A DNA stretch of 64,000 bases from Arbacia lixula. Lineage: Eukaryota; Echinodermata; Echinoidea; Arbacioida; Arbaciidae. Location: NCBI GenBank assembly GCA_963669155.1, contig OZ022593.1:14906758-14970757 (forward strand). Direction: 5' to 3'. Every line of letters starts with the position of its first letter. Within the stretch, counting starts at the first letter, position 1. The notes below the pieces were generated by a model. That model was given only the letters and a program-made list of their open reading frames with translations, made no database searches and was not told the origin of the DNA. Positions 1-64,000 of the stretch are shown here, one piece after another. Both the position numbers and the translations under genes were made by a program.

Positions 1-3000
1 CTGTAGTGATACGCTACCGGTATTCCAGATATGGAGAGTTCGGTGTAATGATAATGATACAGAGTACTAATCAATGTGTGAATGATTCTGGTTAACAATT
101 TTGTGAAATTTCTGTAAGGAATTATCGGGGAGAGCAAAGGTTTTTTAGGCTATAAGGATGGAAGCACGAATACAGACGGCATGGGCCCACGCATGGCTAG
201 CGACTGGAAATAAATGGCCGCTAGATTTGCGCGCGTTCGTGATGCTACTTTGATGTAATCGCCGTGTGAACATTAGGGACAAGGAGTATTGACATAGGAC
301 TGTACTACGTCTACCCAAAGCCTCGATGCAGTCAGCATATAGGCTTATTTGCATCTTTATTATAGTGAGTAAGGTTTGTCGTTATTTCGACATCGTCTAG
401 GTGCCGTATTTCGTCATCATCTCAATATTTATTTACCTCGTTGTTTAGACAGGCGGATAACTCGTGGCCACTCCCCACGATCAAAGAGGAGCATCTTCAC
501 GATGTTCTGCGCATGCGTCGCGTACACCTGTTAATGTTTGTTTATTACACCGATCTCTACTCGAGTTATGCGCGGTATGCAAATCGCGTAGGCGCACGTG
601 TAAAGAATGCTGCCTTACCCAAGTAGGCCATTAAAATATTTGTTCATAACTTTGTTCGTTTTTGTCATTAAACATTGACAGTCTGATCACCTTTTACATG
701 AATAGAAAATATTTCTTTCCTAGACTAGGCAAACATGCCAGGCATATTTGTTAAATTTACCGAGGAAATTGTGAATAATTTCTGAACAATGAAGAATCCT
801 TTCTTTCATTTTCTATCAAATCCATGAAAATATGTTTGTCAAGATCACCTCATTAGTCGTACACAATAGGGAAATACAAATATACATTAATCCCAAGCCA
901 CAGACAGCACCCAAAAGGATAATATAGTATAGTAATAACTATACAAATCTAGCGGCCCTTTTATACAAGCCATGCACATAATCACAGAATGTCGATAACT
1001 GTATGTTTATCAATTATTCTTACTCGGTAGGAAGATACAGTGCTACGATCGAACACTGAAGTATGGCAGATCTATTTTTAATCTGTGATGTAATTGGGCC
1101 ACCTTTTCACAGACATCGAAGTATAGACCTTAGTAGCCCAAAATGGATGTTTGGCACAGATAGACGCCGTACCATGACAATAAAGCAACCCAACTGGGCG
1201 AGTAAACCGCCAGGCAGCAATAGTGGCGCGAGAACACGTCATCTATTTGACATTTCTTTCCTCACTCCCGAAGGCGCGGGAATTGCCTTGACTCGCCGAC
1301 TGTCAGTATACTGGTCTGGGATCGCCCACCCACGACTCCGTGGCAAGAAAGGCATTTCGCCATGAAAAATCAATTGTGATTGGCAACAAAAGGCGAGGTG
1401 GACCGCCTCTGTTTGTTGCTAATGAGTCGAGTAATTGCGGAAAGTAGACGCCGCACAGCGAGCCCGGGTGCAGGGTCACAAAATGCTGTGCGTCTGTCGG
1501 TGAAACGACGAGGACGCCCTGCGATTTATTCCATATTTTGGGCGGCCAAAACAAAACAACAATTGTTAAGTGACATTGCCCGCGCCAGAACACGCAACAG
1601 TGGGAGTAGCTTGCGTCAGTGTACATTTGCTTCTGTAAATTTCCTCTTTTTTAAACTTAAATTAGACAAAAATGAACTGAACTAGGGGATTTCTGCTATT
1701 CAATTTCCATTTGTACGGAAGCAATTATAATCAGGGTAAAATCATACAGTTAGTTTAAGCCCTGTTGACGTGAAATGGATTTTAGCGTACGTCAACACTT
1801 ACCATTTTTTAGTGCCCTTTGGGAAGACAATTAATGGAATATAATGATTAAAAACATTCAATTATCAAGTTTTAAGGGCAACACATTAGGCATGACGCAC
1901 ACCAGAATTCTGCATTCAAAGGGATTTGATGACCGAGTAAACCAGCAATCTTGACAATTGTATTCTTCCTCCCACGATTACTTCCAGTCTGGGTGAGATT
2001 TTAAGGTCACGAGGACCTGAGAACGTATATTGAATTGCTGCTATTCATACCCCGTGAATAGTGATTTGAAGTCATACGTAAACTATCAGAACGATAACTA
2101 CGTTGTTGATATTAATTATGACCGCTGATAATGGTTAACCACGGGCAAACACTATTTGTAGATCGTAGATAGGGTGTGGTGGGGTGGGGTAGTGGTGCAA
2201 TGGTTGGAACTGTGGAGGGGTGGCTGAATTACACTAAACTCTCTCATTACCATATTGCCAGAAATGTGTGTATCAAGCCTATGGGGTTTTCAAGGCCCGC
2301 TCATATAAAGGTTAATTCCTTCTGAACCAGACAAAATGCTGTTCAATGCGATCTGTGCGCGTTACTGCTGCACTAAAACGACAGCCAAATGTTGTCCCTA
2401 AGGATTTTGGGCGAGTACGTGGGATGGGAAAATCGTTTTTTTTTTTTTTTTTTTTTCCAGGAGGTTTTTAGAAATGAAAGCGTAAATGATATAGGAAATA
2501 TATGACGGTTCAACATAGGCCCCAATTCGTGACCCATAGGGGTGTGTGCGTGGCGTCATGAACACTTCTATGCCGCGTTCTGACCCCAATTACAGGTTAA
2601 TGGTGGTTAAGTTTGGGCGCGGCGTGGTCCCAATTTACCCCTCTGTGCTTGGTGGGGGTACACGTGGAGTGGTCTCGCGGTTTCGCATGACAATACAAAA
2701 CAATGCTCGCTCGAGAAACCCACTAAGCTGGTCTCTCTTCCTCTCATCCTCCCAATCATTCTCTCTCTCTCTCTCTCCTCTTTTTTCTGTCTTTCTCAAC
2801 CTGTCTCTTTCTCTTTCTCCCTAGGAGCCGTTTTAGCTCTCTCAACCTCAAAATTGTAAGAGAATGAGCATCCTCTATCTCAGATGACTGACACAGTTCA
2901 TGGTTTTGGGAGAGTCTCTTCCCATCTTCCCAGTCCATCTCTATTGACTCTAAAAAATGCGGTTTCCGGTTACAAAAGTTTTTTCCAACTGACGACAGCT

Positions 3001-3503
3001 GACATTAATCTTAACCAGAATCGTGGGTAGGAGACAATCTGTAATACAAAGATACTTTTCACAATCTAGCCTGCGATGTGTAGGCCCTAGTACTTATATT
3101 CGTCCCGAAATAATTGTTTCTGAAATAGAAAGTAAGTTATTGGATTATGATTATTCATTGAGCAGCCGCAACAAAATCCTTGTGTCTTACGACGATTTGT
3201 GATAAATACAAACGCCCATTCCCAATCAAGGAGACCCAATTAGTCCGTTATCATTCCCATTTCTGTTAAATCTGAGATGATCCCAGGTATAATGTGCGAA
3301 AGACAAATAATATCACGTCTGGCCTCGTTTCTTTAAATACATTTTTCTTGTTTCACAATAAAAAAAAATGACATCGTGAATTGCATTATGACACCCCCAT
3401 TAACGGTAATAACGAACAATTTCAATTAATTTGTATTTTATTTTTGTCACTATTAACTTTTAATTAACCAGCTATATTTTATTGTCTTTTTTCTGCTCTC
3501 CAG
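1..3503. other. Non-coding stretch upstream of first recognised exon
   Basis: No exon with a recognisable product was found on either strand. The stretch is mostly AT-rich. Two CpG-richer islands stand out, about 441-620 (with an NRF1-like TGCGCATGCGT at 508-518) and about 1130-1620. A poly-T run lies near 2437-2456 and a CT-rich low-complexity tract at about 2755-2822. The following exon at 3504 opens in mid-codon, so part of this stretch is probably an intron of the EGF-like gene. Upstream exons of that gene could hide here, but I could not support any. Confidence 0.5.
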
Positions 3504-3697
3504 ATGACATCGTTACCACCAACACCACCTTCATCCTGCCCAAGACCTCAGACTCTCACTTCGAAGAGTGTCCGACACAGCTCTACCGGGACCACTGGTG
3601 TCTCAACGGCGGCATCTGCTACTGGGTGTCGGGGATCAGTCGGGCCTCGTGCGAGTGAGTATTTCCTCCACCCCCTCTTTCTTTCTCTCTCTTTTTT

Positions 3698-3733
<36 letters not shown>

Positions 3734-3978
3734 ATATATATATATATATATATCTTTCTCATTTATGCTTATTTGCCTTTCCCACCTAAGCACCTCCCCC
3801 TTTGTCCTTCCCCTGTCCCTCTCCCCCTCTCCCCTCTTAATCTCCTGCTCTGTCTCTTTGTTTTCTCCTCACTTCTTTCTCCCTCCTTATCTCTTTCTCT
3901 CTGCTCTTGTCCTCTATCGCCTTTCCGTCTCTTTCTTTCTTTTACTTGTATTTTTTTCTCTTTCTCCTATTCACCCCA

Positions 3979-4030
<52 letters not shown>

Positions 4031-6814
4031 TCCCTCTCTCGTTATATCTCTCTCTCTATCTCTTCCATATTTTAATGTTATTAAACAGTATATACAAGCA
4101 TATCACTCTGGGTCGTTAAATGTTTTTTTTTATTATTATTACAGTTTAATTGATTAACTGTTTTGTTTGTCTGTGTGTAGGTGCGTGAACAACTATGAGG
4201 GCGAGCGATGCGAGTTCAAGGCACTAGAAGACGCCAGTGGTACGTATCAGATCTACTCTTAATTTCATTCATGTTTTTTCTAGGTAACCATGGTAACTAG
4301 TATACTAATGTCAACATTGCATGGTCATGGACTACTGTTAGAATGATCATGTTTTAAACGTTTGTTTTCCACAACAGATAATATTTATTATTTTGTAATA
4401 CTACGTGTACCTCCATCGCCTTTTGATAAAGCATTATGTTTCATTCAACTATTGAACATCACGTTAGATCATTTCTATAACAGCATATCTAGTCACCTAT
4501 TTTGGCCTCATTTTGCATTATATTCATAATCATATCATAACTACGTTGTAATCTTTCAGATAATTATTGTGAATTCATAATTCATCTAATTTTATTCAGA
4601 TTTCCATTGAGACTTATTCGTGTTTATGTTATTTTTTAGAACGATTTAATATGAAATCAATCTTATCAACACATTTTAATGCATTGATATATCATTTGAC
4701 AGAACGAACAAGTCGCATTGTTCCAAAAACATGAACTATTTATGGTTATTTGTATTTAACGATTTCTGACTGTATATATCAATGCCGCTATAACATTCGT
4801 TTGAACCATGGTTCTGTTAGGTCTTCCTAGGTCGATTTGAATTTGTATTTGTATTTATGCAAGTAAACCAACATTTACATGAATGACGTGTTTAATTACA
4901 CAACGAAATTAAATTATCTTTGTTATCTTTGTTATGACATTTCATTATTATTCTCCATTTCTCATTCTTATTCTCCATTTCATTACATACATTATGTTTT
5001 CCTGTGCTTACACTTCTTTGTTTATTTTCCCTATTTCCCCCTTCTTTTTAGGCCGCCCTTTTGGCGATTATTGGGAAGTCTTCATCATCGGCACGATATT
5101 TGGCATAGTGATACTCTTATCCTTGATTGTGGCTATTGTATACGTTTTGAGGAAGTAAGTTCAACTTGAAATCTTACCATCTAATTCCTAACCCCCCCCC
5201 CCCCCGCGTCCCCCACCTCATGCATGGTATTATTAACATTATAATTTAAACATTATGTGTTTATATTTTCCTAACTTTAATGATTTAAGTTTCCCCTGAC
5301 ATTTTATTTTACTTAGTACGGCAGCAACAAGAAAAGCAATAACTACACAAAATGTGTATACGTCAATTTGATTAAGATGAAGTATTAAGTGTTTATGTAA
5401 ACTATGTACCTAAAAATCAATTAATCAGTCAATCAACTCCAAAATGCATTGTTGGTTTCCAGTGTGACTTTCATCCCCTTCCACCCCCCCCCCCCCCCCC
5501 CCTTCCTCCCCCGTTCCTAACACCAGCCATATGCTGGCTTTAACAAGTTCCCTGTACGTTTATAATTTCGTGCATGACGGTTCTTTGAAGCATTTTGTCA
5601 CGCATGTGTTATGCATTTTATCTCATCTATGTCATGCTCCACCGAGTGAGGAGGAAACTGTTTCTCATTGCAATATTTTGATTATGTTTTTACACGATAT
5701 CATATTATTTAATAAAAGAAAGATGTGTTCTGTTCATTAAACAAGGAGTAGATTGTCTTTAATAAGTAAGAATTATCTTTGCAATACACTGAGTATTGTG
5801 AGCATTATTGAGTTCTCACTCCCATACGATATTGATACTTGGAACAGTCCACTTATCCGAGCTTCTGATTGGCCCATTGTTTTTGCAGACGGCGCCAGAC
5901 GCATGCGCGGAGGCAGCTGCACCAGCAGGAGGCGGATGAGTTCATCAGGACAAACTATCGGCTCGGCGACGAAGACTCGGAGCAGCCGGACGCAAACCAA
6001 AATAGGTCGGCGGATAAATACGTGAAGGTGAGTTATACAGTCAAGCGTGCTTTAACAAATACCTGTCTAGAAATACCACCTGTCTTTACAGGTCACATTT
6101 GCTCGATTCCCTTCAAAACTGTTTTTCAATGAAACCCGTATTAAAGTAACCTGTTACATTAAGACCATCTTCAAATGAAGACCGGAGCTGTCTTTACAGT
6201 CAAACCTGCTCCAAAGACATACAACCCACCTGTCTACAAAGACCAATCTTTTGTTTCATTTCAAAATATTTCTCATTGAATCCTGTATTTCAATGACATG
6301 TACATAAAGACCACCTGCTTTTTTTTAAAGAACAAATTTTTGGTCTCCTTTAAGCAGTCTTTTCATTCATATTTGTATTCATGATTGTATCACAATCTCT
6401 TTTACTCCTCGTCGTTATTCTTTTTCTTCTTGTTCTTCCTCTTCTTCTTGTCTCTTCTTCCATATTTTTTCTTTTTATTCTTCTTGTTCTTATTCTATTC
6501 ATCCTCCTGCTTTTCCTCCTCTGTCTAAAGTTTTTACAATTGAAAGGTGTATTAATTGTATCAATACGGTCACTCTCTCTGAAAGAGCATTCAACATGAT
6601 TAACAAGAATTCCATTTGTTTCGTTCTTTATCAACAGTTACCAACTGCAGAGGCCTACCCGATAGTGGAAACGGCGACAGAGAACGAGGTCCTAGCAGGA
6701 ATGGCGATCCCAAACGCACAGAACAGCTCAGCCCCTTTCAGGCTAAACGACCCACCCTTCAGAAAAGCGTCCAACCACTCGACTCACTCTTCATCTAAGG
6801 AGAGTACTGTATGA
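3504..6814 (+). CDS. EGF-receptor-ligand-like single-pass membrane protein (Spitz/neuregulin type), C-terminal five exons
   Basis: Coding exons are 3504-3654, 4181-4239, 5052-5154, 5889-6027 and 6638-6814 (TGA). All junctions are GT/AG and phase-consistent, giving about 208 residues with the N-terminus missing upstream. Visible parts are an NTT glycosylation sequon, then one EGF domain (Cys at about 22, 32, 38, 49, 51 and 60; core HWCLNGGICYW, closing YEGERCEF). A short juxtamembrane stretch follows, then a 24-residue hydrophobic helix at about 79-102, a basic stop-transfer (RKRRQ), a tail rich in polar and acidic residues, and the C-terminus SKESTV. The intron between Cys4 and Cys5 is a known hallmark of ErbB-ligand genes. 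Inferred role: membrane-tethered or shed EGFR ligand. The ESTV end fits a class I PDZ ligand. It could be another EGF membrane protein if more EGF repeats lie upstream. Confident of the domain, less of the family. Confidence 0.8.
3667..4062 (+). repeat. CT-rich low-complexity tract with (CT)n and (TA)n microsatellites
   Basis: Pyrimidine-rich sequence starts about 13 bases after the 5' splice site of the EGF-domain exon. It includes pure (CT)n at about 3704-3732, (TA)n at about 3734-3753 and (CT)n at about 3981-4026. Long serine/leucine-rich frames across it are artefacts of the repeat. Confidence 0.9.
4240..5051 (+). other. Intron between EGF domain and transmembrane exon
   Basis: AT-rich intron, donor gtacgt at 4240 and acceptor tttttag at 5051. 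I saw no conserved or coding element in it. Confidence 0.7.
5184..5520. repeat. Poly-C runs in the intron after the transmembrane exon
   Basis: Two C homopolymers at about 5192-5206 and 5484-5502 within a short CT-rich context. Length is likely to be assembly-sensitive. Confidence 0.8.
6030..6350. repeat. Degenerate repeat built on 'accacctgtctacaaagaccaa'-like units
   Basis: At least four diverged copies of a short unit (ACCTGTCT...AAAGACCA) lie in the last intron of the EGF-like gene. Related copies occur near 30175 and 41417-41515. Looks like a decayed dispersed repeat. Confidence 0.6.
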
Positions 6815-9600
6815 TGACGTCACTAATGAATGATGCCATTGAATTAAAACACTCGACCTGCGGCGATAGATTTCTCCTCATTATCCATTGATCTTAAACT
6901 ACTGACATGCACGGTTTCGTTGCCTGGCGTTCCAACATGGCGGGCGGACGTTCTTGAGGAACTCGCACGTACCCGCACTCATATCCATCCGTACCGTTGA
7001 TTATCAAACGAAAGGTTGTGGACGAATGGCCATGGTTTGCATGGTGTGGCTGTGTATTAAAACGTAAAGAACGACCGAAGGTTAATCTGATAGTTGACCT
7101 CAGGAAAGAGACAGAGAGGGGGGTGGGGTGGGAGGGAGGTTGGAATACCAAGATGGCGGACGGAAGTTGAGACTGAAAATTGTTTCGGAGTAAATAATTT
7201 GCACATCAACTGATCGCTCATTAGTATGTCTGATGCGATCAACAGACAGATCACATTTAGGTCTAAACTAGTGTAGCTGTAAACTAGCTTGTGTATGGCA
7301 ACTTCAAAGATCTGTAGGATTACAACTTGTATGAAATATATTTCCTGACGAAACGTGTGTCGATTTTCAATACTTCTTACCGTTAATTGAGTTTGACAAG
7401 ACACACACTCGAACGTCGTTCAAATTATTTTTAAACACACACATGCAATATATTGTTGCTATTTTGCAAAAGGAAGCAAAGACACAATTGCATCTTTTCT
7501 GATCAAAAGCAACAAAATCCTTTTTGCCAATGAATGTTTCAGGCAGAACATGACTGATCTATGTGTTTAAGGGGGATATGTCTTACACTTCTGCTGTAGA
7601 GTTATCAACTTGATACACACGCTATAATATTGCGAACGAAAACAAATAGAACACATTGTGGTGTTCCATGTCTCTTGCGTCCTTTCCCCAAGGTAGCGAG
7701 TCATAACCTGCTTTTTTTGTAAACTCCCACTGCCGCCTTCCTCGCTGTCAAAGTCACTCAGGTGCTCGATCAGGGAGTGCCGTTGCAAGAACTTCCAAAA
7801 AGCTGTCTCCACCCACTTACCATCATGTTATGGGCACGTTGCCCAATCTTTGAGTCGAAGGAGTTAACGCACAAACGCCCGAGAGTTGAAGCCCACCCCC
7901 TTTCGTTTACAAACCGAGATAACATCAACCGTGGTCATTCGGTCCAGTAGTGATTAAGAGTGAGGTGAACCATTGTTCACCATGGTCGTTTTGTTTGTAT
8001 GTATATTTTATGTGTATTTACTATTTATTGAATTTGTAAACAAGTTTGTAAATGTATATCGTGCTTTATTCCATGTGGATTTTTGACAGCTATATTTTAT
8101 ATCTGATATAAGGATTAGGTTTATACATGAAATGTACCTGGTTACCTGGCGATTTGTATCGAAAGTGTTGTTTCTTGTGAGATTTGTATCATTCAATTTT
8201 CTCCTAGGGTTTCTTTGGATACTCCGACTTCCCTGCATTTCTTGATAATTATGCAAAAAATACGAAATGAAACAAATCGGTATAAGATTTCATAAGTCAG
8301 CTCTAGAGGTATCTAGCACGTTTACTTCTACTTAGTTTTATAACACGGTGGTGAAGCGCAACACAATTTGATCGTATAGTCTTTGATCGCAACGTCTCAA
8401 TATTCGTTTCATGTTGAAACCGTCTATGAAACATGACTTTTCTAGCCTAATAGTAGATTAAATGTTTGATTTTATCTCCTCTATTTATTTATGTAACATT
8501 CTAAGGATTCTATGGAAATGTATAGGTAGAATACCGCACATGAAACGAATTGATGATGATTATTTTTATGATAGTCTAAAGCGTGGAGTGGGTTGTAATC
8601 TTTCTGTATATACATCTTATAATGTATAGCCATACATAATACGTACCATGGATGTATTGAAATAATTGGCATTTGAACAGAAAAGCAGTACTATATATTG
8701 TGTTAAATGTTATTATCATTCCAAGCATAACAACAGATGGTAAAATTATGTTGGTGCAAGTTTGTATATCTCCCAATATATTCTAAGGAACACTGCCCCC
8801 AGAAGAACTGTATTGTGTAAGTACGACTTCTTCATCCTTCAAGGTATTACGAAACTTGGTTCATGATTATTTTCTTGACTGTACCCAAGTATATTGCGTC
8901 ATGTTAATCCTCCATTGATATATGGCATTTCCGAATTCATGTTAGTTTATTTAATTATAGGTTGCATATTTCTCCTCCATATTTGTTGAATCTGTTTTTG
9001 TATATCTTCGTGAGCGCTGGTTACTCACTAATTCATGCAAAGGGTTACAAAAAAAAAAACGTGAAGAAAAAAATAAACTAAGAAAAAAATGTTTATTGTT
9101 ATTTCATCCACTATCGTAACTGACCGTATCATATTCCAAATAAATTACCATAATTTTGTAAAGTTTTTGTGTAAATTATTGCAAGATGATAGGCTGAAGA
9201 GCTCAACAGTTTTGTACAAGTCCAATTTCAAAGCAATCTTTTCAACCCCTATTTGTTGTTTTTTGTTTGTTCTCTAGCAGGATGTATTCACTCCTATAGT
9301 TATAAAGTAGCAAAAAATTCGAAGTAAATCACAGATTTGCGAGCTCAATATAAATATATGTCTTATTGAAACTATGTTGCTGCAAATGTTTCGTTATAAT
9401 TTGATGCACTGATTTATGTCGCGTTGAATATATGATCAAAGTATATTTTGCTGGATATGAAACTTTTTATAACTAAACTTGTAAATTGGGCAGAAAAATT
9501 TAGGTCGTTTTTCTTTCCAACCGTATTTTGTTCAGAGCAAGTCACGTTGTTAGCATTACATAGGAAATTGTACTGAAATAAAAAGACATAGAAAAACCTA
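6815..9600 (+). other. Probable 3'UTR of the EGF-like gene
   Basis: No coding potential follows the TGA at 6812-6814. The stretch is AT-rich and its last strong AATAAA is at 9577-9582. AATAAA-like hexamers at about 9070 and 9138 could be alternative ends. The 3'UTR assignment is inference; transcript ends were not observed. Confidence 0.5.
9577..9582 (+). terminator. Candidate polyadenylation signal AATAAA of the EGF-like gene
   Basis: Canonical hexamer about 2.76 kb after the stop codon, followed by an A-rich stretch and then a T-rich region. Weaker alternatives exist upstream. Confidence 0.4.
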
Positions 9601-9706
9601 ACGAGTTTGTTTCTACTGAACTTTCATTTTGCTGTTGCTTACTCTGTTTACCTTCATCTTATTCTGCCTCTCAATCTTTCCCTCCTCGTGATCAACCTTC
9701 CTCTCA

Positions 9707-9744
<38 letters not shown>

Positions 9745-11230
9745 GTCTCTCTATCCTCTCTCTCTCTCCCTCTGCCTCGTCATCTCTGTCAATAATGCCC
9801 CTTACCTCCTCGCTCGCTAAAATCTTTCACTTCCTATGGAATTAAAATATACATGTAGTATGTTTGTGTGTGAAGGAGTTGTAATTAATCTTGTTGGGAT
9901 GAGAGAGACAAAAGAAAAGGAGAAGAAAAAGGGACAAAAAGAAGGATGAGAAAGCTAGAAAAGGCTCAAGTCAATGCTCTTCATTTTCGAGTGTTATGAT
10001 GTACAAAATTTATTTTTCATAGACACAAGTCAATTCAGATATGATATACACACTATGTACACGGCATCAAAGTTCAGAGCAAAATACCAAGGAGGCAAAG
10101 CAGATACTTATCATTTTATTTTCCTTCTTTTCATGCAAGGTAAACAATTGTGTGAGAGATTTTTTTTTGTGATCACACCACAACTGTCAAATAGTGAAAA
10201 CACTTGCATATTGAAAATTCAAATGAATAGGACAAATAGGTCATTCTAAATCAAGAATTGAGCATTCTGATCTTTTCAGAATGTATCAAGAACAAGTGGA
10301 TATTTTTGCATTTTAAAAGAAGAAATATATTAAAGAACTTCCCTCAGGATATAGAACAGAAAAAAGAGTTTTGTAAATTTGATACTCTGATTTTTCTTTT
10401 CTATATAATTATGCTGGTAATGAATCTGTTATATGCCTACCCTGATATAGTACAATATGTTACAATCTTAATGATTACTGCTTGTATTTTCAATGATTTT
10501 GACCACATCAATATTTTGTCCACAGAATAACTACAGTAATCAATTTTGTCCACATAACAATTAATGTTAGTGACTGAAATCACAAACTTTTGTGATTCTG
10601 TGGCCAAAATCAATGACTTTGTGACAGAATCAGAAGAGTCACATTCTTGCCCGCCATGAAGCTAGAATAGGATTTAGACGCCCACTAAGTTAAACCATGG
10701 TTCAGAATACAGGCGTAGATGATTATAGGTCGCATAACTTATCATCAAGACAAAGTCAATTTAATATATACTGTACAAAAATATAAAGGAATATCTACAG
10801 ATGTACAGAGAAAGACATGCGTTTTGGACGGTCTTATTCAATCTCCATGTCATATCATGTCTTTTTGCATGATACTGACTGGTATGTGAATCTCTATGCT
10901 CCCTTCCCAAATAGACCAAGAACTGATCAAGAACTCATCTCAATATACTCAAATAAGAATATTAAAACAAAACCAAGCAGAACAGAGTACACCCATTTTT
11001 TTGTATAGATATCCTGCATTCCACATCAATTCATGGTAACATGTTTCATAAACCACACAATGAGAGCATTGGAGTGTTTAAAGTTCTTACATGAATTAAT
11101 CCACATCTTTACTTTGATATCTTCTGAGATTTCTTCTGTAAATGTTTTTTAGCATTATCAAATACTGTATGATGTATAATATCATAGGAGCAATAAGATG
11201 TTCAGGTTCTTTTCAATTCTATTTGAAATA
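9601..11230. other. Convergent intergenic/3'UTR region
   Basis: The EGF-like gene (+) and C2orf81 (-) converge here. A CT microsatellite is at about 9705-9775, followed by AT-rich sequence. On the minus strand the part near 11230 must be C2orf81 3'UTR. I could not choose its polyA site (ATTAAA complement near 10760, AATAAA complement near 10106). No protein-coding gene seen. Confidence 0.55.
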
Positions 11231-14200
11231 TCAGGCTGTTTCTACCGCTTTTTGTGTTGGCGGGGAGGGGCGCGTTGCTATGGGCGGGATGGGATCATTG
11301 ACAGGGAGGGTGCGGAGCATGGGGCCCTTGGCGCTGATGATGTCAGCGACGGTCAGCTGAGCATCCCTGAGATCTGATTGGTTGACGGGGCGCAGGCAGC
11401 GCAGTCGGGCTGACGTGATGGCGTCGTGGTGGCGCGCCTGGGGCTTGGGGCCTCGCTTTACCCGGTTGCCTTCCTTCACGACCACACCCGGCGACAGCTC
11501 CATGGACTCAATCTGATAGGGAAAGTGATGAGAATGCGTTGATTTACACTAAGGAAGGTGTCACGGGTCTCATGCAAAGCAATCAACTAAAGATAATTAG
11601 GTTATAGGTCCAATTCCTGAAAGCTGGGGCCTGTATCCCTTAGAGCTACCATTGACTGAATGATCGATTGATAACAATCATAGATCCGTACCACAAAGAA
11701 CCTACGAACGATATAAATTGTAACTTGATATTGATTGTAGCTCAATTGTAAAATCATTCATAGGATAGGACTTGAACTAAATAGCAACATTGCAATCAGT
11801 CATAAAGATGCTATAGATAGCAAATTTATGGCCAAAAGCAAGCAAAGCAATAAGAACAGTAAGACTGACTCTGTTTTAATGGTGGTGTAGTGAATGCATG
11901 AATGCATGCATGGTTTACATTCACTCTCTGGACCCTTTCACATTGGGACCACCATATGTGACATCAATTCCCTGTCTTATAAAGATTTGTGATTGATAGC
12001 AATTGTAACTGTGCACATTATAGATATGGGACTGGACTTGCAATCGATTAAATTCAATCATAACTCTTTATAAGACATAACCCAGGCAAGAAGCTAAGCT
12101 ACAGAGATGAGATGGGGGTGTGACTTACCAGCGGGGGTGGGAGGGGCGAGATACCCCCAGGCATGGCGGAGTGATCCTGTCTGTGGCTGCCCTGTGTGTG
12201 GTGACTACTGGCCAGGGTTGCTAGGCTGGCAGCCGTCTTCAGCGGCTTCACGCCTAAAGGTGGGAAAGGATCATTGATGAGTCATGGGTTAAGGTTTATG
12301 TTTTTTTCATATCAAAGATAAACCAGCTGGAGGACACTTTTCTATTGGATTCACGGTTGATTACTAAAATATTTTGCAGCCAAAGGCTGAATTGCAATAA
12401 AATATCAATGTGATGCAAAATTACACATAATTACATAACAATTTGACAAACAGCAATAATAATAACATAGGTGATGAAGAAAGGGTACCTAATAACATTG
12501 ATATCATATTGTAAATTATGATTGATCTTATATCAATTTCTAAAATAATGATCACTTTGACATGAGCAGTGTAAATACCAAAATACTGTTGAAATAGTTT
12601 GGGTGCTACTTTGGGTGACACTTCACTGACCTTTCACCTAGGTCAGCTTTGACCCCAATTCTACACAGTTCATGTAATAGTCAAACAAGTTCACTTCTTC
12701 TGTTGAACATCTTTAACTTCACAGAAGTTTAAACAATCAATATAATTCAGCCCTTTATAAGGTCACTCCTTGCTGCTACCCTCTCATGCAATATTTTATC
12801 TGTTTTATTGTCATCTATCCACATTCATGTTTATATTGATTGTTTTACTCCGCCTTGCATTGAATTGAATTAAGTTTGAGCTTAATCTGGTTCAATTTGA
12901 TTCATACATACTTGGTTACAAATCGAAGAGAAATGATACATGTGCTTTCCAGTATTACAGGAGTGACTACTTGGAATACCTTTTCAACTGTTTTTGTCCA
13001 TCGATAAAATGCAAATTCCTAAATGGCGTTTATTTCTCATTGAACTATACATGTTATTTGTTTGTATATATGTAAACCATGTTTGTGTTATATGTCAAAG
13101 CAGGGCCCCCTGGTAGAACAGTGTTCAACCACTGAAGGGGCTACCCTGGGTAAATAATACCAATAAAATAAAATAAATTCAACGTACCATTTTTGGCGGC
13201 ATCAGCAGTAGGGCATGCCTGAGCCTTGGTAAGGGCCCTGACCTCTGCCCGCTGTCTGGCTAGTTCAGCCTTCTGCTGAGAGATGTAGCGGCCTGTCCTC
13301 ATTGCCACCAGCCTAGCATGGGCAGCCTCAACGGCAGGATCTACCACAGCATAGTGGGTGCGCACTCTGCCAGGTGGAAACAAACAAATGTTAGGGTTAT
13401 TTACAAGAGGATGTGGAATTAGGTGGGAAGCCAAAGGTGCCTTCAAAATGTAATTATTAGCAATCTTCTTGCCAATGGTCTTAAATTCATGTATTGTCCA
13501 TTTTAGAAGCTTGTTGAAAGTTATTTACCCTCAAATGATCCACATATTGAGAAATTAATGATTAATGATTAAATCCTCAAAATGTTCGGGCCGAACATTT
13601 TGAGGATTTGGGATTTAATCACTCATTTCTCCAAATGTAAATCATTTGAGGGCAAATAACTTTCAGCAAGCTTCTAAAATAGACAATACATGAATTTAAG
13701 ACCATTGGCAAGAAGATTGCTAACAATTACATTTCGAAGGCATCTTTGGCTTCCCAGTACAGTATATGCCCTTTAAACTGCATCATGCCGTACCATATTT
13801 TATGATTATCCTCCTACAGTGCATGCATACCTACATCTATTGTACATTCTGGACCCATTGAGAAATGTCTTTACATCCATCAGCCAACACAGCTTCATAA
13901 TCAAATCCCTATCCGCATTCTAGGAGTAATTCAACAGATTGTCTTATCATGGTGTAACTCTAAATTGGTCTTCATGGATATATTTTGACCTATTTTGAAG
14001 TTGTAATACCAAACTTAGTATATATAGAATATGGTCAACATATAGTGCTTCCCATTCTTAGAATAGGACGTAAATGGATATGCAAGGTAAAGAAGAGCCA
14101 CAATTTATGAATTTTAAAGATCTCACTCTACTTATCGATTAAGAGCAGGGTAAAAGCACGATGGAGTGGACAGAAACCCTAAACTGGAAAATAAGTAAGT

Positions 14201-17200
14201 GACGCAGACTCCTCATGGTTTACCCAAGAATGCCGTTCAGTATACAAACGATATGGCACAGGCAAGAGAGTCATACAAAATAATACACGTATAATAATAA
14301 TATCTGCTGCAAAATGTGAGTTTGCTACTGACCTGTGTGAGGGGAGCCTCTCTGGATCCAGCCTGATGACTGAGACCACATTGCCTCGGTCATCATACAT
14401 CACATCTTTACTACCAGGCGGTCTCCCGGCCTGGACCTAAATATAAACACGAAGAGAGTGATGTAAGCTTCATCTAAAATCATTTTATTACTACATCATC
14501 GTGGCATTAAACAAATTGGAAAATTGGAATTGGATCAAAGTGCCTCTGCTGTCATACTGTGGCTAAGACCTTTACAACAAGGGCTTGATGTAAGCTTCAT
14601 CAAAAATTATCTAGTACCTATATGATTTGAAGAAGATCCATTCACCTCTTCCAAAGAGTTACACAGGTTGTTTCTTATTATCTCATGCTTACTGATACAA
14701 GAGTTAGTCTATGAAAACACCTTTTATGCGATCAAGCAAACATGTCTTTGCCTCTTATGAGTTACACACAACATTCAACCATTTTCAACGATTGTAACAT
14801 TTCCTTACCTTGAGTATTGAGTGGCATGAGGATGGCATGTGAGCGAGGATGGAGTCTGCGACAACAGGTTCTGGAGCCAGGGCCCTCTTCTCAGCTTCTA
14901 TCAGCTCCTTCTCTGTCTCGTCCAGTGTCTTGTGCATGTCTCGCAGGCCAGCTGACCTCACCCGACCTTTGTGCGGCCTGAACTTTGGTCTGCGGGGCTT
15001 CATGACCTGCTTTGGCTGTTGAAGTTATACGGGTAAAAATTAAGTTAACCAGTTGACTACTGAGTTCTCTCATTCATGAAGGATCAATAAGAAGTACTTG
15101 GTTCCAGAAGCAAATAGGATTAATCATTTAAATCAGATTAACTCATGAACTATTGAATTCTTTCAATCATAGGTAATACTTGTTTCCTGAAAGCAATGGG
15201 CTAAACAATCTACGAGCGATATGGTTTAAGTCACTGACTACTGAATTCTCTTAATCACGTGGGCTTAATGCAGGTAATAATTGGTTCCAGAAAGCAATGG
15301 GCATTACAATCTATGAGTGATATGGCTTAACTCGTTGACTCCTGAATTATCTTCATTAGTAGGCTAAATACAGGACATAATTGTTTCTCAAAAGCCCTCA
15401 GCTTGACACATAAAAGAGAGAAATGGCTTCACATGAGTTTCAGTCACAGACTTTTGTTCATTCATATTTAATAATTTATATATTTTTCTCTCTATATAAA
15501 TCTTTACATGCCCCGCATGTATTTTTTCACCAGTATTGCACATAAATTCCATAGAGCATTATTTGAGCTGGCACAGGAAGGGTTATTATGAGATAAGGAT
15601 TGTTGCTTTACCTTCACAACAGGCTCCTGTTTCTCTTCCTTGACAGCTTCTCCTTCTTCCTCTAGTTTTGTCTCTTCCTGCCCAGCGCTTGGTATCCTTG
15701 GCGACTGGTCTTCTGTCTGCGCAGGTGCTGCTTCATCCTCCTTGCTCTCCTTCTCCCCTCCCTCCCCTTCCTCCTCTCCCTCCTCCTCCTTTCCCTCCTT
15801 TTCAACATCCTGCTCCTCGATGGGCTCGATATCCGCATGTGATTGACAGACGACGTCTTCAAGGATGGCGGGGTGAGAGATGGCGCTGACTTCGGTGATG
15901 TCTGTGCCTGGTTCTGAGATGGCAGGTGATGGAAGGGGTCGGTCCTTCTGGGGTACAGAACCCTGGGCCCACGCATCAGGCACACAGGGCTGGGGCTCTA
16001 CACATGGACAGGAAAGAAACAAACTTAATTAATTAAACAATTAGCTTAGTGATATTCTGGGGCTCTATACATTGACATTTAACCACCAATCCCCTAGAAA
16101 TCAATTACAAATATCACCTTAAATGCTGAGTAATCTACTTTATGAATTATAAAAGTTACACTCTATATTTTTAGATATTTACTTGTAGTAATTTGTTCTG
16201 TGGTATTTTATTGACTACAAATCATAGCACATGAAGCACTAGGGCTCTGCACCATATCTAATTAAAATCTTATTCAAATCATATATTTTACATGTTCTCT
16301 GAAAATTACTGCATGAAATACTCACCATCTTCTTCTAACCATGTATGGTCTTCCTCTGGTTTATTTTCTCCTTCATCCCGAGCCAGAAACCTCCACTGAA
16401 AGAAGAAAATGTCACCACAAATAATTAGATTCATTCTCACACAAAATAAGTTAAATGTTATACCAACCTTTGAATTAAGTACAAGAAATGTGAAAACCTC
16501 CACTCCATGAAATATACCAAGAGATCGGAATGGAGTAAGCTACTTTCCCGGAAACTAACAAAGCAAAGCAAGTATCATGGAAACTGCCTACGATTTATCT
16601 TTTGTCATGGCAAGCACACATTGAAGGTATCCTTTCGGTTTAACTTTGATTAGAGTAACACCAAGTCTTGTTTAAGCTCTATTTGAGATTGAAAGAAACA
16701 TATCATGCAAAATGCAGCTAATCATGCTAATTTCATGACTGTTTTTTGAATTTCCCTAATCTTTCCCTTAAGTTTGTCCTCTGGAATGAACTTGTTACAA
16801 TGCGTTTGATGTTCCTTTCATGTAAGTGCTAACCAGGTTGTACAACACTGATTACTTATGAAGAACTAAGTTTATTAAAGGGCATATACTGTACTGGGAA
16901 GGCAAAACAAACTTCAAAAGGTAACTGTTAGCAATCCTCTTGCCAATTGTCTTAAATTCATGTATTGTCCATTTTAGAAGCTTGCTGAAAGTTATTTTCC
17001 CTCAAATATTCCACATTTGGAGTAATTAATGATTAATGATTTAATCCTAAAAATGTTCGGGCCGAACATTTTTAGGATTTGTGATTTAATCACTCATTAC
17101 TCCAAATGTGGATCATTTGAGGGAAAATAACTTTCAGTAATTTTCTAAAATGGACAATACATGAATTTAAGACCATTGGCAAGAGGATTGCTAACAGTTA

Positions 17201-18194
17201 CCTTTTGAAGGCTTTTTGCCTTCCCAGTACAGTATATGCCCTTTAATGTAGCTTACCTCAATAATCTGTAGGATTGCCTCCTTAGCCTGTGTGACAGTGT
17301 ATGGATACAGCTGTTTCTGTATATAGTTATCATAGATGACACCCAATGCATTGTCTACAATGCTTCCTACGATATCGACTATGAAGTCCTCTCCATCCTC
17401 CTTATCAAGCATGGAATTCCTATGAGGAAGAAAAAACAAAAAAATTGGATAAAGATAATTTTGATGAAATGTTTTCCCTGGATAGCATTCAATAATATAA
17501 AGGCTTTGCCTACAATATGTCAGAAAGCATTTTTTTTTTTTTGGGGGGGGGGGGGATGGGGGTGGGGGAGAGGAAGATACTAAGGAAATACCCAATGACA
17601 AGTCGTAAAAATTGCTCCATTGTATGTTTTATCAGTCACCGTATTTTATTAATTTTGCACCATTAATAAAAACCTCTTTATTTGTAGTCAATACGATGAC
17701 ATAATCTATGCCGTGAATCAAGCACTTTATCAATACAGCTTCCTCTGTTAAAATGGAAAGATTACATACAAAAAAAATCAGTACAATTAATCCTTAGGAT
17801 TTTTTATCCAAGAATAACATTGTGTGAAGAAACGAACTGACTATCACTTTCTGTTTATCTGTGAGGGATGACATTTTTACCTTTTTTTTGTTACAACCTA
17901 TGACCATTACAAACCCAGAGATACATTGAGTGGAAACATGAAATTCACTGATCATTTTCTGTGAATCTATTTGGAATGACATGTTCACTATGATTTTCTA
18001 GAAATTCTATGACCCTCAAGACCCCAGAATAACATTGTGTGAATACGTGAAACTCACCAATCATTTTCTGTGAATCTGCCTGGGATGACGTCCGAGTTGA
18101 CCGGTGGGACTGGTACCGACGTGCTTCCTCCCCGGTCCTTGTCTTTGTCCTTGGCCTTGTCCGCTCTGGACTTTGAGACGGTTGCCCGTGACAT
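11231..18194 (-). CDS. C2orf81: C2orf81 orthologue (uncharacterised vertebrate-conserved protein)
   Basis: Nine coding exons, minus strand: 18194-18058, 17419-17257, 16395-16326, 15997-15612, 15015-14809, 14436-14333, 13366-13188, 12253-12129 and 11512-11231 (TGA). All are GT/AG and phase-matched, 550 residues (human about 615). Start ATG at 18194 gives MSRATVSKSRADKAKDKDKD. Diagnostic matches to remembered human C2orf81: a VIPGRFTENDW block at about 36-46, YTVTQAKEAILQIIE then WRFLARDEGE at about 86-110, and DAWAQGSVP at about 130. A Glu/Lys-rich low-complexity stretch spans about 175-235, followed by basic RPKFRPHKGRVRSAGLRD (about 260) and Ala/Arg-rich helix-like segments (about 360-415). 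No signal peptide or membrane helix. Molecular function is unknown. Head-to-head linkage with ENKD1 hints at a cilium or microtubule role (inference only). Confidence 0.9.
11580..11830. repeat. Repeat-derived intronic sequence related to the TCTTATAAAG family
   Basis: Several phrases such as TTGTAACTTGATATTGATTG and TCATTCATAGGATAGGACTTG recur in inverted or direct form within the intron and resemble the neighbouring fold-back. Too decayed to delimit. Confidence 0.35.
11973..12078. mobile_element. Fold-back element (MITE-like), 'TCTTATAAAG' family
   Basis: Imperfect inverted repeat with ends TGTCTTATAAAGATT and its complement AACTCTTTATAAGACA, in a C2orf81 intron. Related fold-backs sit at 35817-35923 and 50601-50786. 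Confidence 0.6.
13000..13177 (+). mobile_element. Probable 3' end of a non-LTR retrotransposon or SINE
   Basis: The sequence runs from TATATGTAAACCATG through CAGGGCCCCCTGGTAGAAC and GAAGGGGCTACCCTGGGTAAA into an A-rich (AATAAAATAAAATAAA) tail that ends against the exon at 13188. This hairpin-plus-A-rich tail layout is typical of CR1/L2-like 3' ends in marine invertebrates. No reverse-transcriptase frame is present. Confidence 0.5.
13424..13776. mobile_element. Large fold-back MITE, copy 1 (one end truncated)
   Basis: Inverted repeat of about 350 bp with a perfect central palindrome AAAATGTTCGGGCCGAACATTTT (split here as AAAATGTTCGG and CCGAACATTTT). The right end reads CAGTATATGCCCTTTAA. 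The left end lacks the outermost TTAAAGGGCATATACTG seen in copy 2 at 16876-17246. Lies in a C2orf81 intron. Confidence 0.8.
15045..15410. repeat. Four-copy tandem repeat, period about 87-101 bp
   Basis: The unit contains TGACTACTGAATTCTCT, TAATACTTGGTTCC and AAGCAATGGGC. Copies start near 15053, 15148, 15235 and 15336. It sits in the intron directly upstream (in the transcript) of C2orf81 exon 5. Confidence 0.75.
16876..17246. mobile_element. Large fold-back MITE, copy 2 (complete), TTAA-flanked
   Basis: Complete copy of the 13424 element. Left end TTAAAGGGCATATACTGTAC, right end GTACAGTATATGCCCTTTAA, nearly perfect inverted arms, central palindrome around ATGTTCGGGCCGAACAT at about 17060. 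TTAA at both ends fits a TTAA target preference as in piggyBac-type elements (inference; the ends do not match the canonical piggyBac CCCT). It ends 11 bp from the C2orf81 exon 2 donor (exon edge at 17257). Confidence 0.85.
17811..18085. repeat. Tandem repeat (period about 107 bp) including the end of C2orf81 exon 1
   Basis: Three diverged copies starting near 17811, 17917 and 18025 share AACATTGTGTGAA and ATCATTTTCTGTGAATCT. The third copy overlaps the real exon end (18058) and its splice donor; the first two are in the intron and are decayed. Confidence 0.75.
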
Positions 18195-20560
18195 CTTTGG
18201 GCTTTTCAACGTTTCACTGCAAGAGACCCTTCAGAACGACTTGAACCAGATGTGCCGTTTCTCCAAGAAAATTAGGCAATGCTCTTTGATTTTGCTCTAT
18301 CTGTAAAGGTAGACATTAACATCACAAAGAAAGCCTTTTTAATTCACTGCCACTATTCAAAATACCATCTTGTAATTCTGGCAAGCATGGAAATGGAAAT
18401 GGACATAAAAATATATGAAATAACTTTATGAAGACAATATTTACAGCAAATATTGATAGCTGCTAATACCATGGGTGTCACTAGCTCTACTATCTGTGAC
18501 CCACTAAGAGGGGGACGGGGGATGTGTTATTTTGTTGCACAAACCCAAAATAATTTTTAATATGCATAGTGAGTGGTCCACAAACCGGCCTCTTCCCTTG
18601 AAACCGGTCCCCGCGTATTTCTGCTCAGTGTGCGTTATCAAAGGTTGGATGCGCGATTTATTATGTATTTACGCATTAGTAAACAAAATGCAAGATTTTC
18701 GGAAGCAAAATTAAACAGAATAAGCACATATTTGACAATTGCACATTTTCGTTCGCAACATCTCTGAGACTCTGTTTTTCAACTCGCGTTTGCACTTCCG
18801 CGATTTTCTCGTCGATCGCCAAAACTTTCCCGTCAATTTTTCACTGCACTGAAACGAGCATGATCGAGACCCAATAGTGGTGAAATGTCGGTACTGTACT
18901 CGTCGGATTGATGGAGATATCGCACATTATCGGTAGGGGCCGGTTTCAAGGTTCAGTGATGTGAATGTGCGACGATTTATCAAGCGATATACGAAACGCA
19001 ATTTCTCTGAAAGTTTATTGGTAATCTTCAATCCAAAAGTAGATTTTGAAAGAGCATTATTTTGTGGATTTGTGTGTGAAATTTTTTAATTTTACTTGGT
19101 CATCTTGGAATGAAAATATCCAGAAGAAAACAAGGGGGCCGGTTTGAGGCACCCGCATCATATATTACACATGTAACAGGTATGGCTAGTGGCCCATTCT
19201 CACCGCGGGGCCCTTAATCGACGCACAAGCAAGAATGCGTATTATTACAAAATGGTAAGCATATCACGCGTGTGACTACAGAATCACCGTCGGCACAACA
19301 GTTTCTGTCATGCTACGCAATTACGAGTCAAAAAACGCAAGTTTCATCTGATTATCGTCGTTTGAAATTTTAAGCTACAAGAAATCACATTTTTTGGTAA
19401 ATGTCAAAATTATTTGCTGACCAGAAAGTCCGTTTTCTCCAAAATTCCTTCCGCGCACCCGCTCCGAGATCGCTTCGGTAGCCGAACGGAAAAGTCAGTG
19501 TGATCGTGATGCGCACTGCCCTCGGCACTACATCATGCGCGTTCCGAGAAAATGCTATCGAAATGAAGACTCTCGTATTAGGCAGTCTCTTTTTTTTGGA
19601 CCTCGTTCCATTAAACATTTAGGGTAGCCTTAAAGAAAATAGAATTCTTAGTATCAATAGTCCACTTCAAACGTAAATCACATGAACAAGCAAACTACAA
19701 ATTTCTTTTTTTTTCCTTTTTTATTCAAATCACCAAGTCACCATAAAATCGAACACATAATCGATCAGGAAAAGCCCATTGACAATACACGTTAATGGTG
19801 CGGCGTTTAAGGGCCACAACTTTATCGTCGACAAATATTGACAGTCTAATACTAGTTTTGCACTGAAAATACGTTTATTCGTAAGTGCTTACTCAAAATG
19901 TCTGTGTAATATGATTTTGAAAATATAAAGCATGAAATTAAGTGTGATTTAGTGTAAGAGTATATAGAAATACGTATTTGTTTTTGTCTCAAATCGTAAG
20001 TGCGGCGAGAATGGCCCACCCATCATATGACTACACCAAGTCTCATTTCAGTCAATACAATTCATTGTCATAAACTCAGTCAGACAGCAGCAGAGTTATC
20101 CGAGTGAGATTCATCCAAAATCACTCAGTTTTAGCATGTAGAAATATTTGCACAACTTAAACAAATAAAAGCCAAGCTCATAATCTTTCATAATCACTCG
20201 AAAACTTAAGATAGTGCAAGTATGGGAGATGGTTTACAAAAATCACTGGACTAAGTTTTGTCTCAACACAACAAAACTTGATTGGTCGTCCAATGATCCC
20301 ATCCCTCCATAATTTATTACATTTATTCATGGGATTTTGTTGATAAGTTTTGTCTGCTTTGTTCCTGATTGCCAAAATGGAAATTCTTACATTCCAGCCA
20401 GGAGAAACACAAGCTGAAAACAATCTAGGCCTCGAACCTAGACTGAAGCAAGGCAAGTCCAGAATAAAAACAAGCATCGCTGGACATATTTACAGATCTA
20501 TTTTTAACAATAGATTTACATTTTTAGACATAAAGAAAAAAAAAATAGAAATAACTTACC
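18195..20560 (-). other. C2orf81 5'UTR and first intron
   Basis: On the minus strand the coding exon probably begins at 18216 (acceptor tctcttgcag). A good donor, ATTG|gtaagt, at 20560 marks the end of an upstream non-coding exon. The intron is filled by repeat-like GC-richer DNA with inverted motifs: GAAACCGG near 18600 with GGGGCCGGTTTCAAGG near 18937 and GGGGGCCGGTTTGAGG near 19135. No coding exon seen. Confidence 0.5.
19189..20022. mobile_element. Probable non-autonomous DNA element with nested inverted ends
   Basis: The left end TGGCCCATTCTCACCGC (about 19189) pairs with the right end GCGGCGAGAATGGCCCA (about 20004-20020). A second nested pair, GGGCCCTTAATCGACGCAC (about 19207) and GTGCGGCGTTTAAGGGCC (about 19798), lies inside. 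No transposase frame and no clear target duplication, so it may be two insertions or a rearranged element. Confidence 0.55.
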
Positions 20561-20689
20561 AATGAAAATAGTTCTGGGTTATCAATTATTATAACATTGT
20601 AGTCTGTACGGTCATCTTCCCACAAATCCAAAGAAATATGCTATTTTCATGCCGATAAAAACATATTTTTTGGCACACAGCTCAAGATT

Positions 20690-20880
20690 GTACGCATGGG
20701 ACTGTGAAGATTGAGAGCCCTCCCATGACGTTCGCTTGTACACAATCGGCTTCACATTATGAGTAGGTTGCTATGGACAATGGGCATGCCCAGTGCAAAG
20801 CCGGGCGTTGATTGGTCAATTGGTACACATCGCTATGAATGGTGAAGACGTCAACGGCTTGAAGTTCTGCGGTAAAATAG
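20690..20880. promoter_or_regulatory. Bidirectional promoter of C2orf81 (-) and ENKD1 (+)
   Basis: It lies between the inferred C2orf81 5'UTR exon (donor at 20560) and the start of the ENKD1 transcript region. Motifs seen: X-box-like GTTGCTATGGACAA (20767-20780), two CCAAT boxes in reverse (ATTGG at 20811 and about 20819), and CRE-like GACGTCAA (20847-20854). No TATA box. The head-to-head layout, CCAAT pair and lack of TATA are typical of vertebrate and invertebrate bidirectional promoters; the assignment is inference. Confidence 0.6.
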
Positions 20881-21759
20881 GTAAATAATTTTAAATCTAC
20901 GCAAGGATGTTCGAAATTGCTTGGATTGAATTGATTTTAAGAATATTATAAAGAAAATCAATGTCTCTGTTTATTGCGTGAATGTTGTGAAGAAAATATT
21001 TGAGTATAATCATGTTGGCGTCCGTTTATGACGCTGGTTTGTAACGCCAGTTGAAGCAGCTGTATCTGCAGCTCAGCGGCAGCTCAGGAAGGTATCGGCC
21101 GGATCTCCGGGCACAGATCGGGTTAGGATGGGATGGGATCTGCATGATGTGGAGCTCGAATTCGAATGTAGAAATGGACGCGGCTAAGCCTAATTAGGCT
21201 AAGCTAAACCTAAGGCTAAGCTAAAACAGGCTTAAGCAGAACTAAATTAAAATTTAGAGATTAAAAAACCATTAAAAAATATATGGGGGGATTTATACTT
21301 TATCGAACATGCCTTGACATGCGCACTATGGTGTGTACATTGTTGTAGACAGGAATATTAAACCATCTTATTCTCAGAGACAGAGTCATTTGGGGTATTC
21401 TGTAATCAAAAATTACATTTTTGGACATACCCAGGGCATTCAAAGGAGCCAGTAGACCGAAAAATCAGTCTCTGTAGTCACTGGATCCGCTGAGATTGCA
21501 TCTGGCTCCTCCATGACTATGTCCAAAAATGTCATTTTGATTAAAGAGTTCACTATCTATAATTATAATGGATGTTCTGACTGAGATAGTGTTACTAGTC
21601 CAATTGCTTTACCCATGAACTGGTTGGTACATTAATCATGCATGTGATTTGTTTTTGTATCTTCAATGAAATGTGCATGACATCTGTTCCCACCAGGAAT
21701 ATAAGCAGTGATACCATCTGTTTGAATCGGTCACCAATGGCAACGGTCATCTGGTCAAG
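20881..21759 (+). other. ENKD1 5'UTR region and upstream intron
   Basis: Contains a non-coding first exon that I cannot fix (possible donors near 20881 and 21090). A probable acceptor ttcccaccag ends at 21696, so the coding exon starts at 21697. An imperfect inverted repeat with ACATTTTTGGACATA at about 21414 and TATGTCCAAAAATGTCA at about 21517 lies in the intron. Confidence 0.5.
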
Positions 21760-21763
21760 ATGA
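21737..21763 (+). CDS. Short upstream ORF overlapping the ENKD1 start
   Basis: Eight sense codons, ATG at 21737 and TGA at 21761-21763, overlapping the main ATG at 21760 (ATGATG context). It could lower or regulate ENKD1 translation. Whether ribosomes use it is unknown. Confidence 0.35.
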   Translation: MATVIWSR

Positions 21764-24700
21764 TGCCCTCATGTCCCATCCCGCCGGACCCCGGCTACAC
21801 CTCTGCGGGGGACGGTCGGAGGTCCAGCTGGTCAGCAGAGTCCAGCCAGCCCAAGCCGCGGGTCAAGCCTGAGGCGGAGGAGATCGCTAACAAGTCCAAG
21901 GGGTGTATCCAGAACCTCATGGTGACGGGGGAGCCCATGTACCGACCCCCTTCCAGGCAGAGTGAGTGCAATAAAGCAGTGAAACATTACATGGGGCCCC
22001 TGGGGTAAAAATTAAAATAACGATTGAGCCACCTCAGCCTTATGACTGAGCTGCCAGTTCACCCCCTTAAAATGGCAATTGTTGTGTCATTTAAACATAA
22101 CTTTCTAATTATGTTTGTCAGATTTTCCTTGATTTTTGTTTGCTATGCGCATATTGAGAGAGACATATATTTGGACTGAAACAAGCCAGGTGTTGCATAC
22201 CATGTGTTATTTACAATTGCAAGCGTAAGATCAAATAGCCCATTTGCATTTTGTATGCAAATTTTATGCATGTTGTTTATTATGACTAGTAGCAACTAAT
22301 AGATTCAGAGAGCATTCTACCCTTGGAAAGTGAATCACAAAATACAGGTGGATGTAACACCGCACAACTATGAAGAAAGGAGGATAGTTGTTAGTACATT
22401 CTAAAAATGGCTTATTGGGAAGTAAAAACAAAATGGGTGTCTTCATTAGCCCGATGTGGACAAAATAGCGAGCTTGTTCTGATCGGATTAGCTAGCCAGA
22501 TCATGAAATAGCTAGCTATTTGCGTCTTCATGAGCCAGATGAGGCAAAATAGCTCGCTATTTGGTCGAGAAAATTTCCCAAGAAGTCTTGGGCTAGTTGG
22601 AGCTAGCTCGAGCTAGTTCGCAAACTAGCTCAAGCTAGCTCAGAGCGTCTTCATTAGCCTGAAAATTTCTCGATCCCGGCATGCATCAGCGCCCAAGAGG
22701 TATTGTTTACGTAATAGGTTTTTATTCGTGCATAAATGTGAGCTCACAACCAAAGCCATGCGGTCATGGCCTATTCCCGTCGCACACTGCTGGTATGTAT
22801 CGGGCTAATGAAGACACACCTAAAGACTGTTTTATAACTGTGATTTTGGGTATATCTCCCCCTACCAGAGCCTCAGCCCAAGGATTTCACCAAGGACAAT
22901 GTGCGGCGGATGAGGCAGATCCAGTCTCAGAGCAGGAAGAAACAGCGAGAGGAGGTGATAGAGAAAAACAAGCCCATGAAGGTCTTGCCTCAGTCAGAGA
23001 AGTACAAGGAGGTGCCTTCAAGAGTCACAGAAAACCTCAAGGTAACTTTGGTAATGCCTTTAGTTTTTAGGCTATGGAATGTATGAACACAACAAGCGAG
23101 TGTTAACAACTATGTCTGGTAACACAGACTATGCTATGTCCTACTTGCTTTGCCCTCATAAGTCATGCCAAGTTTCATGAAGTAATATGAAGAACCTACA
23201 GTTCTTTTTTAATGTCACCAAGGAGTAGTGTCATTTTAGGAAAGCACAATCAATTCAGTATCAGCAAAATTTGTTTGCATTTTATGTTATTTTTGCAGTG
23301 AGAGGATCAATCGTGAAATATGTGTAAATTAAACCACCATGAAATATACCATGTGTACATTACCTATATGATATGAGCAAATTCCAGATGTGTGCACATT
23401 TTCCAATTTTATTATTCAGAAAAACAGTTTTAACTGACCAGCTTACTGCCACTGTTCCTATTCATCTTGCTCAACAAAACGTATTTAAAAAGAAAAACAT
23501 CCATTATTAACTTGTTGTAATTGTCCTATATGATGATACAATAGTTGGTATTGTATTTAAAAAGAGAAACATCCATTATCAACTTGTTGTAATTGTCTTA
23601 TATGATGATACAATAGTTGGTTTGTCTTTTCATGAAAAGCATTGCAATTATGATATGCACATTGACAATTCATTTTCATTCCAGAAAACACCCCCTCCCA
23701 CGAGGCCGGCCTCAGCAAACTTCCTGCGATCTCACAGCCGGTCAGGAGCGGCCCCCAGGCCCCGGGGGAGATCCCCTAGCCCTTGTGCACCCCGCCCTAG
23801 CAGTGCTGCCTCAGAGGTATGTATAACATCATTATGTCTGTGCTGGAGATTAACACTCCCAGTAACATAGGTACATGAAATGTATGATAACTCTATGGGC
23901 CTTTTTTTACTTAGTACTCAGAGAGTTTAGCAATTTGCAATGAGATACTGTGGATTCATCTGTCTTTGCTGTGCATGCTCAAAGAAGTAAAAGAATGTAA
24001 GTGGAAGATATTCAATTCAGGACAAATCAGTCCCAATGAAAGAAAAAAAGTTTTTCTTCAATATTGTTACAATGCAAAAGTTAAGCTCACTTCCATGACA
24101 GCAGGCTTGAAAAGAAACCCCTGCAAATAAATCTGCAATTCTTTCCCAACTAGCCCATGCCCCCCCCCCCAAAAAAAAAAAAGAGAGAAAGAAGAATAAA
24201 TAGAAGAAGAAACACCATTATCCCAAAACCAACATCTTTATTTTACAGTGGATCACCTGCTATGATGGAACCTTGTATTAAGCAGATCTGTCCTGTGTTT
24301 TTTTTTTAATGTCCCATTAGGTGAGCTTGCACACCGAGGGAAAGCATTCATGGAAATACCATTACTCTATATCCTACATCTTTATATTCTTGTGGATCAC
24401 GCGATATACTTGATGCCTGTGTTATATCCTGTGTGGTTTTGTATCGTCCCACTAGGTGAGCCTGCACATCGAGGGCAAGCCAAACTTCATCGCCCACAAC
24501 GCGAGGCTGGCCAAGAAGAATCAGCCCCAGCGGCCCCCTTCGGCCCAGGCCTTGCAGAACCTCAAGCAGAAGCAGCAGGAGGACATGGAGAAATACAAGC
24601 GGGGTCAGACACCTAAATAGTGAGTGCCCTCAGGGTCTTTTTCTTTCTCTTCCTCTTCTAAAGAGTGAGTGGGTTAATGCTCTACATGGATGGGAATGAA

Positions 24701-26823
24701 GGATTTCTTGGATTTGTGATCTATGAGATTCTCTAAATTAACAGTCAAACCGAGCAGAAGCAGCAGTCAGATATGGAGAAGTACAAGGGGGCCAGACACC
24801 CAAATAGTGAGTGCCCTCAGGGTCTTTTTCTTTCTCTTCCTCTTCTAAAGAGTGAGTGTGTTAATGCTCTACATGGATAGGAATGAAGGATTTGTTGGAC
24901 TTGGGATCTATGAGATTCTCTCAATTAACAGTCAAACCGAGCAGAAGCAGCAGTCAGATATGGAGAAGTACAAGGGGGGCCAGACACGTAAATAGTTAGT
25001 GTACCTAGGGTCTTTTTCTTTCTCTTTTCAAAAGAGTGAGTGTGTTAATGCTCTACATGGATGGGAATGAAGGATTTGTTGGACTTGTGATCTATGAGAT
25101 TCTCTAAATTAGCAGTCAAACCGAGCAGAAGCAGCAGTAAGATATGGAGAGTACAAGGGGGCCAGACACCCAAATAGGCAACCAAATCTGCACTTATCAT
25201 CAGCAGTGAGGTTGTGGTAATAATTATCAAATGAGATTTATTTCTGAATCAGACGTAAGGTGTTTTTTATGCCTGATGAGGATGTGCCATGAGAAATAAT
25301 CCTGAGATCATGACAGAACTGTTAGTCTCCTTGATTTTACAAGGTTCCGACCTGCCAGACTTTAAAGAAACACTTCTTCTACGTGTCATTCTCCTCATTT
25401 TCTCCTTGTTCTGTGACTTCATATTCATTTTGAATTCTTGTTTTGTTGTTTATTTTTATGTCATTTTTTTTTATCTCCATCTCCTCAATTGTACCTAGAT
25501 TTATAATGGCTTATGATTGAATTGATGTAAACGAAATTCCCTTGTGCTACCATGCTGCAGCCTTCTATTGTAAGACCCACTGCTGAGTTAAAAGTGGTAT
25601 TGTACCTGAATCTAAAGTCAACAAAACTCTGGATTTCATATCTGGTTTGCTCCTTTGTGGTACCATTGTACAGCCTGCAGTCGAGGCAGAAGCAGTGGCG
25701 TGAGGCAGAGGAGGAGAGGATACGAAACACCCCAGACCCTGATATGCCACCTGGACACCGTAAGATGGCAGAGGATGAGAGACTCAAGACACTGGAGATC
25801 TTAAAACAGAGTGAGTCTTACTCCGTGAATCCTTTCCTTATTTTCACACATATATTTTGTATGCATGATATCATTGACAATCGGAATAGATACCAACCTG
25901 CCGTCCATGGACCGCCCGATTCCCTCAAATTTTCGCACAAGGATCAACAATTATGTAATCTACAAACTTGAAAAGCTGAATTTACGAAAAATCCTCTTAT
26001 TTTTTTTTATTAATTCCTAATTTATGCGAGAAATCATAGATTTTGGTATTTCTCACTAAATAAAGCCTCGAGAATAGCATTTTTTGGTACAAATGTTTTT
26101 CATAACTCCCTCATCAATTCTTGAAAGAAAAAGATAGGTTGTGGTCATTATTTCTTATGTTTTTTTTTTTCAATTTTCTTATGTATTTCTTTGTTTTTCG
26201 TCAAGTGTTTTTTGCTATTTGGGTGTGGTTGTGTGAATGTGAGTGTGTGTGGTAATTAATTACACTATTTGAAATAATGATACTTACTAGAAAAGTATTT
26301 ACATGAAATGGAAAAGCTCCTGAATTTGTCCATAGGGTTATACACAGTCATATATAGAAATAGATAGACATGTAGACATGTGTTCGGTAAATGTAATCTG
26401 ACACCCGCAGGGTACGTCCAATGGCCATAAATTAGGTATCAAAATGTGCGGGAAGGATGAGAGAAAAAAGTAACAAAATTCCGGTCCACAATTTTGAGGC
26501 GTTAGGAAGTACTGACAAAAATTTCCCTGGGAGTATTAGGGTTAAGCCTTTGCTTAAAACTGCTGCTCTATGGGATTTGTGCGTGTTACATATGACAAAA
26601 TGCATCAATAAGTCATGGCATAGATAGTTCATCCCCTTTTCCTGTGTTTATTGTGTTCACAGAGGAGAAGGATCTGCAAAACGAGCTTCACAGGTTCCCG
26701 TTGTCCGTGGAGACCCTGAGGGCCAAGAATAAGAAGGCTGAGATCGAGAACACTCTCGCTGAGGTGGAGGAGGCCATCAAGATCTTCTCAAGGCGGAAGG
26801 TCTTTGTGAAGATTGATAGCTGA
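21760..26823 (+). CDS. ENKD1: ENKD1 orthologue, enkurin-domain protein 1
   Basis: Six coding exons: 21760-21961, 22869-23041, 23685-23816, 24456-24619, 25674-25810 and 26663-26823 (TGA). All junctions are GT/AG and phase-consistent, 322 residues (human about 346). Matches to remembered human ENKD1: N-terminal PIPPDP, a charged NVRRMRQIQ helix at about 75, FLRSHSRSG at about 140, a FIAHNARLAKK block at about 182, the DPDMPPGHRKM motif at about 240, and the enkurin-domain end VEEAIKIFSRRKVFVKID. Known role of the family: a microtubule-binding centrosomal/ciliary protein. Soluble and basic, no signal peptide. It is divergently transcribed from C2orf81. Introns on both sides of exon 4 hold duplicated exon edges, described separately. 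Confidence 0.92.
22437..22817. mobile_element. Non-autonomous DNA element with 19-bp inverted ends in ENKD1 intron
   Basis: The ends GTGTCTTCATTAGCCCGAT and ATCGGGCTAATGAAGACAC are perfect complements. The interior has subterminal copies of GCGTCTTCATTAGCC/GCGTCTTCATGAGCC and clustered TAGCTAGCT/GAGCTAGTT palindromes. No transposase frame. Confidence 0.8.
23480..23622. repeat. Two-copy tandem repeat, period about 72 bp
   Basis: Copies at about 23486 and 23552 share ATTTAAAAAGA, AACATCCATTAT and GATGATACAATAGTTGGT. Intronic in ENKD1. Confidence 0.85.
24248..24490 (+). repeat. Tandem duplication of the 5' edge of ENKD1 exon 4
   Basis: A block running from GTGGATCAC through TAG|GTGAGC occurs twice. 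The first copy (about 24248-24350) holds an apparent acceptor and a decayed exon start, GTGAGCTTGCACACCGAGGG at 24321. The second holds the real exon start at 24456. The first copy soon runs into non-coding DNA. Confidence 0.75.
24571..25178 (+). repeat. Tandem duplication of the 3' edge of ENKD1 exon 4, about 180-188 bp period, four copies
   Basis: The end of exon 4 (KQKQQEDMEKYKRGQTPKY plus donor) and about 120 bp of intron are repeated three more times. Pseudo-exon copies lie at 24745-24806 (62 nt, frame-breaking), 24932-24994 (63 nt, open and in frame) and about 25116-25176 (TAA stop, donor lost). Each is preceded by an AG acceptor-like CAG. Confidence 0.85.
24932..24994 (+). other. Potential in-frame cassette exon in ENKD1 (third exon-edge copy)
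   Basis: Flanked by taacag and gttagt. Inserting it between exons 4 and 5 keeps phase and adds 21 residues resembling the end of exon 4 (core EQKQQSDMEKYKGGQTRK). The donor is weaker than the gtgagt of copies 1 and 2. Use is untested. Confidence 0.35.
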
Positions 26824-27765
26824 GCGAGGAAAATGACTCTGGACTCTTAAACTTCTTTTGTTCTTGTGAAGATCCATCATTGAGCGAGGATATAGACTCT
26901 GGACTCGTAGCTTACTTCACATGGAGAATGGTGAACGTGGCTGCATTCTGCCTCCCCATGGGTTGTTTTGAGTGCTTTCCCACTAATGGTAAGCCAGAAA
27001 GTTGCTGATTTTGTGAAGATCTACAGTTAAAGGAGGAGAAGACTCTGGACTATTTAGCTTTGTTCACATGGAAACTGATTGTTGCCACTACATACTGGCC
27101 ATCAGTGACTTCTAGTGATTTTCAGCTGCTGGAAAGCTAGAAAGAGATGCTTGTTTTGTGTGAACGACCCAATGGGACTGCTGTTGTGGTGAGCTGCGGC
27201 GGTCAACCATTTTCAAGTGAATGCGACAAACAGTGAAATGGAACTGGGAGTTTAGTAATGAATAGTAAATAGTTTGCAAGGCTGGACAGTGTGCAGCAAA
27301 GCTAATACTGATAGCTGAGAAAACAGTATGGACTCTGGACTCAGAGAGATACGGCAGATTAGTTGCTACATTCTCTGAGAAATGTTCTAAAATAGTCAGC
27401 AGGATTGTCTACAATAGAAAATCTGTGTAGACTATGAAAAAGAAATAATGTGCTCCATACATTGTTTAAACTCTATTACCTCTTATAAGATAGTGTGATC
27501 CATCCAGTGAGATCATCTCTGAGGTGGAATAATTATAGGATCGATGGGTTTTGGACTCAAAAATGATACATTGTTGTAGGTTTTAACTCGGCTAGCAAAT
27601 TGCTTCAAGTTTTCAGACATGTATATTTTGCTGCAAGATCTGAACCGGTTTGTCCTCTAGCATAACAGCTATAACGTTAGATTTTGTTATCTTGAAAATA
27701 TGGACTATTTCTGCCATATATGGCTTGATTGTTTTACCTAAATAAAGTCTTACATTAAGTCAGTG
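26824..27765 (+). other. ENKD1 3'UTR with repeated end-of-ORF units
   Basis: Follows TGA 26821-26823. Phrases from the end of the ORF and early 3'UTR (GTGAAGAT, TGAGCGAGGA, GACTCTGGACT) recur near 26865, 27012 and 27305-27345, suggesting local tandem duplication. The probable end is just after AATAAA at 27741. Confidence 0.7.
27741..27746 (+). terminator. Polyadenylation signal AATAAA of ENKD1
   Basis: Canonical hexamer in TACCTAAATAAAGTC, about 920 bases after the stop codon, with no earlier canonical hexamer seen. Confidence 0.6.
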
Positions 27766-30197
27766 TAGGATGACTACGTGTACTTGACATTTTATACTTT
27801 AACTTTCAACACATTGTGTTTATGTGCATGATAATACACTGAGAATGTAAAGAGTACCTATAAATTTGATGTGAATGTGATTAGTCTTTGTGTTTTGGCT
27901 CCAGACTACCAGTACGGTAACCGAAATACAGATAATCATTGTATCAAATTATCATTTCCAATAATGGGGAAAGGGGGTGGGTGTGGGGAGGGGGGGGGGG
28001 GTCCTACCATGATATTTTATTTGGTCTTCTCACATTTCTTCTACTACATGTACCACCAGCTAATATCGGGGATTAGGGTAAGGTTTAAGACTTAGCCACC
28101 TAGCCACCTAGGGTACCTGTAGGCCAAGTGTACTTAATTTTAAAGGATGGTCAAGTTTTACTTGAAAAAAGTGGCTATAGATAGGGAGAGGTGATGGGGG
28201 GAGGGGGGGGGGGTGCATAGACGAATTCCCTTACGATGAAAATAACTTGTGTGATTGCTTTGTTACTTGCTTACATACATGTGCATTAGGTTTGTTAAAA
28301 AAATGTATCGCTGCAGATTTGTGGAAGTTGACATTTTGAACTACTTCCTTGCAAGTGTACATATTTTTGTTCTCATTGAGTTAAATTCCTCTTTTCGATC
28401 CTTTGTAATTCTTGTTCCTCTGTGAGATTCAAGACTTCCTTAAACAGTCTCGACATTCGGACTTAACATATACAACAAATGCAAAATGGTTGCTTCAGTG
28501 AGGACGCAAAACTTGAGTTCTCTTCTTTACTTCAACTCTAATACTAAAAGTGCTACATTGTAGCCAATTGTGTGATTCCTCTATCCTATTTTCTTCCTTT
28601 ATACTGTACATGTTTAACTGAATGTAGCTTGTTCAGGTATTGGAATATATACCTTTAAAGATAATACAAGTACAGGGTACATACATGTATACTTAAACAT
28701 CTTCAGTGATAACATGTCATTAACCACTAGAATCATTAAATACATAATTATACAACAATTAGTGAAGAAAAGCAATACCTCTCAGAGTAATCTAGAAAAT
28801 GATATTTTTCTCTTCATACTTGTGATTTGAATGAAGGAAATATCAATCAATGTGCTTTCATTGATGCAGCAATACTATGCAGTAAAATTAAGCCACCTTC
28901 TGTAATTATTTCCACCTCTGGAAAATCTAAATATTGTCTGTATATTTTGTACAATTTGTTTATATGTTGAAAGCCTATGTGTAGATAATTGCAAATAAAC
29001 TTAAATTTCATGCTATTGATTGTGTCATGTACCATATTGAGTCTGAAACTAAAGAGAGAAAGTTGGGGTACGTGTTGTAGTGCGAGTGTGTATGTGTTTT
29101 GTATGCGGGAGAGAGACGTGGGAGATGGGTAGAGAAGATGAGGAAAGGGTCAGTGAATAGGAAAAGAAACAAACAAACAAAAACAAACATGGAGGAAAGT
29201 ATATATGCATGTACAAACAATTTTTTCAAGTTGTAGACAATGACAAGAATGTGTCTGCATGTTTGTATGAGTATCATTCATTCTTCATGTTCATATTTTC
29301 TCTCTCAAATAATCCTCTCCTTCTCTCCCCTCCTCTCTTCGTTCTCTCTTTTCTATCTTGCTCTCCACTCTCCACTCTCCTTTCTCTCTTTCTTGCTTTT
29401 ACTTACTTAAAGATGGCCCATCACTTTTACAAACATCTGCAAACTGAAAGTTTGCACATACATGTATTTAGCACATATCTTTTGGATACCAACTGAAATT
29501 TTAAGGTCAGAGGTACTATAACTCCCGTAGAAGAAATTAAAATCGAACACTGAGATTTGATTCACATTGATTGCCGGTCATTGACTTTTTGAAATGACAA
29601 CTTTTTTTGTGGTTCGAAAAAAGTAAGCTTGATCAATTATTGAAGATTATTTCCTCAAAACCGAATACATGTATTATGCTTTGTCAATTCCAGGGAAAGG
29701 TTATACATGTATTCACTCTTTCTCAAATGATGACAAAGTCGGGGAACTTTCAGAATTAGGTCAGCAAAAGGGACGGGCTACCTTGAAAGTTATAAATACA
29801 TGTATCTTCTTGACTCTAGCATCAATTTTCTCACCCACTTCATGTAGTACACATGTGAAGATTAGACACTAACACTACTAAAATACCAGTTTATCTGTTC
29901 ATCATTATTTTCTACAAAAGTACTTTATTTAGTTCTGCTTCAAGTCACTACAAAATGTAAAAAGCTACATAAGAGAATTTGGTTGCTACACTACACACAC
30001 AAAAGATAAGCACACACTACAAAGACAATTATAGATGCGGGCTGGGTATGGTAAAACATCACTATGGAATTTCAAATCTATAAATGATATCAAAGTTTAC
30101 CACATTTGCATCATACATATACATGAAGTTCATCTTTTCTATCAAATAATGCATATCAGTACTTATCTCTATAGTCAAACCTGTCTCTGAAGACCAA

Positions 30198-30350
30198 GGC
30201 CATGTTGGATATAGGTTTTCAATTGTTGTAATTTACCATCAATGGTTACTACCTTGGCAACATTTGCAATGAGAGCCCATTGGTTGTTGCCATGGTAGTG
30301 ACCATTGATTGTGAGTTACAATAATTGAAAATCTAAATGCAACATGGCCC
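30198..30350. mobile_element. Fold-back MITE, 'X-box' family copy a
   Basis: Ends GGCCATGTTGGATATAGG and its near complement ATCTAAATGCAACATGGCC. Inner arms are TTTTCAATTGTTGTAA and TTACAATAATTGAAAA. The interior has the palindrome-like GTTGCCATGGTAGT (30286-30299). Same family at about 47168-47322 and 49423-49580. Confidence 0.85.
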
Positions 30351-31790
30351 AGCTATTTTAAATGTTTCCCTTGGAATGACCTTTACAGACAGGTTCGAAT
30401 ACAAATCAAGTCCCTAAGATGATATTCTAGAAGTAAAAACGATGCTATCACAACTATCTAAACAAGAGCTATTACTTTATGACAGCATGTCATATTTTAT
30501 GGTGGAATATCACTATGCGTAATGCACATAGACAAAGCAGAGAGGCCCCCAAAACAATAAAAAAATAGTTTATGTTGTAATTTCATCTTTCTCTTCTTCT
30601 TCCACATTCCACAATAATGTTGGCCAGGGTAAACCCACACCATACCTTCCCAGTCTTTTAATAAAATCTGAAAAAGGACATAACAATACTGCATCTAAGC
30701 TATATTTACAAGTACTGTACCACATGCACGTATTCAGTGTAAAGTTTCTACAACTTTTCACAGCTTAGAGTAACAAACTATTGAGGAAAGATAATTTTTT
30801 TAAAAAAGTTAAATCCTTTAATCACTGCCCTTTCCATAAATGAACTTTCTTTTTAATATCAAGATCTACACGCTCTTATTTGATCATGGTGCTCTTCATA
30901 TGTTTAATACTAAAAAAAAGAAAAGAAAAAAGAAATAGCCTCATAAATATATGAAAACCAGAACATAATATCCCTTTGAGAGCAAAAATCGGCAAGAAAA
31001 GACACAAAATGGTTCAACTTAGCATTCCTATCACACAGGAAAAATAATCATAGTACAATACGCTTTATTAGTACATGCATTTAGCATTTTGGCAAGTTGC
31101 TTGCATTTATAACTGTTCATCCACACTAAAAACACCAATATGTTGTCAGAATGAAATAAAGTACTTCTCCTTTCCCGTGATATACCAGCTTATAGGTTTA
31201 TGTCAAAGTAAAAGAGCCAAAAAAGGAATGTGCATCATATTTGCTTTTACTCATGAAGATGATGTCATATACAACAGCATTGAGGTTTGTGATTGAAACT
31301 TGCGAGACCACTGCAAAATGAAAGCACACTGTACATGATGTATCCCAAACTCTCTATACGTCAAAGTCCCTTTTTTTTGTACTAGCATCACAAATCCCTG
31401 CATCTAGAAGTGATACGTGTACATAAACAATATTAGTATTCATGATAAAGGTAAGCAATTTATATTACCATACTTTTTGCAGGTGTTTTGCTGACAACAT
31501 ATTGGTGTTTGACATCATTTCACATTATGACATATGTACTGTAATGGCAAGGCAAGTGAAAAACATGATGAATATTTACATGCTGATTGCATCATAAGTT
31601 GCTGGTTATTAAATTGAGAGCCCTTTCTCATTACTACTGACATGAAGATGTGCAATAAGTCAATGGAGTTTCCAAGGCTTGGTATTGTAAAGATTAACAA
31701 AAACAAAGACACAATATTATAGCAACACTATCTATTATGTGTTCAATAAATTGCTTATACAATTCATCTTTAGAGTACAAAGTAGCAAAG

Positions 31791-31994
31791 TGGTGTCGTC
31801 ATATGAGCATGTTGTCAAGACAACTGGCTCTAAACAAAATCACTGCAGTGAGAGGTTTACAGGTCCAATATTGTCTAGCGGGCTAGTGTCGGGCACTCCC
31901 AACATTAGAGTCGCAGCTGTAATCACCGCTGCATGTTCTCCCAGCATAGTTTAGAACCCGTTGTCTTGACAATATGCTAAAATGACGTCACACT
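31791..31994. mobile_element. Fold-back DNA element, about 200 bp
   Basis: Inverted arms of about 40 bp with few mismatches: TTGTCAAGACAAC plus GGCTCTAAAC on the left, GTTTAGAACC plus GTTGTCTTGACAA on the right. Outer ends are GTGTCGTCAT and ATGACGTCACAC. It lies downstream of P4HA-A, within its likely 3'UTR. Confidence 0.75.
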
Positions 31995-32397
31995 CAGATA
32001 CTCTACTGATTGTACAATTCATATCAATCATAAATTTGTTTCGTAAAGAAGTTCGATAGAAATTCATCATAAGTTGCAAGGGATATCAATCAAAGCTCAA
32101 GTAGACCTATTGATACAATATGATTAATAGTACAACTTGCAATCAAATAATTGTCTGTACATTTTCTAAATTCTAATAGAACTCAGTTGTAAGTTGTAAA
32201 AAGGATGTTGAGCGTAACTCGAGTGTAGATCTCGTGGTACTAAAAAAAGGTATTAGCTAGGACTTGAAATAGATACCAATGATGGTTTGCAATACAGAGA
32301 ATTTCACCCAAACATTTTGCAGCCCCTAATCATATTTCTGCTGTACAGGCAAGGTCACTGAGGGACATAATGTGTGCATAGCGCGCAATATCTTGGG

Positions 32398-35300
32398 CTA
32401 GTGGTCATCTTGTCGAAGCCCGCATGGCCGCCTGAATTCCTGGCCGTATTCGTGCAGCCAAAGGTTAGCAACTGTGATCGAATGAGGGGAGAGAGAGGTA
32501 TAATCGTGTACATTAGAATAATAAAATAAAGTAAAAGGATTTCTAGTATGTTACATTCCATATATTTTACTCAAAATGCTCAAAAAATATTTTCTTCAAT
32601 TGAATATATTGCTTTACAAGGTTCAGGATGTTCATTGGATGAACCAGGCTTTAAAACTAGCTCTCACAACTGTAGTTTAAATAGTTTGCAATGTCATATT
32701 TTGTGGTGTACAGTGGTAATATAGATAAATACAACTTTAAAAATAGCAATGCCATCATACCATCTGTAAATGGTCAGTGACATCTACATAAATATGTCTA
32801 AAGAAGTTACAGATAAAAAAGTTCACAATAAAAGAAAGTATCTACAAAGTGTATATCACAATCAGGTTTTAGATATTGATGGAGAATAGGAAAAATGTAG
32901 AGAAAAAAGGGCATGTTGCAAGAAACAAATTTGAAGATTAACATTTGGTTTGATATTAGGACACTCTAATGGTTTCATACGGCCCCACATTTATCAGAGA
33001 AAAAAGATGATCTCACCCCACTTAGAGCCTCCAATCACTGGGCAGGCTGCGTGCTTGGTGTTGTAGTCCGGCTTGCCATTTCTCAATAAGTTATGCCAGA
33101 ATATTGCAGAACCCTGGAGTGAAACAAAAAGATTTAAGTCATGAGACGCAACCCTCCCCATTATTTTACTGGTATCTGACACATGCTTCACGTGCATGTA
33201 CATAGCTCTTGATGTGACTAAGTGAATAATGTGAGCTGTTAATACACTCTTTTATGACAATGCTGCCTTCTTCAAAATAAATTTTAAGGGATATCTTATC
33301 CAATGTCTTAAACTAAACTTGTCTGATGGCAAACCATTTTGAACACCTTTAAAACCAGATGTGTGACCGTTACAAAAAATAAATGTTATTGCCAGCAAAA
33401 GTTTGATTTATTCTACAAATGATCAAGTGTGCTACTACACTTTTAGGCCTTGAACCCTTAACTTTGAATGCATAAGCCTAGTGTATTAACAAAGTAGTGG
33501 TGGATTGATAATAAATAAACGCATGCTTTACAAACCTTTTCTGGTAATGTTCTTAGCCCTATTTCAGGAAAAACAGTAGCTCCTCCACCTGTTACATCAG
33601 TTAACTGAGGAATAAAACATAAGTCAAGTTTATAGCGCTTTGAAACATAGTATTCAGCACAGTATAAATGTGTACCATTAGTATCATTATTTAAGTTGCT
33701 ACTGCTTTCTCTGAGAGCCAATATGGTGCTGTTAGATCTGTGTGGACGTGGATGACGCTCAGGTCCAATGACATCATATTAAAGCTTTGTGCATGCCTCA
33801 AGTTTTGGACCTTGTACAGTACATGTATAAAGATTGCGTGACGGGGGAGTTGCTGTCTACATGAAAATGAGCACCCATACTCTGAACTTCGATCACAAAT
33901 ATTTGAAAAATTAGGCAAACAGTGTTCCAAAGAAGTATGAATATCACTCAATCATTAATTAATTAATTAATTAGAAAAGGAAGGACTACTGGCTGACTAC
34001 TTTGTGGACAAAGTAAAGAATATACTTACATAAAGCAACAATGTTGCTATTCTATTTCCTGTTTTGTACATCTTCGCATCCTGTGACAACAAGGAGTAAT
34101 ATAAATTTGATAATACTAAATGGGAAACTTCTGAAGACTTTATCAATTTTCTGCCTTTCCATGGAATTGTTCCATTTCCCCAAAGCTTAAAACATGTTTT
34201 TGAAATGTAGCAACAACATGGTTTGAAGAGCAATCACAAAATCATTGAATGAAATTGAAACTAAAACCAAAATATGAATTTAAACCAAAATTACTGCAGC
34301 TCTAACCTCCCAATTACAAAAAAAAATCATGTGACTATGTGATGGATGTCATGCTAAACTCATAAATCTGAAAACAAACTCCTGATGTATACAGTATGTA
34401 CTATGTTCATAGCAACCAATATGCAACATTTGTTATGATTATTCATTGTGTACCTGGTGCAACAGTGCTCTATGGGATATGTGTGTATTACTAGTTGATA
34501 AATTCATCCATGGTACACAAAGAGTTAACAATAAACCATATAACATATGAGGATTCGATTCCTGGTGTTGTGTAAGGGTTGTAGTTGCGGGATCAACTAT
34601 GATAAAGTCTATAGTTTGCTTAATTCTGAGTTGAACTTGAAGGAGGACTTGTGGACTCGAGTTACATTACGTTGCAGTACATTTAATACTCAAACAACTC
34701 TCATGGCTAACTCTCTGTGATGAATATATCTGATGAATCTAAAACTCTGTATCTGATGAATCTCCTGAAATAACTCGGGAAATAACTACTGAAATAACTG
34801 CCTCAAACTCTGTGAGCTCTCTAAATGTATACTCTATCTCAAGTTTGAACTAAACAATTATAGTGAAATTCATACAGAAGGTCAGTTTCTTGGATGCATA
34901 TTGATCTCACAGAAACTGGACCTTACCTACATCATCCTAAATTCCAGTAAATGTTATTCAGGGACTAGACCCATAAACTCCTAGGCTCAGCTATAACCTT
35001 GAGGGTAATTCAGCTACTGGAAAGTGGTCATTAACGTGAAAACATCATTTGGGCGGGAGAGTGATAAAAGGACTTATATCACATATTAAACACTGGGTAG
35101 ATCTTACCTTAGTCCAGTCGTAATGTGACAAGTAGTGGCCTCCTAAGCCATAGTTGGCAGCCTGGGTGATGGGTGAAAAAGGGGAGGAAGAGGGAAAAAA
35201 AGAGGAAAGAAATTCACAACTATCAGGGTTATGGGAGTAATGGGCCCCTTACTTCCAAAAAGTGACAGTATGTCACATAATGGATGGAAACTACTTGTAA

Positions 35301-38300
35301 ACAAAGAAATCTAATTTGCAGGTTTACATGGTGAAATTTACAAGGATAAAATAACAATAAGGAAAATTAAAAAGGAAGTATTTGAAACTGGCTTTAAAGG
35401 ACTCCACTGAAGTGGAAATACAGATATTGGTGGGTTAACTAAATTGATGAGGTAAGCGAAAAAGCATTTCTGACATGGAAACTTTCATTTATTCACAGGA
35501 TGGAGCACACGTTCCTTTCTGTTTGGTGTCTGCTTAAAGTACAACATCTCCATGAAACAGAAATAAAGAGAGACTTACCAGAAGATCCTCTGCCGTCTCC
35601 ACAGACAGGCCAGTGTAGTCCTCCACTCGACGATATACCCTCTCAACGGCTTCTCCGTCACCCCTCTTCACCCACCCGCTCTTACTGATGCGATGCTTGG
35701 TGTGCTCGAGGTCGCCTGATGTTGAGTTCTAAATGGTGGCCCGTTCAAGCTGTGATTAGAATGGCAGCATGCGTGGTTACGATGTTAGAGGGGGTTATAA
35801 TATCCTGGGCCCTGTTATATAATGAGTTGCGATTTATCTCAATTGATCACAAGTCGAAACCATTACCTCTAATGTACAGAGTTACAACTGATATAAATCG
35901 CAAATCTTTATGTGACAGGGCCCATGTGTGTTTATAGTTGACGTTTATTTCCACGGACAGAGTTTTAAAAATGAAAGTAGAAATCTAGCAGTGGTTATAA
36001 TATTAGTAGAGGGCTACAATGTTAGAGGAGGTTTCAACACAAAATGTGTGTTAGTTAACATTAATATCCTTTAGAGGGTGTGGTAACATGGAAGAAGAAA
36101 ACTAGTCACGATTACAATATGGAGGTGGGTAACCTAATTCGCATTCATTTCCTTGGACAGTGTGGTAAACTCACGTTAGAAAATTACCTAAGGGTACTAG
36201 GTTAGAGGATATTTTAATGTATTAATTATTTATTTAGACAGAAGTGTCTTGAAAAGGTTTAAGAAAATATTCAATTAAAATAAATCATAAGTTTGCTAGC
36301 TGTCTGCTGTTATAAAAATTTAGCAGCCTGTGGAATGGTTTCTCAATTTGTCTGGATAGGCCTAGCTTACTATTCCTCAAGAAGGCTACCCAGGGACATT
36401 CATCTCTTAGCCTTCCCTTCAAGTGAAAGCATGCATTTCTTTTTTTATTAATATTTGCATATTTGCTTGTTGTTCATATAAATAACATGTACAAGCCATC
36501 CATAGAAGTCTAGTAAAAATCAAGGGTTTATCACCATGGGTCTGTCAAAATGATATCATGCAGACAAGAACCCTTTAGTAAACCTTTAACTCATTCGGGA
36601 CGAAGGCCTTTTTAGTGCAAAACTGATCACTATTTGGCTTTTAAATTGGCAACACTCCCTTTTATAAAGATTTTAAACTAAAATGGACACTAAACACAAA
36701 ATGTTTATGCATTAGCATGAAGTATGCAGGGGCCATATTCATGAAACCTTACTAAGCCTAGTTAGTTACTAAAGTGCATTGAAATGCATGCATTGTAGTA
36801 ACCAACTAGGCTAGTAAGCTTTCATGAATATGGCCCATGGTTAATATATGAGAACATAGCAAGGCTCAATCTATGACTACAGGCATTAGTCATGCATAGG
36901 ACTAACAGTTAATGAGGATGCAGTCAGTTTGACTCTTTGAACAGGACCACCATTTGGGACTCTTCCATCAAGCAGTGTTCATTGACCGGTGGGTGTCGGC
37001 AGTGGTCTGAATGGTCAGTGGTCACTTTCTAGTGGTCACTTTCAGTTTAAAGCCAGTGATTTATATCAAATTCATTCTAGGATTCAAACTGTAATTTAAA
37101 TCCGCCCTACAAAAAATAATGCCATATAAACCAAAGGAAAATAATACCAAATTGTGATGAAGCTTTGAAGCTGCGATTGTGGTCGAGTAGTTGACTGAAG
37201 CTTGTGATCATGTTTCCTTGAGCATTCGTAATTAATTGATAAAACTGTGATTTCATCTTGCATAATGAATCTTTACTGTGTCATTGTGTCATCCCAAAGG
37301 GAATCATTTGATTCTTAAAATTGAACTTGGTCTGAGAATTTCAACCAAAGTCTAGCAGCTTTGAATTAATATATTTTTAGAATGAACACCTAAAAGACTT
37401 GTTTAATTCCTTCTCCGCCAGATTCTATACTTATGGGAATGGTGTGTATTACGGGTGTAGACATGCCACAATGGCGCACAGAGAGTTAACTCCTTCTCTG
37501 CTAGACTCTATACTGTCCTATAGGAATGGTGTGTATTCCCAATGCAATAACGAGTTACTGAAACACAAATATGAACTATTGTCATTGTGTTACTGTGTCA
37601 AACACAGAAATTTGTTAATGAACCTTGGACCAAAAGAATTGTAATCTGGTGATGTGCACATACACAATAGGTACTTATAAAAGTGACCACAGGCAAATGA
37701 CCAAAGACCATTCAGATCATGTCCACACCCTAAGGGACGTGTGACATAAAATATTGTAAACAGATAAGTTTTTTGCTTATTTGATTACTGATCCTTTCAT
37801 AACTAATCAGAGTACTTGTTACAAGAATGTGCTCTAAATCAATCATTTTGATTGGTCCTGGCATGTTTTAAGTGAATGTGATCACCTTCTTTTCCTTGAC
37901 AGCGTAAACCAAAAGACAACAGCCTTACAAAAGCACTCTGTTTGGTTATCACAGGAATTTGCAATCAAGAGCAAAAGAACAGTTTGCAAAATGTTATGTC
38001 ACATGACCTCGGTCAACCAATCAGATTCCAGGCACTCCCTACCCTTGGCCTGGCAAATTCTTTAATGGCTTCGATCTCGACGTCACTGACGATGTCTTTG
38101 AATATCAGGACTCTGGGATCATCATGGACAATCTCCACCTTGGCGGGTTGCAGGAGGAGACGCGGGTTGCCATAGTGCTGGTAGCTGCAGCGACGCAGCG
38201 ATAGCTTGGACAAAGTCTGAGGAATATTTAATAAGCAGTTTACAAATTCATGATCATGAGTAAACCTGAGATATTCAAACTTTTGCTTGAAAACTGTCCA

Positions 38301-41300
38301 TCATTTTAATAGATTCCTATCTGATTGTTTATGTAGAAATTGCAATAAGATGGAAAGAAGACTGTTTACTTCTGTCCATCTTATTGCAATTACTACATAA
38401 ACGATCAGACAGGAATGTAAAAAAAAAGACCACAATAACATCAGCATTAATTACGTTGATACAACAATAATATATAACAAGAAATAAAACAAAGTAAAAT
38501 CACTGCATGGTCAGGTGCAAGAGAGAACGAGAAATTGCATAGTTACTCAATGTAGTCTTAGTGGTAAATGCTCTATTCCAGAGAGATCCTGGATTCAAGT
38601 CCAGCTTGGTACCGTCACATAGAGCACAGTGTTTGGCTCAAGTTTGTCAACTCATATGTATAATGGAAGAGAATGGATACCTGGCTGGATAACATATTCC
38701 TTAATTAATGATATCAACTAGCTACAAAGGGACCTCTGTTATCTCGCCTGAAACCAAGAATAACGTCGCCAACTTTGCTTCAAATCTTATCAACCCTCTT
38801 AGTTTCCATCCATTGATAGTCCCATGTCAATTCCTAAACAGTCTATTGACTATGGACCTGAGAGACTTAAAGCATGATATTTGCATCTAGAAGGCAGCTC
38901 ATCGATGTTACCTTGACAACCTTCCGATCTCCACGACACAGCGCCTCGTACTGCCTCATTCCTTCACTCAGCCCATCATCATCATTATCATGCAATTCGA
39001 TCTCCCTCTCCATATCAGCGCCCTTGTCGCCGTCGTCTTCATCCTCATCATCCTCGGCCTCATCATCCAGCTCAAAGTCATATTCTAATCCCTTGAGGTC
39101 TCCCATCTCTCCCCGAGGTCTCTCGATCTTATCCAGTAAGAACTGGAAGTAAACCTTGTTATCCTGGTACCGCTGGCTGTCTGGGTCTGATCAATATAAT
39201 GAACATAACACAAAATCAATGAACACTGTAAACGTGGTATATTTCACGGTGTTCTACGTTTTGCAAAATTTGCGAATGAGGGGTGCACAGCGAAAATAAA
39301 TACAAGCAAAATTGTTGACAATTGTTGACAGTTATCATTGTATCTAGCGCACATACTCTCTGTCGCTGTCTACAAATGAGCAGCCTAGTATGCACTGTAA
39401 TTTTAAGCACTGAAATCATTGCTAGTCACACAGCGCATCTCTTGTCAGAAGGAAGAATTGTCACCTAGTCACCAAAAGTTATAAAAAAAGGGAAAGAAGT
39501 ACTGATAACACAAAACTTCTTGAAAGTTTATTGCATATCGACTAAACATCATCCTACGCATTTTACCAACAGAAATAACAGAAATTAAGATATAGATAAA
39601 CAAGTTATCATGATGACTTAACTTTTTGCTCAGTTTTGCTAAGTTTCATCTTTATGTGAAGGTCTGTCTTCAAGTTTCAAGCTTGGTTAACATAAGTTCA
39701 AGGCATTAAAGTTACTGCAACATGAATCCATACTTGTCGTTTTTGTTATCTCAGGTACAAGAGTTCAAGCTGACCCATCGAATGTCTCTGAAGGTATCCC
39801 ATATAGGAACAATGGACAAAAATCTGACTGTGGGACATACAACCAAAATACATATTACCCCTCTGGTAACTTTGTTGGGAAGGCATGAAGATAAGAAATG
39901 ATCAGAGAATAAATCTCACCTTGCTCTATTAGCTTCTCTGTGTAAGACATGGCTTCCTTGACCCGACCGATCTGTGAAACACAACAAGGCAATCAAAGTT
40001 TCATGGGTTTTAGAACATAAAAAACGGTGAGTCTTTTCATCTTTCTGTTTGTAACAAATTCTACCACAATAAAACAGAGAATCAAACCTTTGCCCCAAAG
40101 AAATCACACCCCAAAGAGCACAAGTTTGTATTTTATGAGCAAATTTCATACTTGGTAAAGAATAATCCTCCAATAGCAATGCTGCATTTAGAATTGAACA
40201 TTTTAAAACAGGTTTGACTGTACTAATAAATACTATTTAGAAAATAGTAAAACTTTCGGTAACACCATGTGGTTGTCTTCTTTCAGATAATTGACCCACT
40301 CATAGGGTGAAGAAAGGAAAGGAATTGAAAAAGAGGACAAGTAAATTTTTATAGTTTTATACTACTTACACAAGACTATTTTTAGCTTTCGTTTTCAGTG
40401 TTTCAAACCGACTGTATTATTTGACTGAATTATCGTTCCGATTATCGTCAAAGCAGAAAGTGGTCTTGATAGGAGGTAAGGCTGTATGAACATTATTGCC
40501 TTAAATAGTTGTCTGTGAACAGACTTTTATTGCATTATCATTTATCATTGTTACCATAAACACTGGTCTTTGTCAACGACTGGTATGACAGCATCATCAG
40601 TATCATTACCACATTAAGTGGTCTTTGTAGACAGTAGACTGGCCTTTATAGCTTACTCACAGAGAAACTGGCAAAAGCCAGGTGGTCTACGATCTCTGTC
40701 TCATTCAAGGTGAAGAAGTCTCCCTTTCTAGTCTTGTCATCCAGACTCTGGTAAGATTCCTGCAGCCAGGACACTGCATGACGTTTTTTGGCGTCGCCAT
40801 GGTAGGCAAGCCTCCCAAGCTCAAAGCACAGATGAGCTGGAAGAAAGAGGAGAGATGAGGCGTAAAAACAAAGATGAAAGGATGTGTCGTGTTTGTAATT
40901 TCCACCGATTTGCCTTGGCGAGGACATTTAGAGACCTGCTGACCACAGGCTGGTACAATACATGATGTGAATGTAGACTATGGCCGCTACAAATAGAATG
41001 TTCCAAACGTAAACATGTTTTTTTTTTACTTTCCCTGACAAGTTTTGTGATGCTTTGACCATGAGATTTCAAACACGTTATGGTTAGGCTATACTGCCGA
41101 GTTTCATGACTTTTGTAACAGGGCTGCACTGTCTTTTAGAGATGATAACGGTTTTTAATTGTCTACCTTTTAAGGATGGCTCAAATTTGGCGCCCTCTAG
41201 CATGGCAGGTGGTTTGAGTTTGTAGGTGTCCTGGAGCCGCCAGATGCCCTCTGCTGCCCCGTCCATATCCGCCTGAGTGGGAAGGTGGGTCCACAGATCG

Positions 41301-44036
41301 GTCGTGTTGTAGACATACTCTGGGAATAGAAAAGAAGAACATTTGTAGATTTAATCTTGACCTATGACCTTTGATGACAAATCCAATTAGCTTATTTTCT
41401 TGTAATATACTATCACTATACATTGAAACCTGCTTTAACGACCACCTGTACAGAAAGACCACCTGCTCATAAAGACCAATTTGTTAGTCTCCCTTCAGCC
41501 CCCTTTCTGTGCAGGTTTCACTGTACCAAGTTTGATGAAATATGTTGAATTAGTTCTTGAATTGCGTTAACGCGTTTTGGACGGACAAACAACCCGTAAA
41601 GATAATGCCTTAAGCCAATTTTGGCATAGGTTAATAAATAAAACTCTTCAATGTGTTATCTGGTTGCTTTACTTGGGCATATTTTGACCCACTAATTATG
41701 TGAAGAAATAGAAAAAAAAAGGATAGAAGAGATGAATCTATACAATAATTACATTTTACCCACAAGACTGTTTACAACACTTACAAAAGAAACTTGAAGC
41801 TCATAGCTCACAGCAATATACCAAGAACATCTAAAATCTATTTAATCAATATTTGCTAAATCTACATATCTATTTTCTCTGCATTTACTAAATGACATGG
41901 AAACAATGTCCATGCCTACCACATGTGATTGATACACACCAAGGAACAAGATTTCTTCACTTGACTTTGATCTTATTGAACACTGAATGTGTACAAGAGA
42001 TATGTCTGCCTGTCATGTCCATTATGCTGGGATTGTCCATTTATGACCTTTTGTTCCCCTTTGGAGGAGAGGAAGGAAAACATGGAACTGGAAAGGAAAA
42101 AAGCTTTGAAAAAGGAAGCATGTATTGACTGACCACACCTCAAGCTAAACCCACTCCCACAACACAGCCTAAATATAGGGGTCAGTCAGGAGGGCAATGT
42201 CAGTATGATCTAGAACAATAAAACAAGAAGTGTAAGATTACATGACTCAGAAAAATAATAAGTGATAGATAGTAAAAAGAATCATATTACAAATGAAAGA
42301 TTGAAAGGTTTTGAGTGATGAGTAAAGGAAAAGAAAGGAGATCTAGAGTCAAAGAATTAGGTATGAGCAAATGAGCAAGAGGTGGTTATGGTGGTAAAGA
42401 GTAAGAAGAAGAGAAACAACAAGAAGAACCATCAGAAAAAGAACAGGATGAGTGGAAGAATGAGAACTGCCTGTAGAGTAAATTAATATAAATGAGCGAA
42501 TGAACGAATGAAAAGAACACAAAGAAAGAAGGAAACTTACAGTTAGACTGACGGAATTAAAAGAATGAAATAAAACAAAAACTAATTACTAGTGAAAATA
42601 AAAGCAAAAGAAGAATGAAATGAAAAAGTAAGAAGTTAGAAGAGAGACAACAAGGTAAGAACTAGGAAGAACCATCAGAAAAAGAACAGGATGAGTGAAG
42701 GGAAGAGAACTGCCTGTAGAGTAAATCAATATGAATAAGCGCTTGAGCAAATGAAAAGAACACAGCGAAAGAAGGACACTTAACAGTTATAACATAAGAT
42801 TGATCAATAAAGAATGGAATAAAACCAAAACTAATTACTAGTGAATGTGAAAGCAAAAGAAGAATGAACTGAAATAGGAAGGAGTCAAAGAATAGAAACA
42901 AGAGGAGAGTTAATTAGCAGGATGACATGACAGAATGAAAGACTGAAGCAAGCAGAGGAAGAAAACTTACCTCTAGCTGGGATGTCATCTCTCATCCAGT
43001 TCTCGATATCAACCCACTCCCACATAAACCTCTTGATCAGGAAGAAGACATTCATTGGGCGACTCAAGAAGTCATCTACGTCTTCAAGACTCTCCCTATT
43101 CAATCGTTTTAAGTTCTCCAGCTTACTGTTGGAGGAAAAACAAAAGCAAAATGGTCAAGAGGAGATGAAACAGTAACCCTGGGTTTAGGGGGACTATGTT
43201 AGCTTCCTACCTTCAACAGAGGATTACAGTATGATTAGGAAAAAGACATCCAAAGTCAACCAAAACCCTAGCCCAAACACTAACTGTTACTCTTATACCC
43301 CTAAATATCCCCCTTTAACAAAGGATTGCCAATGAGACCATGAAAGCAAGCTCATTTGTATGAAATCATAAGAAATAGACAAATAATAAGAAAGTTGACA
43401 GTACTCTACAACCTTATAATCACTAGCTCTGACTAGAATCTTGCTCTGCAAAGAAAACAAAACGAGACAAATAGTAAGAAAGTTGTCAGTAGACTACAGC
43501 CTTATAATTACTAGCTCTGATTGAAATCTTGCTCTGCAGATTCATAGTTGGCAAGTTCAAAGACTAGTGGAGTTGTATGTTGACTGAGTCAGAGGTTAAC
43601 AATCAGGCTTCTTGGTGAGTAATTACCAGTTTTTAATAAATCTTAAATCTCTTACAATAAACTTCCATTAAACTACTTTCATTTTTCTTGTGCATCAATT
43701 CAATGTGTTTGGGGTTTCATTATTCTTTGATTTGTTACTCTGCAGAATGTGCTACATCCTGCCTCTGTATATATCTACTATACAGCACATAGTGATGTTG
43801 TCAATAAAGGAAAGATACCATCAGTCTACCATCTCGTTCTCTACTTACGCTTCAATCTTTGCCATCCTCTCCTTCTCTTTCGCCATGTATTGCTCCACAT
43901 GTTCTATTAGTATCGTCTCCATCTCCATCACGTTCTCCAGATCGTCCGTAGCTGTGAAAAAGTCTGCAGCCTCCCCAGACGGAAGAGTCGTCATGGCAAC
44001 AAGGCCCATCGCCAGCAAGAGTTGTAAGATTCCCAT
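32398..44036 (-). CDS. P4HA: Collagen prolyl 4-hydroxylase subunit alpha, gene A
   Basis: Thirteen coding exons, minus strand: 44036-43849, 43125-42971, 41319-41167, 40836-40661, 39971-39920, 39186-38912, 38216-38043, 35728-35579, 35161-35108, 34080-34030, 33604-33536, 33113-33017 and 32471-32398 (TAG), 555 residues (human P4HA1 534). The start is in a perfect CACCATGG context. Domains: signal peptide about 1-24, mature start DFFT, N-terminal dimerisation region, TPR-like peptide-substrate-binding domain (about 130-240), an acidic Asp/Glu linker (about 279-311), LCRG...RRC disulfide pair, then a 2-oxoglutarate/Fe(II) dioxygenase domain. Catalytic residues seen: H454-x-D456 (SHYD), H520 (KHAACP) and K530 (GSKW). 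Role: hydroxylates collagen X-Pro-Gly in the ER with PDI. It uses one exon-10 version (DAKMYKTGNRIATLLLY). Exon 8 has an odd 5' edge (see 35729-35749). Confidence 0.93.
35729..35749 (-). other. Ancestral 5' end of P4HA-A exon 8 carrying an in-frame TAG
   Basis: Read on the minus strand from an upstream acceptor (cacag at 35750), this 21-nt stretch encodes L-E-R-A-T-I-stop in frame with the exon. LxRAT[IV] is the expected family sequence at this point. The TAG itself creates an alternative acceptor (ccatttag) that would skip the stretch and keep the frame. Confidence 0.7.
35817..35923. mobile_element. Fold-back MITE, 'GGGCCCTGTTAT' type
   Basis: Ends GGGCCCTGTTATATAA and TTTATGTGACAGGGCCC, inner arms TTGCGATTTATCTC and GATATAAATCGCAA. 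In a P4HA-A intron, about 70 bp upstream of the exon 8 acceptor. Confidence 0.75.
36729..36837. mobile_element. Fold-back MITE, about 109 bp
   Basis: Ends GGCCATATTCATGAAA and TTTCATGAATATGGCC. Inner arms include CTTACTA, GCCTAGTTAGTTACTA and the complement TAGTAACCAACTAGGC. P4HA-A intron. Confidence 0.85.
37390..37560. repeat. Dispersed/tandem 'TTAACTCCTTCTCTGCCAGA' repeat, two copies
   Basis: The unit has TTCTCYGCYAGA, TATRGGAATGGTGTGTATT and GAGAGTTAACT. Two copies with a period of about 86 bp. The same family is at 61690-61975, with single copies near 26568, 34469, 49739 and 52969. Confidence 0.7.
38314..38415. repeat. Long near-perfect hairpin (MITE or miRNA-like)
   Basis: Arms of about 46 bp (TTCCTATCTGATTGTTTATG ... 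and complement ending CGATCAGACAGGAA) differ at about four positions and are separated by a loop of about 10 bases. Intronic in P4HA-A, between exons 7 and 6. Confidence 0.8.
38535..38705 (+). mobile_element. Probable tRNA-derived SINE fragment
   Basis: The A-box-like TAGTCTTAGTGG at about 38552 and B-box-like GGATTCAAGTCC at about 38591 are correctly spaced. A TCCTGGATTCAAGTCCAG T-arm-like hairpin is followed by an unrelated body. No intact tRNA cloverleaf. Confidence 0.45.
41417..41515. repeat. Decayed dispersed repeat with 'AAAGACCACCTGCTC' units
   Basis: Contains ACCACCTGTACAGAAAGACC and ACCTGCTCATAAAGACCAA with partly inverted ends (GAAACCTGC and GCAGGTTTC). Same family as 6030-6350. 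Confidence 0.55.
42423..42895. repeat. Tandem duplication, period about 244 bp, two copies
   Basis: Both copies begin GAAGAACCATCAGAAAAAGA and share CTGCCTGTAGAGTAAAT, AAAACTAATTACTAGTGAA and AGCAAAAGAAGAATGAA. Intron immediately downstream of P4HA-A exon 2. Confidence 0.88.
43372..43545. repeat. Tandem duplication, period about 92 bp, two copies
   Basis: Copies share ACAAATAATAAGAAAGTTG, TATAATCACTAGCTCTGA and ATCTTGCTCTGCA. P4HA-A intron 1. Confidence 0.85.
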
Positions 44037-44394
44037 GGTGTTTGGTGAACACCTCAACTATGGGGAGAATATGTTGCATGATTTTAGATTGAGTGGAATA
44101 AGACTGCAATAAAAGTGTTAAGAAGGGTCCAGCAAAATGTACACAAGACACCTAGGGCATTCCAAAAATTAGCTAATCAAAATATGTTAATCAGAATTTG
44201 AATTTAGTACAAATGTAAAGAATACGTCCTCAGAGTCATTTTGTGAGTCACCAATGTTACACATGACTGATTACATTGTTCTCGAAGGTGACATGCAAAA
44301 ACAAAGCAAAATTTGGGGTCAATCAAGTGGAAAATTAGTTTCTGATTTGTAAATGACTGTGAATATGGCCATCTAAGATGGAGGAAGAAAGGAA

Positions 44395-44960
44395 GAGGAG
44401 TGGGAAGAGGAAATGGCAGAGGAGAGGGGGGCAGGAGAGATGGGAGGGGGGAAGAAGAAGGAAGGAGGAGAAAAGAAAAGAGGAGAGGATGAAGAGAGAG
44501 GGGAGGATGGTAAGTTAGGGTGGGAGGGTGGAAAAAGAAGAAGGAATGTGGGGAAGGGAAGGGAAAGGCAAAAGAGGAAGCTCCAAGCCAGCTATTGTTG
44601 TTCCACTAGCTCCTTCCTCTCTCCCCTCCTCCTCCTCCTCCTGCATTCCCAAGATCCTCTTGGCCCCTTCGTCCTATTCCATGATCCTCCAGTATTCCTC
44701 CTCCTCTTTCCCTTCATCCTTCTCCTCATCCACCTCATCCTTACTTTCTCACTCCTTAGTCCTAGACTCCTTATCTCCTCTCCCCATCACTGTTCGTCCA
44801 TATATTCACTTTTCCTCATCCTCTTCCTCTTTCTTTCTTCTCCTTATGCATTGACCCCCTCCTAGGCCTCTTTACCTCTTTGACACATTTTTTTCTCCTC
44901 TTCTTTCTGTCTCATCTCTCTTCCCCTGTTCCTTCTCCTCATCCCCCTACCCCTTCTCCT
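44395..44960. repeat. Purine-rich then pyrimidine-rich low-complexity tract
   Basis: GA-rich (about 44385-44580) is followed directly by CT-rich (about 44610-44960) on the same strand, so the two halves are partly self-complementary. It lies in the 5'UTR intron of P4HA-A. Open frames across it are low-complexity artefacts. Confidence 0.8.
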
Positions 44961-45149
44961 CCATCCATCTCAGATTGACAGTCACAGTGTGTCACAGTGT
45001 TCTGTACAGATTTGCGAGTGTATAAATGGTGAATGTATTTAGCTCAAAATGGTTCAGGTCTAGACTCTAAAATCAAGCCCTAGTCTTTCAACTACTTGTC
45101 TTAAATGTGATAAATAATGTGATAAAATGAAAACGTAAGTAAGTCTTAC

Positions 45150-45420
45150 CTTGCTTGGAATCTCTACCCCTAGTCTCAACTTCGAACCAAAACCTGCGGC
45201 GTTAGTGTAATCTAAAGGAGTAGGTGGCTCTAAAGAAGTGCATACAACGTACATGTACACGTAAACGGCGAGAGAGGTGCAGAAGATTTGACAGAAAGTA
45301 CATACATGACAGCTCAGACAGCCGACGGGTCAGTGCGGCGGAAGGAGGCTAGCACGGTGCGGTAACGCTACGATACCCGACCCGGGGTCTCAGCTGTGTG
45401 TGCTGAGCTCGTCAGCTTTG
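45150..45420 (-). promoter_or_regulatory. P4HA-A 5'UTR exon and CpG-rich promoter
   Basis: A donor CAAG|gtaaga at 45150 on the minus strand ends a non-coding first exon. Coding exon 1 begins after ccccatag at 44057. Upstream, 45320-45420 is locally CpG-rich without a TATA box. The transcription start is not determined. Confidence 0.6.
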
Positions 45421-45436
45421 ACTTTTTCAATTTCGT

Positions 45437-45444
45437 ACACGTGT
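45437..45444. promoter_or_regulatory. Palindromic E-box/hypoxia-response-like site ACACGTGT
   Basis: Contains the HIF core ACGTG on both strands, just upstream of the inferred P4HA-A promoter. Vertebrate P4HA1 and P4HA2 are known HIF targets, so a functional site is plausible, but the motif is short and E-box proteins bind it too. Confidence 0.35.
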
Positions 45445-45870
45445 ACAATTTGTTGATACGGCGTAGTCTTTATTCAAGGCATCACCAAATATTTATAAAT
45501 TTCCTTGAGGTGAATTAGGCATTTATCTACTGTAGATCTACTCGCATTATATGAGTACTTTTATGCTTTATGTGACGTTCACATAGATATGTCAGCTTAA
45601 CGGGCAGGGCATAGTATGCTAGCTTTATATCACAAGTACAAACAAATTTTGGGATATCATGATATTGAGTATGGGTATGTAGAATACCACAATATGGGCC
45701 TAGAACTTTCCTGACCTAGACTTTCCATTCGAGCCTGTACGTCCTTCTACCTCGCATTTCCTGTCTTAGTCCTCATTGCACTTCCTGTATGGTGATTCTA
45801 TGAACATTTCTTGCTGACATACCTCCTTTCTAACAATGAGCTAAACATATTAGAGTCCATATATTGTTCA

Positions 45871-45871
<1 letters not shown>

Positions 45872-45935
<64 letters not shown>

Positions 45936-46046
45936 TCACAAGCTACATGTAGTAGATGTGAGCACCCACAAAAATAACACATACACACGCTCACAGACAT
46001 GCACACTCACAAACAAACATGCACGACAATGCACACATACACTTTT

Positions 46047-46099
<53 letters not shown>
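45872..46099. repeat. Two (CA)n microsatellite blocks
   Basis: (CA)n at about 45872-45930 and about 46050-46099, with CA-rich imperfect sequence between and after. Confidence 0.97.
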
Positions 46100-46104
<5 letters not shown>

Positions 46105-46229
46105 ACATAGGCCTACATATGCACAGATATGCAAATCAAGCACTCACAGATGTTCCCACCCACTCACACACACAACACACTCCATGATATCAATGTTATG
46201 TGAATTCCCCTGGAAATAAATCTGACTCT

Positions 46230-46445
46230 ATACAATAGACCGGTTTAAAAACATATTCAAAATTATCCCCGACAACCGGAAAATTGGCCCAAGGTTTGCC
46301 CGACATATCAACAACTATTGTATGCAAAGTGGATTCCAAGTACTGAAATACCATTGTTTGATACAGGTTAATGGAATAACTCGTTACTAGGCCCGGTGGG
46401 AAAATTCATCTATAAATTTGACTATATTAGTAAACCGGTCTATTG
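46230..46445. mobile_element. Non-autonomous DNA element with 15-bp perfect inverted ends
   Basis: The ends CAATAGACCGGTTTA and TAAACCGGTCTATTG are exact complements, about 215 bp apart. There is little inner symmetry, so this is a short deletion derivative rather than a simple hairpin. Confidence 0.75.
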
Positions 46446-46914
46446 CATCTGGCTCCTACAAACACCCTTCTTTGGAGAATATGACTCATTTCACTTACAG
46501 AATGCCCCAAAAGATGGTAAAATAGACCACATAGACACATGAAGTGTCTAAAACTGCCACAATAGTGCACTGTTTCCTTGTATTTTGAAGATTCCCCCCA
46601 TCTGTCTTACCTCTCACTCTCTTTCACCTGTATAATTGGATTTAAATTGTCCTTGCGTTTTTTTTGCATTCATCCCTTCCCCTCTTTCACACCTACACTA
46701 GCTAGCTTGGCTTTCAGACTTTTGTGCATATAATTTATTCAAACTCAAAGATAAGAGTTGGGTACTCACAAGCCTAGTCACTCTTTCATTTTCCTCTTTT
46801 CTCCCTAAGAACGAACTAAGAATTTAGTTTGCTTCAGCCAGACTGTTAAGTGAATATTGTAGTTATGAATTAAAAATGCTCAACAGCCTGGCAGCCAAGC
46901 TACACACACACACA

Positions 46915-46916
46915 AT

Positions 46917-46955
<39 letters not shown>

Positions 46956-46990
46956 TTCTCTCATTCTCTCTCTCTCTCTCTCTCTTTCTT
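46915..46990. repeat. (CT)n microsatellite
   Basis: Interrupted (CT)n directly after a short (AC)n run. Confidence 0.95.
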
Positions 46991-47167
46991 TATCAAACAT
47001 CCACTCACTCTCCAGATCCCTATAATGCCCCTCTTGCTCTCTTATTAACTCTTATTGCTAACTTAAAACCATCATGTGTTGCTTATTTCTTGATAAAGAG
47101 CGGTGAAACCCTAAACCTTCTTGCCTTCTTTGTTCATAGGCAGATTAATTTAATTTTCTATAGATCT

Positions 47168-47322
47168 GGGTCATCTTGCATGTAGGTTTTCAATTATTGT
47201 AACTTACCATCAATGTTATCTATCATAGCAACAGCCAATGAGCTCTTATTATTGCACTTATTGCCATGGAAGTTACCATTATTAGTTAGTTTATAATAAT
47301 TGAAAACCTATATGCAACATGG
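47168..47322. mobile_element. Fold-back MITE, 'X-box' family copy b
   Basis: Arms TTTTCAATTATTGTAAC and TAATAATTGAAAACCTA, ends TCTTGCATGTAGG and CTATATGCAACATGG. The centre contains TTGCCATGGAAGTTACC. Confidence 0.8.
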
Positions 47323-48569
47323 TTCCACTTTTATTTTAAATATATATATATATATTGTGCGTTATACTTTGGAGGGAGTATGTTCCATGCCTCTTATAAC
47401 AAACCTCAAATGCCATGGATACGAGTGGTCAAAAGTGCATGATCAATAATCATCATAGGACGATTCTGACATGATCACAGGTCATGCTCTCATTCGGTCT
47501 CAAGAACTACCATCATGAAATCAAACGAGACCTGTGTTCGCGGCAGAATGTTCCTGCAATGGTTACGTAAACTAAGATAATGCAAACTTAACTCCTTCTA
47601 ACCATTACCTGTAAATATCTTCCACTGACAAATCCTGAAACAAAATGATCCTACTCAACACATAGAAATTTATTTCAAAAGAGTTGTTTAATTATTGTTC
47701 TGATTATTGTCATAGTAACATAATGCAGAGATTGACAAAAATGAATTTAAGTAACAAAATACACTTCTCTTACGGACTCCTGATTTTGATGTCGTTAGAA
47801 TTAAATATTTTTTGAAACATTACTAGTTGAAAAGCATGTATGAATGAAATATGACATGATTTGATTTTTGTTTTTAAATGCACATTTTCTTCAAAACCTA
47901 ACAGGGGTATATTTACATGATAAGGACAAAATTTCATGAATCTATCTCACCAAATAAACATACTGCATTTATCCATTTGATTATTTTAAGTTTTTGCGAT
48001 GCATGTCAGGTTCCCATAGAAACATTGTATGGGATTACAGGATACACAATATAAAATGTAAGGACATTATCGATAGCCTACATTGCAATATCATGTAGCA
48101 TAATTCATTAAGTAGATCCTGTTGTAAATCTTAAAGTACTATAATTTCATAAAATCAAATAAACGTGTATTACTGAACATGATAAACTTGTATGTAACGT
48201 CACTAAACATAAAAGGTCTGCTTGCTATTCATAAGGACTGATATTCATAAAAAACGCTATTTATAACCTATAAGTTAACATGTCCGTATGCTTTATAAAT
48301 AGCAATCACTGATTTCCTATTCTGAATAATAGTCCATCATGTAATGGAAGTTACACTTTATGAATATCGGTCACTATGGATAGCGAGCTTTTCCCGAACT
48401 AGATACACAGTAAAGAGGGCATTTGTACATCTGGGCAGGTAAAAAAAGAAATCATATTATGACTGAGAAACAGATAAAGTTCTAATTATTGCTTACATGT
48501 ACGTAGAGCACCACGGAAGACTTGCATAAACTGGCAGTTCAAATTTACTATGTAACTATGGTAATAATA

Positions 48570-49080
48570 ATACTCAGATCTCTTGTCCACACTCTAGGCA
48601 TTTCATGAAGTCACAAAAAAAATACTGCAATAATACTCAGACAATCTTGCAAATAATGTAGCCATTTCATGTAGTCATTAAGTGGTAGCCTTATGATTGA
48701 AAAACAACTTTAAAAAATGGAAATAATCCAGCCATTTTACATTATCATTGATTAGGCTAATACATTAACTCTGGAGCAAATAATTTAGACATTTTACATA
48801 GTTATCAAATGCTAGACTTACACTCAGGAACTCTTGCATAATCTAGACATTTTACAAAGATCTAAAAATACTCAAGAATTTCTGCAAAATAGACATTGTA
48901 CTATTAAGTCACCAAATACTTGGCTAACACTTTGGAACTTAAAAAATAATTCAGCCATTTTGCATAGTCATCAAATACTAGACTAATATTCAATTTTTGC
49001 AAGCAATCTACACACTTTTCAAAATCACCAAATACTAAGCTAATACTTGGGTACACTTGAAAATATAGCCGTATCATGAA
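48570..49080. repeat. Decayed tandem array, period about 60 bp, eight or more copies
   Basis: A core of GCCATTTTRCATAGTCATCA plus AATACTAGACTAATAC recurs near 48597, 48660, 48731, 48789, 48845, 48892, 48953 and 49012 with heavy divergence. Confidence 0.75.
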
Positions 49081-49422
49081 AAGATTCAGGCATTTGTTTT
49101 GCACTAATAGCAATGAAATTGTAGATGAACACTCAATGACACTTTCAAATGAGATAATCCTTTTCTTACACTAAAATATAACATATTACAACAGAAATTG
49201 AGGGAGGGGGGCCGAGGGGAGGGGGATGATGGAGGGTAGGGAGTCACTGCAGTGGGCATTTTCTATGATAAATCTGACCCCTTCAGAAGATGCTGGAAAA
49301 AGGTATGTTCCCAACTTCACACAGAAGATATATGCTAGCAGTTTCCCATTGTAACCAGCAAAGCATTGAGAACAAAATCAATCAACTACACTTAAAGGAT
49401 TCAAATGTTTTTCACTGCTTCC

Positions 49423-49580
49423 CTAGACCCTGTTGCATATATCTTTAATTTGTTGTAACTTTCACATTAATGGTACCTACCATGGTAGCAGCCAATGGGC
49501 TTTCAGCTTTACTGATGTTGCTATGGCACTTACCATCAATGTTAAGTTACAATAAATGAAAACATATATGCAACATGGCC
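49423..49580. mobile_element. Fold-back MITE, 'X-box' family copy c
   Basis: Left end CCTGTTGCATATATC and right end ATATATGCAACATGGCC, with inner TTGTAACTTTCACATTAATG and complement. The centre has GTTGCTATGGCACT. Confidence 0.8.
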
Positions 49581-50600
49581 CAGATGTCAAGATACCATGA
49601 AAATGTCGCCAATAGAATTGTCATAATACAAAGGGCTTACAAACATTGCATGAGTTGTTAGATTCATAATTATGACAAGCAACGATAAAACTTGTTTCTG
49701 TGTGAGCCTACCTCAACCCTTTGTTCACTACACAAATCAATGCTCTATGGGATTTCTGTGTATTACTTGTGCGAGAATGCATCTTTGGCACACAGAGTTA
49801 ATTCAAACACTGAGTTCAGGATGTAACATCCGCTAAAGGTGTGCATTGTACAAGCAGGGTTAGAGTCAACTATGTAAGGAGTCACAAACCATCAATGACC
49901 CATATCCTAAATGGTGGTTTAACTTTAGTACACGTAACACATCTGGACTAACGTCCCTTACTCTTTTAACCCATTAAGTTAACCCACCATTGAGAATAAA
50001 GGCCAATCTGTTTAAATTATATACATTCCCTAACTTCATAGAAACCATATGGTTGAACAAAAAACTTAGCTCAGCGAATCCGTATCACTCAGCAATGTTT
50101 TTGTATTTTGTTTTAAAAAAAGAAAGTAAAACTTATCTTTTGGCTATATGTGGTTATGGTAGTGCTAAAAAACAAACTTGAAAAGGTGAACTCCCTTTTG
50201 AGTTGTATGGGCAATGGCAGTGCACTTTGTGATACTGTTCCCTTTTTTTTTATTTTTTTTTTTAGCAAAACTGTATGCAGCTATAAGAAAATGACTGCTG
50301 TGTCACATTTCAACAATTAGATGATTCAGCAATTTGTCATTTTTATAAATTTTTGTTCCAGAAATGCTTTGGCTTTTTTTTTTCATATCCCCAAACTTAG
50401 CAAAGGTTATGATAAAAACACTGCAGCTATTAACCTCTCTTGCTCAATTTCATATAATTTTAAACTTGTTTTGACAACCATGAGACCAACAAAAAAAAAA
50501 TGCATGAAATAAACACAAATACTTGGCACAGATTTGTCAGTACAAAATAAACTTTTCAATAAGTGAAAGCAAGCATGTTGGCTGGAAAGAGGACACTCCA

Positions 50601-50786
50601 GGGCCCGATCTTATAAAAAGTTACAACTGATCTGAATCAATCTCAAGACCAATCATTTAACTGTAATACTCTTATAAAGAGTAACAATTGATCTGAATCA
50701 ATCACAGGACCAATCATTTACCGGTAACTGTAATACACAAGAGTTACGATTGGCGATCCATCGCAAGTCTTTATAAGATGGGCCCA
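50601..50786. mobile_element. Fold-back MITE, TCTTATAAAG family
   Basis: Ends GGGCCCGATCTTATAAA and CTTTATAAGATGGGCCC. The interior holds a direct duplication of GATCTGAATCAATC...GACCAATCATTTA. It ends 40 bp from the P4HA-B stop codon, so it lies in that gene's 3'UTR. Confidence 0.8.
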
Positions 50787-50825
50787 GATGTCCTGACGAC
50801 ATCCTGATGTATGGGACCTACGTTG

Positions 50826-53800
50826 CTACTCAGTGGCGTCTAATCCACACTTTCGACGGAATTCCTGTCCCATTTCATGGATCCAGATGTTGGCAACTGT
50901 CGAGAGAAAAATACAAAAATAAATCAACTTCAGACTAGGACCCTGTAACATAAAACTTACCATTGATGGTAACTCGCTACCAATGGCAAATTCTAAGGAA
51001 ATCTTAAATTTCATTGGCTGTCAAAATGCTGTTACCATGGTAGTTACCATTGTTGGCCAAGTTAACATCAATGGTAGAACATGGTGAAAATCAGTTAGAA
51101 AATAATACCTGGGGTTCAGGATGATTAAAGGGTTACTAAATTAGAAAAATAAGTTCCTACTAATCTAAGTAAAATCATCCACTAAAAACGAATTTCACAT
51201 TTGTTTGCCGCAAAAAAGTATAATTTTGACGAAAATTTGAAAAAACGCACGCCTGAAAGAGGCTCTATTGTTTTGATTGGTATGGATTCCATTAGAGCGA
51301 GGTACATTTTTATTTCAAGAGGGGCACCTGTGCTATTGAAGGACACTATACTACCCGAAAAGGGGCACCCGTGCCACCCCTGATGAAAAGGCACTACTCT
51401 TATATCCGATTTCCACCTCAAGTGCCCAAACAATGTTACTGATGCAGTGTATCTCTTGCATTGCATTCAAAGCTAAGCATCATTCGTAAGGCTAAACAAT
51501 AATCATTGCAAGCATTTTTACAAATCAGTGTGTACTTTCAAGGAGCCACACTTTTGTTGTCAAGGATCACTTGATCATCTCTTAGAAAAGGGCACATTTC
51601 TCTCTGGTGATAGGGGCACTCTAAAGACTGGACACTATTTGGGGGCAGTAGGGATCCCCGGGGGGGGGGTCACTCACATACATTGGTGCTGCGGGGACGT
51701 GCCGCTTTGAAGACCCCCTTTTTGAGACCTCGATATCCGTTTTTTAGATCCGCTTTATCCTACGCATGGCGAAAATTCCGCGAAAGTTCCGCCTCCGTAG
51801 CCTCCCCACTGTGCCCCTCCCTCCGTTCCCCGCGTCCGCGGCTTGCGTGTAGCTTGCTACGCGTACGCTTCAACGTCAACCCGGCCGCCCGACCCGCCAG
51901 CCGAGCGAGCTGCAAGAAAACCCTGACGTAAACACAACGCGTCACATGTGCAGCGAGGATAGTTCTGTAGACCCTGTTTTTCACAATGCTGGTATATTTT
52001 TAGTTCCTAAGACCCCACATTTTACGCGGATTTTACCCTTGTAGTCAGTTCCTTAGACCCCCATTTCAGGGTTTCGTGAGGCACACCCCCATCAAAATAT
52101 AATTTGAGTGCCCCCCCGGGTAGGGATCGAGTCTTCCACCTACCCCACTTGGATCCTGAGAGCACTGGGCAGGCTGCATGTCTTGTGTCAAAGTTGCCTT
52201 GCCCATTCTTGAACAGGTTGTACCAGAATACAGCTGTGCCCTGCAAAAATGACAACATAATATTGTATGTACACTGAATTATAGGCTAGAAAAAAGTTGA
52301 TAAATGCAGCTTTTGAGAAAGAAATTACATTGGGCTTTACAACAGAATCTCTATATATACACACAGTTACAACCACCTTGCTCGGCATAGCAACATCTAA
52401 AATCATTTAATAAATGGACGAAGTACACATATATTTATTGATAAAATATAAATAGACCATAATACACTATTCAAATATTGCAGACATTGCAATTTTTTGT
52501 CATCCAGTTGATACTTAAATAATGCTGGTAATCATTTGCTGTGATTTCTAATGCTGTTTGCAAACCTTCCCATTTGCCTTGTGGGATTTTTTTTATAATA
52601 ATCATTGATGTATAAGGACTAACAATGGTACAAAACCATTTGGTTTATTCCGATTTTGTCTACAAGAACAATCTGGGGTTATGGTAAGGGCCGAGGTGCA
52701 GGTTTAGGGTAAAAGCTAAGGAGTATATATTTTGGTAAACTCAACATCAAAGTTTCTATGGTTGCCTCACATTCTTCTTGTAAATTTTATGATCGGACAA
52801 AATGAACCATTTAAACATTACCTTTGCTGGGAGCACCCTCGCTCCAACTTTTGGAAAAACAGTTGCTCCTCCTGCTTCTACGTCGCTCATCTAGGGATAG
52901 GAACAAATCCAAAAGTCTTAACAAGAGAACATACATGTGAGTCCTTTCTGTACCAAATGATAAACTGCTCTATGGGATTTGTGTGAATTACTGGCAGAAA
53001 CAATACACAGATGACACATAAAGAGTTAACTCAACACAGCTGCACACAATTCTAAAGGAGTTTATGAAAACAATCAGTATACTTTCAATTGAAACTACCT
53101 GTATTTGAATTGGATATTCTTTAACATTTAACAAATCCTTTGAATGGCCAGTACATAAGAATCACTGGTTGGCATCTCCTATACCTAAGTTTATACACAA
53201 ATGTTCTCTTAAAATCTGAGAAAAAACCCCTGAAACTTAAATGACAGAAAGAATTCCAAAAACACAAGGCCATGATTATACAAAACATACATGCCAACTT
53301 GCCCAGAGAAATTGAGATGAATATGTACATGTATAGAACCTTCTATGATATAACAAACTTATTAAATTGATTCATTATTTTGACATCATGCTAGTACAAT
53401 TCTTTAACTTCTTTCTCTGGTAATTATTAAGGCCTGATATTCTTTCCCAATTGCATATTAGTTTTAAGTTCAATCTAATAGTTTGAAAGGACAGCAGTAT
53501 CTCTTCCTTACTAGGAATACTGATACACATATACTGATAAAATCATGTACAAAAACAAGTGAAAACAAGTGAAAAGTTATCTCACTGGTTCATGGTAGAA
53601 TGTACAGCTGTGATCAATCATGCTTGGACTCTTTTATTACCATTGGTTTCAAGATGTGTTAGCAGGCCAAATGGAATTCCAATGCCTGGTAGGGTGGTCT
53701 CAATACTCTCAATAACTACTACCACTCCTCTGTGGATGGACAATACAGCATTTAACCCTTAGCATAGTGGAACCAAACAGTCCCTATAGATGTCCAGTTT

Positions 53801-56800
53801 AGGAATATAAGATAATTTAAGAGTCGTCTTGATTGTTCAGATACACAAGTTGCTTTACCTCTTTATGAAAATTCACACGTATCAAAAGGTACCACATCAT
53901 GGTTTACTAATCCATGAGCGAAGTACACATATACAAGGCAAGCAGTATTAGAACGTATATGAACCTCTAATGTTTTGAATATATCTGACAAATTCCTTGC
54001 CATTTTTTTTCCCTTTACATATTAAAACTGTAATTACACAGAAGTATAATTATCTAAAAAAATAAAGTGTAATATGATTGTACATCAATGCTTATTCAAA
54101 TGCTATTATACATGCATGCTTAAGATTTCATTTTGAGGATTCCATGTTGAGCTGGAGAAGTTCAAACCTTGAGTGAGATCCTGTGCTCAACACTGCGCGG
54201 AAGTGATGTAATGGTCCAAGAAGAAGAAGAAGAAAAAAGAGAAGAAAAAGGAAGACAGAAGAAGGAAAGAGGGGAAAAACAAGAAGGAAGAAGAAACAAC
54301 AGACAAGGAGGAAGAAGAAGAGGAAGAAAAGAAGAGGAAGAAGAAGGGGAAGAGGAAGAGGAAGAAGAAAAGGAAAGAAAAAGAGGAAGAGGAAGAAGGA
54401 AAGGAAAGAGAAAAAAGAAGAGGAAGAAGGACAGGAAAGAGGAAGAGGAAGAAGAGGAGGAAGAGGAAGAAGGAAATGAAAGGAAAGCGGAAGAGGAAGA
54501 GGAAGAGGAAGGACAGGAAAGAGGAAGAGGAAGAAGAGGAAGAGGAAGAAGGAAAGGAAAGCGGAAGAGGAAGAGGAAGAAGGACAGGAAAGAGGAAGAG
54601 GAAGAAGGAAAGGAAAGAGGAAGAGGGAAAAGAGGAGGGAGACAAAGATGAGGACAAAGAGATAGAGGAAGAAGCAGAGGAAGAAGCAGAGGAAGAAGAA
54701 GAGGAGGAAGAGGAAGAAAGAAAAGGAAGGAGACAAAGAGTATCTGCTTGAGAGATAATTGTCTAGGTACTTACATAGAAGAGTATCGTAGCGATTCTAT
54801 TCCTGGTCCCTAATGACTCAAAGGCCTTTGTCTCCTCGGCCTAAGGGATGTTGTTATGTTGCCAAGGAAGAGGGGGAGGGGGGGGGGGGGGGATAAGAGG
54901 GCAGGGAGAGAATGTGGGGGAGGCAGATGGGAAGCAAAGCAAGAGACAGGCTGGATATCAAATATAACAATGATGTCCACAAGCACAAAGGGTTAGTGAG
55001 TATTTTCCAGGCAGAGACCCTAATTAAGTTAGGCCTATATTCTTAACAGTGGCCAAAAAATGTGATGACATCCAATGATGTTGTCAACAGAATCATAAAA
55101 GTGAGCGGTTCCTGTCATATGCAGGAGCCTTTTCATGGACAAAATAATTGTTTGACAAAAAAGTACAGTTTACATAATTTGCACCTTGCAAATTTAGTGC
55201 AGACTTTTGTTGAACCAATGTTAGGGGTACAGACATCAGCGCCTGAATTTGAACGTGGAGACTACAGTATGTGTGGTCATAAAAGGTGGAAAGCACAATT
55301 ACTGTAGCAAGTCTGGCTAGTTTCAACATACCAGACCATGTTTTGAGTTTAAACATGGTCATGATTGGATCTGTGCCTGCATTCCTGCAGGACTGGTTAA
55401 CTAGTGATCTGTACATGGAAGAATGCACAATTACTAACCTTTGGTTTCTAGGCTGTGGAGTACATGGACACAACTAGTCTCTAAGCAATTACATGTAAGT
55501 CTGGGAAAACAGACTATAAAGCCCCTCTTCCCTGCTTGATCTCTCCTCACACAGGAACAGTATAGTGTAGTATAGTGTTTAGTCTTTATTGCCAGACTTA
55601 ATTATTTGCACACTAGTTGTGTGCAAACTGTGCATAGAATCTACTGCCTAGGACCTAGGCTTTTAATTCTTGGTAAGAAGTCACCAAAAAGTCAATTTCT
55701 CTCTCCCTAATCAGGCAGATCGGTAGGTGTACAGATAGCTATTATAGGCAGCATTTTGTAGAAGTAGTCTTACAGATGATCTTGCTCAGTCAAGGCACTA
55801 TTCTAGGGATGTTTTTGCAGCTGGTTGCCAATTTAGATTATAGTATTGTCATTTTACTGCAAACTGGTAGTTATAATATCTGTAGATTATAACTTCTCAT
55901 CTGTTGTATTCTCTCATTTCAATGTATTATCCTGTATCAGGGTCAAAGCACTACTGAATATGTAAAGCAATCCACTTGTATGAAGGATATGGGTCCTGTT
56001 GCATAAAACCATTGATGGTAACTGTGCTATCAATGGTAATTTCCATGGAAACCTTGAATTTGAATGGCAGTCAATCTGTATTCCCATACCATTGATGGCA
56101 GAGTTACCATTAATGGTAAGTTTTATGCAACTGGGCCATGGACAGAGAAAATTGCATTCTTCCATACACAAGTTCATAGTTCTGGTACTCAGTCCTCAGT
56201 GGGATCATTGAGATTGTGGATGAGGAGTTCAATTACAGTGTGCAAACATGGCAATTATACAGTGTTAGTACATTCTATCATTGTAATTTCAAATGCAACG
56301 TTAGTCAATCAATTCCAAGTCTATTTCTGCCATTCTTGCAACAAGAGCATCACCTGAAATCAAACTGAACAGATTAAACACACAAAATATTCACAAATCA
56401 AAAATGATTTTTTTTTCTTTCACCTCTAATATTTACAATCATTTTGAAGTGAGCGTATTCCTCCAGAAATCTGTGAGACACTTTCATCATTCAGTATTAT
56501 TTCACTTTCACAAAAAGTATTTCTTGTCAATTTTTTTTTTTAGCCAGATCATAACAGCTGTGCCTGTGGACATACTGGTACATGCATATGATTATAATAG
56601 TCTGCCTTCCAGGAACAAGGGCATTTACTTTATCACCACAATTTGTTATTCTTAATTTATTTTATGGAACATATTTTCCCACCTTTAAAGAGAAATAAAA
56701 CAAAATTCATTCCATGGGAATGATAATGAATGATAATGGTTTTATTTTGCATATCCTTGTTGATACTGATTATTAAAAAATGTTGCATTCAGTTAGAAAA

Positions 56801-59800
56801 TATAAATCACAATACCCCTGGAAGTCACACTAGGTAGATGAATGCAATCAGCAATGCAAGGTGAATATGATATAGTGCAATAGCTGTAAGGTAGATAGTG
56901 GGAAGGGCTGAAGGGATGACATCGTGCAATAGCGGAGGAGGAGGGAATGATTGATTTGGTAGTACAAATACTCACATTCTTCCTTGAGAACAAGCCAGTA
57001 CATTAACACATAAACACACACACATTGGAAGACACATTCAACTAGATGTACTTGTACTGTACTCAAGACTGATTTCTACGTCATTACTCACATAAAACAG
57101 GATGGTTGCGATCCTATTCCGAGTGCCCAGGATTTCAAAATTTGAGTCCTTCTCATCTGCCTGGTAATTTTACAAAGGCAAGGATAAATTCCTTTTTGTA
57201 TAAATACTAGCAAACAACTGTTTCTATTTTCATAAGCAAACCTCCGGATTCAAAGTTCAACATGAAGAAAAGTTAAAATCCATTGTGAAGTCTATAGTTT
57301 TTACCTTAAGATTAGAAATAAATGTAAAAGGAAATGTCTCTATGAATTTCAATTTATAGAGATTATAATTATTAAATTTTTAATTTTTAAATTTAAATTT
57401 CTCTAAAAATCTATGAAAGCTCTGCAGCTTTCACAACTTTCTTATAACCAACACGCAGGTAGAATTTTATCCTGATTAACCATACCACATATAGGGTTAG
57501 AGTCACCTTATACACCGCACAGCGACAGCCAGATTTTTCCTGCAGACACACCCACTTCCAGACTTATACATTAGTGCACTAGACTAGAAATGGGTATAAT
57601 TCTCCCTATCACAAAGAGCTCTCCGAATCTGAATGTGTGTGGCGCTCTAATTTTTTTACCTTTAATTCTTGGGATATGAACTTTCGGTTCACGAAAATTC
57701 TACCATGTATAGCCATCATCTTGCTTGTGTCTTTTCATTCTTTCATTAGTCCATCCACAATCAATGTTGAGGTAGGCAAAAACATCACCACGATTGATTG
57801 GTGGTATTTTTTCAAGTCCTTCGTCCATGTAACAACTCTTCCATTTTAATAATATGAGGTTTATGAGGGTCGAAATTACAGATTCTGTGCCTTATTGTGT
57901 GAATTGAATACATACCAAACAGGAGGTATACGTCCCAAAAGCAATCGATCACATATTGGTATCGCGAGGTGATATCGCTCGATATTGGCTATATGTAATA
58001 GGGAGGATTGCACAGCATTTCTGAATGTTGCTGCCTGGTGCATTACAAGATGGCTTTTCCTTATATGGGGTATGAAGAATTGAAATGAAGGACAAGATAG
58101 ATGGATTTTGAGTCTCAAGGCAAAGCCAATGGATGATTTTTTTTTTAGTCTTGATTTGTTTTTTGTTTTCTTAATTTTTGTAACATGTTAAAAAAAATGT
58201 TACAATACATGCACATGGATGTGAAAGATAAAGGGATGACAGGACAGAGAATAAAACAGCACGTCACATTCCTTTGAAGTCATTGTCTGCTAGCTACATG
58301 GATGATCTGTCAACCAAACACCTCTAAAATGATGACCTCCATTGAAGCATGTGTTCAGTTCATACCTCACTCTTTTAGGTTACATTTCTACTTTGAGAAA
58401 TACCAAAACTTATAGAATTACATCAACAAAGTTTCCATGTCAATTTTTGAAGTCAAGTTAATACTCAATTGCTGCAATAGTATATCATTTTTTTCATTTC
58501 CATTTCAGGCCCTGAGTTTAAAGATAGCTTTTACATATTCTGTGATATTGTCTATATCCTGCATAATTGTGCGTTCAAAGGGGAAATACATCTTTTTGAA
58601 AGTTAAAATTTTAGTTTGCACAGGGAATTTTCAAGAGATAAGACAATAGAGTTCAATGAAATCAATCAATCAAAAATAGGACCCACCAGTATTTCAAAGA
58701 ACCATCTGATCGTATATATGACCCAACAGAAAGCGTTCATTAAGCACAGACATTTGCCTTCAAGACGGATCACCCATGGTAACGCAAACTCAAAACACAC
58801 ATACAGATCATAACAGACAGGAAAATGACAATCATAACGCAAGATAATGTGCAGACAAATAGAAATGAAGGACAGCATGAAAGAGGAGGAGCAAGATGTG
58901 TATTGTTAGTCAGGGAGAAGAGGGGTCTGTGACCTTATATATAGAGAGAGGTCACTGTACATGAAGGTCACTGAACTAAAATATAAAGGTCATTGAACTT
59001 AGAGATATTTTGTGCTAGGCTGCTGCACTGGTAGGCCACTTCTGTGCCAAGTTTATAAGTGGTTACTACCAATGGCTGACCAAAGCATCAAATCTGATCA
59101 GTTGTACAGCTCTTGACATTCCATAATTTTTCATCCAAAGTTTATCTTAAGAACTTCCATTCAATACAACCATTATCACATAAAGAAATCACCTACAAAA
59201 TTTCAGGTAATGGTAAAATCATAATCTTTTAATAAAGCTTGATCACAGCTCGTAATCACTCAAGAGTGCTTAATATTTAAAAACCTAAACAAATAGTGTG
59301 ACACTTCCATTGCAGTATTTCAATTCATAACAATGTGGACCTTTACTGTTGCTGGGGCTCTTTTAATGCAGCTTACATCAATAGTCCACACTAACTGCGC
59401 ATCAGGGGGGTGTTTCACCAAGCTGTTCGTAAGTTATGAACGACTTTACGAATGACTGGTGATCCCTTCTTGTGCCAAATCAGATTCTCAATGAACAAAG
59501 TGTCGTATCGCATTTAGCACAAGAAGGGATCACCAGTCATTTGTAAAGTTGTTCGTAGCTTATGAACAGATTGGTGAAACACCCCCCTGCTCTTATACAC
59601 CTCATAAATATTCTCTGTGCATATCTAGCACATTCAGGAGAAAAGAAACTTTCTCCCCACTATTTCTTATTTTTAGGCCAATGGAGGGTAATGTTTCATT
59701 TGTGAAGAGCCAATCACAATCAAGAAAATTTCTTCCGGACTTTCAAACAGATTTCTTCTCAACTGTGTGGACACATAAATCTGTGCGTGCATATCAACTA

Positions 59801-62098
59801 TGCTAGTATACGAGCCTTTGCAGACGATTAGGGCATGCTTGTGTGCATGGTTTTGAATGACTTCGGATAAGGGGTGGCTGTCCTAAATATATTCCTAACT
59901 CCTCTCAAATGCGCATTCTGGCATACCAAATCATCTTAAGCTGCCTATTTGCCAACATCTAAATATCGTTTCAAGTTTCTTCATCCAATTACGAAGAGAG
60001 TTATGATGAATTTCAGAAAGCAGCTAAGAAAAAACAAAGACTGAAGACAGATTTTTGACCTAGGTAGAATTTTGGAATGCCATCCCAGCTATATATTTCC
60101 CATTACTGCACATACTGTTGCACAGAAGATGCGCACTCATTCGGTCACTTGCCAAGGGACAAAATGTGCGGAATGAGCTGCGTAATGGCACGCACGGTGA
60201 AACCATGTTTCTAGCCAGAAAAAAATCTTATAAATGCACCCAATACAATCTTCTAAAAACACTGATTCTAGTAACACAAAATGTTACAAATAAAACGATG
60301 GACAAAACCAATCACAGACTGTCCTGCTAGTACCCCATCTTATTGCCTTCACTATCGTACACTGAGTAAATTCAAAATGTAAAGTTAATTCACAGTTTGA
60401 CCTTAACCTTTGACCTTTATCATATCTAGCTCAAAACTGACTTCATTAACCTGCCATACACAATCTTTAACAAAATGTCGATGAAATCCTATCAAATATA
60501 TCTTGCGTTTGGGCACTGAAACACAATTTCAGAATTTTACCTGAACCCTTGACCTTCATCATGACCCCTGAAATTATTTACTTAATCTGTCAAACATTAT
60601 CTTTCAATGAAGTCTTATAAAAAAAAAAATTGCATCATGGCATAAAAAAATCAATAAGAATTTTAGCTCGACTCTTAATCTTAAACAAAATTAACTTTAC
60701 TAAACTTTCATAGATCATAAAAGAAATTTATATGAAGTCCTGTCATTTGGGCAAGCCAAATTAATTTGAGAATTTTTTGCTGACCTTTGAACTTAAGCAT
60801 ATCTAACACCAACTCAATCACAGTAATGGTCCCAACAAATTTTTTGTGCAATGAATTAAATTCTGTCAAATATTTATTAATTAAACTGACAAAAGAGATA
60901 AAGAAGATGGACAGACATCCGCGCAGATTGACACAACCCCACACACAAACAAAACACCATCGGTTGTGTCATGGCAAAGCCTGTATATTAAATATTTCAT
61001 GTTCATTCCACAATATTCAAGCGTATTGAGTCATCTGTTTGTTACCTCCTATTTGTATTCTAATGATAGAGTTACTGCAGGACATAGCTCAAGAACAGGC
61101 AGAGTGCCATAGAGGAATAATGCTGTGGTTCAATAAGTAGAGAGTATGCCCATTGCTCATAGGGTTAAAAACCCACACACATGCTTGCAAAAGAGCTAGA
61201 ATTGTGTTTTGCTGTTTCCTCAGACCCCCCCCCCCCCCCCTTCACCCATACATATTGCCCTATTCCTATATAATTTGCTTCACCTACAGTACGCCTAGCA
61301 CATCTAGAACAACTTCAATTCCCAAAGAGGCAAAAAATGAACAGAACTATTTTTCAAGTCTTACGGAATAAACTGACACCATGAACTGTGTAATGCATTA
61401 TACCATTATGGAATAACAATTTTTCACAGAGGGTCTTTTTTAAAAATTGCCCTGTGCCATCATGTTATTCTTTGTACTGCACTTAACTGAGATTCACCTT
61501 CACCTCTGACATAATTTTGCCCAACATTATATGAATCAATGGCCCTTTGTTAACTTCACATCTGTATCAACTCTGATGAATTTCTGTTCAAACATATCTT
61601 CGGTACCAAAAACATTTACAAATTTTTTTCACCTTTAAATTGCATCTTTATACTTGATGCTATCCATTTTTTAAGCATAATCACTAGACAATTGACATTA
61701 ACTTCTTCTCCGCTTGCCTCCATATTGCCCTATGTGAATAGTGTGTATTGCCAGAGCAAAAATAAATCTATCAATAGAGAATAAAGGGTTAACTCCTTCT
61801 CTGCCAGACTCCACACTGCCCTATGGGAATGGTGTGTATTCACAGGGAAAAAAAACTGCCTCAATGGCACATACAGAATAAACACCTTCTATGCCAGATT
61901 TCATATTGCGTTATGAGAATGGTGTGTATTACCATGGCAAAAATGCCTCAATGGCGCATAAAAGTTAAGCCATGAGTTGATCACCAGCTGTACCTTCCAT
62001 CATGAACCATGGTAACTGATCACCTGACTTCAGCTACTCACATAGAATAATATTGTAGCTATTCGGTTACGTATTCCTCCTGCATAAGCATTGGGTAT
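50826..62098 (-). CDS. P4HA: Collagen prolyl 4-hydroxylase subunit alpha, gene B (catalytic C-terminal part)
   Basis: Visible coding exons, minus strand: three alternatives (62098-62042, 57160-57092, 54840-54775), then 52890-52822, 52240-52144 and 50896-50826 (TAG). Exon sizes 69, 97 and 71 nt match gene A (69, 97, 74). The 69-nt exon encodes the SDVEAGGATVFP motif. The 97-nt exon holds the distal iron-binding His (TRHAACP) and the 2-oxoglutarate Lys (GSKW). The end reads EMGQEFRRKCGLDATE. The exon with H-x-D and all N-terminal domains must lie beyond position 64000. It has its own terminal exon and stop and is in the same orientation as gene A, so it is a separate head-to-tail paralogue. Role as for gene A. 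A hAT-like insertion and a long pyrimidine tract lie in its introns. Confidence 0.9.
50941..51085. mobile_element. Fold-back MITE, 'X-box' family copy d (variant)
   Basis: Starts CCCTGTAACATAAAACTTACC and carries TTACCATTGATGGTAAC. The centre has GTTACCATGGTAGT (51031-51044). Right arm GTTAACATCAATGGTAGAACA. P4HA-B intron. Confidence 0.75.
51657..52120. mobile_element. Non-autonomous hAT-like transposon, 464 bp
   Basis: Inverted ends CCCGGGGGGG...CACTCA and TGAGTGCCCCCCCGGG are flanked by a perfect 8-bp target duplication TAGGGATC (51649-51656 and 52121-52128). The interior is CpG-rich and unlike the AT-rich surroundings. There is no transposase frame. An 8-bp duplication is characteristic of hAT (and a few other) families; family assignment is inference. 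Confidence 0.85.
52940..53040. repeat. Single copy of the dispersed 'CTCTATGGGATTTGTGTG' repeat
   Basis: CTGCTCTATGGGATTTGTG followed by ACACATAAAGAGTTAACTC. Same family near 26568, 34469, 49739, 37390-37560 and 61690-61975. Confidence 0.6.
54208..54726. repeat. Polypurine (GGAAGA)n tract of about 520 bp
   Basis: Almost pure purine on the plus strand (AGGAAGAGGAAGAAG-type units), therefore a pyrimidine tract in P4HA-B RNA. It begins about 48 nt after the 5' splice site of alternative exon III. Glu/Arg-rich and Ser/Leu-rich frames over it are artefacts. Confidence 0.95.
54775..54840 (-). CDS. P4HA-B alternative exon III (22 aa)
   Basis: Acceptor cccttag, donor gtaagt, phase 0-0. Encodes AEETKAFESLGTRNRIATIL plus FY. 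Homologous to the mutually exclusive exon 9/10 position of vertebrate P4HA1 (ELGTGNRIATWLFY-type motif). Closest to exon II. Confidence 0.9.
54877..54892 (+). repeat. Poly-G run
   Basis: Homopolymer G of about 16 bases inside a G/A-rich context, 37 bp upstream (in RNA terms) of alternative exon III. Confidence 0.9.
55991..56139. mobile_element. Fold-back MITE, 'X-box' family copy e (variant)
   Basis: Left GGGTCCTGTTGCATAAAACC, right GGTAAGTTTTATGCAACTGG. Inner ATTGATGGTAACTGTGCTAT and complement GCAGAGTTACCATTAATGG. Between alternative exons II and III of P4HA-B. Confidence 0.85.
57092..57160 (-). CDS. P4HA-B alternative exon II (23 aa)
   Basis: Acceptor ttaccag, donor gtgagt, phase 0-0. 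Encodes ADEKDSNFEILGTRNRIATI plus LFY. Same position and phase as exons I and III. Confidence 0.9.
59403..59590. mobile_element. Large fold-back element with arms of about 75 bp
   Basis: Ends CAGGGGGGTGTTTCACCAA and TTGGTGAAACACCCCCCTG. Arms are highly similar throughout (ACTGGTGATCCCTTCTTGTG and complement), with a central unpaired region of about 35 bases. No clear target duplication. Confidence 0.9.
60395..60960 (+). repeat. Decayed repeat with TGACCTT-type motifs
   Basis: Diverged TTTGACCTTAACCTTTGACC, CCCTTGACCTTCATCATG and CTGACCTTTGAACTTAAGC phrases occur about 105-140 bp apart, related in style to the 63127-64000 array. Confidence 0.5.
61095..61180 (+). repeat. Possible tRNA-derived SINE fragment
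   Basis: TGTGGTTCAATAAGTAGAG and AGGGTTAAAAACCCACAC resemble degraded A- and B-box regions. Weak. Confidence 0.25.
61690..61975. repeat. Three-copy tandem array of the 'GTTAACTCCTTCTCTGCCAG' repeat
   Basis: Period about 90-100 bp. Each unit carries ATTGCCCTATGGGAATGGTG-like sequence, GTGTATT, then CAATGGCRCATA and a TTAA-containing boundary. Just downstream (in RNA) of alternative exon I. Confidence 0.8.
62042..62098 (-). CDS. P4HA-B alternative exon I (19 aa)
   Basis: Acceptor ttcgacag, donor gtgagt, phase 0-0. Encodes IPNAYAGGIRNRIATILFY. Its N-terminal half differs completely from exons II and III while the RNRIATILFY end is identical. First of the three in transcript order. Confidence 0.88.
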
Positions 62099-63126
62099 CT
62101 GTCGAAGAAGTCATGTAAACATCATCATATCACTTTCATCTATACTACAAGATATATACAATGTCAAAAACAAGCATGCTTTCAACCCATTGCTTTAAAA
62201 GTGATTCACTTCATTTGGATGTCAAATTTTATGAGACTCAGTTTGCCGATTTATTCCAAAAGCTAGCTTCAAATAAAAAAGATCATGTGGCTTAATATAC
62301 AATCATTATATTTCATCTGATTTTGATATGGTCTAAACTATTAACTGGAGCCCTTGATCAGCCAATAAGGCTGTTTTTAAAGAAGCTGTGACCACTATGA
62401 CCTGATTCTACGTGTAAATTTTCCAATTGGTTGAATTAGTTCTAATTTCTCACTCTTCTCAATGAAATGTGTATTTCCTGAAAGTGAATGCTTTTACTTC
62501 AAATTGAATGCTAACAGATCCAAGACAAGAAAAATGATGTGTTTATTTGATATGATGCATAACTATATCTCAACATACTGGAACTACTTTGTTAGTGAGA
62601 TCATGCATTAATAGAGAAAGGAGAACATGTAGAGACAGTGTGGTATAAAGAAGATGAGGATGACAGCTGTATTCCAACCAGCGGATCAATAGATGATGGC
62701 ACAGGTTCATCTACCTCCGCTGGATGAAATACAACCCTAACATCACTCTTCAGATGAGTGGGAAAGATGTTAGACAGGAAGAGACAGAAGAGGAGATGGT
62801 TGTGACATAAACATTAATGACATGAGGCGATTTTTACAGACAGTACATGCATGTTCACAGGACACAGAATTGATGCTGGCAAGAATAATTTGACTCCTGA
62901 CGATGTTTTTTGTCAGGGAAGCATATTGGTAAATACAAAATTGCATTTCGACAATGAAAAACCACATAAACTAGAGCAATTCGACTGCCGCGCAGTCGAT
63001 AAATATGCCTCCGCCTCTATGCTAACTCTATTTAGATTTATTCTCAGAAAACCTGTTTGGTTGGCAATGAACCATTTAATTCCTATGTGAAATGAAAATA
63101 TCATATTCTGTTTTTCATGTTTGGCA
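62099..63126. other. Right-edge non-coding stretch
   Basis: No exon recognised on either strand, including no H-x-D exon for P4HA-B. AT-rich. Confidence 0.6.
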
Positions 63127-64000
63127 ATGTTAATTGACCTTTGACTTCCAATCTAATCAGTCCGTCTAAAGCCATCCTTGTATCAAGTTTGTTTAAAATT
63201 AGCCAATCTGGGGGTAAAGTTCATTGACCTTTGACCTTTCAGAAATTTTACACACACTTTCACCAGTCTACCTCCATGAAGTGATACATCTCTATACTAT
63301 GTTTGGTTCACATTGAACCATTAGTTTTGCATTCAATGTGAAAAATGTTAAATTTGGCTCAATTTTTAGCCAATTTTGGCATAGATCATTGACCTTTGAC
63401 CTCTGACCTTTGAGAATTTTCACCAAAAATATCATCAGTCTACCCCCAAGTAGTGATCCATCTTTGCACCATGTTTGGTTGGTATTGCACAATTGGATCT
63501 TGATTTATTTTGAAAAATATTACTTTGGGGGAAATTTTTTAGTTATTTTTGGCAAGGTTTATTGACCTTTGACCTTTCAGGAATTTTACCCAAACTTTCA
63601 TCAATCTACCTCCATGAAGTGATACATCTCTGTACCATATTTGGTTAGAATTACACCATTGGATTTGGGTTTATTGTGAAAAATATCAATTTGGGGCCAA
63701 TTTTTAGCAAATCATTGCAAAGTTCATTGATCTTTGACCTCTGGCCTTCCAGGAATTTCACCAAAAAATGTCACCAGTCTATTCCCAAGTAGTGATCCAT
63801 CTTAGTACCACGTTTCATGAGAATTGCATTTTTGGATTTAGTTTTATGGTGAAAAATAGGAAGTCTTGGGCAGTTTTTAGCCAATTTTGGTGAAGTTCAT
63901 TGACCTTTGACCTCTGAACTTTCACAAATTTTATCATAAATGTCACCAGTCTATTCCTAAGTAGTGATCTATCTTTGTAATATGTTTCATGAGAATTGCA
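63127..64000 (+). repeat. Satellite-like tandem array, alternating 165/173-bp units with DR1 motifs
   Basis: Units begin with TGACCTTTGACCT-type motifs at 63225, 63390, 63563, 63728 (one mismatch) and 63901, preceded by a partial copy at 63134. Type A units have ACCTCCATGAAGTGATACAT, type B have CCCAAGTAGTGATCCATCTT. The order is A-B-A-B-B and runs off the window edge. Confidence 0.9.

Follow-up and report, generated by a model that had tools for sequence, protein, structure and literature searches.

We found an array of three alternative exons, here called A, B and C, in a collagen P4H alpha gene of an echinoderm, where they encode the region of the betaII-betaIII loop, in a window of 64,000 nucleotides (the whole stretch of DNA that was analysed). 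We regard it as probable, from the sequence, that these exons form a tandem-duplicated cluster in an intact collagen P4H alpha gene and that one exon is taken per transcript. The array is most likely mutually exclusive, and we infer in the same way that all three exons are used.

Structure and age of the exon array

The three exons lie on the minus strand, all in phase 0-0: exon A at 62042..62098 (57 nt; IPNAYAGGIRNRIATILFY), exon B at 57092..57160 (69 nt; ADEKDSNFEILGTRNRIATILFY) and exon C at 54775..54840 (66 nt; AEETKAFESLGTRNRIATILFY). Their N-terminal halves differ, with 9 residues in A (IPNAYAGGI-), 13 in B (ADEKDSNFEILGT-) and 12 in C (AEETKAFESLGT-), and each half is followed by the identical C-terminal half RNRIATILFY. 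All three have AG acceptors, with donors GTGAGT or GTAAGT that fell at percentiles 98.1, 98.1 and 98.7, respectively, among the 3,643 GTs of the minus strand when scored with a simple hand-entered PWM. The introns between the array members are 4,881 and 2,251 nt long. The coordinates, lengths, splice sites and translations of the initial annotation were all reproduced, together with its different N-halves joined to one shared peptide and its single common downstream exon, MSDVEAGGATVFPKVGARVLPAK, at 52890-52822 of the minus strand (52822..52890). The phase 0-0 that it had assigned is right because the exon directly upstream (65420-65196, in coordinates extended beyond the window) ends in phase 0 at 65196, and frame neutrality in any combination holds as well, all lengths being multiples of three. 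Exons A, B and C are thus adjacent, homologous and frame-compatible internal exons of similar length, as the members of a mutually exclusive cluster are.

A scan for the shared motif on both strands of the window recovered four sites with the full score of 10, namely A, B, C and one in the neighbouring P4HA gene, and the runner-up scored 8. Of 40 Markov-shuffled windows, 35 peaked at 8 and the other 5 at 9, and a single shuffled match that scored at least 9 had a GT directly after it.

Within the ten shared codons, A and B differ at 11 of 30 bases, A and C at 8, and B and C at 7, with zero amino-acid changes. When equal numbers of substitutions were placed at random, 0, 1 and 7 of 200,000 draws, respectively, contained synonymous changes only, a result that is partly ascertained, as the exons were spotted through their identical peptides. 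In the 1-kb flanks, the exon end and the donor were shared (A with C, B with C), plus short weak or low-complexity matches, and nothing more. We read the exons as old, selected copies rather than haplotypes, because their codon differences are synonymous only and their flanking introns are unlike; on the same sequence evidence, collapsed haplotypes, recent duplication or decayed copies are unlikely. Collapsed haplotypes or pseudogenes, the origin that the initial annotation had named as fatal to its own proposal, are hard to reconcile with unlike introns, intact gene models and synonymous-only changes.

It is very improbable that the three exons are an assembly artefact or remnants of tandem genes, derived from collapsed haplotypes or from broken neighbouring P4HA genes. 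A tandem P4HA paralogue does adjoin the gene, so that local duplication occurs here. Against this stand the unlike flanking introns, a gene that is intact upstream of the array, and the lack of any other duplicated exon in the gene in a tblastn search with human P4HA1. In addition, a search of the 607-Mb genome with the exon C peptide matched C and B only, which also makes haplotype or assembly copies unlikely; as this search missed exon A and the exon of the paralogue, it does not exclude more diverged copies elsewhere.

Host gene and the part of the enzyme that is exchanged

The remainder of the gene was located in the assembly (607 Mb, 590 contigs) after adding 40 kb past position 64000, which gave a total of 104 kb in extended coordinates. 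The animal's COX1 translates as expected with mitochondrial code table 9 (for example DRNINTTFFDP, where table 5 would give DRNIKTTFFDP), a code that flatworms also use, and an echinoderm is the most likely host. The exon directly upstream of the array (65420-65196, minus strand) ends in ...GGHYEPHFDFAR followed by gtgagt; its last residues are ...HYEPHFDFAR, and the gt comes at 65196. The modelled start codon is at 94684 (extended). Downstream of the array and of the common exon, an exon at 52144..52240 (minus strand; GTAVFWYNLFKNGQGNFDTRHAACPVLSGSKW) holds, by motif, the second iron-ligand His and the 2-oxoglutarate Lys, and the last coding exon with the stop is at 50826..50896 (minus strand; VANIWIHEMGQEFRRKCGLDATE). 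Spliced models with A, B and C have 551, 555 and 554 aa, respectively, each with a single, terminal stop. The isoform A model combines the P4Ha_N, peptide-substrate-binding TPR (TPR_P4H) and 2OG-Fe(II) oxygenase (2OG-FeII_Oxy_3) domains in one protein, all above the curated cut-offs, which is the domain set that defines a collagen P4H alpha subunit. The HxD...H and Lys signature was found in the isoform C model, by motif and by alignment to 7zsc, as H449, D451 and H520, which we take to be the iron ligands, and K530, which we take to be the 2-oxoglutarate lysine. The isoform C model was 46% identical to human P4HA1 over 555 aligned positions.

Further copies of the exon, for which the initial annotation had proposed to look beyond 64000, were not found there, and the gene proved intact. 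In particular, tblastn and the motif scan detected no fourth copy in the 3,097 nt between the upstream exon and exon A, nor in the introns or further upstream. An intron of the gene contains a minus-strand ORF of several hundred residues, from extended position ~76266 downwards, which is presumably piggyBac-type transposase-like.

Two collagen P4H alpha genes were found genome-wide, both in tandem (from window position 32410 to extended position 94684). A genome search with the GTAVFW exon gave 2 clear matches out of 3, and all five P4Ha_N matches of the genome, 4 of them above the cut-off, belong to the two tandem genes. The paralogue, P4HA-A, has a single equivalent exon (34030..34080, minus strand, phase 0-0; DAKMYKTGNRIATLLLY), which comes after ...HYDWTK. 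Its hairpin-loop exon contains an in-frame TAG at 35731-35729 of the minus strand (LERATI*NSTSGD), where the array gene reads LQRATIQNSITGN; P4HA-A may be inactive, polymorphic or missequenced at that place, or may use an acceptor 21 nt further on. Elsewhere in the neighbourhood, an exon of a neighbouring gene (17191-17628, minus strand) matches Pfam DUF4639 (E 3.2e-8).

The region with exon C aligned to human C-P4H-II (PDB 7zsc) without gaps (E 1.1e-53), and that with exon A aligned with three gap residues (E 6.2e-48). The betaII-betaIII region of C-P4H-II is given as Arg435-Gly448 in PMC9676403, where it is described, on the basis of the algal enzyme, as one of two substrate-binding loops. 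Counting the 14 residues R435-G448, the alternative exon starts one residue past the match of Arg435. By this alignment, the variable N-halves correspond to the betaII-betaIII loop, and RNRIATILFY to the last residue of the loop plus the following strand. Each exon would thus supply the same following strand and nearly all of the loop, which together with a second loop would close over the substrate chain. With 9 loop residues ahead of RNR in A, 12 in C and 13 in B, the choice of exon would change the length and the sequence of the loop near the substrate. The iron ligands and the 2-oxoglutarate lysine are located in the constitutive exons that flank the array; therefore the choice of exon would alter the loop while chemistry and fold stay constant, and we infer from the sequence that it may affect the substrate.

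Probable mutually exclusive use and its possible control

Skipping all three exons, or including two of them, would keep the frame but would remove or duplicate a core beta-strand; therefore exactly one exon should be needed for an active enzyme. Exclusivity by loss of frame is excluded, every length being a multiple of three, and exclusivity by steric crowding is unlikely because the introns between the members are too long for it at the lengths given above.

The same frame neutrality speaks for in-frame cassette exons that are included singly or together, so that the loop region would vary in copy number as well as in sequence, and the good GT-AG sites on all three exons fit this also. We consider such cassettes improbable. 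Joint inclusion would put a second core strand into the double-stranded beta-helix, and PMC5740500 gives 87% as the share of mutually exclusive exon regions in human that lie within secondary structure elements, which fits the exon type found here. It is likewise rather unlikely that one or two of the exons are in use and that the others are old duplicates, silent or present only in rare transcripts. Exon A does have the most deviant N-half, and exon C lies between pyrimidine tracts that could silence it; on the other side, the ten shared codons are conserved at the protein level despite 7–11 base changes, and the splice sites are intact. A cluster from which one exon is chosen per transcript thus remains our preferred reading.

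The pyrimidine tracts are at 54860..54939, just upstream of exon C, and at 54205..54748 (544 nt), just downstream of it, both on the minus strand. Flanking tracts of this kind also occur at exons under repression by polypyrimidine-tract-binding proteins. A two-sided placement as at exon C holds for 0.07% of positions, and the window contains 4 pyrimidine tract entries and 23 overlapping purine tract entries. We treat the flanking tracts as no more than a lead to a possible control of exon C because such tracts are common in the window.

A long-range RNA stem that joins the introns downstream of A and of C, and would thereby loop out B and C, may account for part of the exclusivity. The candidate arms, with a putative function, are on the minus strand at 61971..62009, 32 nt behind the end of exon A, and at 53586..53622, within the intron that separates exon C from the common exon. 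They were found post hoc, after looking. Among 28 pairs of 350-nt intron ends, none showed pairing near the exons at p<=0.05 (60 shuffles each), and arm 2 falls outside the ends scanned. When whole introns were scanned, the score exceeded the highest of 10 shuffles for 5 out of 6 intron pairs. In four of these it came from low-complexity or homopolymer runs; pairing of homopolymer G/C runs between introns was discounted, as the 104 kb contain 18 runs of at least 10. The fifth pair joined 62009-61985 with 53610-53586 and scored 47 versus 44 for the best of 10 shuffles, a narrow margin. With gaps it extends to 62009-61971 and 53622-53586, with 34 of 39 positions identical in reverse complement. 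With a 96-nt query that was picked once the scan had been made, its E value was 4e-6, and it would be about 100 times larger with all four introns as the query. The two arms gave -49.8 kcal/mol, and the best 60-nt window against the arm 2 region -56.0 kcal/mol, compared with a mean of -17.7 (sd 5.3) over 1,417 windows.

If formed, the stem would enclose B and C in a loop and place A next to the common exon, and we retain it as a lead to the control of exon A choice, one suggested by base complementarity. Nevertheless, we lean towards the view that the pair (62009-61971 with 53622-53586) is a local inverted duplication that is neutral and plays no part in splicing. The 104 kb contain 19 inverted pairs of such strength with arms within 12 kb of each other, among which the stem ranks 15th-16th by score. 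Arms more than 600 nt apart were found in 13 of the 19, and a rotation test with 12 of these 13 (the omitted pair overlaps another low-complexity pair) produced such a geometry by placement alone in 467 of 14,858 offsets (3.1%). A docking-site/selector arrangement would have a selector near each alternative exon; here there is one candidate stem, for exon A only, and the intron pairing scans and window energies gave no comparable selector for exon B. What speaks against neutrality is the position of arm 1 so close behind exon A, and a core that is nearly unique in the genome: the 25-nt core matched these two places plus two others with 3 mismatches in 607 Mb, a search whose pattern was built from the arms and so favours them, whereas both of the comparators for which a count was obtained, out of 12 other inverted pairs, belong to repeat families, with 434 and 6,309 matches. 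The larger of these families corresponds to the inverted pair 47164-47233 / 49516-49585, the 25-nt core of which (up to 3 mismatches) is an abundant dispersed repeat. A further point against a role of the stem is a stronger inverted pair of the same gene, 50941-51075 with 56008-56135 (60.8 bits), which spans exon C and two common exons.

Relation to known alternative exons

For 14-3-3zeta, Dscam1, DNM1 and ATE1, PMC11802352 describes long-range pairing of intron sequences, which connects a chosen exon with a constitutive exon or loops out the others. The looping out in those genes resembles what the candidate stem would do here; the array gene differs from them in having one candidate stem, for exon A only, with no competing selectors found.

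Among the paper titles listed (e.g. the best 15 of 687), none describes alternative exons of P4HA in an echinoderm or another invertebrate, and automatic annotation may already list these isoforms. The substrate chain would be held by two loops, one of them the exchanged loop, and three natural loops on one constant enzyme body could serve as a test set for the part of the loop in collagen choice. Just two such genes were found, the other with an in-frame stop in the assembly; therefore the choice of exon may bear on most of the collagen of the animal.

Should vertebrate P4HA2 have the pair in common with this gene, the alternative splicing would be an old event. According to PMC9741552, 21 human tandem-exon events have an orthologous invertebrate event, and P4HA2 may or may not be among them. 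A more far-reaching proposal, which we think improbable, is that the choice between a short and an LGT-type loop predates the chordate-echinoderm split, that the echinoderm line duplicated the second member, and that the 39-nt stem selects A. If both the ancient choice and the stem were true, one gene would encode three forms of the substrate loop, with a possible link to the specialised collagenous tissues of echinoderms.

Regarding the vertebrate counterpart, the initial annotation was right in its three-member, frame-neutral alternative array in the P4H catalytic domain and wrong in matching it to the exon pair of P4HA1. The human P4HA1 pair also consists of homologous tandem exons in the catalytic domain of the same enzyme family. 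However, the P4HA1 splice variants are described in PMC9676403 as altering the hairpin loop and not the betaII-betaIII loop, at which the array sits, and P4HA1 is thereby ruled out as the counterpart; the gene here shows one hairpin-loop exon (65420-65196 extended, tblastn). The P4HA1 exons are named 9/10, 9a/9b or 10a/10b depending on the paper, and a regulated choice between them is reported (PMC11868403, PMC5224494). A review states that both human transcripts are similarly expressed and may function alike (PMC12525012), and a hypoxia-linked effect of one form is reported in PMC11868403.

The human counterpart is instead P4HA2 12a/12b, because the array is at the betaII-betaIII loop. In human and mouse P4HA2, exons 12a and 12b are mutually exclusive (Nokelainen 2001, cited in PMC9676403), and the choice between them alters the sequence and the length of this loop (PMC9676403). 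The array occupies the same position as that pair, between HFDF(A/S)R and MSDV. The N-halves of B and C matched the 12b peptide (p<0.001 and 0.001, respectively; 2,000 shuffles each), as 12b-like exons would. Exon A did not match 12b (p 0.70), and its resemblance to 12a was weak and not significant (p 0.13), so that we do not assign it as the 12a orthologue. B and C thus appear to be of the P4HA2 12b type, and A of a shorter type that comes first in transcript order. Provided that 12a lies ahead of 12b, as the names suggest, vertebrates would also have the short type before the LGT type, which hints at a common arrangement. Phase 0-0 is established for the gene here and for P4HA-A only, and common ancestry with P4HA2 12a/12b is plausible rather than certain. 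In sum, the array and P4HA2 12a/12b share the gene family and the place in the protein, and it is the 12b form, present in 7zsc, that B and C match; the difference is that the array has three members, two of them 12b-like. By its sequence, the array would thus be a further variant of the P4HA2 12a/12b kind, with one option more.
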